Below are positions 1-64,000 of a stretch of 64,000 nt of DNA, one piece after another. The notes beneath the pieces are model-generated. The model was given only the letters and a program-made list of their open reading frames with translations. It was not told the DNA's origin and searched no databases. The translations under genes and the position numbers were made by a program. How positions within the stretch are numbered: position 1 is the first letter of the stretch; the number at the start of each line of letters is the position of its first letter. The DNA is taken from positions 558,001 to 622,000 of the forward strand of contig NZ_SETE01000001.1 in the NCBI RefSeq assembly GCF_004152935.1. Direction: 5' to 3'. Source of the DNA: Brumimicrobium glaciale. GTDB taxonomy: Bacteria; Bacteroidota; Bacteroidia; Flavobacteriales_D; Crocinitomicaceae.

Positions 1-559
1 GCTCAATATCCTCTAATTTGAATCCTTTCGCTTTTAACAAAATCAAATAATGATACATCAAATCAGCGGCCTCATTCTTAAATAAATCGGCGTTGTCGTC
101 TTTGGCTTCAATTACCAATTCGACTGCTTCTTCACCTACTTTTTGAGCCACTTTATTGATTCCTCTTCTGTACAATTGATTGGTGTATGAACTTTCATCA
201 TTTTCATCAATCCTTTGGTGAATAATAGATTCTAAAGTGTACATAAATCCTTTTGGAGTCTCTTCCTTAAAACAAGAAGTGCTTCCAGTATGGCAAGTTG
301 GTCCAGCAGGAATTGCTTTAATCAATATACTGTCTTGGTCGCAGTCAATTTGAATGTCTACAACTTCTAAAAAGTTTTCTGAAGTTTCTCCTTTTGTCCA
401 CAGTCTATTTTTGCTTCGACTAAAAAATGTTACTCTTCGCTCAGCTTTTGTTTTTTCGTAAGCTTCCTCATTCATGTAGCCAAGCATAAGCACTTGTAAA
501 GTATTGTTGTCCTGAACTACAACTGGAACTAAGCCATCTCCTTTTTTAAAATCTATCAT
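1..559 (-). CDS. hisI: Bifunctional phosphoribosyl-AMP cyclohydrolase / phosphoribosyl-ATP pyrophosphatase HisIE (3' end outside window)
   Basis: Reading from the ATG at 557-559, the frame gives a cyclohydrolase domain (start [17 protein letters not shown], then [16 protein letters not shown] and [12 protein letters not shown] with the metal-binding Cys/His residues) followed by a HisE-type pyrophosphatase domain ([24 protein letters not shown]). It catalyses the second and third steps of histidine synthesis in the cytoplasm. The frame is still open at base 1, after KLEDIE, so by comparison with the family about 10-15 residues are missing. The start overlaps the hisF stop as ATGA, the last coupled junction of the operon. 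The fused form is usual in Bacteroidota. Confidence 0.95.
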
Positions 560-1308
560 CGTATTGCAATTTTTTGAGTTTTTAAATAATCTTTTAACTG
601 TGGAATAGGTATTTCACCATAATGGAAAATACTTGCTGCTAAAGCACCTGTAGCACCCGTTTTTTCAAATACATCTTTAAAATGTTCCATTTTCCCTGCA
701 CCTCCTGATGCAATAATTGGAATATTCACTGCTTCTGAAACCTGTTGCGTAATGTCTAAAGCAAATCCACTTTTCGTTCCATCGTTGTTCATCGAAGTCA
801 ATAAGATTTCTCCTGCACCTAATGCTTCAACTTCTTTTGCCCAATTCACCGTTTTGAGTGGTGTAGCCGTTCTTCCACCATGAACAAAAACTTTCCATTC
901 GTTGTTTTCAAATTTTGTGTCAATGGCGACTACTACACATTGACCTCCAAATTCTTGAGCAATTTCTTTGATCAATGTTGGTCGTTTTACAGCCGATGAA
1001 TTAACACTGACTTTATCTGCTCCCGCTTTTATGATTTGACGCACGTCTTCAACCGAATTAATTCCTCCGCCAACGGTAAATGGAATGTTGATTTCTTGTG
1101 CGACTTTTTTCACTAAATCAATCAAAGTTTTACGATTTTCTATGGTCGCGGTAATGTCTAAAAAAACCAATTCATCGGCGCCTTCCAAAACGTACTTTTT
1201 TGCTAATTCGATTGGATCTCCAGCGTCTTTTATGTCAACGAAGTTAATTCCTTTCACCGTTCTTCCATCCTTGATATCCAAACAGGGTATAATTCTCTTT
1301 TTCAGCAT
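556..1308 (-). CDS. hisF: Imidazole glycerol phosphate synthase cyclase subunit HisF
   Basis: This 250-residue (beta/alpha)8 protein works with HisH to make imidazole glycerol phosphate and AICAR from PRFAR. The catalytic aspartates are at the expected places: Asp11 in [10 protein letters not shown] and Asp130 in VVAIDTKF. Phosphate-binding glycine loops are present (GGGINS near 80, [11 protein letters not shown] near 223). Length is that of the family. It starts 2 bases after the hisA stop and its own stop overlaps the hisIE start as ATGA, so it is cotranscribed and probably coupled. Confidence 0.97.
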
Positions 1309-1310
1309 GA

Positions 1311-2036
1311 TTAAGCTATTTCGTTTATGAATTCGGTTAGTTGCTTCATTGTGATTTTACCTTCGTAGAAAGCCTTCCCAATGATTGCTCCTTCACAACC
1401 CATTTCATGGAGTAAATACAAATCCTGAATACATGAAACTCCACCGCTGGCAATGAGTTTGACTTTACTTTTCTGAATGATTTCCGAATAGAGTTCGTTA
1501 GAGGTACCGGCTAACATTCCATCTTTTGAAATGTCTGTGCATATCACATAGCTTGCGCCTTCTTTTTCATAATCTAAAATGAAATCTACGACATCAACAT
1601 CAGCACTTTCTGTCCAACCGTTGGTTGCTATTTTTCGGTCTCTGCAATCCGCACCTAAAATAATTTTATCGCTGCCGTATTTTTGAAGCCACCCTTTGAA
1701 TACTTCAGGCTGCTTCACTGCGATACTTCCTCCAGTAATTTGATTGGCGCCACTTTCAAATGCTATTTTTAGGTCTTCATCTGATTTTAATCCGCCTCCA
1801 AAATCTATTTTTAGATTCGTCTTCGAGCAAATTTGTTCAAGAATTTTGTGGTTGATGATTTGCTGTGCTTTTGCTCCATCTAAATCCACAACATGTAAAA
1901 AGTTTATTCCATTGTCTTCAAATGCTTTTGCAATTTCTAATGGATTTTCGCTGTATACTTTTTTTGTGTCATAATCTCCTTTGGAAAGTCTTACACATTT
2001 TCCATCTATAATGTCGATTGCGGGTATAATTCTCAT
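1311..2036 (-). CDS. hisA: ProFAR isomerase HisA
   Basis: A 241-residue (beta/alpha)8 isomerase converting ProFAR to PRFAR, the substrate of HisFH. Asp8 ([14 protein letters not shown]) and Asp130 (ILGADCRDR) are the expected acid/base pair, and the glycine-rich phosphate loops ([18 protein letters not shown]) are intact. Its ATG overlaps the hisH stop by 4 bases and hisF follows after 2 bases. HisA and HisF are paralogues and this one was assigned from the N-terminal KCVRL and the operon position. Confidence 0.97.
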
Positions 2037-2611
2037 AATTTCAAAAAGTTTTTAAGGATTTTCATTCCCACATCTGCAGATTTTTCTGGGTGAAATTGCG
2101 TTGCGTAGAAGTTGTCTTTGTTAAATGCTGCACTAAATGGATTGATGTAATCACAAGTCGCAATGGTGTTTTCACAAACCTCAGCATAATAACTGTGAAC
2201 GTAATAAACATCTTCTTCCAATTCAACGTTTTCAAAGAGTGGACCTTGCAATTCCGTGCAATTATTCCATCCCATGTGCGGTACTTTTTCCTTTGGTGGA
2301 AATAATTTAACGGGTGTATCGAAGATTCCCAAACATTCGGTTTGACCTTCTTCAGAACTTTTGCACATGAGTTGTAAGCCTAAGCAAATTCCTAAAAAGG
2401 GTTGCGTAATGGAACAAATTACTTCGTCAAGTTTTCTCTCTTTCAAATATTTCATTGCAGAACTTGCTTCACCCACTCCGGGGAAAATTACTTTATCTGC
2501 AGCAAGAATTGTTGCTTTGTCATCCGTGATTACACTTTCATAACCTAAGTTGTTAAGTGCATTCTGAACAGACTGAATATTTCCTGCGTTGTATTTTATT
2601 ATTGCGATCAT
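2033..2611 (-). CDS. hisH: Imidazole glycerol phosphate synthase glutamine amidotransferase subunit HisH
   Basis: Class I glutamine amidotransferase of 192 residues that feeds ammonia to HisF. The triad is visible: Cys76 in [11 protein letters not shown], His174 and Glu176 in [11 protein letters not shown]. The oxyanion-type motif [10 protein letters not shown] lies near residue 45. Start and stop both overlap neighbours by 4 bases (ATGA), so HisH is probably made in step with HisB and HisA. Confidence 0.97.
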
Positions 2612-3696
2612 AATGTGCCTTTTGTACTCGGAATACTGTAGTTGCCAGTCTTGCTCACGGCCATCTTAATTGATTTAGCAAATGCTTTGAAAATTGCTTC
2701 AATCTTGTGGTGTTCATTTTCTCCTTCTGCTTTAATGTTCAGGTTGCATCTTGCAGCATCACTGAATGATTTAAAGAAGTGCATAAACATTTCCGTCGGC
2801 ATATCTCCAACCATTTCACGCTTGAATTCCGCTTCCCACATTAACCAAGGTCGACCACCAAAGTCAAGTCCTACTTGCGCCAAACAATCATCCATTGGTA
2901 ATAAGAAACCATAACGTTCGATTCCTTTTTTACTTCCCAAAGCTTTTAAAAACGCTTCTCCTAAAGTTATCGCAACGTCTTCAATGGTGTGGTGTTCATC
3001 TATTTCTAAATCCCCTTTGACTTGAATTGCTAAGTCGAGGTTTCCATGCTTTGCGATTTGCTCTAGCATGTGGTCGAAAAATGGAATTCCAGTATCTAAT
3101 TTTGATTTTCCACTTCCGTCTAAGTTGACTTCAATGGCGATAGATGTTTCGTTGGTAATTCGACTTACTTTTCCTTTGCGTGGAATGGCTTTTAAGAATT
3201 GATAAATTTCACTCCAGTTTTTCGTGCTTAATGCTGCTCTTTCATCTTCTTCTCCAATAAAAATGGCTTGAGATTTAAGATTAATTGCTAATTCTACATC
3301 TGTTGCACGATCACCAATTACAAATGAATTCGCTAAATCGTAATTTCCGTGAATGTATTTTTGCATTAATCCCGTTCTCGGCTTTCTTGTTGGTGCATTG
3401 TCTGCTGGAAAACTCTTGTCAATCAATATGTCATCGAATATCACTCCTTCATTTTTAAAGGCTTGAATGACTTTGTTTTGTGCTGGCCAAAAAGTATCTT
3501 CTGGAAATGAATCTGTTCCTAGTCCGTCCTGATTTGTCACCATGACTAACTCATAATCCATTTCTGTAGCGATTTTTGCCAACCACTGAAAAACGCCAGG
3601 ATAGAATTCTAATTTTTCTAAACTGTCCAATTGATAATCTACTGGAGGCTCAATTACAAGCGTTCCGTCTCTGTCTATGAATAGTGCTTTTTTCAT
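2608..3696 (-). CDS. hisB: Bifunctional histidinol-phosphatase / imidazoleglycerol-phosphate dehydratase HisB
   Basis: Two domains are fused in 362 residues. Residues 1-165 are a HAD phosphatase (Asp8 and Asp10 in [22 protein letters not shown]). Residues 170-362 are the dehydratase, with its metal-binding histidine motifs ([53 protein letters not shown]). They catalyse the eighth and sixth pathway steps. Unlike the E. coli enzyme, the phosphatase loop between [11 protein letters not shown] and RKP has no Cys/His zinc cluster, which I recall as usual for Bacteroidota HisB. ATGA overlaps exist at both ends. Confidence 0.96.
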
Positions 3697-4733
3697 TGTA
3701 TGTTTTTTAATCTATTAATTAATGTGTCGTTTTCTTCTGGTGTTCCAATTGAAATACGAATACAGTTTTTCACTTGCTTATTTCGATTTCGTGTAATGAT
3801 ATTTTGTTCTACCAATGTTGTATAAATTTGATCTGCATTTTCTACTTCAATAAGAATGAAGTTGGCATCTGAAGGGTAGATTTTCTTTACTTTTTCAATC
3901 TTTAAAAGTACGTTTTCTACTCTTTTTCGTTCGCTTAAAATCAGGTTTAAATTCGCTTCATAATTATTGAAGTTGTTCAGAGCTTCGTTTGCTGCCTTCT
4001 GATTTAATTGACTGATGTTGTAAGGCGGTTTCACTTTGTTGTATAAACTAATGATTTCATCACCAGCATAAGCTGTTCCTACTCTTGCAGCAGCCAATCC
4101 CCAAGCTTTACTGAAGGTTTGACTCACAATGAGATTATTGTATTGATTAATCTTTTTGGTAAGCGAATCTCCTTCTGCAAAATCGATATAGGCTTCATCA
4201 ACAATTACAATTCCTTTAAAATTTTCAAGAATAAAGTCAATTGCTTTCTGGTCAATTAAATTCCCTGTTGGATTGTTGGGCGAACAGATGAACATCAACT
4301 TTATCTTGCTGTCATCGAAGTAAGGTTTTAAAGCTTCTAAATCAATTTGAAAATCTGCACTTAAAGGCAATTGTATTAATTCTACGTTATTGATTCCAGC
4401 AGAAACATCATACATTCCATAAGTAGGAGAGAAGGTCAATGCTTTGTCTTTTCCAGGATCACAGAAAATCCTAAAGGCCAAATCTATAACTTCATCGCTT
4501 CCATTTCCTATGAATATATTTTGCGGAGTGACTCCCTTTAAATCTGCTAATTTCTGTTTGAGTTCACTTTGGTAAGGATCAGGATAACGATTCATAGTTC
4601 CAAATGGATTTTCATTGGCGTCTAAAAAGATTCCTTCCTTTCCAGTGAATTCACTTCTCGCGCTAGAGTAAGGTTGTAATTCCAAAATGTTGGAACGCAC
4701 AAGATTTTTAATTTCTATCATTTCTAATTTCAT
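3693..4733 (-). CDS. hisC: Histidinol-phosphate aminotransferase HisC
   Basis: PLP-dependent class I/II aminotransferase of 346 residues. DANENPFG (38-45), SPNNPTGN (151-158), VDEAYIDF (178-185) and the Schiff-base Lys209 in [16 protein letters not shown] are all present. It converts imidazole acetol phosphate to histidinol phosphate. The ATG at 4733 gives a 26-base overlap with hisD; a second ATG four codons in (4721) would shorten this to 14 bases and is equally plausible. The stop overlaps hisB as ATGA. Confidence 0.96.
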
Positions 4734-6003
4734 TTAATCTTAATGTAACGGCATTTTTGTGTGCAAATAATCCTTCAGCTTCTGCCATGATTTCAATGGC
4801 TTCACCTATATTCTCTATTCCTTGTTGATTCAATTCTTGAAAGGTGATTTTCTTAACAAAACTGTCTAAAGAAACACCGCTGTAATTCTTCGCAAAACCA
4901 TTTGTCGGCAAAGTGTGATTTGTCCCGCTGGCATAATCTCCTGCAGATTCACAACTATAATTTCCTAAGAATACTGAACCTGCATTGGTAATGTCATTCA
5001 CGTATTGATTGGCATTTTCTGAAGCGATGATTAAATGTTCAGGAGCATATTGATTACTAAATTCAATACATTCAACCATGTTTTTAAACACAATCGCTGT
5101 ACTGTTTTCCAATGCTTTTAAAGCGGTGTCTTTTCTGGGTAGTAATTGAACTTGTCGCTCTACTGCAATTTTACATTTAGTTAGGGTTTCTTCAGAATCA
5201 CTTAACAAAACCACTTGACTATCTGGACCATGCTCAGCTTGAGAAAGTAAGTCTGCAGCAACAAATTCCGGATTGCATGTTCTGTCGGCAATGACCAATA
5301 CTTCGCTTGGACCAGCAGGCATATCAATTGCGACTCCCATTTGTTGAATGAGTTCTTTGGCTTTTGTCACATATTGGTTTCCTGGTCCAAAAATCTTATA
5401 AACTTGAGGGATTGTTTCTGTTCCAACTGCCATTGCAGCGATTGCTTGTGCGCCTCCAGCTTTGTATATCTTAGTGATTCCAACTAGATCTGCAGTGAAT
5501 AAAATCGCAGGATTGATGGTTCCATCTTTACTTGGTGGCGTACATAAAATAACTTCTTTACATGCCGCTATTTTTGTTGGAATTCCCAACATGAGAATCG
5601 TTGAAAATAGGGGAGCGCTTCCTCCAGGAATGTACAGTCCGACTTTCTCTATTCCGACAGATTTTCTCCAACATTTTACTCCTTTTACAGTTTCTATAAC
5701 TGCTTCAGTGGTTTGTTGTGAGGTGTGAAAAGTGTAAATATTACCATACGCCAATTGAATGGCATCCTTGAGTTCTTGTGGTACCGAAGTCTTCGCTTTT
5801 TCAATTTCTTCTTTGGAAACAGTCAGCTCGTTTAATGTTACTTTATCGAATTGAAGCGCATATTCTTTCAATGCTAGATTACCTTTTGATTTTACGTTTT
5901 CAATGATAGAAGTAACCAAATCACCGAGTTCTTTCTGATCTATTGCTGGACGCTTTGTGAGCGCATTCCAGTTTTCTTTTGTTGGATTATTATATGTTTT
6001 CAT
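4708..6003 (-). CDS. hisD: Histidinol dehydrogenase HisD
   Basis: A 431-residue NAD-dependent zinc enzyme for the last two steps, histidinol to histidine. Family stretches are clear: GVEKVGLYIPGGSAPL, GAGGAQAIAA-like KAGGAQAIAAMAVG, FGPGNQYVTKAK, DMPAGPSEVLVIAD, LSQAEHGPDSQVVL (zinc/catalytic His) and YAPEHLII. The ATG overlaps the hisG stop by one base (TAATG). The order G-D-C-B-H-A-F-IE is the classical one. Confidence 0.97.
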   Translation of the reverse strand: MKTYNNPTKENWNALTKRPAIDQKELGDLVTSIIENVKSKGNLALKEYALQFDKVTLNELTVSKEEIEKAKTSVPQELKDAIQLAYGNIYTFHTSQQTTEAVIETVKGVKCWRKSVGIEKVGLYIPGGSAPLFSTILMLGIPTKIAACKEVILCTPPSKDGTINPAILFTADLVGITKIYKAGGAQAIAAMAVGTETIPQVYKIFGPGNQYVTKAKELIQQMGVAIDMPAGPSEVLVIADRTCNPEFVAADLLSQAEHGPDSQVVLLSDSEETLTKCKIAVERQVQLLPRKDTALKALENSTAIVFKNMVECIEFSNQYAPEHLIIASENANQYVNDITNAGSVFLGNYSCESAGDYASGTNHTLPTNGFAKNYSGVSLDSFVKKITFQELNQQGIENIGEAIEIMAEAEGLFAHKNAVTLRLNEIRNDRN

Positions 6004-6860
6004 TAGCTCACCATTTTATCGATTGGTACAATTAAAATATCTTCAGCGCCTGCAGTTTTTAAAGAATCGATTACATCCCAGAATTCTCCTTCAGCAATAA
6101 CCGAGTGCAAGGAACTCCAGCCTTCTTGCGCCAATGGAAGAATCGTTGGACTTTTTAGAACAGGTAGAATTTTTGTTACCGCTTCAATTTTATCATTGGG
6201 AACATTCAATAGAATGTACTTACTGTTCTTAGCTTTTTGAACGGCTTTAATTCTGAATAGTAATTTGTCTAGAATTTCTTCTTGTTCAGCATTCAGTTTT
6301 TTTGATTTTACCAAAACTGCTTCAGATTGAAGAATAACTTGTGTTTCCTTTAATCCATTTCTGAAAAGTGTATTTCCAGAACTTACGATATCACAAATTC
6401 CATCAGCCAAACCTATGTTAGGAGCAATTTCCACAGATCCTGAAATTGTGTGAATTTCAGCTTGAATATTGTTTTGGTCTAAGAATGCTTTTAAGGTCAC
6501 AGGATAAGAAGTGGCAATCTTTTTATTGTTCAGATAGTTGATGCTTTCATCTTCTACATCCTTTGGTACAGCCAATGAAACCCTGCATTTTGAAAAGCCT
6601 AATTTTTCGACAATTTCAACTTGTTTTTGTTGTTCAATTAATAGGTTTTCTCCAACAATGGCAATGTCGACAGTTCCATCTTCTAAATATTGTGGAATAT
6701 CTGAATTGCGCAGGTACAAAATCTCCATCGGGAAATTAGCTACGGCTACTTTTAATTGGTCTTTCCCATTGTCTATGGCAATACCACAAGCTTTTAGGAG
6801 ATTTAGCGAATCTTCATTTAAGCGTCCGCTCTTTTGGATTGCAATTTTTAATTTACTCAT
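6003..6860 (-). CDS. hisG: ATP phosphoribosyltransferase HisG, long form
   Basis: First and committed enzyme of histidine synthesis. At 285 residues it is the long form: a catalytic type II periplasmic-binding-like core (KSGRLNEDSLNLL, DIAIVGENLL, ADGICDIVSSGNTLFRNGL) and a C-terminal ACT-like regulatory domain (about 210-285), which in the family gives feedback inhibition by histidine. No hisZ is needed for the long form. The ATG lies 20 bases beyond the attenuator sequence described at 6901-7025, so expression should also respond to charged histidine tRNA. Confidence 0.97.
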   Translation of the reverse strand: MSKLKIAIQKSGRLNEDSLNLLKACGIAIDNGKDQLKVAVANFPMEILYLRNSDIPQYLEDGTVDIAIVGENLLIEQQKQVEIVEKLGFSKCRVSLAVPKDVEDESINYLNNKKIATSYPVTLKAFLDQNNIQAEIHTISGSVEIAPNIGLADGICDIVSSGNTLFRNGLKETQVILQSEAVLVKSKKLNAEQEEILDKLLFRIKAVQKAKNSKYILLNVPNDKIEAVTKILPVLKSPTILPLAQEGWSSLHSVIAEGEFWDVIDSLKTAGAEDILIVPIDKMVS

Positions 6861-6905
6861 TTCTTAATTTAAATAATGGTCTGAGTAAATTTTTGGGCAC
6901 AAAAA

Positions 6906-6936
6906 AAACACCGTCTGATTTACTCAGCCGGTGTTT
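6906..6936 (-). terminator. Attenuator terminator hairpin upstream of hisG
   Basis: AAACACCG at 6906-6913 pairs perfectly with CGGTGTTT at 6929-6936, with additional CTGA/TCAG pairing inside. On the minus strand it is followed by a run of eight T (6901-6908, partly shared with the stem), a standard intrinsic terminator. Confidence 0.88.
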
Positions 6937-6968
6937 AATAGATATATTATTTTAATTACATATCATTA

Positions 6969-7025
6969 TCAACTCGCCTGAGGGCAAATATGAAAATGAT
7001 GATGATGTAATTGTATAAAATTCAT
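6969..7025 (-). CDS. hisL: His operon leader peptide HisL, 18 residues
   Basis: ATG at 7023-7025 and TGA at 6969-6971 enclose the peptide MNFIQLHHHHFHICPQAS. Five of 18 residues are His, four of them consecutive, in front of the terminator that precedes hisG. Too short for ordinary ORF calling. It has no role as a protein; its codons sense histidyl-tRNA supply. Confidence 0.9.
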   Translation of the reverse strand: MNFIQLHHHHFHICPQAS

Positions 7026-7044
7026 TTTGTGTTTTTTCTTGGGG

Positions 7045-7052
7045 TAAATGTA
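7045..7052 (-). promoter_or_regulatory. Candidate -7 element of the his operon
   Basis: On the minus strand this reads TACATTTA, seven of eight to the Bacteroidota -7 consensus TAnnTTTG. A start site a few bases downstream would leave about a dozen bases before the leader-peptide ATG. No good -33 element is obvious, so this is tentative. Confidence 0.35.
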
Positions 7053-7139
7053 CTGTTTTATTTAAAATTTGAACAACTAGAATCAATTTTTATCAAAAAA
7101 GTGACAATTTGGATTTAAGAAGTTCCTATATTTTTAATT

Positions 7140-7664
7140 TTATTCCTCCTTCCATTTTTCAGGATTTTCGATAATGTACTTTTCGATATTGTAAAAAGCC
7201 CAATTATTCCTTATGACGTGGTCATGAAATCGAGTTTTCCATTTGAAATTAGAATTTATTAACCGTGCTTTCATTGTCACCGAAGATTTGAATCCTCTCA
7301 TTATCGATCCAATATTTTTTGATTGAGGTCCAAATTTACTTTTCACATTGATATCGTTTAATGAATTTTGAGAATTGAATTCATTTTTGCCAATTCTAAT
7401 AATAGCATGAATATGATTAGGCATTATTACATATTCACCCATCGTTAAATTCATGTCAGGCCTCATTTCAAAAGTTTTTTCCCATTCATTTTTTACAATT
7501 TCGCCTATTTTTGATAATTGAGCTTTTTTATCTGTAATTTCTCCAAAGAAACATTGTTTATCGTAAGTTAGAACAGTTATAAAATAGTCAGCGCACCAAG
7601 CATAATTCCAATTTACCCATCGAAATGTATCAACACGGTATTTGTTTTTATATAGCCTTTTCAT
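7140..7664 (-). CDS. REP-associated tyrosine transposase (RAYT, IS200/IS605-like Y1 family)
   Basis: A 174-residue single-strand transposase of the Y1 HUH class. His84 and His86 form the HUH motif in MPNHIHAIIRI; the candidate catalytic Tyr163 lies in the RAYT-type C-terminal block YIIENPEKW; WKTRFHDHVIRNN before it is also typical. RAYTs are usually single-copy and domesticated and act on REP palindromes rather than moving as IS elements. A near-perfect 46-base palindrome lies 80 bases upstream of its start (7745-7790) and would be the natural partner. No terminal repeats of an IS were seen. Confidence 0.85.
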   Translation of the reverse strand: MKRLYKNKYRVDTFRWVNWNYAWCADYFITVLTYDKQCFFGEITDKKAQLSKIGEIVKNEWEKTFEMRPDMNLTMGEYVIMPNHIHAIIRIGKNEFNSQNSLNDINVKSKFGPQSKNIGSIMRGFKSSVTMKARLINSNFKWKTRFHDHVIRNNWAFYNIEKYIIENPEKWKEE

Positions 7665-7744
7665 GATTTTGATTTAAAGTGGTTGTTTTGTTTAATTACC
7701 ATTAAGATAACCAAAATGTTTAGATTTTAGATTATGGTCATCAT

Positions 7745-7790
7745 TTTTTTCCAGTGGAGGCGCAATGCATTGCGCCTCCACGGGAAAAAA
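7745..7790. repeat. REP-like palindrome near the RAYT gene
   Basis: 7754-7781 is a perfect 28-base palindrome with no loop (arms GTGGAGGCGCAATG and its complement). With one mismatch it extends to 7745-7790 through TTTTTTCC/GGAAAAAA. The core GCGCAATGCATTGCGC resembles palindromes that I remember as widely repeated in Bacteroidota genomes near RAYT genes; only this one copy is in the window. Confidence 0.75.
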
Positions 7791-7791
7791 A

Positions 7792-7905
7792 TGCACCACC
7801 ACAATCCAAAATGTACCACCACAATTCAAAATAATCCCACCACAAAACAAAATTACCCTACCACAATCCAAAATTACCACCCCACATTTTAAAAATTCCC
7901 TACCT
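7792..7905. repeat. Degenerate tandem repeat, period about 21-23 bases
   Basis: At least five diverged units of the form CCACCACAATcCAAAATta follow each other from the palindrome up to the MATE promoter region. Units begin near 7794, 7815, 7838, 7859 and 7881. The + strand is almost free of G here, so there is strong strand asymmetry. It could be a decayed coding repeat or a slippage product; no frame through it looks like protein. Confidence 0.6.
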
Positions 7906-7927
7906 TTACCACCCATAACCCTGCAAA

Positions 7928-9274
7928 ATTCAAAAACAACCCACATACCGTTCCATTTGGAAATTAGCATTACCAGCTATGCTTGGTGGAATCGTGGAAC
8001 CCGTTCTTTCATTAACAGACCTCGCAGTAGTTGGAAATATCGGTTATGATAGCTTTGCAGATTCCAACGAAAATCTATCGGCAGTTGCAGCAGTGGGAAT
8101 TGCAGGAAGTTTAATTTCTGCTTTGGTTTGGATTTTTGCTCAAATGAAAAGTGCAATTTCGGCAGTAGTTTCGCAAGCTTATGGTTCAATGAGAATGCGC
8201 GTAATGTCCAGTTTGATTCCACAAATGATATACTTCAATGCCATTGTTGGAGTTTTGGCTATGCTAGGAACATATTTTACTTCCGCTTGGGTTTTCGAAA
8301 ATTTACTTTCTGCAACTGGTCCTATTTTGGAAGATGCCACAGCGTATTTCAATATTCGGGTTTTAGGATTTCCTTTAACGCTAATCACGTTCTCGATTTT
8401 TGGCGTTTTTAGAGGCGTGCAAAATACGTGGTGGGCCATGGTGATTTCAATTATCGGAGGAAGTGTGAATATTATCTTGGATTTTATTTTCGTCTTGGGT
8501 TGGTGGGATTTAGTTGAGCCAATGGGAGTAGAAGGAGCAGCTTGGGCAAGTTTCATTGCTCAGATTGTGATGTTTGTGCTCACCATTTACTTCCTGTTGT
8601 ATAAATCAAAAATCAAGTTAATTCACACTTTAAGAATTAGTCCAGAGTTTGTAGGCCTTTTATTGATTGCTGGAAACCTTGTCTTGAGAACAATTGTTCT
8701 AAATATTGCTTTAATGTTAACGCACAAATTCGCCAATATTTACGGAACTGCTCAAGCAGCAACTCACGCTGTAATGCTTAATTTATGGATGTTCTCTGCC
8801 TTCTTTTTGGATTCTTTTGCAACTTCAGCGAATGCTATGGCAGGGAAATTCTTGGGAGCGAGAAATAAAGAAGCAATGCAAAGAAACCTCAACCGTAATC
8901 TGCTTTTAAGTGTAATTGTCTCTTTTGCTTTGGCCGGATTACTCTTGATTTTTAATAGTTCGGTAATGGGATTGATTATTAATAACGAAGAAGTTTGGAA
9001 TTTATACCCTTTAATTCTACCATTATTTGCGCTTTGTTTACCCATAAATGCACTTGCTTTTACTTTGGATGGTGTTTTTAAAGGAATGGGAAAAGCAAAG
9101 TTTTTGAGAAATATCTTATTTATTTCTACAATATTTGGATTTTTACCTGTATTATTAATCGGACATCAGTTTATGCCGGGACTACAAATAATATGGTATG
9201 CGATTATAATGTGGATGGTACTGCGCGGATTTATTCCTTACTTTTATTTTAAAAAGTGGATAAAACGTTTTTAA
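7928..9274 (+). CDS. MATE family multidrug/metabolite exporter (probable ATT start)
   Basis: A twelve-helix MATE transporter, about 448 residues if started at 7928, for cation-coupled export across the inner membrane. The first ATG (7979) would cut away residues that read as the first half of helix 1 (YRSIWKLALPA before MLGGIVEPVLSLTDLAVVGN). The frame is open only back to the TAA at 7916-7918 and contains no ATG, GTG or TTG before 7979; ATT at 7928 in the context AAAATTCAAAAACAA is the only start-like codon. A TACCTTTA -7-like element at 7901-7908 fits a start there. Helices, including FGVFRGVQNTWWAM and VEGAAWASFIAQ, are typical of the family. Substrate unknown. Confidence 0.85.
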   Translation: MQKQPTYRSIWKLALPAMLGGIVEPVLSLTDLAVVGNIGYDSFADSNENLSAVAAVGIAGSLISALVWIFAQMKSAISAVVSQAYGSMRMRVMSSLIPQMIYFNAIVGVLAMLGTYFTSAWVFENLLSATGPILEDATAYFNIRVLGFPLTLITFSIFGVFRGVQNTWWAMVISIIGGSVNIILDFIFVLGWWDLVEPMGVEGAAWASFIAQIVMFVLTIYFLLYKSKIKLIHTLRISPEFVGLLLIAGNLVLRTIVLNIALMLTHKFANIYGTAQAATHAVMLNLWMFSAFFLDSFATSANAMAGKFLGARNKEAMQRNLNRNLLLSVIVSFALAGLLLIFNSSVMGLIINNEEVWNLYPLILPLFALCLPINALAFTLDGVFKGMGKAKFLRNILFISTIFGFLPVLLIGHQFMPGLQIIWYAIIMWMVLRGFIPYFYFKKWIKRF

Positions 9275-9384
9275 TAGACTCTTTTTATAACGAACAAAAG
9301 TTATTTTTGTTGGGTGTTTGGTTATCAACCCACTCAAAGTTGATGTCCGTCATTAATAACACATAAATATATTTAATAGAATAG

Positions 9385-11007
9385 ATGGGTACAGTAGATT
9401 TAGACGCAATATATATAGATGCAATTTGGTTATCAATGGCTTTTTTAAGTGGATTGTTGATGAAGCGTTTAGGACTTCCTGCATTGTTAGGCTTTCTTGC
9501 GACTGGATTTTTCCTTAGTATTTCAGGTTTTACAGAAGGTAATTTAAAGGAAATTTTAGGTCCACTTTCTGATTTAGGGATTATCTTGCTCTTGTTTACC
9601 ATCGGATTAAAAATCAAAATTAAGCAACTGATTAAACCCGAAATATTGATTACTGCTTCCTCTCACATTATTATTACAACACTTGCTATAGGTGGAGTTA
9701 TTTTTGGGGTGAGTTTCTTAGGAATTCAGTATTTCGCTGATATGTCAATTCAATCTGCATTGACAATTGGTTTTGCATTGAGCTTTTCAAGTACTGTTTT
9801 TATTGTAAAGTCACTTGAAGAACGTGGAGAAATTACTTCCCGACATGGACGTTTTGCTATTGGAATTTTGGTTGTACAAGATATCTTTGCGGTTGTCTTT
9901 TTAACGGTTTCTAAAAGTGTAATGCCTTCTGTTTGGGTATTGGCTTTGCCTATTTATTTATATGTCATAAAATTAGTTTTAGACCGACTACTTAATAAAG
10001 CGGGTCATGGTGAATTACTGACTGTTTTTGGTTTCTTCGCACCTCTAATTGCTGGCGCACTCGCTTTTGACTTAGTTGATTTGAAATATGACCTAGGTGC
10101 TCTGGTAATCGGAATGCTAATGGTAAATCATCCAAGAAAAGAGGAGCTGTACGACAGAATGTTGAGCTATAAGGATTTCTTTTTAATTGGATTCTTTATC
10201 AATATCGGATTGTCGGGAGTACCTTCATTAACAAATATCATTATCGCGTTTTCACTTCTGATATTCGTAGTATTCAAAGGACTTTTGTTTATTCGAATAT
10301 TCTCTTATTTCCAACTACGGGCCAGAACAAATTTCCTGACTTCTTTGCACTTGTCAAATTACAGTGAATTTGGACTAATCGTGGGTGCTGTTGCTGTTTC
10401 AAATGGAATGATAGACAGTGATTGGCTGACAACGTTAGCTATATTTATGAGCCTTTCTTTCTTACTTTCTTCACCAATTATTTCTCGTTCTTATGAATTG
10501 TTTGAGAAATATCAAGGTACATTAACGAAGTGGAACAGAACATCAAAAGAGATAGATAAACAAGCTCAAATTAGCGGAGAAGCAAAGTATGTTATCATTG
10601 GTTTGGGAAGTATTGGTTTGCCTGCTTATTATCACCTCAAGGAAAGTTTTCCAGACTCTGTAATTGGAGTCGATTATAATGGAGACAAGGTCAATCAACT
10701 TAAAGAAGAAGGGAATAATGTTGTTTGGGGAGATTCCACCGATAGAGATTTCTGGGATGAATCGAATTGGGAAAGAGTAGATGTTGTTGTTTTAGCAATG
10801 AGTGATTATGCCTCAAATCACAACACGATGAAGCAAATCAATAAAATGAAAACGAGAGAATTCAAAATTGCTGCTATCTGTCATTATGAAGATGAAAAAG
10901 AAATATTCGAAAAACTGAATGTAGATTATATCTATGACTATAAAAGCTCAGTTGGAGAAGATTTCGCGCAACACGCAATGGAGAAAAGCCGTAAAGTGGT
11001 ACTTTAA
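9385..11007 (+). CDS. CPA2-type monovalent cation:proton antiporter with TrkA-N domain (Kef-like)
   Basis: 540 residues. Roughly 1-380 form a 12-13 helix Na+/H+ exchanger domain (MKRLGLPALLGFLATG, LLLFTIGLKIK, FALSFSSTVFIVKSLEERGE, GILVVQDIFAVVF); about 400-540 form a cytoplasmic Rossmann TrkA-N domain (YVIIGLGSIGLPAYYHL, GVDYNGDKVNQL, GDSTDRDFWDE) that binds NAD(H) in related proteins. It probably effluxes potassium or exchanges Na+ for H+, gated by nucleotide. It stands alone with no KefF/KefG-type ancillary gene. Confidence 0.85.
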   Translation: MGTVDLDAIYIDAIWLSMAFLSGLLMKRLGLPALLGFLATGFFLSISGFTEGNLKEILGPLSDLGIILLLFTIGLKIKIKQLIKPEILITASSHIIITTLAIGGVIFGVSFLGIQYFADMSIQSALTIGFALSFSSTVFIVKSLEERGEITSRHGRFAIGILVVQDIFAVVFLTVSKSVMPSVWVLALPIYLYVIKLVLDRLLNKAGHGELLTVFGFFAPLIAGALAFDLVDLKYDLGALVIGMLMVNHPRKEELYDRMLSYKDFFLIGFFINIGLSGVPSLTNIIIAFSLLIFVVFKGLLFIRIFSYFQLRARTNFLTSLHLSNYSEFGLIVGAVAVSNGMIDSDWLTTLAIFMSLSFLLSSPIISRSYELFEKYQGTLTKWNRTSKEIDKQAQISGEAKYVIIGLGSIGLPAYYHLKESFPDSVIGVDYNGDKVNQLKEEGNNVVWGDSTDRDFWDESNWERVDVVVLAMSDYASNHNTMKQINKMKTREFKIAAICHYEDEKEIFEKLNVDYIYDYKSSVGEDFAQHAMEKSRKVVL

Positions 11008-11010
11008 ATC

Positions 11011-11227
11011 AATTACGAATTTTCTAATTACGAATTACGAATTCGTGGTTTGTGTTCGCTTTGCTCAGGTTGATTTATAAAGATATAGCGGGTCTTTAAA
11101 ATAAATAAGGTTTGAATTTCTCAGTGTATTAGTAATTAGAGTTCTACTCAAAGTCATAAAACATACTATTCAAGTATTAAATACGATGCTGATAATTCGT
11201 AATTAATCATTCGTAATTCATAATTAC
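11011..11227. repeat. Intergenic element bounded by inverted AATTACGAATT repeats
   Basis: 11011-11045 carries three copies of a AATTACGAATT-type unit and 11191-11227 carries their inverse (AATTCGTAATT units). The gene-free space between the antiporter and gldA is thus flanked by opposed repeats, and the right end reaches into the gldA stop codon. A decayed MITE-like element or a double terminator are both possible. Confidence 0.5.
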
Positions 11228-12126
11228 CTAGTGTAGTCTTTGAAAACCTCTTCCAAGGTCTTTTCTTCTTTACGAATCGTCAAAATCAGTAAATTCTCTT
11301 CTTGCGCATACGCTGCAATGGTTTTACGTAAGTCAATTCCAGAATCAGATTTGACTAAGAATGTTGTTTTGGTAATTTCTTCAACCCTTGAAATATTTGG
11401 AACTTTAGCTAAACGATTTCTAGAAATTTCAGTATCAAATTCAACAAATACCACCTGACTATTTACATCGGATTGTAATTCACTAGCTTTTGCATTGGCT
11501 ACCAATTTACCGTTTTTGATAATGATTACTCTGTCACAAATCGCTTCAACTTCCTGCATGATATGCGTTGAAAGCATTACTGTTTTTTCTTTACCAATTT
11601 TTCTGATTAACTCACGAATTTCTGACAATTGATTTGGATCTAAACCAGAAGTTGGCTCATCTAAAATAAGTACCTCAGGATCATGAATAATTGCTTGAGC
11701 TAATCCAACCCTTTGTCTATATCCTTTCGAAAGTTGCCCAATTACTTTGTGTTGTTCTTTTTGCAGTCCAACCAATTCAATTACTTCAGCAACTCTGTCT
11801 TTTAGCTTCTTTACTTTGTAGATTTTCCCCACAAAAGCTAGGTATTCCTTAACGTACATGTCCAAATACAATGGGTTGTGTTCAGGAAGATAACCGATTT
11901 TCTTTCTTACTTCAAGCGAATGCTTTTTTATGTCCATTCCACAAACTTCAACGCTTCCTTCTGTTGCAGGAATAAAACTGGTAATGATCTTCATTGTAGT
12001 CGATTTTCCAGCTCCGTTTGGACCTAAGAAACCTAAGATTTCACCGTTTTTCGCTTCAAAAGAAATATTGTCTACTGCGGCTTGTTCTCCGTAGTATTTG
12101 GTAAGATGTTTTACAGAAATTGACAT
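11224..12126 (-). CDS. gldA: Gliding motility-associated ABC transporter ATP-binding protein GldA
   Basis: 300-residue ABC ATPase: Walker A GPNGAGKS (35-42), Q-loop YLPEHNPLY, signature LSKGYRQRVGLAQA, Walker B VLILDEPTSGLDP, switch His in MLSTHIMQEVEAICD. The LPEHNPLYLDMYVKEYL stretch and the C-terminal extension after 215 match GldA of Flavobacterium as I remember it. GldA works with membrane subunits GldF and GldG, whose genes are not adjacent here. A relaxed -7 (TATCTTCG, minus strand) lies about 20 bases before the ATG. A general ABC-2 exporter ATPase is the alternative. Confidence 0.8.
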   Translation of the reverse strand: MSISVKHLTKYYGEQAAVDNISFEAKNGEILGFLGPNGAGKSTTMKIITSFIPATEGSVEVCGMDIKKHSLEVRKKIGYLPEHNPLYLDMYVKEYLAFVGKIYKVKKLKDRVAEVIELVGLQKEQHKVIGQLSKGYRQRVGLAQAIIHDPEVLILDEPTSGLDPNQLSEIRELIRKIGKEKTVMLSTHIMQEVEAICDRVIIIKNGKLVANAKASELQSDVNSQVVFVEFDTEISRNRLAKVPNISRVEEITKTTFLVKSDSGIDLRKTIAAYAQEENLLILTIRKEEKTLEEVFKDYTR

Positions 12127-12221
12127 GGTATAATTTTATAGTACGAAGATAGGATATTGTAACATTTTGAGTCTTATAATCTGTTAAAAGATTTTGTTGT
12201 TCATGTTTTTCGAAGGAAAAT

Positions 12222-12262
12222 CGCGCGTTAAACATTACCAATTAAACATTAATAATTATTTC
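12222..12262. repeat. Short dispersed repeat (CGCGCGTTAAACATTA family)
   Basis: The 16 bases CGCGCGTTAAACATTA at 12222-12237 occur again, identical and in the same orientation, at 23445-23460. Both are followed by further TTAAACATTAATAATTA-like words. This one overlaps the end of the small secreted-peptide frame. Confidence 0.55.
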
Positions 12263-12355
12263 CATGGTTTTATCCAAAAAAGCAAATTCCGCATACTGGG
12301 CGAACCCAATAGCGGAATTTGTAATCATTAATAGAAGTACGAAAACGTTCTTCAT
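12242..12355 (-). CDS. Possible small secreted peptide, 37 residues
   Basis: A 37-codon frame from the ATG at 12353-12355 begins MKNVFVLLLMITNSAIGFAQ, a convincing short signal peptide ending in a typical AQ cleavage site, then 17 residues (YAEFAFLDKT and an Ile-rich end). It begins 8 bases after the stop of the DUF1573 gene on the same strand. It may be a genuine exported peptide or the surviving 5' end of a gene whose remainder was lost to the dispersed repeat that overlaps its end. No function can be given. Confidence 0.45.
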   Translation of the reverse strand: MKNVFVLLLMITNSAIGFAQYAEFAFLDKTMEIIINV

Positions 12356-12363
12356 ATTTTAAA

Positions 12364-12813
12364 TTAGTTTACTGCTGGTGCACCACTGTTGTTAACAGGT
12401 GCTCCTCCTTGAGGTGCAGCTTTTACATTTCCTTTGATACGAATAGTTTTTGTTGGCTCGTTAGTCGCATTTGATTGTAACGTAACGCTTTTTCCAATAA
12501 TCCCTACACGTTTAGTGTCATACTTTACTTTTATAACTCCTGATTTTCCTGGAGCGATTGGCTCACGTGGCCATTGTGGTACAGTACATCCACAAGATCC
12601 TTTTGCGTTTGAAATAACTAAAGGCTCGTTTCCTGTGTTTGTAAACTTAAATTCACAAGTTCCGTCTGCATATTGACTAATTGTTCCGTAGTCATGTGTT
12701 TCTTTTTCAAATTCAATTTGTGCTCCTGATTCAACAGCTGATTGAGCGATTGCTGAGTTCATTCCTAAAAATGCGGTGAACAATAGGCTTAGTGTAAATA
12801 GTACTTTTTTCAT
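12364..12813 (-). CDS. DUF1573 domain secreted protein
   Basis: 149 residues from the ATG at 12811-12813, which puts a clean signal peptide first (MKKVLFTLSLLFTAFLG, cleavage near AIAQ); the frame extends to a TTG 24 bases upstream, but that would bury the signal. The mature part is a DUF1573 immunoglobulin-like domain (HDYGTISQYADG, FKFTNTGNEPLVISNAKGSCGCTVPQWP, GVIKVKYDTK) with a proline/glycine-rich end. The CGC motif is conserved in the family; exact function is unknown. Minus-strand -7 TATATTTG at 12835-12842 is a perfect promoter match just upstream. Confidence 0.85.
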   Translation of the reverse strand: MKKVLFTLSLLFTAFLGMNSAIAQSAVESGAQIEFEKETHDYGTISQYADGTCEFKFTNTGNEPLVISNAKGSCGCTVPQWPREPIAPGKSGVIKVKYDTKRVGIIGKSVTLQSNATNEPTKTIRIKGNVKAAPQGGAPVNNSGAPAVN

Positions 12814-12834
12814 GTTTATAATTTTAGTTTCAAC

Positions 12835-12842
12835 CAAATATA
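12835..12842 (-). promoter_or_regulatory. Bacteroidota -7 element for the DUF1573 gene
   Basis: TATATTTG on the minus strand matches TAnnTTTG exactly, 21 bases upstream of the ATG. It also argues for the 12813 start, since the upstream TTG start (12835-12837) lies inside the element. Confidence 0.55.
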
Positions 12843-12865
12843 TATCGAATTAACCTAGCATTCAG

Positions 12866-12922
12866 TTTTTTAACAAAGCCTTAACACGAAAGGCTTATTG
12901 AAGTTAAAGCTTTGTTAAAAAA
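12866..12922. repeat. Long stem-loop upstream of the DUF1573 promoter
   Basis: TTTTTTAACAAAGC (12866-12879) pairs with 12909-12922 over 14 bases; one mismatch further in, TTAAC/GTTAA adds 5 more pairs. A-run and T-run ends make it terminator-like in both directions, but neither neighbouring gene ends close by. Confidence 0.5.
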
Positions 12923-13117
12923 TGAGCTAAAACCTATCTTTTATGAAAAAAAAAACGGTTCTATATGATTTTATGTGGGTAGTTTTAAAATCTATGGTTT
13001 TAATTGAAGCTAAACGATTGTTAATTTGGTTCTACTTTTATTCAAATGGAAACTTTCTATTAAAATAAATTTCTCTTAATCTTATAAGTCCTTGTTAATT
13101 AAGTATTTATTATTCTA

Positions 13118-13312
13118 AGTCCCCGAGGGACGGCATGTTAATATGGATGGACGTAAGTCCATCCGCCAAACGATACAAACCGAAACAAAACCTAACAAAA
13201 TCGACCTAATTGCATGCGATTAGGTCGATTTTGTTGGGTTTTGTATTATCTCTATTTGTTTTAAACCAAGGACTTACTTCCTTGGCTATCAATATGCCCT
13301 CCCGCCGGGAAT
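13118..13312. repeat. Composite nested inverted-repeat element, about 195 bases
   Basis: The gene-free stretch 12923-13578 holds this element. Its core is a 26-base-pair hairpin (13185-13210 with 13219-13244, loop TGCATGCG, one G-T pair). On the left sits an 8-pair hairpin (13145-13152/13157-13164), on the right a 7-pair hairpin (13266-13272/13279-13285), and the outermost arms 13118-13144 and 13287-13312 (CCCCGAGGGACGGCAT versus ATGCCCTCCCGCCGGG) pair imperfectly. Words like GGGACGGCAT recur between genes in many Bacteroidota. The rest of the gap (13313-13578) shows nothing recognisable. Confidence 0.7.
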
Positions 13313-13578
13313 AATTAATTGAAATACAGACCGCCATGTGCTTTCTTGTAAAAATGAAATGATAATTCTGATAAATACTTTAAAATACAACTCGTGTAGG
13401 TTACAGTTAAATGCGTAGTAGAACTATTAATTCTTTCGAAGGATTAAGATTACCCACAGTATTTCATATAGAGCCAAAAAAACCATCTGCATAGTTAACA
13501 GATTGGATTATAATTCTAACAAAAGTCTTTACGTGTTGTACTTTAAAAGATTAAATCGTATTGAATAATCTATAAATA

Positions 13579-14175
13579 TTATTGCGGGTGCTCTGTTTTT
13601 ACCTTTTCCATATCACCTATTATTTGAAGTTCAATAAGTTCTTCAAAAGATTTGTCGATATGTTCTAAACGAAATTCATATTGTTCACGCTTTTCTTCAG
13701 ACAGATTTTCAATAGCCAACAAACGATTAGCATAATGCTTGATCTTTTCTTTGTTATTCATATTGTAATCGTAATAATTCATTTGCAATTCCAACAAACC
13801 AATTTTATCTTCTGTATTTGGATAGTTATTCAATAAAGTATCTCTCCATTTTACAGCTTCTTCCTCAATATTTAGTTGAAGATATATTCCAGCAATTTTC
13901 CCTAACGCTTTTTCTGCATAAGGATCATTTGGGAAGGTTTGATAAAAGTCTTTGTTTCTATTAATCGCTTCATGATAAGCAACCCTGTTCATTTTGTATT
14001 CTGGTGATTTAATCGCTTCATCCATCATGACTTTCAAAGAATCATCCATTTCCTTAATGGAAGCTTTCATACTTTCCACAGTCATTTCTTCTTTTTCTTC
14101 CTTTACTTCTTCATTATTTGAATTACACGAAGCAAATACAATCAGCACACTAAAAACGTAAATTATTTTTTTCAT
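13579..14175 (-). CDS. TPR-like lipoprotein of unknown function
   Basis: 198 residues. A lipoprotein signal peptide ends at Cys17 (FSVLIVFASC), followed by a charged coiled-coil-like linker (EEVKEEKEEMTVESM) and helical repeats of TPR character (YQTFPNDPYAEKALGKIAGIYLQLN, EEEAVKWRDTLLNNYPNTEDK). It overlaps the end of def by one base (TAATG), so the two are translated together. Probably an outer-membrane or periplasmic adaptor; no specific family recognised. Confidence 0.75.
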   Translation of the reverse strand: MKKIIYVFSVLIVFASCNSNNEEVKEEKEEMTVESMKASIKEMDDSLKVMMDEAIKSPEYKMNRVAYHEAINRNKDFYQTFPNDPYAEKALGKIAGIYLQLNIEEEAVKWRDTLLNNYPNTEDKIGLLELQMNYYDYNMNNKEKIKHYANRLLAIENLSEEKREQYEFRLEHIDKSFEELIELQIIGDMEKVKTEHPQ

Positions 14176-14771
14176 TATCTTTTTCTTTTAGTAACGGGAA
14201 ATTTCATGCGGTAGTCTATATCAACTATACCTTTTGAAATATTAGCTAGTTTTTTAGTTAATAATTTTTTCTTTAGGGTAGAAAGATGATCTGTAAATAA
14301 GATTCCATCTACGTGATCATATTCATGTTGAATAATTCGTGCAGCATATCCATCATAAGACTCTTCATGGAATTTAAAATTCTCATCAAAATAGGTAATG
14401 GTAATTTTTTCTTTTCTAAAAACGTCTTCTCTAATCGTTGGAATACTCAAACATCCTTCTTGAAAAGACCATTCTTCACCTGTTTCTTCTTCAATAATTG
14501 GATTGATGAAAACTTTTTTAAATCCATCTAAACCTGCTGCTTTAGGATCTGGTTCGCCATCTTCGTCATCTTCTGCAAAAGGTGATGCATCAACAATGAA
14601 TATTCTAATAGATTTTCCAATTTGAGGTGCAGCTAGCCCAACTCCATGCGCGTTATACATCGTTTCCCACATGTTGTCGATAAGTTCCTTCAAACCTTCA
14701 TAATCCTTATCTATTTCAACTCCTTCAGCTTTTAATACGGGGTCACCATATGCTACAATAGGTAATATCAT
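14175..14771 (-). CDS. def: Peptide deformylase
   Basis: Fe2+/Zn2+ hydrolase of 198 residues removing the formyl group from new proteins. All three motifs are intact: GVGLAAPQIG (43-52), EEWSFQEGCLSIP (EGCLS, metal Cys) and QHEYDHVDG (HExxH). The acidic insertion between motifs 1 and 2 (FAEDDEDGEPDPKAAGLDG) is seen in Bacteroidota enzymes. TACTTTTG, a perfect -7 element, lies on the minus strand at 14788-14795. It leads a two-gene unit with the TPR lipoprotein. Confidence 0.96.
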   Translation of the reverse strand: MILPIVAYGDPVLKAEGVEIDKDYEGLKELIDNMWETMYNAHGVGLAAPQIGKSIRIFIVDASPFAEDDEDGEPDPKAAGLDGFKKVFINPIIEEETGEEWSFQEGCLSIPTIREDVFRKEKITITYFDENFKFHEESYDGYAARIIQHEYDHVDGILFTDHLSTLKKKLLTKKLANISKGIVDIDYRMKFPVTKRKR

Positions 14772-14787
14772 ACTTTAATAATTTCTA

Positions 14788-14795
14788 CAAAAGTA
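14788..14795 (-). promoter_or_regulatory. -7 element for def
   Basis: Minus-strand TACTTTTG matches TAnnTTTG exactly, 16 bases before the def ATG. No clear -33 TTTG at the usual spacing. Confidence 0.5.
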
Positions 14796-14825
14796 ATGAT
14801 TCAAAAGGACAAAAGCTTAATTTGA

Positions 14826-17117
14826 TTAACGAATTGAACGGTCATTGAAAAGTACATACCCAAAGCTTAATTGCGTTACAAAAGATTTATCTTGCTTCGG
14901 GAAATAATTCGTTGAAAGCCTCAATGGACCAATAGGTGTATGGAAAATTAATGAAGCACCAATCATTGGAAGTCCTTCTTCAAATAAATCAGAATATCCG
15001 AATTCACCTTCATCTTGAAAACGAATGATTTGTCTAAATGGTTGAAAGAAATAAGGCTCAATTCTAAACTCGAAATACTTATTGTAATTAAAGATCAAAT
15101 TCAGACCTCCTCCAATAAATTGTGGTGCTCTATATTCCCTTAAAAACAATGGTTTACTATCTGGAAGTGGTGAGAATTCTGTCATATTTAAAATCGAAGC
15201 AGTATAATTGGCAAAAAGCGATTGAGAATTTAGAACAGCTTTTCCATACAAACCAATTTTAAAGTAGGAACCGATATCATAAAATTTTTGTCCTTCCAAT
15301 GACACATTTATCCATCGGTGCTGTCTTCTTAAATCATATTCTTTGTCAGGAATATTTCCAGAAACACTATTTTCTTTTCCTTGAACATAGCGAATACTTG
15401 ATTTCAAAAATGCTCCTTTTGATGCCCATTGTTTTCTATTTAAGGTGTTGTATTCAAAATTTAAAGCTACCGATTCTCCAATGAAACTGGTTACATCAGC
15501 TGTATCACTTTCTGAAAAATTTAATGTTTGATAATATTGATCTGTGTTTTCAAAAACCTTGATGTCCAAAGAAGTTTTACCATTACTTGTGGTTGGAATC
15601 CCAACATTTATACCATAATACATTTCATTTTGAATCAAAAATGAAGGATTAATATCTTCAAAGAAAGTCGATGAACTTCGGTAATAATCCCATCTATTTA
15701 ATACAAAAAACGGACTTATTCTGATTGGAAATAGGGTTGGTAAATCATAATCTACTTTAATTTTAGTAGAACCATAAAATTTCCCGAAGTATGCTTCACC
15801 ATGAACTCCAACCGCCCCTTTGCCTAAATCCCAATAAGATAAACCAATGTAGGCTGTGTTTACTGGACGTGAAGAAAAATGTCCTCCAACACTTAACGTT
15901 AAAGGTTTTTGCTTTGTAACATCTAATGAAAGAGCAAAAGTGGAATCACTCTCTTTTTCTAATGTAGGAAAAATGTACTTAATTTGATGTGTAGCATAAG
16001 CTCTGTAGTAGCGTTTTCTAAATTCGTCAAGTGTAATTGGTTCTTTTAAAGTGTCTCGTTTAAAATTGTCTTCAACGAAAGATACATCAGCAGGAGTGTA
16101 TGAAGAAACTTTAATTGAACTGATCTTGATAGGTTTTAACTTTGCTCTAAATTTAATTCTTCGTTCTTCAAGTTCAGATACTTTAACTCGTTTTTGAACA
16201 TACAGAAGAATACTGTCAATATAAACCTGTGCAGCATCATATCCACTTTTAATGGCTTCATCAGCTCTTTCAAACTCAAAGGTTCCAAGGTCGTTTTGAG
16301 GTTCTATAATCACACCGTAAGAACAGGGGAGTTCAAAGTTTGTCTTCTGTACAAACATGGTTGTGATTTGACTAATGATATCATCTTCACTAGGCGCCGA
16401 AGCGTTTAAAGAAACATTACTTCCTACAATATAGTCGACAGGAAATTCATGGTAAAGGACATCAGCAGGGAAGTTATTGTAAAGTCCACCATCAAAAAAT
16501 AATTTTCCATCTATTCGAATAGGGTTAATGTAGAATGGATAAGTCATGGAGGCTCTAACAGCTGCATTCAGATCTCCTTTTTTAAAAATCACACTTTCTT
16601 TTAGGTAAATATCAGAAGCCACACATCTAAATGGAACAAATAGCGAATCGAAATCTTTTCCAACCGAGGCTCCAGTATGTCCAATAAGGCGCATCGTTTC
16701 GAAGTCTAAATAGGAAGGAGTTAAGAAATTTGTAGGAAGGGATTTCACGAAAACACTGTCTTTTGCAAAGTTGATGTTCAACATTGAAGCGTCTTTTGAT
16801 TTTTCCCTCAATAAAAAACGTTCTTCTTTTGAAACTGTACCTGAGGTCATTTTTTCAAAATGTTCTGATAAAATATAAGCTTTTATCTCATCTGGTGAAT
16901 ATCCTGAAGCATACAAAGCGCCAATTAATGCTCCGGCACTGGTTCCTGAAATATAATCAATTGGAATTTCAGCTTCTTCTAATGCTTGGAGCACGCCAAT
17001 ATGCGCTAAACCTGTTGCACCTCCGCCACTTAGGACGACTCCTACGCGTTGAGCTGAAACATTTGTAGAGCAGAATACACCAAAAACAAATAAAAAAAGT
17101 AAAATCTTGTCTTTCAA
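14826..17117 (-). CDS. Patatin-like phospholipase with Omp85-type barrel (PlpD-like, type Vd autotransporter)
   Basis: 763 residues. Signal peptide 1-22 (cleavage after VSAQ), patatin domain about 24-310 with LSGGGATGLAHIG, nucleophile Ser60 in GTSAG and Asp209 in FFDGGLYNN, then a POTRA-like segment (about 320-400) and a 16-strand surface-antigen/Omp85 barrel to the end. In PlpD-type proteins the barrel exports its own lipase domain. The start must be the TTG at 17115-17117: an in-frame stop lies just upstream and the signal peptide begins at once. A perfect -7 element lies at 17143-17150 (minus strand TACTTTTG). Confidence 0.88.
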   Translation of the reverse strand: MKDKILLFLFVFGVFCSTNVSAQRVGVVLSGGGATGLAHIGVLQALEEAEIPIDYISGTSAGALIGALYASGYSPDEIKAYILSEHFEKMTSGTVSKEERFLLREKSKDASMLNINFAKDSVFVKSLPTNFLTPSYLDFETMRLIGHTGASVGKDFDSLFVPFRCVASDIYLKESVIFKKGDLNAAVRASMTYPFYINPIRIDGKLFFDGGLYNNFPADVLYHEFPVDYIVGSNVSLNASAPSEDDIISQITTMFVQKTNFELPCSYGVIIEPQNDLGTFEFERADEAIKSGYDAAQVYIDSILLYVQKRVKVSELEERRIKFRAKLKPIKISSIKVSSYTPADVSFVEDNFKRDTLKEPITLDEFRKRYYRAYATHQIKYIFPTLEKESDSTFALSLDVTKQKPLTLSVGGHFSSRPVNTAYIGLSYWDLGKGAVGVHGEAYFGKFYGSTKIKVDYDLPTLFPIRISPFFVLNRWDYYRSSSTFFEDINPSFLIQNEMYYGINVGIPTTSNGKTSLDIKVFENTDQYYQTLNFSESDTADVTSFIGESVALNFEYNTLNRKQWASKGAFLKSSIRYVQGKENSVSGNIPDKEYDLRRQHRWINVSLEGQKFYDIGSYFKIGLYGKAVLNSQSLFANYTASILNMTEFSPLPDSKPLFLREYRAPQFIGGGLNLIFNYNKYFEFRIEPYFFQPFRQIIRFQDEGEFGYSDLFEEGLPMIGASLIFHTPIGPLRLSTNYFPKQDKSFVTQLSFGYVLFNDRSIR

Positions 17118-17142
17118 GCTATTTTAAATGAGTTAATTTGTA

Positions 17143-17150
17143 CAAAAGTA
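17143..17150 (-). promoter_or_regulatory. -7 element for the patatin/Omp85 gene
   Basis: Minus-strand TACTTTTG matches the Bacteroidota -7 consensus exactly, 25 bases upstream of the TTG start codon, and supports that non-ATG start. Confidence 0.5.
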
Positions 17151-17183
17151 TAAGATTTTACCTTAATTCCGAAAAAATAATAA

Positions 17184-17789
17184 ATGCTTGAAGTTTTAGA
17201 CCACATTGGATTGTTTGCTTTTGCTATAAGTGGTATGTTGACAGCTGCAAACAGAAATCTTGATATTCTTGGTGGATATATCATTGCTTTTATCACTGCT
17301 TTAGGTGGTGGAACGATTAGAGATTTACTGTTAAACGTTGATATTGCTTGGATGACTTCATTGTCTCAACTGCTTGTCGTGATTGGTGGTGCAACAATAG
17401 GAATGATTTTTAGAAAAAAATTAAGGTCTTGGAGAAGAACATTGTCTATCTTTGACACCGTAGGAATTTCGGTGTTCACTATTGTGGGTGTCCAAAAAGG
17501 ATTATCTCATGATGCTTTGGCAATAACGGCGGTGTTTTTAGGCATGATAACAGCAACTTTTGGAGGATTGTTGCGTGATGTTTTGTGTAATGAAATACCA
17601 TTGATTTTCAAAAAAGAAATTTATGCCATACCTTGCTTGCTAGGAGGAACGTTTTATTTGCTAGGCGATTATTTTGGTCAAGGTGATACCACCTGGCTTT
17701 TGTGGTCAAGCATGATTTTTATCATCGCATTTAGAACTTTAGCGGTACTGTTTTCATGGAAACTACCATTAATAAGAGAATTTAAATAA
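17184..17789 (+). CDS. TRIC-like / UPF0126 inner-membrane channel protein (YicG family)
   Basis: 201 residues with seven predicted helices and two glycine-rich repeats characteristic of the family: GLFAFAISGMLTAANRNLDILGGYIIAFITALGGGTIRD-type blocks, seen here in two halves (ISGML near 11-15, GGGTIRDLL near 43-51, then TVGISVFTIVG and TFGGLLRDVLCNEIPLIF). Bacterial relatives have been described as trimeric intracellular cation channels; glycine transport has also been proposed. It lies 5 bases before the methyltransferase gene and probably shares its transcript. Confidence 0.85.
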   Translation: MLEVLDHIGLFAFAISGMLTAANRNLDILGGYIIAFITALGGGTIRDLLLNVDIAWMTSLSQLLVVIGGATIGMIFRKKLRSWRRTLSIFDTVGISVFTIVGVQKGLSHDALAITAVFLGMITATFGGLLRDVLCNEIPLIFKKEIYAIPCLLGGTFYLLGDYFGQGDTTWLLWSSMIFIIAFRTLAVLFSWKLPLIREFK

Positions 17790-17794
17790 TACAA

Positions 17795-20119
17795 ATGAAA
17801 GATTTAGTAATTACTGTTAAAACACTTTTCGGATTTGAAGAAATACTCAAAGAAGAATTGAATGAATTGGGATACGATAACGTTGAAATTTTAAATCGAG
17901 CGGTTCAACTGAATGGTGATTGGGAAGATGTTTACCGTCTTAATTACCGTTGTCGATTAGCAATCTCTGTTCTTGTAAAAATTAAATCTTTCAATATATA
18001 TAAGGAAGAAGATTTATATAAAGAAGCAAAGAAAATTGACTGGCCAGCTTATTTTGATGTAGATAAAACATTTGCAGTTAAAGGTGCAGTTTTTTCTACG
18101 CTATTCACGCATACGCAATATCCATTTTTAGTTGTTAAAGATGCAATTGCCGATGTGTTTAGAGAGAAGTGTGATGACAAACGTCCTGATGTGAATTTGA
18201 AATCACCGCAGGTTATGTTTGATGTTTATATAAAAGAAAGAAACGTTGTAATTTCCTTAAATACAAGTGGTGTTCCTTTGTTTCAAAGAGGTTACCGACA
18301 AGAAGTGGGTGAAGCTCCAATGAACGAAGTACTTGCTGCAGGAATCTTGCGCATGTCAGGTTGGGACAGAAAATCAACTTTGATTGATCCAATGTGTGGT
18401 GCTGGAACTATTGCAATTGAAGCGGCTCTTTGGGCTGCAGATATTCCAGCAATGATTGAAAGAGGTCACTTTGCATTTAAGAATTTTAAATCTTTTGATG
18501 CTGATGCATGGGAAAGAGTTAAAGGCGAAGGAAATAGTCGTCCGATTAAATTGGGGTTTGATATTTTAGCTTCTGACATCGACGGTGAAATGATTCAAAA
18601 AGCACGTAGAAATAGTAGAATGGCTCCAATCGGAAACATGATTACTTGGGATATTAAAGATGCTCTGGAATTAGAAGCTCCAAACGAAAAAGGAATCATG
18701 ATTTGTAATCCGCCTTATGGAGAACGAATGGGTGAGGAGGTTGAAGAATTGTATACAGAAATGGGAGATTTGTTTAAGCAAAAATTCTTAGGATATGATT
18801 GCTGGGTAGTTTCTTCTAATGTTGATGCCTTAAAGAATATTGGTTTAAGACCGAGTAGAAAAATTAAAGTTTTCAATGGTAATCTTGAATGTAGTTTGCG
18901 TCAGTTCCAAGTTTTTGCTGGATCAAAAAAATATGACAATACTGAAGATGAAGAGGACGGAATTATTGCTAAGCCGAGAGGAGTCAGAAGAGAAAAGCGC
19001 AAAAGAGAAGAAAGAGTTGAAGAGGAATTTGTAAACGAAGAAAGAGCTTCAACACCAACAAGAGAGGAGAAGCCTTCAAGATATGATGATGAAAATCCAA
19101 GAGATGATAAGCCTTCTGAAAAAAGAGTAGCGAAAGAATACAATCCAACAAGAAGGGTGATTTCGACTCCAGAAAGAACTGAGCCTCGTAAGAGTGCTGC
19201 TTCAAAATATGGTGCAGCAAAATCTTCTTATTTAGCAGCTGATGATGATTCGAAAGATAATTCTGACGATGATAGAGCATCTAGCTATTCTTCACCTAGA
19301 GAGGAAGCTCCAAGAGAAGAAAAAAGAAGTGTTGCCAAAAAAGAAACCAAAGAATACAATCCAACACGCAGAGTAATTGAGTCAGAACCAGCTGCACCAC
19401 GTGAAAGTGCTGCTTCAAAATATGGTCAAGCGAAATCTTCTTATCTTTCTGTAAATGAAGATAAAAAGGAGAGTGATGATAAAAAAGAATCTACTCCAAT
19501 TGCTGCAAAAGAAGATTCAGTAGAGAAAGAAGAACCGAAAAAAGTAGAAAAGAAAGCTGCTGAGCCAAGACTTGGAGCATCGAAATATGGTCAAGCACCT
19601 AAATTCATGGCTGCTATTGATTCAGATGACAAAGAAGGTTCAAAAGAAGAAGTAAAGTCTGAACTTGAAGCGGAAGAACCGGCAAAAGAAGCAAAAGCTT
19701 CAACTAAAAAAGAAGAGGTAAAAGAAGAAACTGTTGATGCTAAAGAAGAGAAGACTGCAGAAGTTCAAGAAGAAGCTAAACCTGAAACTCCAATTGAAAA
19801 AGTTGAAGTAAAGGAAGAGACTATCGATTCATCAGAGCAAACAATTGAAGAAATTCAAGAAGAGGCTAAGGAAGAAGCTAAACCTGAAACTCCAATTGAA
19901 AAAGTTGAAGTAAAGGAAGAGGCTATCGATTCATCAGAAGAAACAATTGAAGAAATTCAAGAAGTTGCTGAAGAAGCTGAAGAAGAAGTAAAAGCTGAAA
20001 CTCCAAAAAAGAAGAAAAAAGACATCGATTTAGAAGATGATTTGGAGGAGCCTAAAGAAGAAGAAAAGTCTTTGAAAGATAAAATTGAAGAAATGAAAAA
20101 AATGAGAAAAGGGGAGTAG
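17795..20119 (+). CDS. RlmL-like 23S rRNA (guanine-N2)-methyltransferase with long repetitive charged tail
   Basis: 774 residues. The first 385 are a complete THUMP-methyltransferase: ferredoxin-like/THUMP region (about 1-160), AdoMet site LIDPMCGAGTIAIEAALWA and catalytic NPPYGERMGEE. It should methylate a guanine of large-subunit rRNA. Residues about 390-774 (bases 18962-20119) are low-complexity Lys/Glu/Ser sequence with recurring modules EYNPTRRVI (twice), ASKYG-AKSSYL (twice plus a decayed third) and long ETPIEKVEVKEE repeats. Family members normally stop near 380-400 residues, though charged tails occur in some Bacteroidota. The tail may bind RNA or ribosomes. Confidence 0.88.
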   Translation: MKDLVITVKTLFGFEEILKEELNELGYDNVEILNRAVQLNGDWEDVYRLNYRCRLAISVLVKIKSFNIYKEEDLYKEAKKIDWPAYFDVDKTFAVKGAVFSTLFTHTQYPFLVVKDAIADVFREKCDDKRPDVNLKSPQVMFDVYIKERNVVISLNTSGVPLFQRGYRQEVGEAPMNEVLAAGILRMSGWDRKSTLIDPMCGAGTIAIEAALWAADIPAMIERGHFAFKNFKSFDADAWERVKGEGNSRPIKLGFDILASDIDGEMIQKARRNSRMAPIGNMITWDIKDALELEAPNEKGIMICNPPYGERMGEEVEELYTEMGDLFKQKFLGYDCWVVSSNVDALKNIGLRPSRKIKVFNGNLECSLRQFQVFAGSKKYDNTEDEEDGIIAKPRGVRREKRKREERVEEEFVNEERASTPTREEKPSRYDDENPRDDKPSEKRVAKEYNPTRRVISTPERTEPRKSAASKYGAAKSSYLAADDDSKDNSDDDRASSYSSPREEAPREEKRSVAKKETKEYNPTRRVIESEPAAPRESAASKYGQAKSSYLSVNEDKKESDDKKESTPIAAKEDSVEKEEPKKVEKKAAEPRLGASKYGQAPKFMAAIDSDDKEGSKEEVKSELEAEEPAKEAKASTKKEEVKEETVDAKEEKTAEVQEEAKPETPIEKVEVKEETIDSSEQTIEEIQEEAKEEAKPETPIEKVEVKEEAIDSSEETIEEIQEVAEEAEEEVKAETPKKKKKDIDLEDDLEEPKEEEKSLKDKIEEMKKMRKGE

Positions 20120-20141
20120 TTTTCTTTTACTTTTAAATATT

Positions 20142-20187
20142 AAAAGTCCCGAATTGACAAATTTTTGTTGGTTCGGGATTTTTTTAT
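20142..20187 (+). terminator. Intrinsic terminator of the methyltransferase gene
   Basis: TCCCGAA (20147-20153) pairs with TTCGGGA (20172-20178) and continues through A/T pairs; a run of T follows to 20185. It begins 23 bases after the stop. Confidence 0.8.
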
Positions 20188-20281
20188 TGAGTTACATTCT
20201 GAAAAATATCCGAGGAGCACCGTGGTTTGAATCATATCATTGAGTTGCTCCTTCAGAGCGCAAAAAAAACACTTAATACAA

Positions 20282-20327
20282 CAGGGCGCGTTGCATCCTG
20301 CTGAATTAAGTTGGGCTTTCAGCCCGT
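20282..20327. repeat. Dispersed 46-base repeat, copy 1
   Basis: Its reverse complement equals 24487-24532 at 42 of 46 positions (ACGGGCTGAAAG, CAATTCAGCAGGATGCA, CGCG-CCTG). No coding frame spans either copy. It lies in the 20120-20706 gap, which holds only repeats and a terminator. Confidence 0.75.
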
Positions 20328-20441
20328 TTAAAATTTCCCACTGAATGTATTGACATCCATCCAAGAAAGTATATCTCAATTAGAGTTATTTAAAAATGTC
20401 ATTAACAAAGCATTTCATCTATGAGCAATGTCCCTCTGAAT

Positions 20442-20507
20442 GAATTATCTCAAAAAAAAACATCGCAGCAGTACAACTGCAGCGAAGCTTTTTTTTTGAG
20501 ATAATTC
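20442..20507. repeat. Perfect 19-bp inverted repeat with inner GC hairpin
   Basis: 20442-20460 (GAATTATCTC plus nine A) pairs perfectly with 20489-20507; inside, TCGC-A-GCAGT pairs with ACTGC-A-GCGA (20463-20485). The result is a tall AT stem topped by a GC stem, the same architecture as the element at 52029-52077 although the sequence differs. It may terminate transcription in both directions. Confidence 0.7.
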
Positions 20508-20568
20508 TAAGTAAAGTAGCTAATGCAGATTTAGAATCCGAAACTATAATTTCTTAGTTATATTTTTT

Positions 20569-20701
20569 GTTAGCAAGCGCTGCGCTGAGCCTGTCGATGC
20601 GGCGCGCTTGTTTTGAAAAATAATGAGTTGACTTTTGTCAATGCGATGCCCAGAGCTTGTTGTGGGGATTTATTTTTCAAAACGAGTGCAAAGCAGCTAA
20701 C
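20569..20701. repeat. Inverted-repeat element next to the 20707 gene
   Basis: Outer ends GTTAGC (20569-20574) and GCTAAC (20696-20701), inner perfect arms TTTTGAAAAATAA (20611-20623) and its complement (20670-20682). The loop contains GAGTTGACTTTTGTCAATG (20625-20643), whose complement recurs with one change at 32991-33009 next to other matching words, so the element is dispersed. Confidence 0.6.
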
Positions 20702-20706
20702 GGTAA

Positions 20707-22170
20707 TTATAGTTTAAAATGAATCTCCTTCGACAACTTCAACTCTTCTGGCTCCACCTTTGGCGTATATCCAAACAAGCGCATAAACTTAATCGCTTTA
20801 GCGACACGATCTGGCACATCACTGTCCCAATTTTCATCATCTTCATGACGTGTAATTTTTGCTAAAACGTCATCAGCGTTGATGTTTAATAAACTATAAT
20901 CGAACTGAGAAAGTGCTTCAATTTTTTCGTTGTCAATCATGTAAGTAAGCAATCCTTTTAAATGATTTGGAACAATAACATCCTTAAATTCATACAATTC
21001 TCCATTATTGTAATTGATTGCTGGATAAATGTACATCTTTGCATTTCTTCCAAATCCCTTTCCGAAAGCTTCAAGTAAACCACCATTTAGGTGCGTGTAA
21101 TATTGCTCATCGAAAATATTGTGGATATTGTAAATTCCTAAAATGATTCCCATTTTATATCCTTTGGTGATATCACTTAAATAATCTACCATTTCATAAT
21201 AGCGCAGATAATTTGAAATCATTACAGTATAACCCAAAGCTCCTAAAAGCTCTGCTCGGTCAACAAAATCCATATCCGAGATTTGTCCGCCAGAAGTTAA
21301 ATCACGCAATGTCAATTCAAAAACCTCTCTAACATCTTTTTTCTGAACTCCTTCTTCCTCGTAGAATTTTCCTCGGGCACTGTTCAACATGTCAATATGC
21401 ACCTTAGTAACGGGTCTAAATCGTCCACGCATTAGCAGAATATTCTTCTTGTATAATTTACTCGCAGGCTGAAGAACTTTACCTGTTTGATCAAACATTG
21501 TAGCTTCAGTAATTCCTCTTTTTACAAGATTAAGCGCTAAGATTCTATTGTCTATTTGTTCAAAGTCTGGACCTTCAACATGCAACATGTCAATTTCAAT
21601 TCTGTCTTTTGGTAAATGATGGACTAAACTATTGATGAAATAATCTAACTCTCCAGTCGCATGAAAATAAGCTGCATAAATCAAATTAACACCTAAAATC
21701 CCTAAAGCTTCTTGTTGCGCTCTGTTGTTATGATCGTGCATTTTAACATGCAAAATGATATGATTTGGTGGAGTGTTTGGATTAATTTGAAATCTCAAAC
21801 CTACCCAACCTTGACCTTGATTTGTTTTGTGGTAATTTAATGACTCTACGGTATTGCAAAATGAGAAGAATCGCGTATGTTCTTTTCGAGAATCTAAACT
21901 AGTCGTCACCATTTCATACTCTTTTTTGAGCATGGTTAACAACCTTTCCTCACTGACATAACGTTTCGCTTTTCCGTAAATACTATCAGACACTTTCATG
22001 TCATAAGCAGAACTCGCAAAGGCAATTGTTCCCGAGCTTCCTCCAGCCCTAAAAAAGTTTGCTGCAACCTCTTGACCAGCGCCTATTTCAGAAAAGGAAC
22101 CATAAATATCTGAGTTCAGATTTATCTTTAATGCTTTTTCTTCTGTTGTGAGTCTTCTCCGGTCTTCCAT
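20707..22170 (-). CDS. Conserved protein with nucleotidyltransferase-like motif, function uncertain
   Basis: 487 residues, no signal peptide or membrane helix, cytoplasmic. Relatives of this size in Bacteroidota are, as I recall, sometimes labelled nicotinate/nicotinamide-nucleotide adenylyltransferase. The only support here is LLMRGRFRPVTKVHIDMLNSA (near residue 250), which resembles the G-x-F-x-P...H-x-G-H signature of that superfamily but lacks the second His. Other marked stretches are HVKMHDHNNRAQQEALGILGVNLIYAA and NPNTPPNHIILHVKMHD. It stands alone between repeats and the cytochrome peroxidase gene. I do not assign a reaction. Confidence 0.7.
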   Translation of the reverse strand: MEDRRRLTTEEKALKINLNSDIYGSFSEIGAGQEVAANFFRAGGSSGTIAFASSAYDMKVSDSIYGKAKRYVSEERLLTMLKKEYEMVTTSLDSRKEHTRFFSFCNTVESLNYHKTNQGQGWVGLRFQINPNTPPNHIILHVKMHDHNNRAQQEALGILGVNLIYAAYFHATGELDYFINSLVHHLPKDRIEIDMLHVEGPDFEQIDNRILALNLVKRGITEATMFDQTGKVLQPASKLYKKNILLMRGRFRPVTKVHIDMLNSARGKFYEEEGVQKKDVREVFELTLRDLTSGGQISDMDFVDRAELLGALGYTVMISNYLRYYEMVDYLSDITKGYKMGIILGIYNIHNIFDEQYYTHLNGGLLEAFGKGFGRNAKMYIYPAINYNNGELYEFKDVIVPNHLKGLLTYMIDNEKIEALSQFDYSLLNINADDVLAKITRHEDDENWDSDVPDRVAKAIKFMRLFGYTPKVEPEELKLSKEIHFKL

Positions 22171-22257
22171 GAATCATTTTTATTGTGAACAAATAAACTA
22201 AAATAAAGGCGTATTTCATAGGTGATCTATGAAAAAATCAACCAAGTTGGTAAAGAA

Positions 22258-23340
22258 TCAGTGTGAGCTAGGTTTTTTGAATTTTGGGTTGTTCAAAAAC
22301 TTATGATCAGTAAATGTTTTTAAGAAAGTTTTTATCAATTGATGTTCCTGAGCATCCAGTTGAACACCACCTTGGTGAGCGAATTCTATCATCGGGTCAA
22401 TGGTCGGACTTTCCACGATTCCAAAGGAATAATGGTTGATTACTTCATCTAAATTTGAAAATCTTCCGTCGTGCATGTAAGGTGCTGTGAATTCAATATT
22501 TCTTAAACTGGGAACTTTAAATTTCCCTTGATCGTTAGTATTCCCTGTGACTTTCATTCTTCCAATATCTGAAAAATTATCATCCAAACCATTGTTTGAA
22601 AACAAACCTTGAACTTCCATAAGCGGTCCATCATGACAATGCAAACAATCTCCATTTGTTAAGCTGAAGAACAAATCCATTCCTCCCCATTCTTCATTCG
22701 TGATTTGGGTGTAAAGATTCTGCTCAAATGCATTCAAAGGTAGGTTGTTTCGGTATTTGTACATCACATCATATTTTGATTGACTCGAGATAAGCGTTCT
22801 TAAAAACTGGGCAATAGCTTTAGAGATATGAGTAGAATCAAAATCTACAACTTCAAAAACACGGTAGAAATCATTTTGATATCCTTCAATTGCATTTAGT
22901 TTTTGTGCTGTAGCATCCCAACTTTGATTCATTTCAATTGGATCTCTAACCGGATGCAAAACTTGCTCTTCAAGTGTTTCTGCTCGACCATCCCAAAAGT
23001 AAGCACTTTGCCAACCTAAATTAACCAATGACATCGATTGACGAACGCCGATTGTTCCATTTACTCCGCTTGAAAATTGATTAGGATCAGAAAAACCATT
23101 GGCTTGATTGTGACATGAAGCGCAAGAAATAGAATTGTCGAGACTTAAACGTGTGTCATAAAAAAGCCTTCTTCCTAGTTCAACTCCCTCCACTGACATA
23201 GGATTGTCTTCTGGAATTGGCATCGCTGGAAAATGACTTGGAATTTCAAGTTGATAAGGAGTTATAGACATATCGACTTCATTCTTCTTACAAGAAAAGA
23301 ACAAGATTGAAATAAATATGAATATTATCTTCTTTTTCAT
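22258..23340 (-). CDS. Di-heme cytochrome c peroxidase / MauG-MbnH family lipoprotein
   Basis: 360 residues. Lipoprotein signal ends at Cys17 (SILFFSC). Two c-type heme sites are present: CASCH at 73-77 and CLHCH at 232-236, with FWDGRAETLEEQ and APYMHDGRFSNLDEV typical of the family. Anchored in the periplasm, it would use peroxide to oxidise a partner. The gene directly upstream on the same strand encodes an MbnP-type protein, the known substrate of MbnH in methanotrophs, so substrate oxidation rather than simple peroxide removal is plausible (inference). Confidence 0.88.
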   Translation of the reverse strand: MKKKIIFIFISILFFSCKKNEVDMSITPYQLEIPSHFPAMPIPEDNPMSVEGVELGRRLFYDTRLSLDNSISCASCHNQANGFSDPNQFSSGVNGTIGVRQSMSLVNLGWQSAYFWDGRAETLEEQVLHPVRDPIEMNQSWDATAQKLNAIEGYQNDFYRVFEVVDFDSTHISKAIAQFLRTLISSQSKYDVMYKYRNNLPLNAFEQNLYTQITNEEWGGMDLFFSLTNGDCLHCHDGPLMEVQGLFSNNGLDDNFSDIGRMKVTGNTNDQGKFKVPSLRNIEFTAPYMHDGRFSNLDEVINHYSFGIVESPTIDPMIEFAHQGGVQLDAQEHQLIKTFLKTFTDHKFLNNPKFKKPSSH

Positions 23341-23348
23341 ACTTCTAT

Positions 23349-23475
23349 TAATGTTTAACTTTTTCTAATGTATAATTATTAAGGTTTAACGTGGTTAGCG
23401 CTGGACTTTTCCACAATTTTAACGCAGTTAAAATTCAATATCCACGCGCGTTAAACATTAATAATTAAACCTTAC
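23349..23475. repeat. Inverted repeats between the peroxidase and MbnP genes
   Basis: TAATGTTTAAC (23349-23359) and its exact complement GTTAAACATTA (23450-23460) face each other; a second pair TAATTATTAAGGTTTAAC (23373-23390) and the 23450-23475 region also match. It includes the CGCGCGTTAAACATTA word shared with 12222. On the mRNA it could form a stem-loop between the two cistrons. Confidence 0.5.
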
Positions 23476-24221
23476 TTACTTAACGCTTTCACGAAGTTAT
23501 TTATTACTTTTTCGCTTAAAGCAATTTGCCCTGGATTTGTGTGCGAAATTCGTTCTGTTTTGATGTCAATATCTTCTGTTTCACCATCAAATATTTTATA
23601 CAAATCCAGTTGAATATTGGTTTCAAATAATTGACTGTTTACTTTCATCCAATTTAAACCTTGAAGACTAAAAGACCTCAATAAATCATCATTTCCAATA
23701 TGATAAGCGAAATTCGTCATCTCAGAACCATCTTGCAATGCAGAAGTATCTGCTTTCCCTTCAATCATCACAAAAATATAACCTGTATTCCATCCCCAAT
23801 GCATATCTCCAGAATTTAGAATAAACAAAGGATCATCGGCATCTCTAGCAGAAGGATCTTCATGATTTTGTGTTGCGTCAACTCCAATATTTGCAGTTAT
23901 AGAAGTGAATTCAGTATAATTCCCAACGCCTTCCCAAAGCAAACGTTTGTCCTTTTCAAATTTATAAACGCCAGATTGAAAAAGCTGTTTTCCGTTATCT
24001 TTGAAATTGGTCATGATAATATTCAACTTTGTAAATTCAATTGTATATCCTTCTTGTGTTGTGTAAGTCTGATTAAATTCCATCGGAACACCCTGATAAT
24101 TGGGGATAATGTTTACACGTGCTTTTAATTCCATTTCCTCTGGAGAGACTTCTTTTGGTTGCTTGTTGTTACAGGAATACATTAAGCCAGCGAAAAAGAG
24201 AAGTAGTAAAAGTTTTTTCAT
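23472..24221 (-). CDS. MbnP-like periplasmic copper-binding lipoprotein
   Basis: 249 residues with a lipoprotein signal to Cys17 (FFAGLMYSC). The mature domain contains the family stretch NSGDMHWGWNTGYIFVMIEGK (His141, Trp142, Trp144) and NFAYHIGND (His174). In the methanotroph MbnP, a Trp is converted to kynurenine by its partner MbnH and helps bind copper(I) together with His residues; those Trp/His residues seem to have counterparts here. The partner-like di-heme enzyme follows at 22258-23340. No methanobactin genes are nearby. Family call from memory of Bacteroidota MbnP annotations. Confidence 0.75.
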   Translation of the reverse strand: MKKLLLLLFFAGLMYSCNNKQPKEVSPEEMELKARVNIIPNYQGVPMEFNQTYTTQEGYTIEFTKLNIIMTNFKDNGKQLFQSGVYKFEKDKRLLWEGVGNYTEFTSITANIGVDATQNHEDPSARDADDPLFILNSGDMHWGWNTGYIFVMIEGKADTSALQDGSEMTNFAYHIGNDDLLRSFSLQGLNWMKVNSQLFETNIQLDLYKIFDGETEDIDIKTERISHTNPGQIALSEKVINNFVKALSK

Positions 24222-24794
24222 TGTGTTTATTAATTATTTAAATGTACAATATTTTTTCTTGAGAATCAAAAATCTTTCGGTAGTGGGTCTGATTTTATTT
24301 AATTGTGATGCATTTTTAGCTTCTTCATATTACAATCTAAAAATGAGCTGACCTTACAGGACGTATATGTTTGGTATTGTATTTCAACCCAAGGCGATGC
24401 CTTGAGTTGAAATAAGCTGACCTTTCAGGCCGATTTCTTAGGTTGATTTCATAAGATGTAAAATACAATTCCTAATAAATATCTATACGGGCTGAAAGTC
24501 CAACTCAATTCAGCAGGATGCAGCGCGTCCTGCGAAATAAGTAATATAATCCTGCGCCCTAAAAGGCCAATTCACATAATTTTACGTTCAAAACCATCTA
24601 AACTTGATCAATTAATAAAGTGATGTTTTGTTAATTTTTTACATCTCTATCTTGAGAAATAGAATTCTAATAATAGATTGAAATGTAGAGGAGGTAGACA
24701 TAAGTTCTTCTCAAAAATCAAATAATTAATCTCTTAAAATTCCATTTAAAGACGATTTATATATTAAATTAGTTGGTTCTTCATATATACAATC
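24222..24794. repeat. Repeat-rich gene-free region
   Basis: No gene is seen in these 573 bases. They hold two direct copies of an AGCTGACCTT-CAGG word (24348-24362 and 24414-24428), a hairpin at 24381-24413 (ATTTCAAC/AAGGC arms), and copy 2 of the 46-base dispersed repeat at 24487-24532. From 24560 to the helicase ATG nothing distinctive is visible. Confidence 0.6.
24487..24532. repeat. Dispersed 46-base repeat, copy 2
   Basis: Inverted relative to copy 1 at 20282-20327; 42 of 46 bases agree. Confidence 0.75.
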
Positions 24795-27700
24795 ATGCAA
24801 AACGAAACAATAAAGCCACTTACAATTTATAGCGCTTCTGCCGGAAGTGGAAAAACATTTTCTTTGGTTCAAAATTACCTTAAACTGACTTTGGGAGATA
24901 ATATTTCTCAGAAGAATTTTGGTAAAATATTGGCCATGACATTTACCAATAAAGCAGCATGGGAAATGAAAGAACGCGTTATTCAAGCTTTAGATTGGTT
25001 GGCTTATCCTGAGCGAAAAAGTGAAAAGGAAAATAAGAAAGCAAAAATGTTATTGTCGGCGACTCAGGTTACGACAGGTTTGCAGCCACATGTGATTCAA
25101 GTACGTTCGAAAAGAGTTTTATCTGAAATTCTGCATAATTATGAAGATTTTAATATCCTGACAATTGACAAATTCAGTCTGCGTTTAATTCGAACTTTTA
25201 GTCGGGATTTAGATTTGCAAGAAGACTTCGAAGTGACTTTAGATCAGAATGTTTTACTAGAACAAGTGATCGATGAATTGATGTCTAAATTAGGAAAGCC
25301 AAATGAAGAAAAGGTGACCAATTTAGCATTGAATTATGCAAAAAGTAATGCTGATGAAGGAGATAAATGGAATTTTAGAGGAAGCTTAATTGAATTCAGT
25401 AAAGTCTTGACCAATGAAAAAGACCAAGACTACATTCAAGAATTATTGAAAAAAGATTTCAATGAGGAAACATACAAAGAGATTAACGCTGAATTAAAAG
25501 AGCTAGGAGCAAAGCATTTACAAAAATGTTTGGACATATATCAATATTTTCAAACCCTAGGAACTTCAGAAAGTGATTATCCTGGTAAATCACGCGGAAT
25601 TCATCCGATATTAGAAAGCTTGCCTTCACGTACTTTGACAGATGCTAAACCTCCTTCAGCTGCTATAATCAAGACGATTAGTGGAGAAAGTGTGAAGCCT
25701 GCGCATAATGTTGATGGTCCATTGATGGGTATGATGGAAGAGCTTTTCGCAATGGAAGCCAAGCTTTCGGAACGTGTTTATACTTTGATTAAGATTAAAT
25801 CGAACTTTTATAATCTGGCTTTACTGAAATATATTTCTAAGGAATTAACGATTTTCAAAGAGAAGAAAAACATCATCGGAATATTTGAATTTGGTCAGCG
25901 CATTGCCGAATTATTGAAAAAGGAAAATGCTCCTTATATATACGAACGATTAGGAAATCGCTACAATCACTATTTGTTGGATGAATTTCAAGATACGAGT
26001 AGATTGCAATGGGTAAATCTTATTCCGTTGGTTCATGAATCAATGTCAAATAACTTTGAGAATTTAATTGTTGGAGATCCAAAACAAGCGATTTATAGAT
26101 TTAGAAATGGATTGGTTGAACAATTTGTGAAATTACCTGCCATTTATAATCCAGAAAATGATCCGAATTTCGCTCAGCTTTCTGAGTATTTCCTTCAAAT
26201 GGGAAAGAAAGTTCCTTTGGAAGATAATTACCGTTCAAAAAAGAACATTGTGGAGTTTAATAATACTTTTTTCAAGCGCATGTTGGGAGAAATGCCAGCA
26301 CATTTTGAAGAGTATTATAAGGACATTCGCCAAAATCCAAAAGGAGCAGACGGAGGATTTGTTTCCATAGATTTTATTCCAGAAAAAAACAAAGAGGATG
26401 TAAATGAACTAGAGAATACCTTTCTTTTGGAGAAGGTAAGTAAAAGTATTGAAGATGGTTTTGATCCAGGAGATATTTGTGTGCTAACCCGAGGAAAAAA
26501 GGAGGGAAGACGTTATGCAAAAGGATTAATCGAAGCAGGGAAAGGATATAAAATTGTAAGTTCAGACAGTTTGTTGGTTTCTTCAGATGCTTCTGTTGGA
26601 TTATGTATTGACTATTTGAATTTAAGAAGAAATAGCGGAAATAAAACCACTCAAATTAAATTTGCAACGACATTTTATCGCCATCAAAAGAAAGATCCAA
26701 TTGTGGAATTGAACAACTTTTGGAGGAATGAAAAGGTTGGGAATTTTGACTTCGAAGCATTTGTAGTAAAAGAATTCGACGCAATGGAAGAACTGTTTTT
26801 TCCTTATGAAAATCTATATGGTTTAGGAGAGAGTTTTATTGCTTTAATGAAAATGAGTGAACTTAGAAATCCATATTTACATCACTTGTTAGAATTGTAT
26901 CAAAACTACGATCTAAAATTTGGTCCAGATATTCGTGGATTCATTGATGAGTGGAATGCAAAGTTGAAAAACAGTACCATTCAAATGCCAGAAAACAAAG
27001 ATGCCATTAAGATTATGACGATTCATAAATCTAAAGGATTAGAGTTTCCTGTGGTGATTATTCCTAATTTAAGTTGGGGCATTAAAACAAGTTGGGGAAA
27101 TCATTTTGTGGAAGCAGAGCAGGATGTTGTTTTATATTCTAAACTGAGTAAAACTAATGTTCCTGACTATATGATGAGTGCTTATAAATTGGAATATGAT
27201 CAATTGTTATTGGATGAATTAAATACTTTGTACGTGGCATTTACGCGGCCAAGTGAGCGTTTGTATGTGATGGCAGAAACGAAGCAGCCTTCTGCAAAAG
27301 ATGGATTCTTTACACAAATTAATCAGCCTGTTGCATTATCAGTTGAAACTTGGAGTGATGAGCAAGTAACGGAAAAAACAGAAGAATTCATCAAGTTTGG
27401 TGAGGAAACTAAAATCATAAAAGACGATTCAAAAAGTGGAGGAGAAGGAACGAATTTCATCCCAAAAGACTTAAGTGATTTCCTATGGTTTCCAGAATTG
27501 TCATTACAAGATGAAGAAGCATTAGAAAAAGAAGTCTTCAATGAAGAACAGCAATTTGGAAATGAATTGCACTTGGTTTTATCAGAGATCAAACGTGACA
27601 ATCCAATTGATAAAGTGATTGCTAAATTAAAAATGGAAGGTTTAATCGATCCAAAATTCGAAGAGGAAATCATGAAAACTGCCAATGCAACTTATGCGCT

Positions 27701-27968
27701 TTTAGAAGATCAAGATTTTGCCAAGAATGCAGATAAAGTATTAGATGAACAAGATATTCTCATCAGCGAAAAGGAAGTTAAACGTCCTGATAAAATATAC
27801 ATCTCAGGAAGTAAAGCTGTAGTGGTAGATTTCAAAACTGGTGAGCCATTGAATAAACACAATTCGCAGGTTTTCAATTATTGCAAGCAATTGAGCGATA
27901 TGGGATTTGAGGAGACAGAAGGGTATTTATTGTATACGCAGAATTTAGAGTTGAAAAAGGTGAAGTAG
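24795..27968 (+). CDS. AddA/RecB-like UvrD-family helicase-nuclease
   Basis: 1057 residues. Helicase motifs in order: Walker A SASAGSGKTFSLV (13-25), AMTFTNKAAWEMKER, NILTIDKFSLRLIR, LLDEFQDTSRLQW (motif II), VGDPKQAIYRFR, then DAIKIMTIHKSKGLEFPVVIIP and ELNTLYVAFTRPSERLYV. The C-terminal 150 residues hold a PD-(D/E)xK nuclease core (KIYISGSKAVVVDFKTGE, then QVFNYCKQL). It should resect double-strand ends for recombination. AddA normally pairs with an AddB nuclease; no such gene lies adjacent, so a partner elsewhere must be assumed. Confidence 0.88.
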   Translation: MQNETIKPLTIYSASAGSGKTFSLVQNYLKLTLGDNISQKNFGKILAMTFTNKAAWEMKERVIQALDWLAYPERKSEKENKKAKMLLSATQVTTGLQPHVIQVRSKRVLSEILHNYEDFNILTIDKFSLRLIRTFSRDLDLQEDFEVTLDQNVLLEQVIDELMSKLGKPNEEKVTNLALNYAKSNADEGDKWNFRGSLIEFSKVLTNEKDQDYIQELLKKDFNEETYKEINAELKELGAKHLQKCLDIYQYFQTLGTSESDYPGKSRGIHPILESLPSRTLTDAKPPSAAIIKTISGESVKPAHNVDGPLMGMMEELFAMEAKLSERVYTLIKIKSNFYNLALLKYISKELTIFKEKKNIIGIFEFGQRIAELLKKENAPYIYERLGNRYNHYLLDEFQDTSRLQWVNLIPLVHESMSNNFENLIVGDPKQAIYRFRNGLVEQFVKLPAIYNPENDPNFAQLSEYFLQMGKKVPLEDNYRSKKNIVEFNNTFFKRMLGEMPAHFEEYYKDIRQNPKGADGGFVSIDFIPEKNKEDVNELENTFLLEKVSKSIEDGFDPGDICVLTRGKKEGRRYAKGLIEAGKGYKIVSSDSLLVSSDASVGLCIDYLNLRRNSGNKTTQIKFATTFYRHQKKDPIVELNNFWRNEKVGNFDFEAFVVKEFDAMEELFFPYENLYGLGESFIALMKMSELRNPYLHHLLELYQNYDLKFGPDIRGFIDEWNAKLKNSTIQMPENKDAIKIMTIHKSKGLEFPVVIIPNLSWGIKTSWGNHFVEAEQDVVLYSKLSKTNVPDYMMSAYKLEYDQLLLDELNTLYVAFTRPSERLYVMAETKQPSAKDGFFTQINQPVALSVETWSDEQVTEKTEEFIKFGEETKIIKDDSKSGGEGTNFIPKDLSDFLWFPELSLQDEEALEKEVFNEEQQFGNELHLVLSEIKRDNPIDKVIAKLKMEGLIDPKFEEEIMKTANATYALLEDQDFAKNADKVLDEQDILISEKEVKRPDKIYISGSKAVVVDFKTGEPLNKHNSQVFNYCKQLSDMGFEETEGYLLYTQNLELKKVK

Positions 27969-28049
27969 ATTTTCGAATAATAGCTGCCGCAAGTTTGTAA
28001 CTCATGGTTGCTATTATTCTAAATTCCTCTACAAATTTGAATAAAGAAT

Positions 28050-28316
28050 CTATTTAATACTAATCTCCAAATTCTTACCTAATCCCGTTTCTATTATTTT
28101 TCTTAAAGTTCCTAATTCGATATCGCTTTTATCATTTTCAATTCGGGAAATATGGGCTCTGGAAGTTCCACTCTTAATAGCTAATTCCTGTTGAGTTATA
28201 CCTAATGATAATCTAGACTCCTCAATTAATTTCCCTACTTTTAAAGCTGATTCTAATTTTTCAGTTCGACTATACTTTAACAATACATCTGCTCCAATTT
28301 GATATGGAACTTTCAT
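28050..28316 (-). CDS. XRE-family helix-turn-helix regulator (orphan antitoxin-like)
   Basis: 88 residues from the ATG at 28314-28316; the frame extends to a TTG at 28364 but the extra 16 residues look non-coding. HTH_3 domain at about 30-85 (IEESRLSLGITQQELAIKSGTSRAHISRIENDKSDIELGTLRKII). The N-terminal KVPYQIGADVLLKYSRTEKLESALKVG is the type seen in HigA/HipB-like antitoxins. No toxin frame is visible upstream or downstream, so it is either a lone regulator or a relic of a pair. Confidence 0.8.
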   Translation of the reverse strand: MKVPYQIGADVLLKYSRTEKLESALKVGKLIEESRLSLGITQQELAIKSGTSRAHISRIENDKSDIELGTLRKIIETGLGKNLEISIK

Positions 28317-28482
28317 TTTCTCTTTTATTCTAAAACTACTCCACCTCTTATTCCTAAAACCCAAATTTTCACATTTTCTATAAACAACTTAAAATATCAA
28401 ATCAGAATATGTAATTTTATTCTTTATTCTTTATTGTATTGCAATAAACAAACACTATTAACATAAAACTAAAAATGACAAT

Positions 28483-29295
28483 ATGTTAGATTTTTTACTC
28501 AGCGGTGATGCCTTAATGGCTTTGCTAACCCTTACTTTTCTGGAGATTATTTTAGGGATTGACAATATTCTATTTATTTCCATTAGTGCAGGGAAATTAC
28601 CAGAAAATCAGCGCAGAAAAGCGACCAATCTCGGTTTGCTTTTGGCATTGGTTCAGCGTATTATTTTATTGTTCTTTGTTTCGTATTTAACCAAATTACA
28701 AACTCCTTTTTGGACCGTTGAAACATCTTGGATTTCATTTGAATTAAACGTTCAGAGTTTGATTCTACTTCTTGGAGGTCTGTTCTTGCTTTATAAAAGT
28801 ACGACAGAAATAATGGAGAAATTGGAGACGGATAAAACGGAAGATCTTAAAAAACAAAAACCTAAATCATTAAAAGATGTGATTCTACAAATCTTGGTGA
28901 TTGACCTCGTTTTCTCAATTGATTCAATATTGACCGCTGTTGGAATGACCAGCGGATTACATCCAAATAACAATTACACTTTGGTTTTGATGATTATTGC
29001 AGTTATTATTTCTATTATCGTGATGATTGCTTTTGCCAATAAAATTAGAGAAGTTATTGAAAAACATCCAAGTATGCAGATTTTAGGATTGGCATTTTTG
29101 ATTTTAATTGCATTCTTGTTAATTACCGAAGCAGCGCACGTTTCTCACGCTATTGTATTCAATAATGAAGTGGGAGTAATTCCAAAAGGTTACTTGTATT
29201 TTGCGATTGCATTCTCATTAGGAGTTGAAATAATCAATATTCGAATGAAGAAATCTAAGACGAAAAAAGCGGAATTATCAAATAAAGAAGATTAA
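28483..29295 (+). CDS. TerC family integral membrane protein
   Basis: 270 residues with about seven helices. Family signatures: LTFLEIILGIDNILFISI near the N-terminus and VIDLVFSIDSILTAVGM in the second half (paired acidic IDN/IDS motifs in helices), ending in a Lys-rich tail. TerC/YkoY-type proteins take part in manganese or other metal handling, often during exoenzyme metalation; tellurite resistance is only a historical name. No ter operon genes nearby. Confidence 0.88.
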   Translation: MLDFLLSGDALMALLTLTFLEIILGIDNILFISISAGKLPENQRRKATNLGLLLALVQRIILLFFVSYLTKLQTPFWTVETSWISFELNVQSLILLLGGLFLLYKSTTEIMEKLETDKTEDLKKQKPKSLKDVILQILVIDLVFSIDSILTAVGMTSGLHPNNNYTLVLMIIAVIISIIVMIAFANKIREVIEKHPSMQILGLAFLILIAFLLITEAAHVSHAIVFNNEVGVIPKGYLYFAIAFSLGVEIINIRMKKSKTKKAELSNKED

Positions 29296-29303
29296 TTTTA
29301 TTC

Positions 29304-29346
29304 AGAACACTTTGGTCATTTTAATGTGACTGAAGTGTTCTTTTTA
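29304..29346. terminator. Bidirectional terminator between terC and the SGNH hydrolase
   Basis: AGAACACTT (29304-29312) pairs with AAGTGTTCT (29333-29341), followed by five T on the + strand; A/T-rich flanks allow use on the minus strand too. It lies exactly between convergent genes. Confidence 0.75.
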
Positions 29347-30180
29347 CTAGAAATTATAAAAATATCCATTCACTCTTTTAACTGCTTTTAGCGTAGTGAT
29401 TTCATCTTCTTCCCAGTATTTTCTTCCCCAATCCATCTTCGGGTGAAGGGTTACCTCATTCACAATTGAAGTTATGTACCTCGCCTCAATTTCGTCTACA
29501 TTTTTGTAGGGTAAACGCGAATAATCTTGAATAGATTTGTTGAAAATCATGCTGTAGAATGTTGATGCAATTAAAAACGAACCCAATTCACTCTGGTGGT
29601 AATCATCACTTGCATATAAGTTGTAATTTGGATATTGATCTCGGGTTTTTTCCCAAACTTTTCCTACTGGGGCAACAGCTACTTTGTACATCTCGCTGAA
29701 ACGATTGTATTGTTTTTGAAGACGCTCTTGCATTTCTTCATATTCAATAGATTTCCTTTCATATTCAATGTAGATTCCATCTTTATAACCCCATGTCATA
29801 AACAATAAAATTTTTGCATTTGGATGATGACGACGCACACTATCGATGATTATTTCTCCGTATTTAAGTGTTTTCTCCTTCAATTGGTGCTCGGCATATA
29901 AAGGCTCATAACTCAAGGCTTGCAAAATTACATAGTCCCAAGGTTCTGCTTTAATCATTTCATAAGTTTGTGGATTTTTCGCATGAAAAGCCCAATCTTT
30001 TCCACCTGTTGTAACTTGGGCAGTATATAAAGATTCTCCTTCTCGTTTAGCAATACGCTCTAATTTCTTAGGCATTTGATAATTCATCGTGAAGCTATTT
30101 CCAATGAAAAGAACATTTTTGGTTTGCCCAATTCCATAAACAGAAAAGATTAAAAACGATAGAAAAAGTATATGCTTCAT
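29347..30180 (-). CDS. Secreted SGNH/GDSL-type hydrolase (DUF4886-like)
   Basis: 277 residues with signal peptide (MKHILFLSFLIFSVYGIGQ). Block I NVLFIGNSFTMNYQMP (catalytic Ser), block with YVILQALSYEP, and block V DDYHQSELGSFLIA giving the Asp and His of the triad. Such enzymes are esterases or carbohydrate deacetylases acting outside the cytoplasm; the substrate cannot be told. It stands alone, convergent with terC. Confidence 0.78.
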   Translation of the reverse strand: MKHILFLSFLIFSVYGIGQTKNVLFIGNSFTMNYQMPKKLERIAKREGESLYTAQVTTGGKDWAFHAKNPQTYEMIKAEPWDYVILQALSYEPLYAEHQLKEKTLKYGEIIIDSVRRHHPNAKILLFMTWGYKDGIYIEYERKSIEYEEMQERLQKQYNRFSEMYKVAVAPVGKVWEKTRDQYPNYNLYASDDYHQSELGSFLIASTFYSMIFNKSIQDYSRLPYKNVDEIEARYITSIVNEVTLHPKMDWGRKYWEEDEITTLKAVKRVNGYFYNF

Positions 30181-30233
30181 TTGATTTTTTTAAAACAGGA
30201 TTTAATTATTAATGAGTGAATTGAAAGCTTAAA

Positions 30234-30668
30234 TTATGGATTAAAAATCCTTAAATATTGTCCGCCGTTGTATTCAGCAGCATAAGCACGCAATCCCCAT
30301 TTTGTATCTCCACCAATAATAGAGCCATCATACAAAGAAAATTGAGCGTCAGAGCAAGGGTCGTTTAAAACCAGGAAGTTACTCGGGTCTGGCACTAATC
30401 CTGTTTCACAATCAAAACTTCCTTCTGCTGGGGAATGTCGGTCAAAAGCAACGAAAACTTGCATACTTTGACGATAAACGATAACTCCTTTCGAACCAAT
30501 TCCAGACACATAAGCCCATCCGCCAACTCCTTGCAGATCGACATAGGAAGGTAAATTGAGATTTATATTCGCATCAAAAGAATAATAAGGAACAGGATGT
30601 TGCTTATTTTTCGTACAGCTAAGTACTGTAAGAATCAATGCTAAAAAGAATAAATTGCGTAAATTCAT
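30234..30668 (-). CDS. Lipoprotein with degenerate Rieske-like fold
   Basis: 144 residues, lipoprotein signal to Cys18 (ALILTVLSC). The middle (GVIVYRQSMQVFVAFDRHSP, then PCSDAQFSLYDGSIIGG and a terminal LRAYAAEYNGGQYLRI) follows the spacing of Rieske [2Fe-2S] proteins, but the two Cys-x-His pairs are not there: at the second site the usual C-P-C-H is PCSD. I infer a Rieske-like domain that has lost its cluster, a group I remember in Flavobacteriia. Function unknown. Confidence 0.6.
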   Translation of the reverse strand: MNLRNLFFLALILTVLSCTKNKQHPVPYYSFDANINLNLPSYVDLQGVGGWAYVSGIGSKGVIVYRQSMQVFVAFDRHSPAEGSFDCETGLVPDPSNFLVLNDPCSDAQFSLYDGSIIGGDTKWGLRAYAAEYNGGQYLRIFNP

Positions 30669-30849
30669 TATATATTAATAATTGTATACAAATTTATAAT
30701 ATTTAGAACGATTTCCGTTGCTCGAAAGTATTTCAATCTTTATAATTTTTAATTTAGGACACAGAAAGTCATCTTATTTGGTCAACATCTAAAAATGGAT
30801 CATGTTTACAAAATGTTATTTATTGATCAAAATTGACCTCAAAAAGTAG

Positions 30850-31854
30850 TTAACTAAGTTCCATTTTCAAAAACTCTTCTTCGGTTTTAAAAATCCAAGA
30901 TTTATTGTTTTCATGAAATTCAGAAAGATATTCTTGTTCCGCTTGTCCTGGTGTTGGAATTAAAATCCCTTCATTTTTTGTTTCAATTAAATCCATTAAT
31001 GTTGAATATCCAGCTCGACTAATTACAGTTTTACTTTCTAATAATAATTCAGTGAATTCTCCATGACTTGGAGATGAAATTGCTGTAATTAATTCGGAAT
31101 TTAAACTTTCATCATACAATTCTTCTGGAATAATAACCGCAGATTTTTGATTGCTTTGCTCCATTTTTTTAATGAATAAATCTAACAATTGCTTATTGTA
31201 AGGAGCTGGTCCGCTAATTATTCCCAAATACTTGTATTGTTTCACCTTCGAAGTTGAATTTTCTTTTAGTACATTTTTGAAACGAGAACAAGTTCCAATA
31301 AAATACTTATTCCTGAGGTTTCCATTACTCAATTTACCACTGAATTCTTGCTCAATTGTATCAGGAATCCAAATTTCATTAAATTTTGAAAGCAGTTTTC
31401 TATTCCACATTTTAGCTAATAAATTCCAATCTGAAACAGGAAGATTCACTTGGTGAGAAATAATAACACTTTTTACTTTTTTTGAAATAAAACCAAACCG
31501 TTGATCTGAAATAATTAAATCAGGATTAAATTTCTCAACCAAATCCTTTACTCTTCGTTTTTCATCTTGTAGAAATAAGTGCAGAGCGCGGAAATTTTTT
31601 ATAATATCTAAAGTCCAATTTCCATTTCCTTTAAACTTGAAAGGATATCCTTCGTGTGGCACATACCAAATTTCAGGAAAATAATTTCTATAGAAACGCT
31701 CCTGACTTTCATCACAACAAATAATTACTTCGTTTTCATTCGCTAAAAGCCATTGAATTATGGGGACAGTTCTACTGACATGACCCAAGCCCCAATTTAA
31801 TGGGCTCAACAAAATTCGAGAATGTTTGATAGATTTTATGAGCGTTTGATGCAC
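30850..31854 (-). CDS. Glycosyltransferase-like protein (MurG/GT-B type)
   Basis: 334 residues. N-terminal SRILLSPLNWGLGHVSRTVPIIQWLL (glycine-rich GT-B loop) and a C-terminal sugar-nucleotide region (SRAGYSTLMDLIETKNEGILIPTPGQAEQEYLSEF) match the UDP-sugar transferase fold of the MurG/GT28 group. Start codon is GTG (31852-31854); no ATG lies in the frame upstream. Divergent from trmB with 44 bases between. Target is probably a lipid or cell-surface glycan, not determined. Confidence 0.75.
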   Translation of the reverse strand: MHQTLIKSIKHSRILLSPLNWGLGHVSRTVPIIQWLLANENEVIICCDESQERFYRNYFPEIWYVPHEGYPFKFKGNGNWTLDIIKNFRALHLFLQDEKRRVKDLVEKFNPDLIISDQRFGFISKKVKSVIISHQVNLPVSDWNLLAKMWNRKLLSKFNEIWIPDTIEQEFSGKLSNGNLRNKYFIGTCSRFKNVLKENSTSKVKQYKYLGIISGPAPYNKQLLDLFIKKMEQSNQKSAVIIPEELYDESLNSELITAISSPSHGEFTELLLESKTVISRAGYSTLMDLIETKNEGILIPTPGQAEQEYLSEFHENNKSWIFKTEEEFLKMELS

Positions 31855-31878
31855 GTCAATGAGAAGTTTCTATTTTTG
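31845..31878 (+). promoter_or_regulatory. Promoter of trmB (-33 and -7 elements)
   Basis: TTTG at 31845-31848 and TATTTTTG at 31871-31878 are separated by 22 bases and match the Bacteroidota -33 and -7 elements; the ATG follows 20 bases later. The -33 element lies within the first codons of the divergent glycosyltransferase gene. Confidence 0.6.
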
Positions 31879-31898
31879 TACGACCAAGTTAATAAATA

Positions 31899-32576
31899 AT
31901 GGCTAAAAACAAGCTTTTTAAATTCGACGAGATCACGAAAATGGATCACGTTTTAGAACCGTCTGTTGAAATGACGCTCAACAATGAAATTGATTATAAA
32001 GGAGATTGGCATTCCCGATTCTTTAAAAATGACAATCCAATAATTTTAGAATTGGGCTGTGGAAAAGGCGAGTATGCTGTTGGATTGGCACGGAAATATC
32101 CGAATCAAAACTTTATAGCTGTAGATATCAAGGGAAATAGAATTTACATCGGAGCCAAAGAAGCGGAGGAAGAAGGATTGAACAATATTTTCTTTTTACG
32201 AACCAAAATTGATTTTATAGATTATTATTTTGAAGAAAAAGAAGTTGATGAAATTTGGTTAACATTTTCAGATCCCCAACCGAATAAACCAAATAAAAGA
32301 TTGACTTCAAAGACTTTTATTGATCGTTATAGAAAAATTTTAAAGCCGGGTGGAATTATTCATTTGAAAACGGACAGTGATTTACTTTTCGCATCAACAG
32401 AAATAGAGATTAAGGAACATAACTATAACTGCCTTTTTACAACTTGGGATTTGTATGGAGATTTAGATAAATTGCCGCAAGCGAGTCAAGATATTTTGAA
32501 GATTAAAACACACTACGAAGAGCTCTTTACAAAGAGAGGATCTCAAATAAAATATTGTAAGTTTACTGTGAATTAA
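31899..32576 (+). CDS. trmB: tRNA (guanine-N7-)-methyltransferase TrmB
   Basis: 225 residues. AdoMet motif ILELGCGKGEYAVGLARKYP, then FIAVDIKGNRIYIGAKEAEE and the TrmB hallmark TFSDPQPNKPNKRLTSKTFIDRYRKILKPGG. It makes m7G46 in the variable loop of tRNAs. It is followed after 10 bases by the alkyltransferase-like gene, so both are probably on one message. Confidence 0.93.
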   Translation: MAKNKLFKFDEITKMDHVLEPSVEMTLNNEIDYKGDWHSRFFKNDNPIILELGCGKGEYAVGLARKYPNQNFIAVDIKGNRIYIGAKEAEEEGLNNIFFLRTKIDFIDYYFEEKEVDEIWLTFSDPQPNKPNKRLTSKTFIDRYRKILKPGGIIHLKTDSDLLFASTEIEIKEHNYNCLFTTWDLYGDLDKLPQASQDILKIKTHYEELFTKRGSQIKYCKFTVN

Positions 32577-32586
32577 TCAATTATTG

Positions 32587-32946
32587 ATGAAAAACTTCGA
32601 TTCCATAAGCAGTCAAACAAAAGATTTTTTTCAACGTGTTTTTGAAATTACTAGATTGATTCCTGAAGGACGTGTGACCTCTTATGGAAGTATTGCCAAA
32701 GCACTAGGAACGGCGAAATCTAGTCGGATGGTAGGTTGGGCAATGAATGCTTCTCACCGAGAAAAAGATATTCCAGCGCATCGAGTAGTCAATAGAAATG
32801 GCGTTTTGACAGGTAAAATGCATTTTTCTCCCCCAGAAATTATGCAAGAACGTTTGGAGAAGGAAGGAATTAAGGTGATTGATGATAAAATTGTAGATTT
32901 TGAGAAGTATTATTGGGATCCGCAAACAGAACTAGGAAATTTCTGA
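32587..32946 (+). CDS. Alkyltransferase-like protein (MGMT family, active-site Cys replaced by Ala)
   Basis: 119 residues from the ATG at 32587 (an in-frame TTG precedes it). It has the DNA-binding part of O6-alkylguanine-DNA alkyltransferases (PEGRVTSYGSIAKALG, SSRMVGWAMNAS) but the active-site P-C-H-R reads IPAHRVVNRNG, with Ala64 in place of the acceptor Cys. That makes it an ATL protein: these bind O6-alkylguanine without repairing it and pass the lesion to nucleotide excision repair. Sits just behind trmB. Confidence 0.88.
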   Translation: MKNFDSISSQTKDFFQRVFEITRLIPEGRVTSYGSIAKALGTAKSSRMVGWAMNASHREKDIPAHRVVNRNGVLTGKMHFSPPEIMQERLEKEGIKVIDDKIVDFEKYYWDPQTELGNF

Positions 32947-33457
32947 ATATAAAATCCATTTTCTGCGTTGCATTAAAATTTGAAAGCAGTCATTGACAAG
33001 AGTCAACTCCTTGTATTTCAGATTCCAACGCGCCTTGCTAATGAATCTTATATTTAGAAATTAGGATTTTAACGAGTGAGTTCTCGTAGGCTTTGATTTT
33101 TTTCTCCCGCAGATATTCGCAGATTACGCAGATTTTTTTTGGAATATGTGAGCGCTATGTTCAAAATGTTATCCATGAAACTATCTTTTTTTATTCATTT
33201 CTATTCCTCTTCTCTTTTTCTCCGTGTATCTCTGTGAAACCCCTCCTTTATCTCTGTGTAATAACCAGTGCCACAGGTACTCTCTGCGTCCCGACAGCTG
33301 TACGGGACTCCGCTCCTCCGCGCAACTCTGCGAAATTCTTCTTCTTCTTCTTCTTCTCTGCGAATCTCTGCCCCTCCGCGAAACTCTGCATCATTCTACT
33401 TCTACTCTTTTTCCTCCCAAACCCACTTTAAATAAAAAACATCCTTATTTTTGAACT
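32947..33457. repeat. Gene-free region with short degenerate repeats
   Basis: No gene is supported in these 511 bases. 32962-33046 resembles the inverted element at 20569-20701. 33104-33138 repeats CGCAGAT-like words three times. 33211-33395 is pyrimidine-rich with many CTCTGCG/CTCCGCG/CTCTGTG words and an 18-base CTT run near 33339-33356. Such stretches are common between genes in Bacteroidota. The frames through it have low-complexity products and are not believed. Confidence 0.5.
33446..33453 (+). promoter_or_regulatory. -7 element immediately before the epimerase gene
   Basis: TATTTTTG matches TAnnTTTG exactly and ends only 4 bases before the ATG at 33458, so if used the transcript would be leaderless or nearly so. 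Confidence 0.45.
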
Positions 33458-34468
33458 ATGGTATTTGTAACAGGAGGTACAGGATTATTGGGGAGTCATT
33501 TGTTGGTTGAATTAACCCAGCAACATGATAAAATCACGGCTATTTATAGAAACAAATTGAAAATAAATACCGTAAAAACGTGCTTCGATTATTACCTCAA
33601 AGAGAAGTCTGCAATGCATTTTGATAAAATCAATTGGGTCGAATGCGATGTCCTTGATATTCCCTCGTTAGAAGAAGTTATTCAAGGACATAAGGTAGTC
33701 TATCATTGTGCTGCTATTGTTTCTTTTAGTAAGCGAGATTTCAATCAAATGATGGAAATTAACCGTTATGGAACAGCCAATATGGTGAATTTAGCATTGG
33801 AATTTGGAATTGAAAAGTTTTGTTTTGTGAGTTCAACTGCAGCGGTAGGAAATAAAGATATTCCGGAGAATGTTGAAGTAGACGAAAATGGAAAATGGAT
33901 TTTGACCGATGAAACAAGCGGTTATTCAGTTACAAAATACAGTGCAGAAAAAGAAGTTTGGAGAGGAATTGAAGAAGGTCTGAATGCTGTTATTGTAAAT
34001 CCATCTGTGATTTTTGGTGCTGGAGATTGGGACGAAAGTTCGATGAAAATCTTTAAAACCGTTGGAAATGGATTAAAGTTTTATTCTCCCGGAGCCAATT
34101 CTTTTGTTGACGCAAGAGATGTATCAAAAATTATGGTAGAATTGATGAACCGAGAAATATTTAATGAACGCTATTTATGTATCGGAGCAAATGTTTCATT
34201 CAAACATCTTTTCGATTTAATTGCTAAAGAATTGGATCAAAAACCGCCAAGTAAAAAGGTTAATCCAATTCTAATGGGAATCACCTGGCGACTTTCTGTG
34301 CTTTGGGCAGTCTTGACTTTCTCAAAACCTTTGATTACAAAATCTGCGGCAAGAAATGCTTTCAATACCATTAAATACAGTAATCAAAAAATAAAAAATG
34401 CAATCGGGTATGAATTTTATTCGATTGAAGAAACTGTGAAAAATGCTGTAAAAGGTCGTTTGAATTAA
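33458..34468 (+). CDS. NAD-dependent epimerase/dehydratase (extended SDR)
   Basis: 336 residues. N-terminal FVTGGTGLLGSHLL is the GxxGxxG nucleotide site; SSTAAVG and YSVTKYSAEKEV give the catalytic Ser and Tyr-x-x-x-Lys; NPSVIFGAGDWD is an extended-SDR substrate block. Closest in feel to the dihydroflavonol-4-reductase/3-beta-HSD-like group found in Bacteroidota. Substrate not determinable. It begins a + strand series with the two transporters but gaps of 44 and 93 bases separate them. Confidence 0.82.
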   Translation: MVFVTGGTGLLGSHLLVELTQQHDKITAIYRNKLKINTVKTCFDYYLKEKSAMHFDKINWVECDVLDIPSLEEVIQGHKVVYHCAAIVSFSKRDFNQMMEINRYGTANMVNLALEFGIEKFCFVSSTAAVGNKDIPENVEVDENGKWILTDETSGYSVTKYSAEKEVWRGIEEGLNAVIVNPSVIFGAGDWDESSMKIFKTVGNGLKFYSPGANSFVDARDVSKIMVELMNREIFNERYLCIGANVSFKHLFDLIAKELDQKPPSKKVNPILMGITWRLSVLWAVLTFSKPLITKSAARNAFNTIKYSNQKIKNAIGYEFYSIEETVKNAVKGRLN

Positions 34469-34512
34469 TGTTATTTTTGAAACAATAATTATATTTCCAT
34501 CTTTTTAAGATA

Positions 34513-36309
34513 ATGCTCAAAACACTATCCAACATAAGACCAAAAAAGTTCATTTTTCCAATGATGCTCCTCGCTTTGGCTTGGATTTTCTACAATCATC
34601 CTCATGTGAGTGAAATCGCAGCTGGAATTGCAATTCTTTTGTTTGGAATTATCATGTTGGAAGACGGATTTAACGCTTTTGTTCAGGGGCCAATGGAGCG
34701 AATGCTCAAGAAAATGTCTGAAAGCGTCAGTCGTTCCTTTAGTTTTGGATTTATCACCACGGCCATCTTACAATCGAGTGGATTGATTAGCGTTGTCGCA
34801 ATTTCGTTTTTAAGTGCAGGATTAATCTCCCTAAAATCGGGAATTGCCGTTGCTTTTGGTGCCAATTTAGGAACAACTTCAACAGCTTGGTTAGTTTCTA
34901 CACTTGGTTTTAAACTCGATATTGCTTCGTTCGCTTTTCCTATTTTAGCATTTGGAATTGTGTTTGTTTTACAAAAGAATTCTGCTGTAAAAGGAGTTGG
35001 ATATGCCTTAGCTGGGTTAGGATTTTTCTTTTTGGGAATAGAATTCATGCAAACTGGTTTTGAAACCTATCAAGACAAATTTGATTTATCGAGCATCACT
35101 TATGACGGATTGCCTGGTGTATTTGTTTTTGCCTTTATAGGAATTTTACTCACCATTATTTTTCAATCTGGTAGTGCAGTGATTGTTCTTGTTTTGACTA
35201 TGTTGCAGACTTCTCAACTTGAATATTTCAATGCTCTGGCACTTGTCGTTGGAGCAAATATTGGTAACGTGGGCACAATGATTCTTGGAGCATTAAATGC
35301 AAATACCAATGGAAAACGACTTGCAGGAGCACAAGTTATATTCAAATTATCAGCTGGAATAGTGAGTTTGCTTTTGATATTTCAATTGGCAGATTTTGTT
35401 GATTTCTTTGCCAAGAATGTTGGAGTGGATGAAGATAATTTCGCAATAAAACTTTCAATATTTCATACTTTATTTAATCTCATTGGTTGCGTTTTAATGA
35501 TGCCTGTTTTACATTATATCATTAAGTTTTTAAAACGTTTAATTCCTGATAAGAGCGATGATACTATGGAGGTTGCTAAGGCTAAATTTTTAAATAAAAG
35601 TGTCTTGAAATATCCGCAATCTACCATTCGCGCATTATTAGATGAGAGTAAGAATTTATTTGAAGAGACAACACTTACAATTGTAGCTAAAGGTTTGTAC
35701 ATCGATCCAAAAGCGATAAGAAGTGAGGTAGATATCGAAGAGATTATAGCTGATGAGGAAAGCGAATATGACATTGATGTGGAGGAAATGTACTACACAA
35801 AAGTCAAAATTATCTATGGTAAAATCATTAAATATGCAACACTTTCAGAAAGTGAGTTTGCATTAACCCCTAAAATTTTATCAGCATTTGGCAGGGTAAA
35901 GGATGCGAGTAGAAATCAAGTTTTGATTATCAAAAATATACGAGGTTTACATAAAAATGTGAAAATGTATATCAATTCGGATAACGAATATATTGAAGAG
36001 GAATATGAAAAAATGAGAAAGTTTGTTGCACATACATTGAGACAAATTCACATTCTCCAAAAGAATCCTGAATCGGTAAGTACAATGATGAAAATTGATG
36101 AGATCAAAGAAACTGCTTCAACAAGAGATTTATTGTTGAGCGGAAGGTTTGAATATCTTATTCGTGAACGCAAGATATCGAGTATTATGGCTTCCTCATT
36201 AGCCAATGACAGTAGTAATGTCAATGAAATTGTTCTAAAATTGATTGAGTCAGCTGAATTGCTTTATATCGAAAGAAATTATTTGTTAAAATTGGCTGAA
36301 GAAGGATAG
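34513..36309 (+). CDS. Na+/phosphate cotransporter family protein with PhoU-like domain
   Basis: 598 residues. The membrane part (about 15-340) contains two inverted NptA-type repeats with the QSS-like signatures TAILQSSGLISVV and IIFQSGSAVIVLVL and the loops FGANLGTTSTAW and VGANIGNVGTMI. The C-terminal part (350-598) is helical and PhoU-like. It would import phosphate with sodium. A pst system is not in this window. Confidence 0.87.
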   Translation: MLKTLSNIRPKKFIFPMMLLALAWIFYNHPHVSEIAAGIAILLFGIIMLEDGFNAFVQGPMERMLKKMSESVSRSFSFGFITTAILQSSGLISVVAISFLSAGLISLKSGIAVAFGANLGTTSTAWLVSTLGFKLDIASFAFPILAFGIVFVLQKNSAVKGVGYALAGLGFFFLGIEFMQTGFETYQDKFDLSSITYDGLPGVFVFAFIGILLTIIFQSGSAVIVLVLTMLQTSQLEYFNALALVVGANIGNVGTMILGALNANTNGKRLAGAQVIFKLSAGIVSLLLIFQLADFVDFFAKNVGVDEDNFAIKLSIFHTLFNLIGCVLMMPVLHYIIKFLKRLIPDKSDDTMEVAKAKFLNKSVLKYPQSTIRALLDESKNLFEETTLTIVAKGLYIDPKAIRSEVDIEEIIADEESEYDIDVEEMYYTKVKIIYGKIIKYATLSESEFALTPKILSAFGRVKDASRNQVLIIKNIRGLHKNVKMYINSDNEYIEEEYEKMRKFVAHTLRQIHILQKNPESVSTMMKIDEIKETASTRDLLLSGRFEYLIRERKISSIMASSLANDSSNVNEIVLKLIESAELLYIERNYLLKLAEEG

Positions 36310-36402
36310 GCTTTTATTTAATAAATCACAACATCTTCAAAATATTCTAAACCTTTTAGATGTTGTCTCAGAATTAGTTTTAATTTCATAAGAAAAGAAA
36401 CC

Positions 36403-38190
36403 ATGACTTTTGCTATTGGTGTCGTAATTGGAATTTTAATTTTAGCTTTTATTTTGTTCGCAAGTGAAAAATTCACAGTGGATAAAACAGCATTTTTTAT
36501 TCTTGTAAGTTTACTCATCTTTGGAATTGTTACTCCCGAAGAAGCGGTTTCGGGATTTTCCGATAATGCTGTGCTCACCATTTTATGTTTAATGATTATC
36601 GCAATTGGATTAGAGAAAAATGGCGTTGTTTCTTTGATGGCTCAAAAAATCATTCCGATTACTAAATATCCGCTGTGGTTTTTCTTACCTCTCTTAATGA
36701 TTACCGTCGGATTTTTATCTTCTTTCGTTGCAACAACAGCGGTGGTAATTATCTTTATTAAATTGGTTAATGAATTGGATAAACAAGGGAAAATTGATCG
36801 TTCTAGGGTTTTATTACCCATTTCATTTGCCGGAATTCTTGGTGGAAGTTGCACTTTAATGGGAACAAGTACGAATTTAATTGTTTCAGATATTTCTAGA
36901 AAGAGTGGAATTGGTCGCTTTGGATTCTTTGAATTCTCTGCTGCTGGAGCTATATTTTTGTTGGTTTCAATTCCAATTATTTACCTTTTATCAAAGAAGT
37001 TTTTACCAAGAACTCCTAAAGCTGATGAATCAGATTCGGACAATAAATTTGAATACATCACGGCTGTAAAAATTAAATCGGAGTCTAAATTAATTGGGAA
37101 AAAAGCGAATGAAACAGCAATTTGGGAAGAAAATGACATTCGATTAGTTAAAATTCAACGGGGAAGACGGCATTTAAGTTTTGACTTAGAATCGGAAATT
37201 TTACAGGAAAACGACATTCTTTGGCTTGACATGACAATCGAAAATATCACTTCACATACAGAAAGTTTAGGATTGAAAATTTTAGGTGTAGATCAAAACC
37301 TGATTGAAGAACAGCTGACCAATGAATACCATGAGGTTATTGTATTGCCGAATTCTCGTTATATCAACATGACTATTGAGGAGTTCAATTACAGTCTGCC
37401 TGACAACGTTTTAGTTAAGGGTGTGAGCAGTAGTAAAAACAAATCGAATCATGGAAGTTACTTTAATAAATTCGTTTCAAAGAAATTTCTAATACCAGGA
37501 AATCGTGTTTTATTATCTGGAGATTTAGGTGAAATTCAGAAAATTGCGAAAGACAATAATCTTCTTTTTGCCAACACCGTTATTACGAATCCATATATTC
37601 CAACCTACAAAAAAGTGATTTGTTTGGTCGCTATTCTAATGGTTGTTGTTTTATCCGCTACCAATACTTTCTCTATTCTTAAAAGCTGTTTGCTGGGAGT
37701 AGGATTGGTCTTGTTTACAGGATGTATTCAATTAAAAGATGCTTATGCAGGAATAAATTGGCAAGTAATTTTCTTATTGGCTGGAATGATACCATTGGGT
37801 GTAGCCATGAAAAACACAGGAACGGATGTATATATTGCTGAACATTTATTTTCACTTTTAAAGGCCGTTCCCACTTCAGTTACTGTTTCCATAATTTTTG
37901 CTTTTACGATGCTCATGAGCGGTTTCGTGTCCAATAATGCTACAGCAATAATTGTAGCTCCAATTGTAATCGCTGTTGCTGCAAAGTTGGGAATTAATCC
38001 AAAACCATTATTGTATGCAGTAATGTTTGGTGCGAATTTTAGTTTTTATACTCCGATGGGATATCAAACTAACGCTATTATTTATGGAATGGGGATTTAT
38101 AGATTCAAACATTTCTTGATTATTGGAGGAGTACTTTCAATTGTTTTATTGATTTTAGCTTCAATTTTATTGCCAATAATGTATTTGTAA
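36403..38190 (+). CDS. SLC13/DASS-type anion symporter with TrkA-C domains
   Basis: 595 residues with membrane halves at about 1-205 and 400-595 and two RCK/TrkA-C domains between (KIKSESKLIGKKANETAIWEENDIRLVKI; ILWLDMTIE; NEYHEVIVLPNSRYINMTIEEF). Signatures are SSFVATTAVVIIFI, GGSCTLMGTSTNLIVSD and, in the second half, SGFVSNNATAIIVAPI and FGANFSFYTPMGYQTNAIIY. Members move sulfate, dicarboxylates or other anions with Na+. Ligand unknown; the phosphate transporter upstream suggests an anion theme only loosely. Confidence 0.87.
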   Translation: MTFAIGVVIGILILAFILFASEKFTVDKTAFFILVSLLIFGIVTPEEAVSGFSDNAVLTILCLMIIAIGLEKNGVVSLMAQKIIPITKYPLWFFLPLLMITVGFLSSFVATTAVVIIFIKLVNELDKQGKIDRSRVLLPISFAGILGGSCTLMGTSTNLIVSDISRKSGIGRFGFFEFSAAGAIFLLVSIPIIYLLSKKFLPRTPKADESDSDNKFEYITAVKIKSESKLIGKKANETAIWEENDIRLVKIQRGRRHLSFDLESEILQENDILWLDMTIENITSHTESLGLKILGVDQNLIEEQLTNEYHEVIVLPNSRYINMTIEEFNYSLPDNVLVKGVSSSKNKSNHGSYFNKFVSKKFLIPGNRVLLSGDLGEIQKIAKDNNLLFANTVITNPYIPTYKKVICLVAILMVVVLSATNTFSILKSCLLGVGLVLFTGCIQLKDAYAGINWQVIFLLAGMIPLGVAMKNTGTDVYIAEHLFSLLKAVPTSVTVSIIFAFTMLMSGFVSNNATAIIVAPIVIAVAAKLGINPKPLLYAVMFGANFSFYTPMGYQTNAIIYGMGIYRFKHFLIIGGVLSIVLLILASILLPIMYL

Positions 38191-38281
38191 AATGGTAATC
38201 TTCATCCAAAATAGTGGTGAAATTTAACTGCTATTTGTGATGTTTATTCTTGAAATCAAATTTTATGATACGTTCATTGCA

Positions 38282-38962
38282 CTATTTCAATCCCAACTTT
38301 TCAACCAAATCACCAATCGAGAATTTTTTCATTTCAGTTTCTAATTCACTGAAACTTTCCTTCGTCGCACTTTTAATAAATTCACCATTTTCTAATAAGT
38401 GAATTTCATCACAGGTTTCTGCTAAAGTTGAAAATATGTGAGATGAAATTATTACTGTTTTTCCTAATTCCTTAAGTTTTTTGATGATCTCTACAATCAT
38501 GATATTACTATGAATATCTACACCATTGAAAGGTTCATCCAAAATGTAAACATCATTTTCTTGCAGGAGAATTGCTGTTAAGGCTAATTTCTTCTTCATT
38601 CCTGTTGAATAAGTTGACGCATATTGATTCAACGGTAAATCAAAAATATTCCTCGAATTTATTTCTATATTTTTGATTTTACGTGCATATAAAAGCAATT
38701 GAATATATTCTTTTCCTGTAATTCGAGTGAAGAAATAGGGATCTGTAAACAGTAATCCCAAGTGATTTTTTAGTTGGTCATAATGAGTACCAATTTCTCC
38801 TTCGTATTTTTCTAATTCTGCGATACATCTAAATAATGTCGTTTTTCCAGAGCCATTTTCTCCAACAATTCCATACACTTTTCCTTTTTCAAAAGAGATG
38901 TTGATGTCTTTTAAAACGAGCTTATTTCCAAATGACTTTGATAAATCTTTAATGTGAATCAT
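38282..38962 (-). CDS. ABC transporter ATP-binding protein
   Basis: 226 residues: Walker A GENGSGKTT, signature YSTGMKKKLALTAIL, Walker B VYILDEPFNGVD, switch His ISSHIFSTLAETCD. Its start overlaps the permease gene by 14 bases, so the two form one exporter. The type is that of ABC-2-like two-gene systems; substrate unknown. Confidence 0.88.
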   Translation of the reverse strand: MIHIKDLSKSFGNKLVLKDINISFEKGKVYGIVGENGSGKTTLFRCIAELEKYEGEIGTHYDQLKNHLGLLFTDPYFFTRITGKEYIQLLLYARKIKNIEINSRNIFDLPLNQYASTYSTGMKKKLALTAILLQENDVYILDEPFNGVDIHSNIMIVEIIKKLKELGKTVIISSHIFSTLAETCDEIHLLENGEFIKSATKESFSELETEMKKFSIGDLVEKLGLK

Positions 38963-39878
38963 TGTCTAATATAAAGTTTAATTGTGTAATGGATTTAGAA
39001 TAGAAAATAGGAATAACAATCAGCAAAAGAGGAGGGAAGAATACACTTGCAAATAAGAGAATGCCTTCAGGTAAGTTCATTTCATTGGGGAAAACTGAAT
39101 ATTTTGCTAAAATCATAGCGATGAGATATAAGTAGCTCAGCATCAAAAATACTAATGATATTTTTATTTCCTCTGGAAAAAATACAATTAACGAAATGAT
39201 TATTGGGGAAATTAATAGCGTAAGAAATAGAATTCCTGTTCTAATTTTATTCATTAAAAATCCTTTAGAGGAAAGACTAAAATTCCAAACATAAATTTCA
39301 TTTTCAGGTTTCGAATAATAAGTTAAAACAACAATTGTAATGAGTAGCATTGAGAAAATTCCCAAGTTAAAATTCCCTGCTAGAATCGATTGATAAGTTA
39401 TAAAATAGGCAAGAGGAAACATGAGAAATGTCTTCCTAAATCCAACAAGAAATTCAAATGGTTTTCTGCCAAAAGGAGTCGGAATAGTGTAATTAAAACT
39501 ATTGCTGAAATTAAAAATAGAGAGAAAAGTTGATAAGGGAATTAGAATTAAAACCAATAAAAAAGAGTTTTCAAATAACAGGAATAGTACAAATGGCAAT
39601 CCAACTAAAAGATTCTCTATGCTTCTTAATTTTCTATAATCGTTAGTTGAGAATACTGTTTTCAGAAAGTCATTTCTACCGCTTTCACTTAATTTTGAGA
39701 TTAAGGCAATAGCAATTAGACAATAAATATATTCAGCAAATTCTGTTAGAGAAAAAAGAGTGAATGAGATTCCATAGAAGATTAAAAATGTTAATCCATA
39801 ACCAAGGATTGGACTTAATCCAATTTCATCGATTTTCCTGTTGAATAATGAGAATTGTAGCTTGAAGTACGCTTTCAT
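38949..39878 (-). CDS. Hypothetical ABC-type membrane permease
   Basis: 309 residues, very hydrophobic, about 8-9 helices (FLIFYGISFTLFSL, LLVGLPFVLFLLF, ISPIIISLIVFF, ILLFASVFFPPLLLIVIPIF). No named family recognised. The overlap with the ATPase gene and its topology make it the membrane half of that exporter. A second minus-strand unit start lies upstream in 39879-39977, where no clear promoter was found. Confidence 0.7.
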   Translation of the reverse strand: MKAYFKLQFSLFNRKIDEIGLSPILGYGLTFLIFYGISFTLFSLTEFAEYIYCLIAIALISKLSESGRNDFLKTVFSTNDYRKLRSIENLLVGLPFVLFLLFENSFLLVLILIPLSTFLSIFNFSNSFNYTIPTPFGRKPFEFLVGFRKTFLMFPLAYFITYQSILAGNFNLGIFSMLLITIVVLTYYSKPENEIYVWNFSLSSKGFLMNKIRTGILFLTLLISPIIISLIVFFPEEIKISLVFLMLSYLYLIAMILAKYSVFPNEMNLPEGILLFASVFFPPLLLIVIPIFYSKSITQLNFILDNDSH

Positions 39879-39977
39879 TTTTTGAATTATTGACTTTGAA
39901 AACGCATTTAGAGTTAAATTGTTGTTTTAGGAAATTCTAAAATATTTTATTTTCAGCGTACTTATAAAACAACCTTT

Positions 39978-40415
39978 CTAAACCCCAATATCCTCATTCC
40001 ACAACTCAGGTTTTTCAGCGATAAATTGATCCATTAATTCCTTGCATCTTTTGTCATCTAGCACAACCACTTCAACGCCATTTTCTTTCAATAATTTCTC
40101 AGCTCCAAGAAAAGTTTTATTTTCTCCAATGACCACTTTCGGAATTCCATAAAGTAGAATTGTTCCAGAACACATGGGACAAGGAGAGAGTGTTGTATAT
40201 AAAACAGATTCCTTATAAACGGATGCCGGTTGTCTTCCTGCATTTTCTAATGCATCCATTTCACCATGTAGAATTACGCTTCCTTTTTGAACTCTTTTAT
40301 TGTGTCCGCGTCCAATAATTTTCCCGTTGTGAACTAAGACTGAACCAATCGGAATTCCACCTTCAGCAATTCCAATTTCAGCTTCTTTGACTGCTTCTAA
40401 AAAATTTGTATCCAT
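39978..40415 (-). CDS. Fungal-type cytosine deaminase (Fcy1-like) / nucleoside deaminase family
   Basis: 145 residues from the ATG at 40413-40415; upstream codons in the open frame look non-coding. Zinc site His50 and catalytic Glu52 in HGEMDALENAGR, Cys79 and Cys82 in SPCPMCSG. Beyond the motifs, LYTTLSPC, YGIPKVVIGEN and the end ELWNEDIG closely follow yeast cytosine deaminase Fcy1 (which ends WFEDIGE; its Trp152 contacts substrate and matches Trp139 here). So cytosine to uracil (pyrimidine salvage) is more likely than guanine or tRNA-adenosine deamination. Comparison made from memory. Confidence 0.8.
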   Translation of the reverse strand: MDTNFLEAVKEAEIGIAEGGIPIGSVLVHNGKIIGRGHNKRVQKGSVILHGEMDALENAGRQPASVYKESVLYTTLSPCPMCSGTILLYGIPKVVIGENKTFLGAEKLLKENGVEVVVLDDKRCKELMDQFIAEKPELWNEDIGV

Positions 40416-40460
40416 GTTTTTTTGTTTGAAAAAGTATAGTGACAAGTTAGAAATAAAATT

Positions 40461-40493
40461 AGACTCCCATTCTAATAACAAAAAAGGGAGTCT
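40461..40493 (-). terminator. Terminator downstream of the SDR gene
   Basis: AGACTCCC (40461-40468) pairs with GGGAGTCT (40486-40493), 16 bases beyond the SDR stop on the minus strand; a U-rich tract follows (AATTTTATTT). Confidence 0.65.
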
Positions 40494-40508
40494 AGTTTTA
40501 TGTTTTTG

Positions 40509-41228
40509 TTATGGATTTGTTGACCACAATGAAGCGCTTTTTAACATTGCTCTTTTTGGTAGTTTTAACCCAGCCATAATTATTTCTGCAAAATCTTCAG
40601 GCTGCAAAACACTGTCTTGAGAATCTTTATCTGCTATACCTAGTTCAACCGACATATCAGTTGCAATTGTACTTGGAGTTAAAGTGCAAACTCTAATGTT
40701 GTTTTTACGCACTTCTTTCATTAACGATTCCGACATTCCAATAACGGCAAATTTAGAAGCTGAATAAGCAGATGTACTTGCGTTTCCACTTAAGCCTGCA
40801 GTTGATGAAACATTAATTATTTCACCTTCGTTTTGCGCTATTAAATGTGGTAGAACCTCTTTTGTCACATAATACATTCCCATAACATTGGTTTGAATTA
40901 TTTGACTCCATTCATTTACTTCCATTTCGTTGAAAGTTCCGAAAGCTGCAATTCCAGCATTGTTCACCAAAATATCAACACCACCTAGTTCTTCAATGAT
41001 TTCTTTGATTCCTTTTTGAACTTCTTTGTAGTTACCTACATCAAAAATAGAATAAATTGCGTTAACTCCAATCGCTTTTAATTCTGCAACTGTTTCTTGC
41101 AAAACTTGTTCATTTCTACCTGTGATTGCTACATCGATCCCTTCTTTAGCGAAAGCAATTGCTGTTGCTTTTCCAAGACCTCTTCCACCTCCTGTGATTA
41201 TTGCTTTTTTGTTATTTAAAGTTCCCAT
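40509..41228 (-). CDS. Short-chain dehydrogenase/reductase (3-ketoacyl reductase-like)
   Basis: 239 residues from the ATG at 41226-41228 (the frame extends 51 bases further without support). Classical SDR: GGGRGLGKA (coenzyme), NNAGIAAFG, Ser in NVSSTAG, YSASKFAV. The arginine in ITGRNEQVL suggests NADPH. The end is shorter than FabG enzymes and lacks a clear fatty-acid context, so it may reduce a small ketone or diketone. Confidence 0.85.
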   Translation of the reverse strand: MGTLNNKKAIITGGGRGLGKATAIAFAKEGIDVAITGRNEQVLQETVAELKAIGVNAIYSIFDVGNYKEVQKGIKEIIEELGGVDILVNNAGIAAFGTFNEMEVNEWSQIIQTNVMGMYYVTKEVLPHLIAQNEGEIINVSSTAGLSGNASTSAYSASKFAVIGMSESLMKEVRKNNIRVCTLTPSTIATDMSVELGIADKDSQDSVLQPEDFAEIIMAGLKLPKRAMLKSASLWSTNP

Positions 41229-41285
41229 ATTGATTTTTAGAATGTGATGTAATTCTGATTTAATTGTTGAGTATCTCAAGATAAT

Positions 41286-41310
41286 CGCCTAATTTATGAA
41301 AAAATAGGCG
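41286..41310. repeat. Small hairpin upstream of the SDR gene
   Basis: CGCCTA and TAGGCG face each other across a 13-base A/T loop about 60 bases upstream of the SDR start. Could be an operator or the tail of a terminator for the amidase side; undecided. Confidence 0.3.
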
Positions 41311-41439
41311 TAGTTGTTCAAGTTGAAAATCTAAAATAGGTTAATGAATTATTCCATAGTTTTCATTTATCTTCGATTTAAAAATCAAGCTGATTTAAGA
41401 CAAAAAAGCCCTAATAGATTGCGATTTATATCGCATGAA

Positions 41440-42030
41440 TTAATCCTTGTTAATTACCTTAAGAATTTTACTTGCAAAATCAAGTTGACCTTCCTCGCTT
41501 GTTAAAATTGTTCTATCTTCTTGATTGGAAAGAAAACCTAGTTCTACTAAAGCACTTGGACAATTTACGTTTTTAAGAATATTAAAGTTTGCGTTCTTTA
41601 TTTGATTGTTAGCGATACCAAAAATTTGTGCAATATTTTGGGCCAACTGTTGAGATTTTTCAATCTCCTTATTGTTTTCACTGATGTATATTTCAGTACC
41701 GCTTTTACTTTCATCTTGATGGAAATTTGCATGTAGAGAAATTACAAAATCAGGATTTATTTTATTGATCATTTTAGTTCTATCTTCAAGAGAAATAAAT
41801 GCATCTGAATTCCTTGTTAGAATAATCTTTGTATAATTACTTTTATGATTTTCTTGTATCTTTTTAGCAATACTCAATACCACATCTTTTTCACTAATAT
41901 TTTCAAACTGTGCTCCCGAATCTTTCTCACCGTGACCAATATCAATTACTATGATTTTTGTGTTAGTATCCGCAAATGCGAAAGTGAATGTCAATAATGC
42001 TATTCCGATAAATTTTAAAATGTTTTTCAT
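41440..42030 (-). CDS. N-acetylmuramoyl-L-alanine amidase (Amidase_3)
   Basis: 196 residues with a signal peptide (MKNILKFIGIALLTFTFAFA). Zinc ligands and catalytic Glu are in order: DIGHGEKDSGA, SEKDVVL, ISLHANFHQD and ALVELGFLSNQED. It cleaves the peptide from MurNAc in the periplasm, as in cell separation. There is no SPOR or LysM domain, and the catalytic domain is of normal length. Confidence 0.9.
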   Translation of the reverse strand: MKNILKFIGIALLTFTFAFADTNTKIIVIDIGHGEKDSGAQFENISEKDVVLSIAKKIQENHKSNYTKIILTRNSDAFISLEDRTKMINKINPDFVISLHANFHQDESKSGTEIYISENNKEIEKSQQLAQNIAQIFGIANNQIKNANFNILKNVNCPSALVELGFLSNQEDRTILTSEEGQLDFASKILKVINKD

Positions 42031-42348
42031 TGTTTCAGTTTTAATAAATAGTGTTTTAATGTTTCGTATTAATCCAGTTTAAATTTAATAAAATATTTGA
42101 ATTAGATATTGATTAAAACATGTAAGTTGTTGTCAATCAAATGTGGAAAATAAAAAATACCAATAAATATAATTACTGACTAATATGTAAGATCCATAAA
42201 CCAAAGGTTATTCATTGTTATTATCTTCAAATATCCTTTTTATATGGCTGAGGGTTTTTTACTAAAATAATTTTAAATAACGCATTCATTAGAAAATACA
42301 ATGGGGTTTTAATTATTTGAACTAATTTTGCTTAAATAAATACAACTT
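42031..42348. other. Gene-free region with a promoter for the T9SS protein
   Basis: 318 AT-rich bases between divergent genes. The only clear signal is TAATTTTG at 42323-42330, an exact -7 element on the + strand 18 bases before the ATG at 42349. No repeat, RNA gene or coding frame was found. Confidence 0.45.
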
Positions 42349-43836
42349 ATGAGATTCTATAAACTATTACTTGCAGCGACATTTATCTTTGTTAGTCTAT
42401 TTTCAAGCGCTCAAACTTATATAAAACCAAGATTTGTTGGAACGCCTCAACCAGGAACTTGTAACAATACAGTGGTTTGTGAAGTTTATAACTTTGTAAA
42501 TCATAATCAAGCGCGGCTAGTCAATGAACATGATAATAATTTGCAAGTAATTCAGCACTTAGACACTATTCATAATTTTTGCTATGATATTGGTCTGATG
42601 CAAGATCATAACTTTGCGCTCGTTAGTTCAAACGGTTTTTATCCTACATTTTATGTATATATTCCACCCGCTCTGCCAAAATATGAATTTAATATCATCA
42701 ATTATCAGCCGCCAACAGCTGATACTGTAAGAGATGGGTCTATTACTATTCAATTTGATAGTGTAATGACTAGTTCTTCATTCACCTCCACTTTTATCGA
42801 CGCTAATAACTCATTATTAAATATTGTAACGTCTTATCCAGATAACTACACTGTTAGCTTTGACAGTTTAAGTGAAGGAATGTTGTATTATGCATTTCAG
42901 GAAACGGTTAATAACCAAGTTGTTAATGAAAACTATATTTATTTAGGAGATTTTGACAAAGAGATTGTTGATACAGGCTTGCAGGTTTCAGTAAATTACC
43001 AGCATTCGAATGGGAATTGTGAAGGTTTTATTGACGTTTTCCCTACCCAGATTTATCCTAATAGTAATATGATGATTGTTTGGAATGATGATCAAGTATC
43101 TAACAGTTTTTCAAGAACGGCTTTATGTCCAGGAATGTACGCTTTCCATGTGATTGAAGCATCACCTGCTATGTGGTATTCTGGTTATATTGATACCATT
43201 ATAATCACAAACAGCAATGATAGTTTTATCGATTCAAGTCTCTATAATGTTATCCTTGATGACACAATTACTTATCAAATCGACAATTGCTCCTTTGATT
43301 ACAATTTACCAATTGACTCTGTGGATTACCATTTAGACACTATTTCGCTGTCGCAAGGTTATTTAACAGGTTTGTTTCAATTAACGATATATCAACAACA
43401 GCAAATAACCTATGTTGAAGATACAGTTTATGCCTTAATTAATTCTAATACATTATTAGACATTGTTTTATATTGTAACAATACTTCAAGTTTTTTAGAA
43501 ACGAAAACGCCTACTCCAGATTTTCAGAGTAAGCAATTTTTAATTATGCTTAATAGCAATGGAGTCATGCATGGGAACGAATTAAGTCTAACATCTCAGA
43601 GTTATCCAACTATTTCAATTTTCCCTAATCCAATGGTTAACGAATTGAATATTAATTCTGGAAGTGAATCAACCATAGATTTGATTTATTTAATTGATTT
43701 ACAAGGTAAGAGGCAAATTTTTAATACTCCAAAAACCTCAAATGTTAGTTTAAATGTTTCTGAACTTTCAAATGGAACTTACATTTTGTGGTACAATATA
43801 AATGATACATGGTATCAATATAAGATCGTTAAATAA
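42349..43836 (+). CDS. Secreted protein with type IX secretion sorting domain
   Basis: 495 residues: signal peptide MRFYKLLLAATFIFVSLFSSAQ, then a beta-rich body with no recognised domain (paired Cys residues such as GTCNNTVVCEVYNF), and a C-terminal type A sorting domain of about 75 residues (ISIFPNPMVNELNI, LIDLQGKR, LNVSELSNGTYILWY, ending YKIVK). The protein should cross the outer membrane by the T9SS and be released or attached to the surface. Its job is unknown. Confidence 0.88.
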   Translation: MRFYKLLLAATFIFVSLFSSAQTYIKPRFVGTPQPGTCNNTVVCEVYNFVNHNQARLVNEHDNNLQVIQHLDTIHNFCYDIGLMQDHNFALVSSNGFYPTFYVYIPPALPKYEFNIINYQPPTADTVRDGSITIQFDSVMTSSSFTSTFIDANNSLLNIVTSYPDNYTVSFDSLSEGMLYYAFQETVNNQVVNENYIYLGDFDKEIVDTGLQVSVNYQHSNGNCEGFIDVFPTQIYPNSNMMIVWNDDQVSNSFSRTALCPGMYAFHVIEASPAMWYSGYIDTIIITNSNDSFIDSSLYNVILDDTITYQIDNCSFDYNLPIDSVDYHLDTISLSQGYLTGLFQLTIYQQQQITYVEDTVYALINSNTLLDIVLYCNNTSSFLETKTPTPDFQSKQFLIMLNSNGVMHGNELSLTSQSYPTISIFPNPMVNELNINSGSESTIDLIYLIDLQGKRQIFNTPKTSNVSLNVSELSNGTYILWYNINDTWYQYKIVK

Positions 43837-43861
43837 CCAACTTCTTTACCGTTATAAAAAC

Positions 43862-43905
43862 AATCAGCTCATTTGGAATGTGAAACCAAATGAGCTGATT
43901 TTTGT
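43862..43905. terminator. Strong bidirectional terminator
   Basis: 15-base perfect stem: AATCAGCTCATTTGG (43862-43876) with its complement at 43886-43900, loop of 9, T-run after and A-run before. It separates the convergent T9SS-protein and SDR genes. Confidence 0.88.
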
Positions 43906-43923
43906 AAAAAGCTCTCCGTAATT

Positions 43924-44562
43924 TTAAGAATTATGTAAAGCCTTTTCAATGGACTGCCCTCCACTAATAATTTCAAAAGTCTGATTATGTTTTACATCGT
44001 CTGCTAAAGCTTCAACCAAAGTTTTAGCGACATCTGATCTTGAAATTTCACCTTGCTTATTTAACTTTTGCTGAAGCTCAATTTTTCCTGTTCCATCATC
44101 ATTCGTTAAACCTCCAGGTCTAACAATGCTGTAATTCAATCCACTCGCTCTTAGATACTCATCAGCATTTTGTTTTGCTTTTAAATATTCTTCAAGTTCT
44201 GGCATTATTGATGGATTATCGGCTCCCATAGAACTTAACATTACAAACTTTTTCGCTCCAGCTTTTTTTGCAGCATCAGTAAATCGTTTTGCTCCTTCTT
44301 GGTCAACTTCCTTCACTTTGTTTCCTCCTGATCCGGCTGCGAAAATTACTTTATCTGCATTTTTTAATGCATCGCTTAAATCATTTTCTAAATCACCAAG
44401 AACAGTTGAAACATTTTCTTTTTCGAAACGCTCTTTTTGTTCTTGCTTTCTAACCATCGCAATTGGAGTATAGTTTTCTGATTTTTTCAGTAAATCAATA
44501 ATAATTCTTCCTGTTGTTCCATTTGCTCCTGCGACTAATATGTTTTGTTTTTCGTTTGACAT
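43924..44562 (-). CDS. NAD(P)-binding SDR-like oxidoreductase (atypical SDR, YwnB-like)
   Basis: 212 residues: ILVAGANGTTGRIIIDLL (TGxxG-type NADP loop), ADKVIFAAGSGG, FVMLSSMGADNP and NYSIVRPGGLTNDDGTGKI. The canonical YxxxK is replaced by YLKAKQNADEY, as in atypical SDRs such as flavin reductases and NmrA-like redox sensors. Role unknown. Confidence 0.8.
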   Translation of the reverse strand: MSNEKQNILVAGANGTTGRIIIDLLKKSENYTPIAMVRKQEQKERFEKENVSTVLGDLENDLSDALKNADKVIFAAGSGGNKVKEVDQEGAKRFTDAAKKAGAKKFVMLSSMGADNPSIMPELEEYLKAKQNADEYLRASGLNYSIVRPGGLTNDDGTGKIELQQKLNKQGEISRSDVAKTLVEALADDVKHNQTFEIISGGQSIEKALHNS

Positions 44563-44998
44563 TTTATTGTTGTTTTTTAGTTTTTGTTTGATTTGTTCTA
44601 ATTGAAAATGTACGTATAACTAAAGGAAAAACAAGGTTGTTTATGATATTTTGGATTGAATAGAAGCTGTTTTAAAGGTTTTTAACGGTTGTTTAAAAGA
44701 TAATTACAATTAAGATGAATCAATAGGTCATGATTGTTTATTGGTCTCAGAAATAGTTAAAACTATGCTCCCGATAAGCCATCGGGATTAGTGCATCTAG
44801 CTTTAGCTTCTAAAAACCTTTATATTAAACATTAGATGTTAGAAAAAAGACAAAAGTCTAACATCTAACATCTAATATCTATTTTTTTTGATAGTTATGG
44901 AATTTTATTCTCAAATGAACCTATGGCACTTTCAGTCCATAGTGGTTCAGTTTTGGCTTGATGATAACTTTCATTTTCAAGCACTTATTCAAATATTT
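44563..44998. other. Gene-free region between the SDR and katG
   Basis: No gene is supported. It contains CCCGAT/ATCGGG at 44768-44784, a 12-pair hairpin in which TTAGATGTTAGA meets TCTAACATCTAA (about 44832-44871, followed by further TCTAA repeats to 44878), and an imperfect hairpin at 44919-44950 (GAACC-TATGG/CCATA-GGTTC) that may end katG transcription. Confidence 0.45.
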
Positions 44999-47296
44999 CT
45001 ATTCTTTCTTCACGTCATAACGATCAAGCATCATCACTTTATTCCATGCTGCAACGAAATCCTTGACAAAGCGTTCCTGTCCATCATTAGCACCATAGAC
45101 TTCAGCAATGTTGCGCAGTTGGGCATTGGAGCCAAATATGAGATCACATCGGGTTGCTGTGTATTTTGTTGCTCCGCTTTTTCGGTCGTTAATATTGAAC
45201 AGCATTTCGTTTTCATTTTGGGGGACCCACTCAAAGTCCATACTTGTTAGCACCTGGAAGAAATCATTAGACAATTGGCCTGGGCGATCAGTAAATACAC
45301 CGTGTTTTGAGTAATCGTAATTTTGTTCCAATACACGAAGTCCACCTACTAATACGGTCCATTCTGGAGCATTCAAGCTAAGGAGTTGTGCTCTGTCCAG
45401 AAATATTCGTTCAGATGGAACTCGGAAATCTACTTTATCATTGTGGTAGTTTTTGAATCCGTCAGAAACTGGCTTCAGATAATTGAAACTTTCTATATCA
45501 GTAAGTTCTTGTGTAGCGTCTGTTCGTCCTGGCGTGAAAGGTACTTGAATATCTGTTCCTGCATCTTTAGCAGCTTTTTCAATTGCAGCACAACCACCTA
45601 AAACGACTAAATCAGCTAGGGAAACTTCCTTGTCACCTGATTGATTAGCATTGAAATCGCTTTGAATTGTTTTAAGCATCTTAAGAACCGATTTTAGTTC
45701 AGAAGGTCTATTCATTACCCAGTTTTTCTGCGGATCTAGTGCTATGCGTGCTCCATTGGCACCTCCTCTTTTGTCAGAATGACGGTACACAGCCGCTGAG
45801 GACCATGCTGCAGAAACTAAAGCTGATACACTTAAATCACTACTTAGGATTTGTTTTTTTAAATCGACGATATCGTTATCGTTCACCAATTCATGTTTAC
45901 AAACAGGCACTGGATCTTGCCACAACAAGTCTTCCTTCGGTACTTCAGGACCCAAATAGCGATCTCTTGGTCCCATATCCCTATGTGTTAATTTATACCA
46001 AGCTTTTGAAAAGGCTTCTGTGAAATAATCAAAGTCATTTAAGAATTTCTCACATATTTTATTGTAAGCTGGATCTACCTTTAAAGCAATGTCTGAAGTC
46101 ATCATCATTAAATCATTCATCGTTCCATTTAGATGTGCATCTGGAGTTTTAGGAGCACTTAAATCTACAGGAGTCCATTGAATGGCTCCGACAGGACTTT
46201 CTATCTTTTTCCACTCAAATTTAAACAAGTTGATCAAGTAGTTATTGTCCCATTTTGTTGGATCTGGCGTCCATGCACCCTCAATTCCATTGGTCATTGT
46301 ATATTGTGCAAATCCAGTACCTTCTGGGTTCTGCCAGCCCATCCCCATGGCTTGAATAGGCGCGGCTTCTGGCGCTGGACCTATCTTATCGGCAGTGACT
46401 TTGCCGTGACTTTTTCCGAATGCGTGTCCACCGGCTATTAAAGCTACCGTTTCCTCATCGTCCATCGCCATGCGTTTGAAGGATTCTCGAATTGCTCTTG
46501 CGGAATCCATTGGTTCTCCATTTCCACCAGGTCCTTCTGGATTTACATAAATTAAAGCCTGATGGGTAGCGCCAAGCGGATTTTCAAGATCACGGTTCTC
46601 ATCAGAAGGTTCTCCCTCCCAACGAAGCGTTTGGGTTACCATCTTATCAGGATGACCGTCTTTGTATTCACCTACTTTTGATTCCTCAAAAGGCTTGCCG
46701 TCCCAAAATTCTGGTCCCCAGTAAGTGCTTCGGTCGGGTTCCCAAGCATCACGTCTTCCACCACCAAAACCATAGGTAGGAAAGCCCATGATTTCTAGAG
46801 AACAATTACCCGTCAAAACCATAAGGTCTGCCCAAGAAAGTGCTGCTCCATATTTCTTTTTAATAGGCCATAAGAGACGTCTAGATTTGTCGGTATTTCC
46901 ATTGTCCCACCAAGAATTGATAGGTGCAAAGCGTTGCAAGGCCTGTCCTGCGCCACCTCGGCCATCGGCAATACGATAAGTTCCAGCTGCGTGCCACGCC
47001 ATTCGAACCATTTGTGGACCGTAATTATTGTAATCTGCTGGCCACCATTCTTTTGAATCAACAAGTAAAGCTTTAATATCTTCCTTCAATTGCTGAAAAT
47101 CAATTTGATTAAAAGCTTCGCTGTAATTTTCATCACTTATCGGATTGGCTGCCGGCTGGTCTTGGTGTAGCAGTTCTACTTGTAATCGGTTGGGCCACCA
47201 ATCATCTACTTGGGGATGAGTTCCAGCTGCGCCTCCCACGCGGGTACCTCGAAATGGACATTTTCCTGAATCTTCTGGATTATCATTATTTTTCAT
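44999..47296 (-). CDS. katG: Catalase-peroxidase KatG
   Basis: 765 residues. Distal site Arg98, Trp101, His102 ([13 protein letters not shown]); proximal heme ligand His291 in [14 protein letters not shown]. The covalent adduct residues typical of KatG are all present at the expected spacing: Trp101, Tyr250 ([12 protein letters not shown]) and Met276 ([10 protein letters not shown]). Two tandem peroxidase domains; the second (after about 440) has lost heme ligands as usual. It removes hydrogen peroxide in the cytoplasm. No OxyR box was recognised upstream. Confidence 0.97.
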
Positions 47297-47886
47297 ATTA
47301 GATTTTTTTTTGAACTATTAAATTACTGATTAATATCAATAATATTCCGAAAACGAACTTCTTCTGCATTCGAGTTTGCGCGTTCGACATGCAATGGTTC
47401 TAAAATTCTTTTGTTACTAAGTTTTCAATGTGATTCATGGTTCTGATAATGAGAGTCTTGTGTTCTTTTGTGTTGATTTATTTAAAATATCTTTAAATTA
47501 TGCAAAAACAAATCATCACTTATTAAAGCTTTATTAAAATTTACTAAAAATTGTTAGAATCTGAAAATTGGACAAATTTAAAATGTAATTGACTTATCAT
47601 TTTTATTTTAGAATGGGTTTGATACATCTGAAATAAGCTTAATGTTTCCTGTTTTTGATTATTCGATAACTTTGAAGATGATTTTTTAATTGATACTTGT
47701 GTTTGTTCTTATGTTAGAAATTAGCAAAGGGTAAATCGCAATTCCTCAAAAAAAAATAGCGAATCAAGTTTAAAACTCAAGTCTCCATTTCTAATTTGTG
47801 TGTGAATTAAATTTTAATCTTTTCATTAAATATTTTGCTGCTCATTCGAAAGCAGCTAAACTTCATCGATTAGTTTGCAAATGATC
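47297..47886. other. Gene-free region upstream of katG
   Basis: 590 bases, very AT-rich. From 47297 to 47740 I see no repeat, RNA or convincing promoter. 47745-47870 is a decayed copy of the end of the DJ-1 gene and its terminator (separate entry). Confidence 0.5.
47745..47870 (-). pseudogene. Relic of a DJ-1/PfpI gene 3' end with its terminator
   Basis: About 100 bases align to 49414-49515, the end of the DJ-1 gene and its terminator: AATCAAGTTTAAAACTCAAGT is shared almost exactly, and on the minus strand the codons read E-stop-A-A-K-Y-L-M-K-R-L-K against ELVAEYLLKRLK of the intact gene. A TGA replaces TTA, and the frame does not continue upstream. So a paralogue or duplicate once stood here, now reduced to its tail. 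Confidence 0.65.
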
Positions 47887-49200
47887 TTATTCTAAAATAA
47901 TTTTGTAATGTCCAACAAGCGCATGACGTTCAAAGGACAATAACCATAAATCAAGTGATTTTCTTTCTTGGTCTGAAAAGTGAAATATTGGACCATCAAC
48001 CCCAATTTTATGACTGTCTAGCCATTTGTTGTCTTTATCCAAAAACATTGCGTAGTAGGAAGAGTTTTTTGATTTGGTCTCAATGTGTTTTGTGTATCCT
48101 TCATAGAATGAATGATTTCCTATCCCCATTGAATTTTTCCAACCGTTACTTACTTCTTGCTCACTAAGCATTGGGAAGGCGTTGAGATTAAGTCCACCGA
48201 TAACTAATTTTGTTTCTTTATCGGTTATTCTATGTTTAAATTCTAAAACCATTTCGTAAAGTGTGTCACGACTAGACTTAGTTTTAATTTTCAATAATTC
48301 AACATTTTTTAAATGATAAAGTCTTCCTAATTCCGTTTTTCTAGGATCTTTTTTATTGTAGAAACCTGGTGAAGAAAATGTCGCAAACAAAGTAGAATCA
48401 GATTGAAGATCTCGCATTGTTTTAAAAGTATCTGGTTTTATAATCTCTTTGAATTTCTTTTTTCTTGCTCCAGTTAAAGGATACATTTTGTCTGATAAAT
48501 CTTGAAATTCTATTTTCACAGTATCGATTACTGTTCTGAGAATATCTAAATCAACTTTTTCGCTTTTCGGATCTACCCATTTTTCCATTGGTTTCTTGTA
48601 AACTGAAAACGGAATATCGTTTTTTTTCTCAAAAAGTTGAGCATATAGGTTTTGGGGGAAATCAAACCACCCATGTGCATAAGGCAATGTTTCTCCCTCT
48701 TCTTCAACGAATAAAATAACTTCCCATAAGTAAGAATTGAGACAATTTCTCGCTAAATCTACTCTCACTATTTTATTCATGTTAGAAGAAAACTCATCTT
48801 GCATAAAATGAATTTGATTTCTGTTCCATTCTTGATTTATACATGAAATATAACTTAGGTATTCGTCAGATTTTATAGACTCAGGAATAGTTGGAATAAG
48901 TTCCGAGATATCTAAGTTGTCAAGTGAAACCGAATCTGAATTATTAGAGTAAAAAGTAAAGTTCCACTTGAATGTTTCTGAAGTGCTTTCAATTTTACCT
49001 TCTGTAAAAAAGATGTTTTTGTAATTTTTTGACCGGAACCCAATGTCTGGATTGTCTGGATATTCGTTGTCAGACATGTTCGTTATCACAAATGATAAAG
49101 GTTTTTCTTCTTCTTTCTGATCTGACTTTTGACTATTCGTGTTACAGCTGATGAGTAAAATTGTCAATATGATTATGGATAGAAGATTTTGTTTATTCAT
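47887..49200 (-). CDS. Hypothetical lipoprotein, 437 residues
   Basis: Start chosen at the ATG 49198-49200, which gives a lipoprotein signal peptide (MNKQNLLSIIILTILLISC); the frame runs 48 bases further upstream. The mature protein is mixed alpha/beta with no recognised family. A stretch around 205-260 (PLTGARKKKFKEIIKPDTFKTMRDLQSDS) is basic. It lies between the relic and the intact DJ-1 terminator and so may have arrived with or split a duplication. Location probably periplasmic face of a membrane. Confidence 0.75.
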   Translation of the reverse strand: MNKQNLLSIIILTILLISCNTNSQKSDQKEEEKPLSFVITNMSDNEYPDNPDIGFRSKNYKNIFFTEGKIESTSETFKWNFTFYSNNSDSVSLDNLDISELIPTIPESIKSDEYLSYISCINQEWNRNQIHFMQDEFSSNMNKIVRVDLARNCLNSYLWEVILFVEEEGETLPYAHGWFDFPQNLYAQLFEKKNDIPFSVYKKPMEKWVDPKSEKVDLDILRTVIDTVKIEFQDLSDKMYPLTGARKKKFKEIIKPDTFKTMRDLQSDSTLFATFSSPGFYNKKDPRKTELGRLYHLKNVELLKIKTKSSRDTLYEMVLEFKHRITDKETKLVIGGLNLNAFPMLSEQEVSNGWKNSMGIGNHSFYEGYTKHIETKSKNSSYYAMFLDKDNKWLDSHKIGVDGPIFHFSDQERKSLDLWLLSFERHALVGHYKIILE

Positions 49201-49412
49201 TTCTTCAATTTTTGTTTGTAAAGGATTCATGATTGGGAGTTGAGTCATTTTAAAGTAATGTGAATAACTAAAAGTACTTACATCAACGTCCCTATTTTGC
49301 TAATGTACAATTATTTTATTGTCGTCACAACCTTGCGTATTCATTGTGATTAATCGGTTTTTTGTAACAATTCTATAGGTCAACATGAGGTTAGTTTAGA
49401 TCATGTTTTAAA

Positions 49413-49448
49413 TAAAAAAAGCGACTCAAGTTTAAAACTCAAGTCGCT
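49413..49448 (-). terminator. Terminator of the DJ-1 gene unit
   Basis: AGCGACT (49420-49426) pairs with AGTCGCT (49442-49448) with inner AGTTT/AAACT pairs; on the minus strand seven T follow. It ends the TetR/reductase/DJ-1 unit. Confidence 0.75.
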
Positions 49449-49474
49449 ATTTTAATGTGCTTTGTGATTAAATT

Positions 49475-50152
49475 TTACTTCAATCTTTTTAATAAATATT
49501 CTGCAACTAATTCTGAAGAAGCAGGATTTTGACCTGTAATCAGTAAACCATCCTCAACTGCGTAAGAAGCCCAGTCGCCAGCTTTAGAGTAAATTCCTCC
49601 GTTCGCTTTTAACATGTCTTCAACCAAGAATGGAACGATAGAAGTTAGTTGAACCGCCTCTTCTTCACTGTTTGTGAAACCAGTTACTTTCTTTCCGTTT
49701 ACTAATGGAGTTCCATCAACGTTTTTAGTGTTTTTGAAAATTGCTGGTGCGTGACAAACTGCGGCAACAATCTTATCATTTTTGATGAAATCTTCAATCA
49801 ATGCAATAGAATCTTTGTCTTCCGCTAAATCCCATAGTGGCCCGTGACCTCCAGGGTAAAAGACAGCATCATAACCCTCTTGATTTACAGAAGCTAATTT
49901 CACTGTTTTTGATAAAGCTTCTTTCGTTTCTTCGTCTTTGTGGAATCTTTCCGTTGCTGAAGTTTGCGCATCTGGCTTATCACTGCTCGGATCAATTGGT
50001 GGTTGACCACCTTTTGGAGAAGCCAATGTAATTGAAACTCCTTTGTCTTTTAGTAAATAATAAGGTGCTGCGAATTCTTCAATCCAAAATCCTGTTTTCT
50101 CTCCTGTGTCTCCCAATTGATCATGAGACGTCAATACAAATAATACTTTCAT
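49475..50152 (-). CDS. DJ-1/PfpI family protein (Hsp31/glyoxalase III-like)
   Basis: 225 residues. Nucleophile Cys in IVAAVCHAPAIF, YPGGHGPLWDL before it and the Glu in FWIEEFAAPYYLL form the class I GAT-like site of the Hsp31/YhbO group. Enzymes of this kind act on methylglyoxal or repair glycated proteins. It follows the quinone-type reductase by 15 bases and probably belongs to the TetR-controlled unit, which suggests defence against reactive carbonyls or electrophiles (inference). Confidence 0.87.
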   Translation of the reverse strand: MKVLFVLTSHDQLGDTGEKTGFWIEEFAAPYYLLKDKGVSITLASPKGGQPPIDPSSDKPDAQTSATERFHKDEETKEALSKTVKLASVNQEGYDAVFYPGGHGPLWDLAEDKDSIALIEDFIKNDKIVAAVCHAPAIFKNTKNVDGTPLVNGKKVTGFTNSEEEAVQLTSIVPFLVEDMLKANGGIYSKAGDWASYAVEDGLLITGQNPASSELVAEYLLKRLK

Positions 50153-50167
50153 AATTTCTTTTATTTT

Positions 50168-51169
50168 TTAAAGTTTAACTACCATTTTTCCTTTGTTCTT
50201 TCCTTCGAAAAGATCTAAGAAGGCTTGTGGTATATTTTCAAATCCTTCTTGAATTGTTTCTGTGTATTTCAATTTTCCTTCTTGTAGCCATTCCGCTAAT
50301 TGCTTAATTCCTTCTTGATGTTTATCCGCAAAGTCACCAATTATAAAGCCTTGCATAGAAGAACTGTTCTTTACTAAAAACGGCTGTACGCTTATGCTTT
50401 TTGGTGGTGTGGTGTCGTTATAAACCGAGATTGCTCCGCAGTTGATTGTTCTTGAAAATTTATTAATGTTAAATAGAACTGCGTCTGAAATTTCACCACC
50501 TACATTGTCAAAATAAACATCTACACCATGTGGACAAGCTTTTTCAATCGCTTCGGACATGTCTTTAGTGGTTTTGTAATTGATTCCTTCATCAAAACCG
50601 AATTCTGATTTCAGCATTTCAACTTTCTCATCAGTTCCTGCAATTCCCACTACATGTAAGCCAAGTATTTTTCCAATTTGACCAACGATGCTTCCTACAG
50701 CTCCGGCAGCTCCTGAAACGAGAAGTGTTTCCCCTTTTTTAGGTCTTCCTATTTCTGTTAATCCTAAATAAGCGGTAAGTCCAGTCATTCCCAAAATCCC
50801 CAAATATGCAGAAAGAGGAGCTTTATTGGAATCAACTTTTATCAATCCATTGGTTTTCGCTACTTGTGTTTCTTTCCATTTTAGCATTCCAGATACGAAA
50901 TCTCCTTCGCTAAAATTAGCGTCTTTAGATGCTAAAACTTCTGCAATAACACCTGAAGAAACAGGTTCGTTAAGCACAAATGGCGGAATATAAGAGGGTG
51001 CATCGCTCATTCTTCCTCTTAAATATGGATCTACAGAAACGTATTTAGTTTTTAATAGAACTTCTCCGTCTTTTAGTTCAGGAATTGCTGAATTGGTAAA
51101 GTCAAAGTCTGTTAGCTCTGGCTTTCCTTTTGGTCTGTTTTTTAAATTTATTGTTTGTGTTGTGCTCAT
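50168..51169 (-). CDS. NADP-dependent zinc-independent medium-chain dehydrogenase (CurA/PTGR-like)
   Basis: 333 residues. KTKYVSVDPYLRGRMSD at the N-terminus and ETLLVSGAAGAVGSIVGQIGKILG (AxxGxxG NADP site), then VDVYFDNVGGEISDAVL, are typical of the leukotriene-B4 12-hydroxydehydrogenase/YncB/CurA group that reduces C=C bonds of enones. No zinc-binding Cys set. Directly downstream of the TetR gene (10-base gap) and upstream of DJ-1. Confidence 0.9.
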   Translation of the reverse strand: MSTTQTINLKNRPKGKPELTDFDFTNSAIPELKDGEVLLKTKYVSVDPYLRGRMSDAPSYIPPFVLNEPVSSGVIAEVLASKDANFSEGDFVSGMLKWKETQVAKTNGLIKVDSNKAPLSAYLGILGMTGLTAYLGLTEIGRPKKGETLLVSGAAGAVGSIVGQIGKILGLHVVGIAGTDEKVEMLKSEFGFDEGINYKTTKDMSEAIEKACPHGVDVYFDNVGGEISDAVLFNINKFSRTINCGAISVYNDTTPPKSISVQPFLVKNSSSMQGFIIGDFADKHQEGIKQLAEWLQEGKLKYTETIQEGFENIPQAFLDLFEGKNKGKMVVKL

Positions 51170-51179
51170 ACTATTTTGA

Positions 51180-51758
51180 TTAAAGTTTTATACTATTCCA
51201 TGCCATTTCGTAAGCCTCGTTGACATGTGTTTGTGTTAATTTATTTATTCCGCGTTGTTGCATATTCATTAAAAATGCGATTGGATAAACAGTAAATGCA
51301 TAAAGCATATAAGGAGAAACGGGCTTAATAATTTCTTCTGTTATTCCGCGTTTCCAAAGCTCAATTAGTGGATGTAAATGTTTCAATCCTTCCTGTCTGC
51401 TTAATTCATCTATCATTGGTGTATTGTCACATTGCGATAGAAATAAAGCCTCATCGACTTCTTTTAACTTGAATTTGGCAATGTTCATCCAGATTTTTTT
51501 AAATCCTTTTTCTACAGCGAAATTCTCCTCATAATCTTTGAAAGCAAATTGTGTGAAAGCCTTCTTTACTTCGATGTAAGCTTGATTAACTAAATCTTGT
51601 TTGTTTTCGAAATAGAGATAAATTGTTCCCGGAGAAACATTAGCCATTTTTGCAATTTTTGACATTGGAGCAGCGTGAAAACCATCATTGTTTACAAGGT
51701 TTATAGTTGCCTTGATAAGTGCTTCTCTTTTTAACTGACTTTTTGGAATTGTGCTCAT
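51180..51758 (-). CDS. TetR family transcriptional regulator
   Basis: 192 residues. HTH at about 10-55 (REALIKATINLVNNDGFHAAPMSKIAKMANVSPGTIYLYFENKQDLVNQAY), then a ligand-binding helical domain. It heads a three-gene unit with an enone reductase and a DJ-1 protein. A perfect 14-base palindrome overlaps its own promoter (51794-51807), so it probably represses this unit and is released by an electrophile or enone. Confidence 0.92.
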   Translation of the reverse strand: MSTIPKSQLKREALIKATINLVNNDGFHAAPMSKIAKMANVSPGTIYLYFENKQDLVNQAYIEVKKAFTQFAFKDYEENFAVEKGFKKIWMNIAKFKLKEVDEALFLSQCDNTPMIDELSRQEGLKHLHPLIELWKRGITEEIIKPVSPYMLYAFTVYPIAFLMNMQQRGINKLTQTHVNEAYEMAWNSIKL

Positions 51759-51777
51759 GTTTTATTTATTGCTGATG

Positions 51778-51785
51778 CAAATGTA
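51778..51785 (-). promoter_or_regulatory. -7 element of the TetR unit
   Basis: Minus-strand TACATTTG matches TAnnTTTG exactly, 19 bases before the TetR ATG. The operator palindrome sits where the -33 element would be. Confidence 0.65.
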
Positions 51786-51793
51786 TAAATAAA

Positions 51794-51807
51794 AATGAAC
51801 GTTCATT
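51794..51807. promoter_or_regulatory. TetR operator palindrome
   Basis: AATGAACGTTCATT is a perfect palindrome, the usual form of AcrR/QacR/TetR-type operators (TGAACG-CGTTCA). It lies 8 bases beyond the -7 box, so bound repressor would block polymerase. Confidence 0.75.
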
Positions 51808-51958
51808 CATTTTATGTGGAAATTAACTTTATTTGGTGAATAAATATTAAAGGTATATTTGAAGTTTCTAGACTAGTTAAGCAGTACTTTTATTGGTTCT
51901 AACACGAATTTAATGGAAGTCTATAATAAGTAAAAGTTCCAAAAATTGTTTAAAAGAG

Positions 51959-52127
51959 ATTCCTCGGCGTTTTTATTCTTTTGGAAGAATAAAAACTTTG
52001 TCGGAATGACAGCTCGTCGGGTAGGTTTTCGGAAAAAAATGCTCCTCAAGCGGAGCTTGAGGAGCATTTTTTTCCGATTTACAGAACTAAAACCTTGTCA
52101 TTCCGACAAAGTGAAACGCCGAGGAAT
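51959..52127. repeat. Three-level nested inverted-repeat element
   Basis: Outer arms 51959-51972 and 52114-52127 (ATTCCTCGGCGTTT, 14/14), middle arms 51995-52011 and 52096-52112 (ACTTTGTCGGAATGACA, 17/17), inner arms 52029-52050 and 52056-52077 (22/22, loop CGGAG). A side hairpin, TTTTTATTCTT/AAGAATAAAAA, sits on the left between outer and middle arms. Words like ATTCCTC and GTCGGAATGACA recur between genes in many Bacteroidota. It fills most of the 51808-52359 gap. Confidence 0.8.
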
Positions 52128-52362
52128 TCGCACTTTGTCGATGTTAGACTTTATAATCGCTTAGAAAGCTTATTTACATAAACACCCATTAAAATAAGGG
52201 TAGAACCCTTTTATTTCAAGATTAAACATTAGTATTTTAGGAAAAAAATAAACAATACGATTCTTAATCCATAATTGACTCATAAATAATTAAATTTATG
52301 AGTCATTTGAAAGCTTTGTACATAAGTTGAATTTCAGGTGAGAATTTAAAAACTATATTATG

Positions 52363-54066
52363 ATGAAAAAAATCTTACTATTTGGGTCAATTTTATTTGT
52401 AGGATCCCTTATGGCTCAAAGAACTGGAACAAACACTGCTAAAATAGATTTCACTCAATACCCAACAGTTCCAATAGAAGGAATGGAAAAACTTGGAATT
52501 CAGATTTACACTGCCGACCTTCCTTTTAACAAAGATACACTGCGACAATATCTTGGTAACATGGATATGATGAAATCCGATGTTGAACAATTGTCAAAAG
52601 TAGGTTTTCAAGGAATAAATGAAGTTAGCTTAGTTGGTGGTGAAGGAGATATAACTATCGATATGGCATTTGGATCACCAACAATCGTCTCTAAAGAACA
52701 AAAAACATCGTCTTGCGCGGGTTCTCCAGAAGGTTGCACGCAGTATTATTACACCATAAAATACCGTTTACCTGCATTGGTTCAAGCGAGAAACTCTGTA
52801 GGTGTTTTGGAAACTTGGGAGTTGAATTCTTTAATGAATCTTCAATTTGGTAATGAACAAGTAGAGCAATTCGAAAAATTAGAAAATGGATCATCTACCT
52901 CCATTCATGTAATCAACTACAGAAGCGAAACCCAATTAACTTCAGCTTTCAATGAAATAGGAGAAGCATCTTTGGTTCGAAAAGGAATCGTTAACCATAT
53001 CGGAAACATGGCAGAAAGTGTTTACGAACATCTTTTCTTTGAAGAAACTACATTGAAACTTGACATTGCTTTTGGTAAAGGAAATGCTGCGGACTATACC
53101 GAAACCGAAGAAGCTTCTTTAAGTGCGGTTGCAGCTTTGGAAAATAATAATTATCCTTCCCTACAAAGTTCTATCAAAATTTGGGAATCTTGGTTAGACC
53201 GTTACGATTCAGAAGATAAAAAGGCTGCAGTTAATGATAAAGTAGCGCAAGGTTTTCATGGAAATCTGAGTATTGCATATACGTTTACTGAAGAGTTTAG
53301 CAAGGCCCGAGATCATTTGGATAAAGCAGTAGAATTTTCCCAAAGTGGATTTGTAAACGAAAATGAAGTGAAAGACCTTAAAGCATTTTATGCTTTTATC
53401 GACAAACAAGAAAAAGTAAAAAAATACAATAGTGATTTAAACCCTACTGAGTTTTTTATTGCACCCGATATTAAAAAATTATTAGGTAAAAGAAAGTATA
53501 ATGAGGATATCGATTTTTTGATTGCAGAAGATAAATATGCAGAAATTTCTAAGAAACATAACGCAAATGCACCAAAAAAAGACCTTAGCGAAATGACTGT
53601 TGAAGAGTTTATTAATCAAGATTCTCAAGAAGGTGGAGCTAATGAAACTAATGATGAAGAAGTTTCATTAGAAGGTCGAGTAGAGAACGATATGCTTATT
53701 TTAAGTGGACTTGTTGATGCAAACATGAGAGGAAAAGCACTTCCAAGTTCTATTTGTGAGTATCCTGAAATTAAAACAATTCGAGCTCGAAATATAGGGT
53801 TTACAAGTATTCCAGATTGCATGAATCAGTTGACTAAGCTCGAAAAATTATATATTAATAGTAATTCATTTGAAGTTTTACCTGATGTATTTGCAACAAT
53901 GAAGAATTTAGAAGTTCTTGATATCTCCAGCAATAATTTGAAAAGTTTACCAGCTTCAATTTATACGCTAACTCACCTAGAAAAGATTTATGTTTCAGGT
54001 AATCAATTGTCTGACGCTGATATGAAGAAACTAGTAGAGTCTCTTCCTAATACTAAATTCAAATAA
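52363..54066 (+). CDS. Secreted protein with C-terminal leucine-rich repeats
   Basis: 567 residues from the second of two adjacent ATGs. Signal peptide MKKILLFGSILFVGSLMAQ; a long N-terminal region without known family but with TPR-like helices around 270-330; an acidic linker near 420 (QEGGANETNDEEVSLEG); then four to five leucine-rich repeats at about 450-560 (TKLEKLYINSNSFEVLPDVFATMKNLE, NLEVLDISSNNLKSLP). No T9SS sorting domain, so periplasmic or outer-membrane linked. Probably a binding protein. Confidence 0.8.
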   Translation: MKKILLFGSILFVGSLMAQRTGTNTAKIDFTQYPTVPIEGMEKLGIQIYTADLPFNKDTLRQYLGNMDMMKSDVEQLSKVGFQGINEVSLVGGEGDITIDMAFGSPTIVSKEQKTSSCAGSPEGCTQYYYTIKYRLPALVQARNSVGVLETWELNSLMNLQFGNEQVEQFEKLENGSSTSIHVINYRSETQLTSAFNEIGEASLVRKGIVNHIGNMAESVYEHLFFEETTLKLDIAFGKGNAADYTETEEASLSAVAALENNNYPSLQSSIKIWESWLDRYDSEDKKAAVNDKVAQGFHGNLSIAYTFTEEFSKARDHLDKAVEFSQSGFVNENEVKDLKAFYAFIDKQEKVKKYNSDLNPTEFFIAPDIKKLLGKRKYNEDIDFLIAEDKYAEISKKHNANAPKKDLSEMTVEEFINQDSQEGGANETNDEEVSLEGRVENDMLILSGLVDANMRGKALPSSICEYPEIKTIRARNIGFTSIPDCMNQLTKLEKLYINSNSFEVLPDVFATMKNLEVLDISSNNLKSLPASIYTLTHLEKIYVSGNQLSDADMKKLVESLPNTKFK

Positions 54067-54070
54067 ATTT

Positions 54071-54134
54071 CAGCTCTTCCTTCTACTTTTTTATTCCTTA
54101 ATGAATAGAATTTGGGAAGGAGGAGTTTTTATTG
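54071..54134 (+). terminator. Probable terminator after the LRR gene
   Basis: AGCTCTTCCTTC and GAAGGAGGAGTT pair imperfectly across an A/T-rich loop, with five T following. It lies in the 198-base gap between convergent units; nothing else is seen there. Confidence 0.45.
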
Positions 54135-54264
54135 ATTCAATTCAAGGGTCTTTTTTTAGAACAAGGATTTTTGGTTTTAGGACTGTTAGCTTTAAAGGTT
54201 TTTTATCATGAAAAGGTAGGTTGAAATTTTAAAGGAAGTTCACTAACATCAGAAAGTTTTTGTT

Positions 54265-54897
54265 TTAGATTGTCTTTAGAATTATTTCTTTTGAGTAGAA
54301 CTCAAAAGAATACCCACCAAACTTCCCGTGATGCGTCATAGAAATGGAAACATTCAAAACCTCATCTTTAAAATAAAGCAAAGGAACTCCAGATTCTGTT
54401 TTTCTAATTTCTAAATCATCAGCATCTAAATTATTAATCTTCGAGAAATCTTTAATTAATTCTTGACGGATAAAGACACTTTGCTGGTGAATATCATTTT
54501 CGGGAAGTTTAAAAATAGAAGTCTCTATTTCAGAATTGCTGGAAGTAGAAGTACTGAAAATATAGTTTTCATTAATTCGAGTTTTCGTTTTTAGAATTAA
54601 TGAGTCAATCTTAACTTTTCCATTTTCTAAATCCTCCAAACTACATTCAATCTTTCTCGGATTAAAAAACCTTTCTCCACCAGCTTGAATAAATACTTTG
54701 TAAGCGCTTTCTTTCATGCTCCACATTTTCCAAACGGTTGTGAATTTGTCTTTAGAAGCAGTAATTAAACCTTGCTCTTTTGGTGTGAATAGCTTATCAA
54801 TAAAACCGGGTCTTTCCCAACCGATAGTTTTTGAGTCAGATGTTTTGCTGGAAGAGCGTTTCGTTTCTTTAATATCCACGATGTCGTTTCCGACCAT
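54265..54897 (-). CDS. 4'-phosphopantetheinyl transferase
   Basis: 210 residues. MVGNDIVDI at the very start gives the magnesium-binding Asp5/Asp8, and KMWSMKESAYKVFIQAGG gives the second signature (Trp59, Lys62, Glu63). It would convert the apo-ACP encoded directly upstream to its holo form. Last gene of the type III PKS operon, overlapping ACP by one base. Its length, between AcpS (about 120) and Sfp (about 230), and the single-domain-like spacing make it a dedicated PPTase rather than housekeeping AcpS. Confidence 0.88.
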   Translation of the reverse strand: MVGNDIVDIKETKRSSSKTSDSKTIGWERPGFIDKLFTPKEQGLITASKDKFTTVWKMWSMKESAYKVFIQAGGERFFNPRKIECSLEDLENGKVKIDSLILKTKTRINENYIFSTSTSSNSEIETSIFKLPENDIHQQSVFIRQELIKDFSKINNLDADDLEIRKTESGVPLLYFKDEVLNVSISMTHHGKFGGYSFEFYSKEIILKTI

Positions 54898-55154
54898 TAT
54901 TTTTCTGCAACTTTAATTTTAATAATCTCTAAAGCAGCTTTCACGCTCAACATTTTGTCCATCGAATCATTGTCAATATCAATATCGTATTTGTCTTCGA
55001 TATCTAAAATTATATCTACAAGATTTGCTGAATTTATCTTTAAATCTTCTATGAAATCTGTGTCTTCATGTAGATTTTTATATGCTTCTTCGTCTTGAAT
55101 ATAAGGTTTAATTAAGATTTTTAATTCGTCAATCATTTCTATTTTATCACTCAT
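54897..55154 (-). CDS. Acyl carrier protein of the type III PKS operon
   Basis: 85 residues, strongly acidic, four-helix ACP fold. The phosphopantetheine Ser is most likely Ser42 in EDLKINSANLVDIILDIEDKY, so the usual DSL is replaced by NSA. Housekeeping AcpP genes keep D-S-L-D, which marks this as a specialised carrier. It overlaps KAS and PPTase by one base each (start/stop shared), giving tight coupling of the three products. Confidence 0.85.
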   Translation of the reverse strand: MSDKIEMIDELKILIKPYIQDEEAYKNLHEDTDFIEDLKINSANLVDIILDIEDKYDIDIDNDSMDKMLSVKAALEIIKIKVAEK

Positions 55155-56422
55155 TATTTCTTGATTTTTTTAAATATTATACAACCGTTTACATCACCAA
55201 ATCCAAAACTTGCTTTGGCAACAATATTAATTTCTTTTTCTATTAATTTTTGAGGAATTTTATCTGCTGAAATTAGGGAAATAATCTCTTCGTTTAAATC
55301 CTCACAATTGATGTTTGGAAAGATAAAATTGTTTTGAATTTGTAAAACACTTGCCACACTTTCTATTGCTCCCGAAGCTGATAAACAGTGTCCAACCATC
55401 GATTTCAAAGAATTAATATATGGAAAATCATCTCCTTTTAAATCTAAAGCTTGCGACCAGTTTTCAATTTCGGTAAAATCTTTTATTGTTGCCGTTAAAT
55501 GTCCGTTTATTGCATCAATATCCGAAGCTTTTATATTCGAATTTTCTACAGCTTTTTTAATGCAACGTTGCACCGATTCTGAATTAGGTGCTGTCATGGA
55601 ACCACCATTTCTTTGTCCACCAGAATTGACTTCTCCACCTAAAATTTCAGCGTAGATTGTAGCATTTCTTTCCAATGCACTTTCTAAAGATTCTAAAACT
55701 AATGCACCAGCGCCACTTCCGGGTACAAATCCAGAAGCCGAAGCACTCATTGGCCGAGAACCTTTTTCTGGTGATTCGTTGTGTTTGTAGGTTAAGACAC
55801 GCATTGCGTCAAATCCTCCCCAAACATAAGGGCCTTCATCGCTTGTTCCGCCAACAATCATTCGTTTTGCTCTGCCTGCTTTTATTCGGTCAAATCCCAT
55901 TAAAATAGCTTCGGTTCCAGTGGTGCAAGCGGAAGAATTTGTAGTGACTTGGTTTCCTAGTCCTAAAATCCCTCCCAAATATGCACTCACGCCGCTTGCC
56001 ATTGTTTGGGCAACGACGGTGCTTCCTAATCGCCTAACTTGTTTATCGTCTACTTTATAAATGGCTTCTCGAAATCTTTCAATTCCAGAAGTTCCAGCTC
56101 CGAAAATTGTTCCGCTGTCATAATCAGTGGTTTCGGAAATTGAAAATCCTGCATCTTTCCAAGCGTCCATTCCAGCCATGCAGCCATAAAGAATACCAGA
56201 GCTGTTAAAACCTCTCAGTTGTAATTCGGTTAAATATTCTCGTTTTAATTCTTCTGATACTTTTGGTTTTCCGCCAATGCAACAGGAGAATCCTAAGTCC
56301 TTTAAGTGCGGATAAAATTCAACTCCTGAAATTCCATTTTTTATGGCGTGCGTAAAATCTGTTAATCCAATTCCATTTGGAGAAACTACACCAAGACCCG
56401 TTATTACAACTCTGTTTTCCAT
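55154..56422 (-). CDS. Beta-ketoacyl-[ACP] synthase (KAS II/FabF-like)
   Basis: 422 residues with thiolase fold. Active site Cys166 (TNSSACTTGTEAI), His308 (INGHLTATIKD), Lys340 and His345 (NSLKSMVGHCLSASGAIE) are all present, so it should condense chains. The first His motif departs from the NAHGTST of FabF, and SACTTGTEA is like FabF rather than a chain-length factor. It probably lengthens an acyl chain on the dedicated ACP. 23 bases separate it from the dehydratase gene. Confidence 0.88.
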   Translation of the reverse strand: MENRVVITGLGVVSPNGIGLTDFTHAIKNGISGVEFYPHLKDLGFSCCIGGKPKVSEELKREYLTELQLRGFNSSGILYGCMAGMDAWKDAGFSISETTDYDSGTIFGAGTSGIERFREAIYKVDDKQVRRLGSTVVAQTMASGVSAYLGGILGLGNQVTTNSSACTTGTEAILMGFDRIKAGRAKRMIVGGTSDEGPYVWGGFDAMRVLTYKHNESPEKGSRPMSASASGFVPGSGAGALVLESLESALERNATIYAEILGGEVNSGGQRNGGSMTAPNSESVQRCIKKAVENSNIKASDIDAINGHLTATIKDFTEIENWSQALDLKGDDFPYINSLKSMVGHCLSASGAIESVASVLQIQNNFIFPNINCEDLNEEIISLISADKIPQKLIEKEINIVAKASFGFGDVNGCIIFKKIKK

Positions 56423-56445
56423 AATTTGCTATTGAATTCAGTACT

Positions 56446-56898
56446 TTACTTCAGTTTTTTAGTAGCAATCATTCCGGCAATTTTACCTCTGCAAACCAAT
56501 TCTTCATTTAAGTTAAACATTTCAACCTTACATTTCAATTTATTGAACCGAAAATATTCCTTTTGACTTTTTACAATGACTTTTTCGCCGGGGAAAATAG
56601 GTTTATAGAAATCAATTTCTGATGAGGTTAAAGCAATTTGTATTTCATCAATAGATTCTCCAGATTCATTCATCAAGTAAATTCCAAATGAAACTAAGCC
56701 AATTTGAGCCATGGATTCCGTTAAAATAACACCTGGCGTAACCGGATTATTTTTAAAATGCCCTTTATAAAAATCATGATTTTTATCGAAAGTGTAAGTT
56801 CCAGAAATCCCATTTTCATTTACTTCTAAAATCTCATCTACAAATAGAAAAGGCTTTGCGTAAGGAAGTTTGGCTATAATTTCTTTGAAAGTCATCAT
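56446..56898 (-). CDS. FabZ-like 3-hydroxyacyl-ACP dehydratase (hotdog fold)
   Basis: 150 residues; ATG at 56896-56898 with another right behind it. Catalytic His in FYKGHFKNNPVTPGVILTESMAQIG and Glu of LTESMAQ are as in FabZ. It removes water from 3-hydroxyacyl-ACP. There is no ketoreductase or enoyl reductase in the cluster, so either FabG/FabI of primary metabolism work with it or it does a single dehydration. Confidence 0.87.
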   Translation of the reverse strand: MMTFKEIIAKLPYAKPFLFVDEILEVNENGISGTYTFDKNHDFYKGHFKNNPVTPGVILTESMAQIGLVSFGIYLMNESGESIDEIQIALTSSEIDFYKPIFPGEKVIVKSQKEYFRFNKLKCKVEMFNLNEELVCRGKIAGMIATKKLK

Positions 56899-56943
56899 TT
56901 GAATTGTTTTAGCTTAAATATTTTCTAGCGTTTTGAAGTATGC

Positions 56944-57996
56944 TTACCATTTCAATAACAATCTTTGTGCTGTAAATCCGGGGCCAAAACTCAACATTAA
57001 TCCAATATCTCCTTTTTGAGGATTTTGCTCCATAAACCTTTCCAAAACATAAAGGACAGTTGCGCTCGACATGTTACCATATTCTTTCAGAACCGCTTTT
57101 GTGTTGTCAATGTTCTTTCCTAAAGCTCCAAATAATTCTTCAATGGTTTGCACAATTTTCTTTCCTCCGGGATGAAAAATCAAGTGATCTACATCTTTAA
57201 TTTCTAGTCCGTTTTTCTCCAGAAATGGATGAACAATCATTGGGAAATGGGACGCAATTTTTTCTGGAACCTCTTTGTCTAAAACCATTTGAAGTCCAGT
57301 GTTTTTTAATTCAAATCCCATCATGTGCTCCGCATTATAAAAGTGATACATGGCATCATCAATTATTTGTGGACCTTCTTCATTTTCGTAAGAAGAAAGA
57401 ATCGTACAAGCACAACCGTCTCCAAAAATTGCAGCACTCACAATATTTGTCATTGAATAATCTTCAATTTGAAAAGTCGAAGTAGGCGATTCTACAGCAA
57501 TCACAACAGCCCGTTTATTTGGATTCGCTTTCAAGAAGTTATTGGCGTAAATCATTCCTGAAACTCCAGCTACACAGCCCATTTCTGTTACAGGAAGTCG
57601 AACAATATCTTGATTCATATTCAATTTGTTAATCAAATAGGCATCAACAGACGGAATCATAATTCCAGTGCAACTCACGGTTATGATATAATCAATATCG
57701 GTCGGTTTTAAATTGGCTTTGTCTAACGCTTTAGTTAAAGCACCTTCCGCTAACTTTATAGTTTCTCGCTTATAAATATCGTTCTTTTCCTCGAATGATG
57801 TTTTCATAAACACTTCTTCTGCAGCCATGATTGAATATCTTCTATCGACTCCAGCATTTTCAAAAAGTTTAATCACTTTTCGCTGGTATCTTTCTTCTTG
57901 ACCGTCCAACCAAATCTTTAGAAATGGAATTATTTCTTCGGTTGACCTTGAATAGGGCGGAAGTTGTGTTGCTACAGCTGTTATTTTTACGCTCAT
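56944..57996 (-). CDS. Type III polyketide synthase
   Basis: 350 residues, chalcone/stilbene synthase fold. The catalytic triad is complete: Cys141 (VTEMGCVAGVSG), His275 (IFHPGGKKI), Asn308 (EYGNMSSATVLYVLE). The GFGPG-like loop is LSFGPGFTAQ near the end and SCTGIMIPSVDAYL (109-122) is also typical. Such enzymes extend an acyl starter with malonyl-CoA and cyclise it to pyrones, resorcinols or phloroglucinols. It overlaps the methyltransferase gene by 4 bases (ATGA). The genomic partners (ACP, KAS, dehydratase) suggest a fatty acyl starter. Confidence 0.92.
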   Translation of the reverse strand: MSVKITAVATQLPPYSRSTEEIIPFLKIWLDGQEERYQRKVIKLFENAGVDRRYSIMAAEEVFMKTSFEEKNDIYKRETIKLAEGALTKALDKANLKPTDIDYIITVSCTGIMIPSVDAYLINKLNMNQDIVRLPVTEMGCVAGVSGMIYANNFLKANPNKRAVVIAVESPTSTFQIEDYSMTNIVSAAIFGDGCACTILSSYENEEGPQIIDDAMYHFYNAEHMMGFELKNTGLQMVLDKEVPEKIASHFPMIVHPFLEKNGLEIKDVDHLIFHPGGKKIVQTIEELFGALGKNIDNTKAVLKEYGNMSSATVLYVLERFMEQNPQKGDIGLMLSFGPGFTAQRLLLKW

Positions 57997-58697
57997 GATT
58001 TCTTAATTATCCATTGGTAACGAAATGCCCAACGCCAAGTTATAGTGCTTTTGTATTTTATTTCTTTTGAAAACCGTTCGAAGTCTTCGCGTTTAAATGC
58101 TTTTAAAATGGAGGTTAAACCGTCTTCTCGTGTCATCTTGTTTTTTATTCCAGAGGTAACAATATTAAAAAGAAAGTAAGCCATTTTGTGTCTGTGTAAA
58201 TCATTTATTAAAACTCCAATTGTGGAGTTTTTCACCAAGGTTTGAACAAATTTCAATGCAACCTCATCTTCAAAATGATGAAGAAATAAAGTACACATGG
58301 CAATGTCGTATTTGTGTGTTTCAAATTGTTCTCCTAGAACATCTTCTTTGCTAAAATTTAGTTCAGGAAAATCAGTTGATAGCTTATTCGCATAATCAAT
58401 AGTTGCTTGATTTGCATCTATTCCTAACAATTGAAATTTGTAACCGTTACTTCTTCCAAATTCAGCTACTTTTCTCAGCATATCTCCATTTCCACAACCC
58501 AAGTCAACTATACTAATTGTTTTGTCCTTTGGCTGATTTACTAGAATCTTTTTCAGACCATCAATGGTGATATTATTTCCACCAAGCCATTTATTAACCT
58601 TAGCCAATTGGTCAAGTGAATTAATCAACAAATCTCCGCTCATGTCAAGATCATCCATGATCTCAATTTCCTTGCTTCTGTGTTTTGTATCTATCAT
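57993..58697 (-). CDS. Class I SAM-dependent methyltransferase (UbiE-like)
   Basis: 234 residues. Motif I IVDLGCGNGDMLRKVAEF, acidic LLGIDANQATIDYA and DIAMCTLFLHHFEDEVALKF (post-motif HH) place it in the small-molecule methyltransferases. Overlaps the PKS gene (ATGA) and the FAD gene (one base). Likely C- or O-methylation of the PKS product or of the ring after oxidation. The hydrophobic LFNIVTSGIKNK region may help a lipid substrate bind. Confidence 0.87.
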   Translation of the reverse strand: MIDTKHRSKEIEIMDDLDMSGDLLINSLDQLAKVNKWLGGNNITIDGLKKILVNQPKDKTISIVDLGCGNGDMLRKVAEFGRSNGYKFQLLGIDANQATIDYANKLSTDFPELNFSKEDVLGEQFETHKYDIAMCTLFLHHFEDEVALKFVQTLVKNSTIGVLINDLHRHKMAYFLFNIVTSGIKNKMTREDGLTSILKAFKREDFERFSKEIKYKSTITWRWAFRYQWIIKKS

Positions 58698-59827
58698 TAT
58701 TCTAATTCTGCTTTCATTGGTTTTCCATGTGTTTTTTTAATTACATGCGGCAAAATAAACGGGAAGGTTTTTAAAAATACCATAATTATTTCAGAAATTA
58801 AACCAAGTCGGAATAACCTTGCGATGATATGTCCTGATTTTAACCGAACGCTAAATTCTTTGTTCCAAACTTTAGTGTATTCTTTTTCTAATTCTGCTCT
58901 GGATTTTATCTTTCCGGATTTATATTTCAAGATGCGCAAAGAAGCCATTTGAGCTGCTCGAATTGCCATGCTCATTCCATTTCCCGCCAAAGGATGAATC
59001 ATTCCTGCGCTGTCACCACACATTAAAATATGATTTTCTACGGGCTGTTTCGAAGAAAATGAAACTTGACTTATCGTTAAAGGTTTCTCGAAAGTCATTT
59101 CATAATTCTCAAAAACTTCTTTCAAATATTTGTTTTTACTCAAGACTTTCTGTTGAAAATCTTCTATGTTTTTATGTTTCTTGAATGATTTATAATCTGC
59201 GATGTAGCAAACATTCACTAAATCAGTTTCTACTTTGGAAATCCCACAATATCCTCCTACGAAATTATGTAATCCAACTGTATTTTCTGGAAAATCACCT
59301 TTATAATGAGCTTTTATTCCTAAAAAAGGAGTCTTTTTCTGAATGAATTCGCGTTCCATTTTTATATCCAAATTAGAACGTTTTCCAAAAGAACCAATCA
59401 CTAATTCCGATAAGTAAGGCTCGTCTTGATTTGTATAAACCTTAAATTGATTGTTTTTAAATTGAATATCAATAACATTTTCATGCAAGATTTCAGCTCC
59501 ATATTGCTTGGCTAATTTCGATAATTCCCAATCGATACAATAGCGACTAATTCCAAATCCTCCGAAAGGTAATTTAGCGCTAATAGATTTGCTCTTGTTT
59601 GTGCTTAAAGTAAAATCAGTAATTTTTTTAGCACCGAATTCGAAAGGATCAAAACCCAATGCATTCAAATAGGGCAGGACCTCATTAGAAATATATTCCC
59701 CACACACTTTATGTTTCGGATATTCGTTTTTTTCAATCAAAAGTACGGACAAGCCTTGCTTTGATAAATGTACAGCAGATGTTAATCCAGCTAGTCCTCC
59801 TCCAATAATGATTGTATCGTAAGTCAT
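58697..59827 (-). CDS. FAD-dependent oxidoreductase (geranylgeranyl-reductase/monooxygenase-like)
   Basis: 376 residues. DTIIIGGGLAGLTSAVHLSKQG is the FAD-binding dinucleotide fold, KHKVCGEYISNEVLPYL follows the geranylgeranyl-reductase group (Cys and Gly-Glu), HILMCGDSAGMIHPLAGNGMSMAIRAA is the GD motif. First gene of the operon on the minus strand. It may hydroxylate the aromatic ring or reduce the chain; both chemistries occur in this superfamily. The C-terminus is hydrophobic (FLKTFPFILPHVI), which suggests membrane contact. Confidence 0.88.
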   Translation of the reverse strand: MTYDTIIIGGGLAGLTSAVHLSKQGLSVLLIEKNEYPKHKVCGEYISNEVLPYLNALGFDPFEFGAKKITDFTLSTNKSKSISAKLPFGGFGISRYCIDWELSKLAKQYGAEILHENVIDIQFKNNQFKVYTNQDEPYLSELVIGSFGKRSNLDIKMEREFIQKKTPFLGIKAHYKGDFPENTVGLHNFVGGYCGISKVETDLVNVCYIADYKSFKKHKNIEDFQQKVLSKNKYLKEVFENYEMTFEKPLTISQVSFSSKQPVENHILMCGDSAGMIHPLAGNGMSMAIRAAQMASLRILKYKSGKIKSRAELEKEYTKVWNKEFSVRLKSGHIIARLFRLGLISEIIMVFLKTFPFILPHVIKKTHGKPMKAELE

Positions 59828-59926
59828 GAATGGATTATTTTTGTAGGGTTTGTGAGTGGGTATAACAATTTGGTAGGGTTTTGGTTTAGAGTAATCTCAA
59901 CTCTATTATTAAAATCATTGATGGCA

Positions 59927-60469
59927 CTAATTGGGCGAGAATTCATAATTATTTTGGGATATTTCAAATATTTCGTTGAGATGTTCTTTAATTACTTCAA
60001 AATTTTCTTCTGGTGTTTTAATACTTGTTGTCAATATTTCATTGTATTCATCATCTAAGGATAATTCGCAAAAAGTAATTACAATATATGGTTCATCTTC
60101 ATAGGCCAGTTCATTCTCAATAAATACAGATATTCCATATTTGATTTTAGTATTCTGAATCGTTGTTTTGTAAAGTCCAAAATCACGATAATAGCTTAAG
60201 TTTTCCTTTGTGATAATTACAGATTCTCTACCAAAGATATTCCATAATGTTGGGCGGGTCAAGATCCAGAAAATAGCAACAGAAAATAATATAGCACCAA
60301 TTTTAACAGAAGGGTTATTGGTCTTTGAAGTAATTGAAATTAATAGAATGGGCAATGAATAAAGACAAATATTAATTGATATAAGAAACCATTTCACCCA
60401 GTTCCTCACCTTACTTTCTAATGTAACGTACAGTGTTTTACCATCTGAGAATATTAGTTTATCATTCAT
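59927..60469 (-). CDS. Hypothetical membrane protein with PH-like C-terminus
   Basis: 180 residues, two adjacent helices (WFLISINICLYSLPILLISI and IGAILFSVAIFWILT, about 27-75) and a soluble part of about 100 residues (SVIITKENLSYYRDFGLYKTTI) of a bacterial PH-like character, acidic at the end. No family recognised with certainty. It overlaps the YhcG gene by 8 bases, so it is expressed with it. Confidence 0.65.
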   Translation of the reverse strand: MNDKLIFSDGKTLYVTLESKVRNWVKWFLISINICLYSLPILLISITSKTNNPSVKIGAILFSVAIFWILTRPTLWNIFGRESVIITKENLSYYRDFGLYKTTIQNTKIKYGISVFIENELAYEDEPYIVITFCELSLDDEYNEILTTSIKTPEENFEVIKEHLNEIFEISQNNYEFSPN

Positions 60470-61469
60470 TCAAATTCTTTTGTCTTTCGATTCTTGCTCT
60501 TGCTTCAATCATAAGCGAATGTAGTTTTTGCTCTAACTCTTTTTTGGATGGTAATTCAGTCCAATATTCAGCTACCATTATACCGTCTTTTTGCATTTCT
60601 AATAATTCTATTTGCTCATTGCTTTTACCTGCACAAAGGATTAATCCAATAGGTGTGTTTTCACCTTCTTGCTTTTCGTATTTGTCGAGCCACTTCAAGT
60701 AAAGTTCTATTTGTCCTTTATGGCTAGGTTGAAATTCGCCCAATTTTAATTCAATGGCAACCAGTCGCTTTAATTTCCTGTGATAGAATAAGAGGTCTAA
60801 ATAGAAATCTTTACCATCAAGAATGATTCGTTTTTGTCTTTCTATAAATGAGAAGCCTTTTCCTAATTCTAAAATAAAATTTTCCAACTCCTTAATGATT
60901 GCACTTTCTAAATCATTTTCTAAATATCCGTCTTTTAATCCTAAGAAATCAAGGAAATATGGGTCTTTGAAAGTGTTTTGAATAGGTTCTAATTCTTGAG
61001 ATGCTTGTACATTGGCTATTTCGTTACGCTCAAAAGCTTTGCGTTCGATTTGATGAGTTAAAGTGCGTTTACTCCATTTTGATTCTATTGATTTTTCAAT
61101 ATAAAACTGTCGTGCTTCTTCAGTTTTTACGCCTAGTAATACGATAAAATGTGTCCAACTCAATTGTGTCACCAGCGGTGACACAATGTTTTGGTCCGGA
61201 AATAAATCAGCAAATTGCATCATTCTTCTCACGTTTCTCAAGGTGTAACTTCTACCAAACTTCTGTTCTAATTGTTTTGCTAAAGTGGCAATAACCTGTT
61301 CGCCATACTCTGCTCTTTCATTTTTTAAAATGTGTTCACTAATTTTTTTTCCGATGTACCAATAGGTCATGGTGAGAATGCTATTTACCTGCTGTTCGAC
61401 TTTCCTTTTTCCTTGCTCAATAATTTGTGCAAGATCTTTAAAAAGTGAATTGTCTATTTCTTTATTCAT
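60462..61469 (-). CDS. YhcG family PDDEXK nuclease (DUF1016)
   Basis: 335 residues: N-terminal DUF1016_N (about 8-155: YWYIGKKISEHIL, YTLRNVRRMMQFADLFP, LSWTHFIVLLGVK) and a C-terminal DUF1016 nuclease (about 165-330) with LDGKDFYLDLLFYHRKLKRLVAIELKLG, giving the Asp and the Glu-x-Lys of a PD-(D/E)xK site. YhcG proteins are often found near restriction-modification genes and in prophages. No R-M system is in the window. A HigBA-type module lies just upstream on the same strand. Confidence 0.88.
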   Translation of the reverse strand: MNKEIDNSLFKDLAQIIEQGKRKVEQQVNSILTMTYWYIGKKISEHILKNERAEYGEQVIATLAKQLEQKFGRSYTLRNVRRMMQFADLFPDQNIVSPLVTQLSWTHFIVLLGVKTEEARQFYIEKSIESKWSKRTLTHQIERKAFERNEIANVQASQELEPIQNTFKDPYFLDFLGLKDGYLENDLESAIIKELENFILELGKGFSFIERQKRIILDGKDFYLDLLFYHRKLKRLVAIELKLGEFQPSHKGQIELYLKWLDKYEKQEGENTPIGLILCAGKSNEQIELLEMQKDGIMVAEYWTELPSKKELEQKLHSLMIEARARIERQKNLNE

Positions 61470-61552
61470 ATGTAAAATGCTTGAATTAGATATCTAATTT
61501 TTAATTTGAAATATTTTATGTTGATATTTTGAACATATAAAAAACCAATTAT

Positions 61553-61690
61553 TCATCTACTAAATATAAGCTTTTGAATCCAAATTGGAGCATTTTTTAA
61601 ATTTAGATAAACTACTTCTCTCTCTCCACTTTTGTCGATTACCTTCTGTATTTTATTAATCTCTTCTTCTGTGACATTCTTTTCCCCAAT
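61553..61690 (-). pseudogene. Gene remnant, 45-codon open frame without start codon
   Basis: In the 61470-61738 gap a minus-strand frame runs 45 codons to TGA (61553-61555). It reads like real protein: a charged helix (VTEEEINKIQKVIDKSGERE) and VVYLNLKNAPIWIQKLIFSR, with coding-like composition, but has no start codon and a stop directly upstream (61691-61693). It may be the last fragment of a gene deleted from this accessory locus, or the frame may need a rare ATT start. Family unknown. Confidence 0.4.
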
Positions 61691-61738
61691 TTATTTTAAC
61701 TATTGGGATATAAGTCTTTTACTAAAAAAAGAAGTTAT

Positions 61739-62842
61739 TCAAAACAATTCTTCTTTAAACCTAATCTTACTTTTTAAGCTATTCAATCGTGAATCCTTAT
61801 TCAAATGATTGTGCTTCCTTTGAACTTGAACAACGACAATACTAGGGTTCTTCTTAAATTTTTTGCTCAATTTTAAAATCAATTCTTTATCAAAATCAGG
61901 GTATTTCGCTAATTCGTTTCTTTCTTTATCTGACATTAACATACGATAAGCAAATGAATCTGCTTCCTCTTCTTTTTCATAATCAGGGAGAATACTTTCA
62001 ATTCCGTCTAAGAAAAAGTCCTTTTTACCGTGGTACAAAACGTGTCCTAAAGCGTGATAAAATGTAAACCAAAAAGCATTATAATCATTCTTTAAGTCAG
62101 TCAGTTGAATAAGTGGAGTTCTGATGTTTTTAATCCATCTTGTTGCTCCATAAATTGGTGTCTTTGAAATGGAAGGCGTATAAACAATAGCTAAACCAAA
62201 CGAAGCGGATAAATCTTGTAATTCTTCTAACCAAGTTGCTGAGTGTTTGAAAGCAATATCTTGAATTTTTGAGAAACTACTACGTAATTTTTTTTTATCG
62301 AAAGTGTTTATTGTTAATTTCTCTGCTTGTAATTCTCCATAGCGCAACCAAACAGAAATTGCATGTGGTTCAGTTGTGTGTTTAAGTCCAGGTTTAAATG
62401 TCAGAGAACTATCATAGTAAATAGCTGACCATTGCAAAGGAGAAGCAACTCTAAAAAGCTTCAGTAAATTACTTGCAAGTTCGGCTTTATTTGCAGTTTT
62501 TGGAATTAATCCTAACGACTTCATTTTGGACAAAGGAAAAGAAGAAACCCATTCTTCATATTCTACTAAGTGTTCCATTTTTTCAATTTCCAATAATTCA
62601 TCTTGATAAGTGCGTTCCAAATTCAACCAAAAGCTTGCAGGAACATCTAATACATATTCTAATTTAGTTGCTGTTTCTTTTGTGATGGGTGCTTTTCCTT
62701 TTATTAACTCATTTAATTTTGGAATAGATCTACCCAATCGCTCAGCTAATTCGGCTTGCGACATTCCAATATAATCAATATGCTCTTGTATGCTTTCACC
62801 CGGACAAGAGAGTAAGGATTTCTTTAATTCTAAATCATTCAT
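61739..62842 (-). CDS. HigA-like antitoxin fused to inactivated ImmA/IrrE peptidase domain
   Basis: 367 residues. Residues 15-75 are an XRE HTH (GMSQAELAERLGRSIPKLNELIKGKAPITKETATKLEYVL) of the HigA/VapI type; residues 200-345 are an ImmA/IrrE-like metallopeptidase domain (FWFTFYHALGHVLYHGKKDFFLDG, then EKEEEADSFAYRML). The zinc-peptidase motif HExxH reads HALGH (263-267): both His remain but the catalytic Glu is Ala, checked in the nucleotides (GCT codon). So it should bind rather than cut. It follows the HigB gene by 17 bases. Confidence 0.85.
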   Translation of the reverse strand: MNDLELKKSLLSCPGESIQEHIDYIGMSQAELAERLGRSIPKLNELIKGKAPITKETATKLEYVLDVPASFWLNLERTYQDELLEIEKMEHLVEYEEWVSSFPLSKMKSLGLIPKTANKAELASNLLKLFRVASPLQWSAIYYDSSLTFKPGLKHTTEPHAISVWLRYGELQAEKLTINTFDKKKLRSSFSKIQDIAFKHSATWLEELQDLSASFGLAIVYTPSISKTPIYGATRWIKNIRTPLIQLTDLKNDYNAFWFTFYHALGHVLYHGKKDFFLDGIESILPDYEKEEEADSFAYRMLMSDKERNELAKYPDFDKELILKLSKKFKKNPSIVVVQVQRKHNHLNKDSRLNSLKSKIRFKEELF

Positions 62843-62859
62843 AATTTCTCCTTTTAAAA

Positions 62860-63192
62860 CTAGTGAGGGTCTTTTACAGATTCAATTTTGATAATTGTTA
62901 TCGCTTTTAAATCTATTCCACCATCTTCTAAAGTTGGCAAAGGATTATGGTCTATTTCAAATAAAATTCTCCAGTTTTCTTGAATATCTATTGACCAAGT
63001 TCCTTTATCTTTTCCTATATGTTGATGTAGTCGCAATACAGGATATTTTGAAATTACCTCTAAGTTTTCTGAACTTTCAAGTTGAATTAGACGTTGCTTT
63101 ATTTTCTTCGCCAAATTTCCATAAGTCTTCGCTAAACCTTTATCGGTTGTGAGCGATTTCTCCAGTTTGTTATTTCTGTAGGATAACTTCAT
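62860..63192 (-). CDS. HigB/RelE-family toxin
   Basis: 110 residues, basic. The block VISKYPVLRLHQHIGKDKGTWSIDIQENWRILFEI matches HigB toxins of the RelE fold, which cut mRNA at the ribosome. Toxin-first order with the XRE protein downstream is usual for higBA. The end (DLKAITIIKIESVKDPH) is longer than many HigB proteins, where IxxxDYH is common; here KDPH. TAGTTTTG, an exact -7 element, lies just upstream at 63203-63210 (minus strand). Confidence 0.88.
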   Translation of the reverse strand: MKLSYRNNKLEKSLTTDKGLAKTYGNLAKKIKQRLIQLESSENLEVISKYPVLRLHQHIGKDKGTWSIDIQENWRILFEIDHNPLPTLEDGGIDLKAITIIKIESVKDPH

Positions 63193-63202
63193 TGCGAATA
63201 TA

Positions 63203-63210
63203 CAAAACTA
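63203..63210 (-). promoter_or_regulatory. -7 element of the HigB-HigA module
   Basis: Minus-strand TAGTTTTG matches TAnnTTTG exactly and ends 10 bases before the toxin ATG. Confidence 0.5.
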
Positions 63211-63437
63211 TTTACTTAGTTGGTTAATCATTTTTATAATTTTTAAAATTCAGATTTGGATTTTAGGTGAATTTCATAATTAAGGTAGTGATTTTTTAGA
63301 ATAAAATGGATTAATGAGGAAACATTTCTAAAACCTAAAACAATCAATAAACCAAACCATATTTCAACAATTAGTCTCCCAAACCCTCCCAAAAACTTTA
63401 TTTCCCAACAAACCACCACTAATTCCCCTCAAATTTC

Positions 63438-63445
63438 TACTTTTG
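63438..63445 (+). promoter_or_regulatory. -7 element of yicC
   Basis: TACTTTTG matches TAnnTTTG exactly, 15 bases before the yicC ATG. Confidence 0.5.
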
Positions 63446-63460
63446 CTGAAAGATTAATCT

Positions 63461-64000
63461 ATGTTACAATCAATGACAGGTTATGGGAAGGCATTCGGGA
63501 CTTTTTTCAATAAGAAAGTTACCGTTGAAATGCGTTCTCTCAATAGCAAAGGGACAGATGTTCATTTGAAAATTCCAGGAACTTATAAAGCTTACGAGTT
63601 GCCGATTCGCAAGATGATTGGTAATGCACTTGAACGCGGAAAAGTGGAGTGTTTGATTACCGAAGAAAGTATCGAAGGAAAAGCAAAAGTGAGTATCAAC
63701 AAAGATTTGGCTGTTGCTTATTACAATGAAATGAAAGCTTTGGCGGATGAAGTAGGAGAGGAACCAAAAGGTTTTTTGACTTCGATTATGCGATTGCCTG
63801 AAGTTTTGCAAGCTCAAGAATCTGAGGTTTCTGATGAAGAATGGAACGAAGTACAAGCTTTGATTGAAGAAGCATTGAAAAACATCACTCAATTTAGAGA
63901 AGAAGAAGGTCAGTCCTTAATTGCTGATTTCACTTCGTCGATCGATGAGATTGATAGATTGTTGCAAGAAGTTCCTAATTATGAGCAAGTACGAATTGAT
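63461..64000 (+). CDS. YicC family endoribonuclease (3' end outside window)
   Basis: The first 180 residues are inside. The start MLQSMTGYGKA is the family hallmark, followed by VTVEMRSLNSKGTDVHLKIP and RGKVECLI. YicC/YloC proteins are stress-linked endoribonucleases. The family is usually about 290 residues, so roughly 110 are missing; gmk often follows in Bacteroidota but cannot be seen. Confidence 0.93.
   Translation, partial: MLQSMTGYGKAFGTFFNKKVTVEMRSLNSKGTDVHLKIPGTYKAYELPIRKMIGNALERGKVECLITEESIEGKAKVSINKDLAVAYYNEMKALADEVGEEPKGFLTSIMRLPEVLQAQESEVSDEEWNEVQALIEEALKNITQFREEEGQSLIADFTSSIDEIDRLLQEVPNYEQVRID

Follow-up and report, generated by a model that had tools for sequence, protein, structure and literature searches.

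A conserved MbnP/MbnH-like lipoprotein pair with a putative kynurenine-type copper site in Brumimicrobium glaciale

The window analysed here is a stretch of 64,000 nucleotides from the genome of Brumimicrobium glaciale (contig NZ_SETE01000001.1, positions 558,001 to 622,000). It contains two neighbouring genes on the minus strand, the upstream one for a protein of the MbnP family and the downstream one for a diheme protein of the MbnH/MauG type, with 131 bp between them. The features of this locus are listed below in window coordinates.

23472..24221, minus strand: MbnP-family lipoprotein gene (249 aa), product a proposed kynurenine-dependent Cu(I)-binding protein
22258..23340, minus strand: MbnH/MauG-type diheme lipoprotein gene (360 aa), product a proposed Trp-oxidising enzyme with MbnP as its substrate
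23790..23804, minus strand: codons of Met140-His141-Trp142-Gly143-Trp144, including the WxW motif; Trp142 is the proposed kynurenine precursor and Met140 a proposed Cu ligand
23700..23702, minus strand: codon of His174 (in YHIG), a proposed Cu ligand present in 10/10 and 81/81 aligned sequences
24171..24173, minus strand: codon of the MbnP lipobox Cys17, present in 81/81 sequences
23110..23124, minus strand: first heme site, CASCH, residues 73-77 of the diheme protein
22633..22647, minus strand: second heme site, CLHCH (diheme protein, residues 232-236)
22993..22995, minus strand: codon of Trp116, in the alignment column of the MauG inter-heme Trp93; 81/81 sequences
22429..22431, minus strand: codon of Tyr304, in the alignment column of the MauG axial Tyr294; 78/78 sequences that reach this position, with a gap in 3/81
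23290..23292, minus strand: codon of the diheme-protein lipobox Cys17, present in 81/81 sequences
23341..23471, minus strand: 131-bp spacer, which contains a dispersed palindromic repeat and does not belong to the conserved pair

The pair had been proposed in a sequence-only reading of the window, and it was confirmed. Both open reading frames lie on the minus strand where they had been placed, the two heme motifs named there are present, the MbnP motifs HWGW and YHIG correspond to residues 141-144 and 173-176, and the numbering of Trp142 and Trp144 is right. The same reading had taken both proteins for lipoproteins, as the lipobox Cys17 seen in each of them predicts. Conservation was followed in a set of 81 sequences, gathered with the pattern MHW[GSD]WN[PT]G, which found 166 loci; the best 80 of them were examined and the window was added. 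Cys17 is kept in 81/81 MbnPs and 81/81 enzymes and is preceded by Ser, Ala or Gly in the former and by Ser or Ala in the latter (81 of each). The nearest named relatives belong to other Brumimicrobium species, the MbnP of B. oceani being 84% identical, and Brumimicrobium and near genera are presumably heterotrophs.

The upstream gene product matches PF20243 with 80 bits (E 2.8e-22), well above the gathering cut-off of 27 bits. Its AlphaFold2 model, with a mean pLDDT of 91.3, superposes on the solved MbnP of Methylosinus trichosporium (7l6g) over 197 aligned residues with a Z score of 16.4 and an rmsd of 3.2, and the second-ranked structure reaches a Z of only 3.7. Foldseek also retrieved 7l6g (E 7.7e-6). 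In the same way, a profile of 47 MbnPs of the clade aligned with a Methylocystis MbnP across the WxW motif (probability 86%, E 5e-6). No PDB match was returned by phmmer or by a profile of six Bacteroidota MbnPs, and the solved relative was reached via a Methylocystis MbnP and by fold comparison. Superposition on known structures had been proposed as a check of the sequence-only reading, and for MbnP the modelled fold bears it out. By Pfam and by predicted fold, the protein encoded at 23472-24221 is an MbnP.

The NCBI models are stricter, and as scored by them neither protein of the window is a member. The upstream protein scores 32.2 bits against TIGR04052, the equivalog of the copper-binding MbnP, for which the curated cut-off is 140 bits, and no match above this cut-off was found in 21 sampled genomes of the phylum. 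Another Bacteroidota pair (L011) and a Deinococcus pair likewise fall under both NCBI cut-offs. In addition, the only cysteine of the window MbnP is the lipobox Cys17, and the four-Cys motif, from which the proteobacterial family took its name and which figures in the molecule name of 7l6g, is absent. Fewer than four cysteines follow the lipobox in 79/81 MbnPs of the clade; for comparison, two Methylocystis MbnPs contain six cysteines each, that of Paracoccus six, that of Pseudoalteromonas seven and that of Deinococcus none. These differences from known pairs, namely the sub-cut-off scores and the missing four-Cys motif, are modest.

The residues expected at a copper site were looked for in an alignment of 10 MbnPs, comprising the window protein and nine others from Bacteroidota, Deinococcus, Alpha- and Gammaproteobacteria, two of which come from annotated methanobactin operons of Methylocystis. 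Beyond Met1 and glycines, the positions invariant in 10/10 are Asn119, Met140, Trp142, Trp144 and His174. The WxW motif of the TIGR04052 family is present as W142-G-W144, and the predicted copper-site Met and His, M140 and H174, occur in all ten proteins. The MbnP of strain OB3b is reported to bind Cu(I) through a His, a Met and a water molecule close to a kynurenine, for which the first of the two WxW tryptophans is the source (Manesis et al. 2021). As far as residues can be matched in an alignment, Met140, Trp142 and His174 would fit such a site.

The diheme enzyme might nevertheless oxidise its partner to something other than kynurenine, such as a hydroxytryptophan or a Trp cross-link, or attack another residue, and the MbnP could then hold another metal or take part in electron transfer. 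The Trp is preceded by His in the window protein and by Ala in its Methylocystis counterparts, 81/81 sequences have His227 and Asp122, and MauG makes a cross-link (PMC3912023), which indicates that this class of enzyme is versatile. Against this stand the Met, the first Trp and the His expected at the copper site, none of which is missing, and a modelled fold that is that of MbnP as judged by the 7l6g match; a different product or residue is regarded as unlikely.

A related proposal concerned the copper site itself. His174, His227, Asn119 and Asp122 do not vary in the set of 81 (81/81); neither does His141, yet it is part of the search pattern by which these sequences were selected. It was considered that MbnPs of the MHWGW type from flavobacteria have an altered, extended copper site, marked by His141, His227 and the lack of the four-Cys motif, with both partners tethered. 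Across the order, position 141 is His in 35/86 MbnPs and otherwise mostly Tyr or Phe, and position 227 is His in 65/86, so that neither residue marks the clade alone; both occur in several MbnP types of the order. Since His141 also belonged to the search pattern and served as a basis for choosing sequences, a clade-specific site built on the two invariant histidines is weakened, and the extended site is regarded as rather doubtful. If true, the MHWGW-type MbnPs would represent a new type of copper site with a protein-derived cofactor, other ligands and perhaps a redox function.

The downstream gene product displays two CxxCH heme sites and an MbnP neighbour, as MbnH does. It matches PF03150 (CCP_MauG) with 189 bits (E 1.1e-55). 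Its best NCBIfam match is TIGR04039 (MbnH) at 230.2 bits, under the cut-off of 362.85; against TIGR03791 (MauG) it scores 151 bits, under a cut-off of 443.85. The best PDB match is 6e1c (E 7.3e-45), which we take to be the MbnH of M. trichosporium OB3b. Placement of the first gene in another family, a possibility raised along with the sequence-only reading, was searched for in both genes with a negative outcome: the upstream gene falls under PF20243 and the enzyme lies closest to MbnH.

Catalytic residues of the enzyme were compared by alignment with the annotated MauG of Methylobacterium, whose columns were assigned by counting. Trp116, Gln126, Pro130, Glu136 and Tyr304 fall in the columns of MauG Trp93, Gln103, Pro107, Glu113 and Tyr294. 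The first four are kept in 81/81 sequences and Tyr304 in all 78 that reach there. In this alignment, the enzyme keeps the inter-heme Trp, the distal Gln, Pro and Glu and the axial Tyr of MauG. In MbnH, the axial ligand of the six-coordinate heme is a Tyr, as in MauG; the high-potential heme of classical bacterial cytochrome c peroxidases has a Met in that role. Tyr304, the putative axial ligand, is shared with the Methylocystis enzymes and sits in the MauG Tyr column of an alignment that includes no classical peroxidases through that region. Among the MauG residues, Trp93 is named in PMC6405878, and Pro107, Glu113 and Tyr294 appear in titles of its reference list. For the enzyme, AlphaFold2 gave a low-confidence model (pLDDT 70.7). 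The genome encodes a second CCP_MauG protein (L144), which adjoins no MbnP and in which, by eye, a Tyr likewise stands where the window enzyme has Tyr304.

The structures ranked next to 6e1c carry the names of di-heme or cytochrome c peroxidases, and they would agree with a plain H2O2-reducing cytochrome c peroxidase accompanied by an MbnP that acts as electron donor or accessory lipoprotein and has no kynurenine. Several observations speak against such a peroxidase: the best NCBIfam match is the MbnH model, Tyr304 aligns with the axial Tyr of MauG (a Tyr also found in BthA, according to PMC6405878), and none of the best 80 of 166 loci has this type of MbnP without the enzyme. A role of this kind appears improbable.

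The two genes are closely linked in the clade. In all 80 of these best loci out of 166, the enzyme gene directly follows the MbnP gene; the median gap is -1 bp, gaps of -1 or -4 bp predominate, and the genes overlap in 55/80. A broader view was obtained from the order to which B. glaciale belongs, where PF20243 is present in 56/59 genomes, its own included. From 113 PF20243 places, 80 stretches were taken, which together with the window provided 86 MbnP reading frames. A diheme gene on the same strand lies at most 400 bp downstream in 68 of the 86. Among these 68 enzyme-linked MbnPs, Trp142 is found in 68, Met140 in 62, Trp144 in 64, His174 in 67 and the full set of four in 57, one of the four being missing in the other 11, which counts against the proposed site. 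Trp142 persists in 68/68, whereas four have lost the second Trp and six the Met, as would fit the first Trp as the substrate. In the 18 other MbnPs, all four residues are kept in nine and Trp142 in 15.

Four enzyme-linked MbnPs (L032, L037, L040 and L064) retain the Met, the first Trp and the His and have lost the second Trp, the motif reading MEWP or MIWP. In some clusters, a single MbnP gene or a tandem of two is followed by two diheme genes side by side (L040, L047, L095, L097, L099, L102, L103, L104, L105 and L108), possibly with one enzyme for each MbnP or with a maturation in two steps.

Partner fidelity was examined with 43 pairs from 18 genomes that each have at least two. Distances between paralogous MbnPs correlate with those between their true partners (r 0.57). 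When partners were shuffled within genomes the correlation dropped to 0.03 +/- 0.06, and 0 of 2000 shuffles reached 0.57. Each paralogous pair is thus inherited as a unit, which in itself does not demonstrate contact between the partners. An association between an intact site and the presence of the enzyme was also noticed, with 63/74 intact sites in MbnPs that have an enzyme in the stretch and 3/12 in those that do not (Fisher p 5e-5). A tree-based test with five independent pairs on supported branches revealed no trend, the site going the same way as the enzyme in 0.3 and the opposite way in 0.4 of them on average, and because of this result the association was discounted and dropped as evidence.

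The spacer between the two genes has 24 matches in its own genome, itself included, the other matches covering parts only, and its palindromic repeat folds with a z of -3.0. Two close relatives (G003 and G004) have different inserts at the same position and keep the pair. A regulatory role of the 131 bp was ruled out by the genome-wide recurrence of its parts and by the lack of conservation in relatives. The separation of the genes by a dispersed repeat, where 55/80 relatives show overlap, might bring to mind a decayed or non-functional remnant, but both reading frames are intact with all site residues in place and the two relatives with other inserts keep the pair too, so that decay can hardly be entertained.

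Around the pair, no copper gene was recognised, three neighbours having been scanned with profiles and the others by eye. Downstream, a gene for a conserved 487-aa protein (20707-22170) matches nothing in Pfam or NCBIfam. It follows the pair in 15/81 loci but was discarded as a linked part, as it occurs in 48/59 genomes, its own among them, and in many of these lies on a different contig from the MbnP.

Elsewhere in the order, MbnPs recurrently neighbour genes for a protein of about 130 aa with the motif C-x-N-x(3)-P-x(3)-C-x-G-K-C-x-L (14/25) and for one of about 310 aa with CDxC (15/20). Both occur together in 19/81 loci, including L042, L044, L047, L048 and L049, and are present in 9/12 loci where the MbnP has no enzyme. 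One representative of each was searched and had no Pfam or NCBIfam match; the two genes are possibly an uncharacterised metal cassette. Another type of MbnP pair adjoins a YHYH-domain protein (L055, L058, L066, L073, L079, L093, L096, L106 and L107), which has a secretion tail in one representative. In parallel, public plasmid records were found to label a diheme MbnH gene as 'methanobactin export MATE transporter MbnM' (for example L134:4908-6068). The product of that L134 gene scores 494 bits against TIGR04039, and the label is apparently a misannotation.

The closest characterised counterpart is the MbnP/MbnH pair of M. trichosporium OB3b. It shares with the window pair the MbnP fold, an adjacent diheme enzyme of the MauG type, a WxW motif whose first Trp has a Met at the second position ahead of it, and an HxG further along, and the order MbnP then MbnH is also that of two Methylocystis operons. 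The window pair differs in the lipobox on both proteins, in the absence of the four-Cys motif, in a His instead of an Ala before the Trp and in its scores under the TIGR04052 and TIGR04039 cut-offs. In the genome of B. glaciale, a search for MbnB (PF05114) gave 0 matches, while the same search was positive in 2/14 control genomes; PF02461, for the particulate methane monooxygenase, had no match in this genome nor in any of the 14 controls, a result that is no evidence for the absence of that enzyme.

Adjacent MbnP/MbnH pairs in stretches free of methanobactin biosynthesis genes are also found in Pseudoalteromonas, Paracoccus and Deinococcus. The Deinococcus pair lies beside CopC/CopD and the Paracoccus pair beside PCu(A)C/SCO, neighbours that support a copper role for such pairs, in contrast to the window pair with its lack of recognised copper neighbours. 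The Pseudoalteromonas pair has no recognised copper neighbour either and, unlike the window pair, exceeds both NCBI cut-offs. Stretches from Persicobacter, Hymenobacter and Photobacterium were set aside in this comparison.

More distant parallels are provided by CorA/CorB and MopE/SACCP of gammaproteobacterial methanotrophs. According to PMC3912023, these surface copper proteins have a kynurenine-assisted Cu(I) site and adjoin a diheme peroxidase-like gene, CorA being co-transcribed with its diheme gene. Their copper ligands are different, with two His and a water, and according to PMC3621798 MopE and CorA have no marked sequence similarity to MbnP. MauG, which serves in tryptophan tryptophylquinone biosynthesis, has in common with the window enzyme the two c-hemes and the columns of Trp93, Gln103, Pro107, Glu113 and Tyr294; it differs in that the window enzyme attains 151 bits where TIGR03791 sets its cut-off at 444.

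The sequence-only reading had presented the pair as an occurrence outside methanotrophs. The pair is real there, and its occurrence is not new in principle because PMC3621798, a 2013 study of methanobactin genome mining, already reports that such pairs, defined by TIGRFAM models, extend in conserved form well past the bacteria that produce methanobactin. PMC9426467 likewise reports that other copper operons contain MbnPH-like genes. Among the literature matches listed, from a search with most subscription journals outside its coverage, no title or abstract dealt with this pair in Bacteroidota.

Taken as a whole, the pair is real and conserved, and it is almost certainly MbnP/MbnH-like. By analogy with the characterised relatives, the two genes probably form a single unit made of an MbnP and its dedicated diheme maturase, which would convert Trp142 to kynurenine and thereby equip the MbnP to bind one Cu(I) for copper handling. 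Both proteins, given their lipoboxes, would be exported and lipid-anchored. Peroxide or O2 would activate the diheme enzyme to a high-valent state, as in MauG, and the activated enzyme, touching MbnP, would oxidise the first WxW tryptophan, Trp142, and so produce kynurenine. MbnP altered in this way would hold one Cu(I), liganded by Met140 and His174 in the vicinity of the kynurenine, and the holo-protein may serve in copper capture or delivery in the periplasm or at the cell surface of a heterotroph.

The finding would extend kynurenine-type copper pairs to flavobacteria that showed no MbnB, in a group where the family is common (56/59 genomes). Being small, cysteine-poor and closely linked, these pairs would make it possible to test cleanly whether every dedicated diheme enzyme installs kynurenine in its MbnP partner, and the MbnPs that lack the second Trp (MEWP or MIWP) would be a natural test of which Trp matters.
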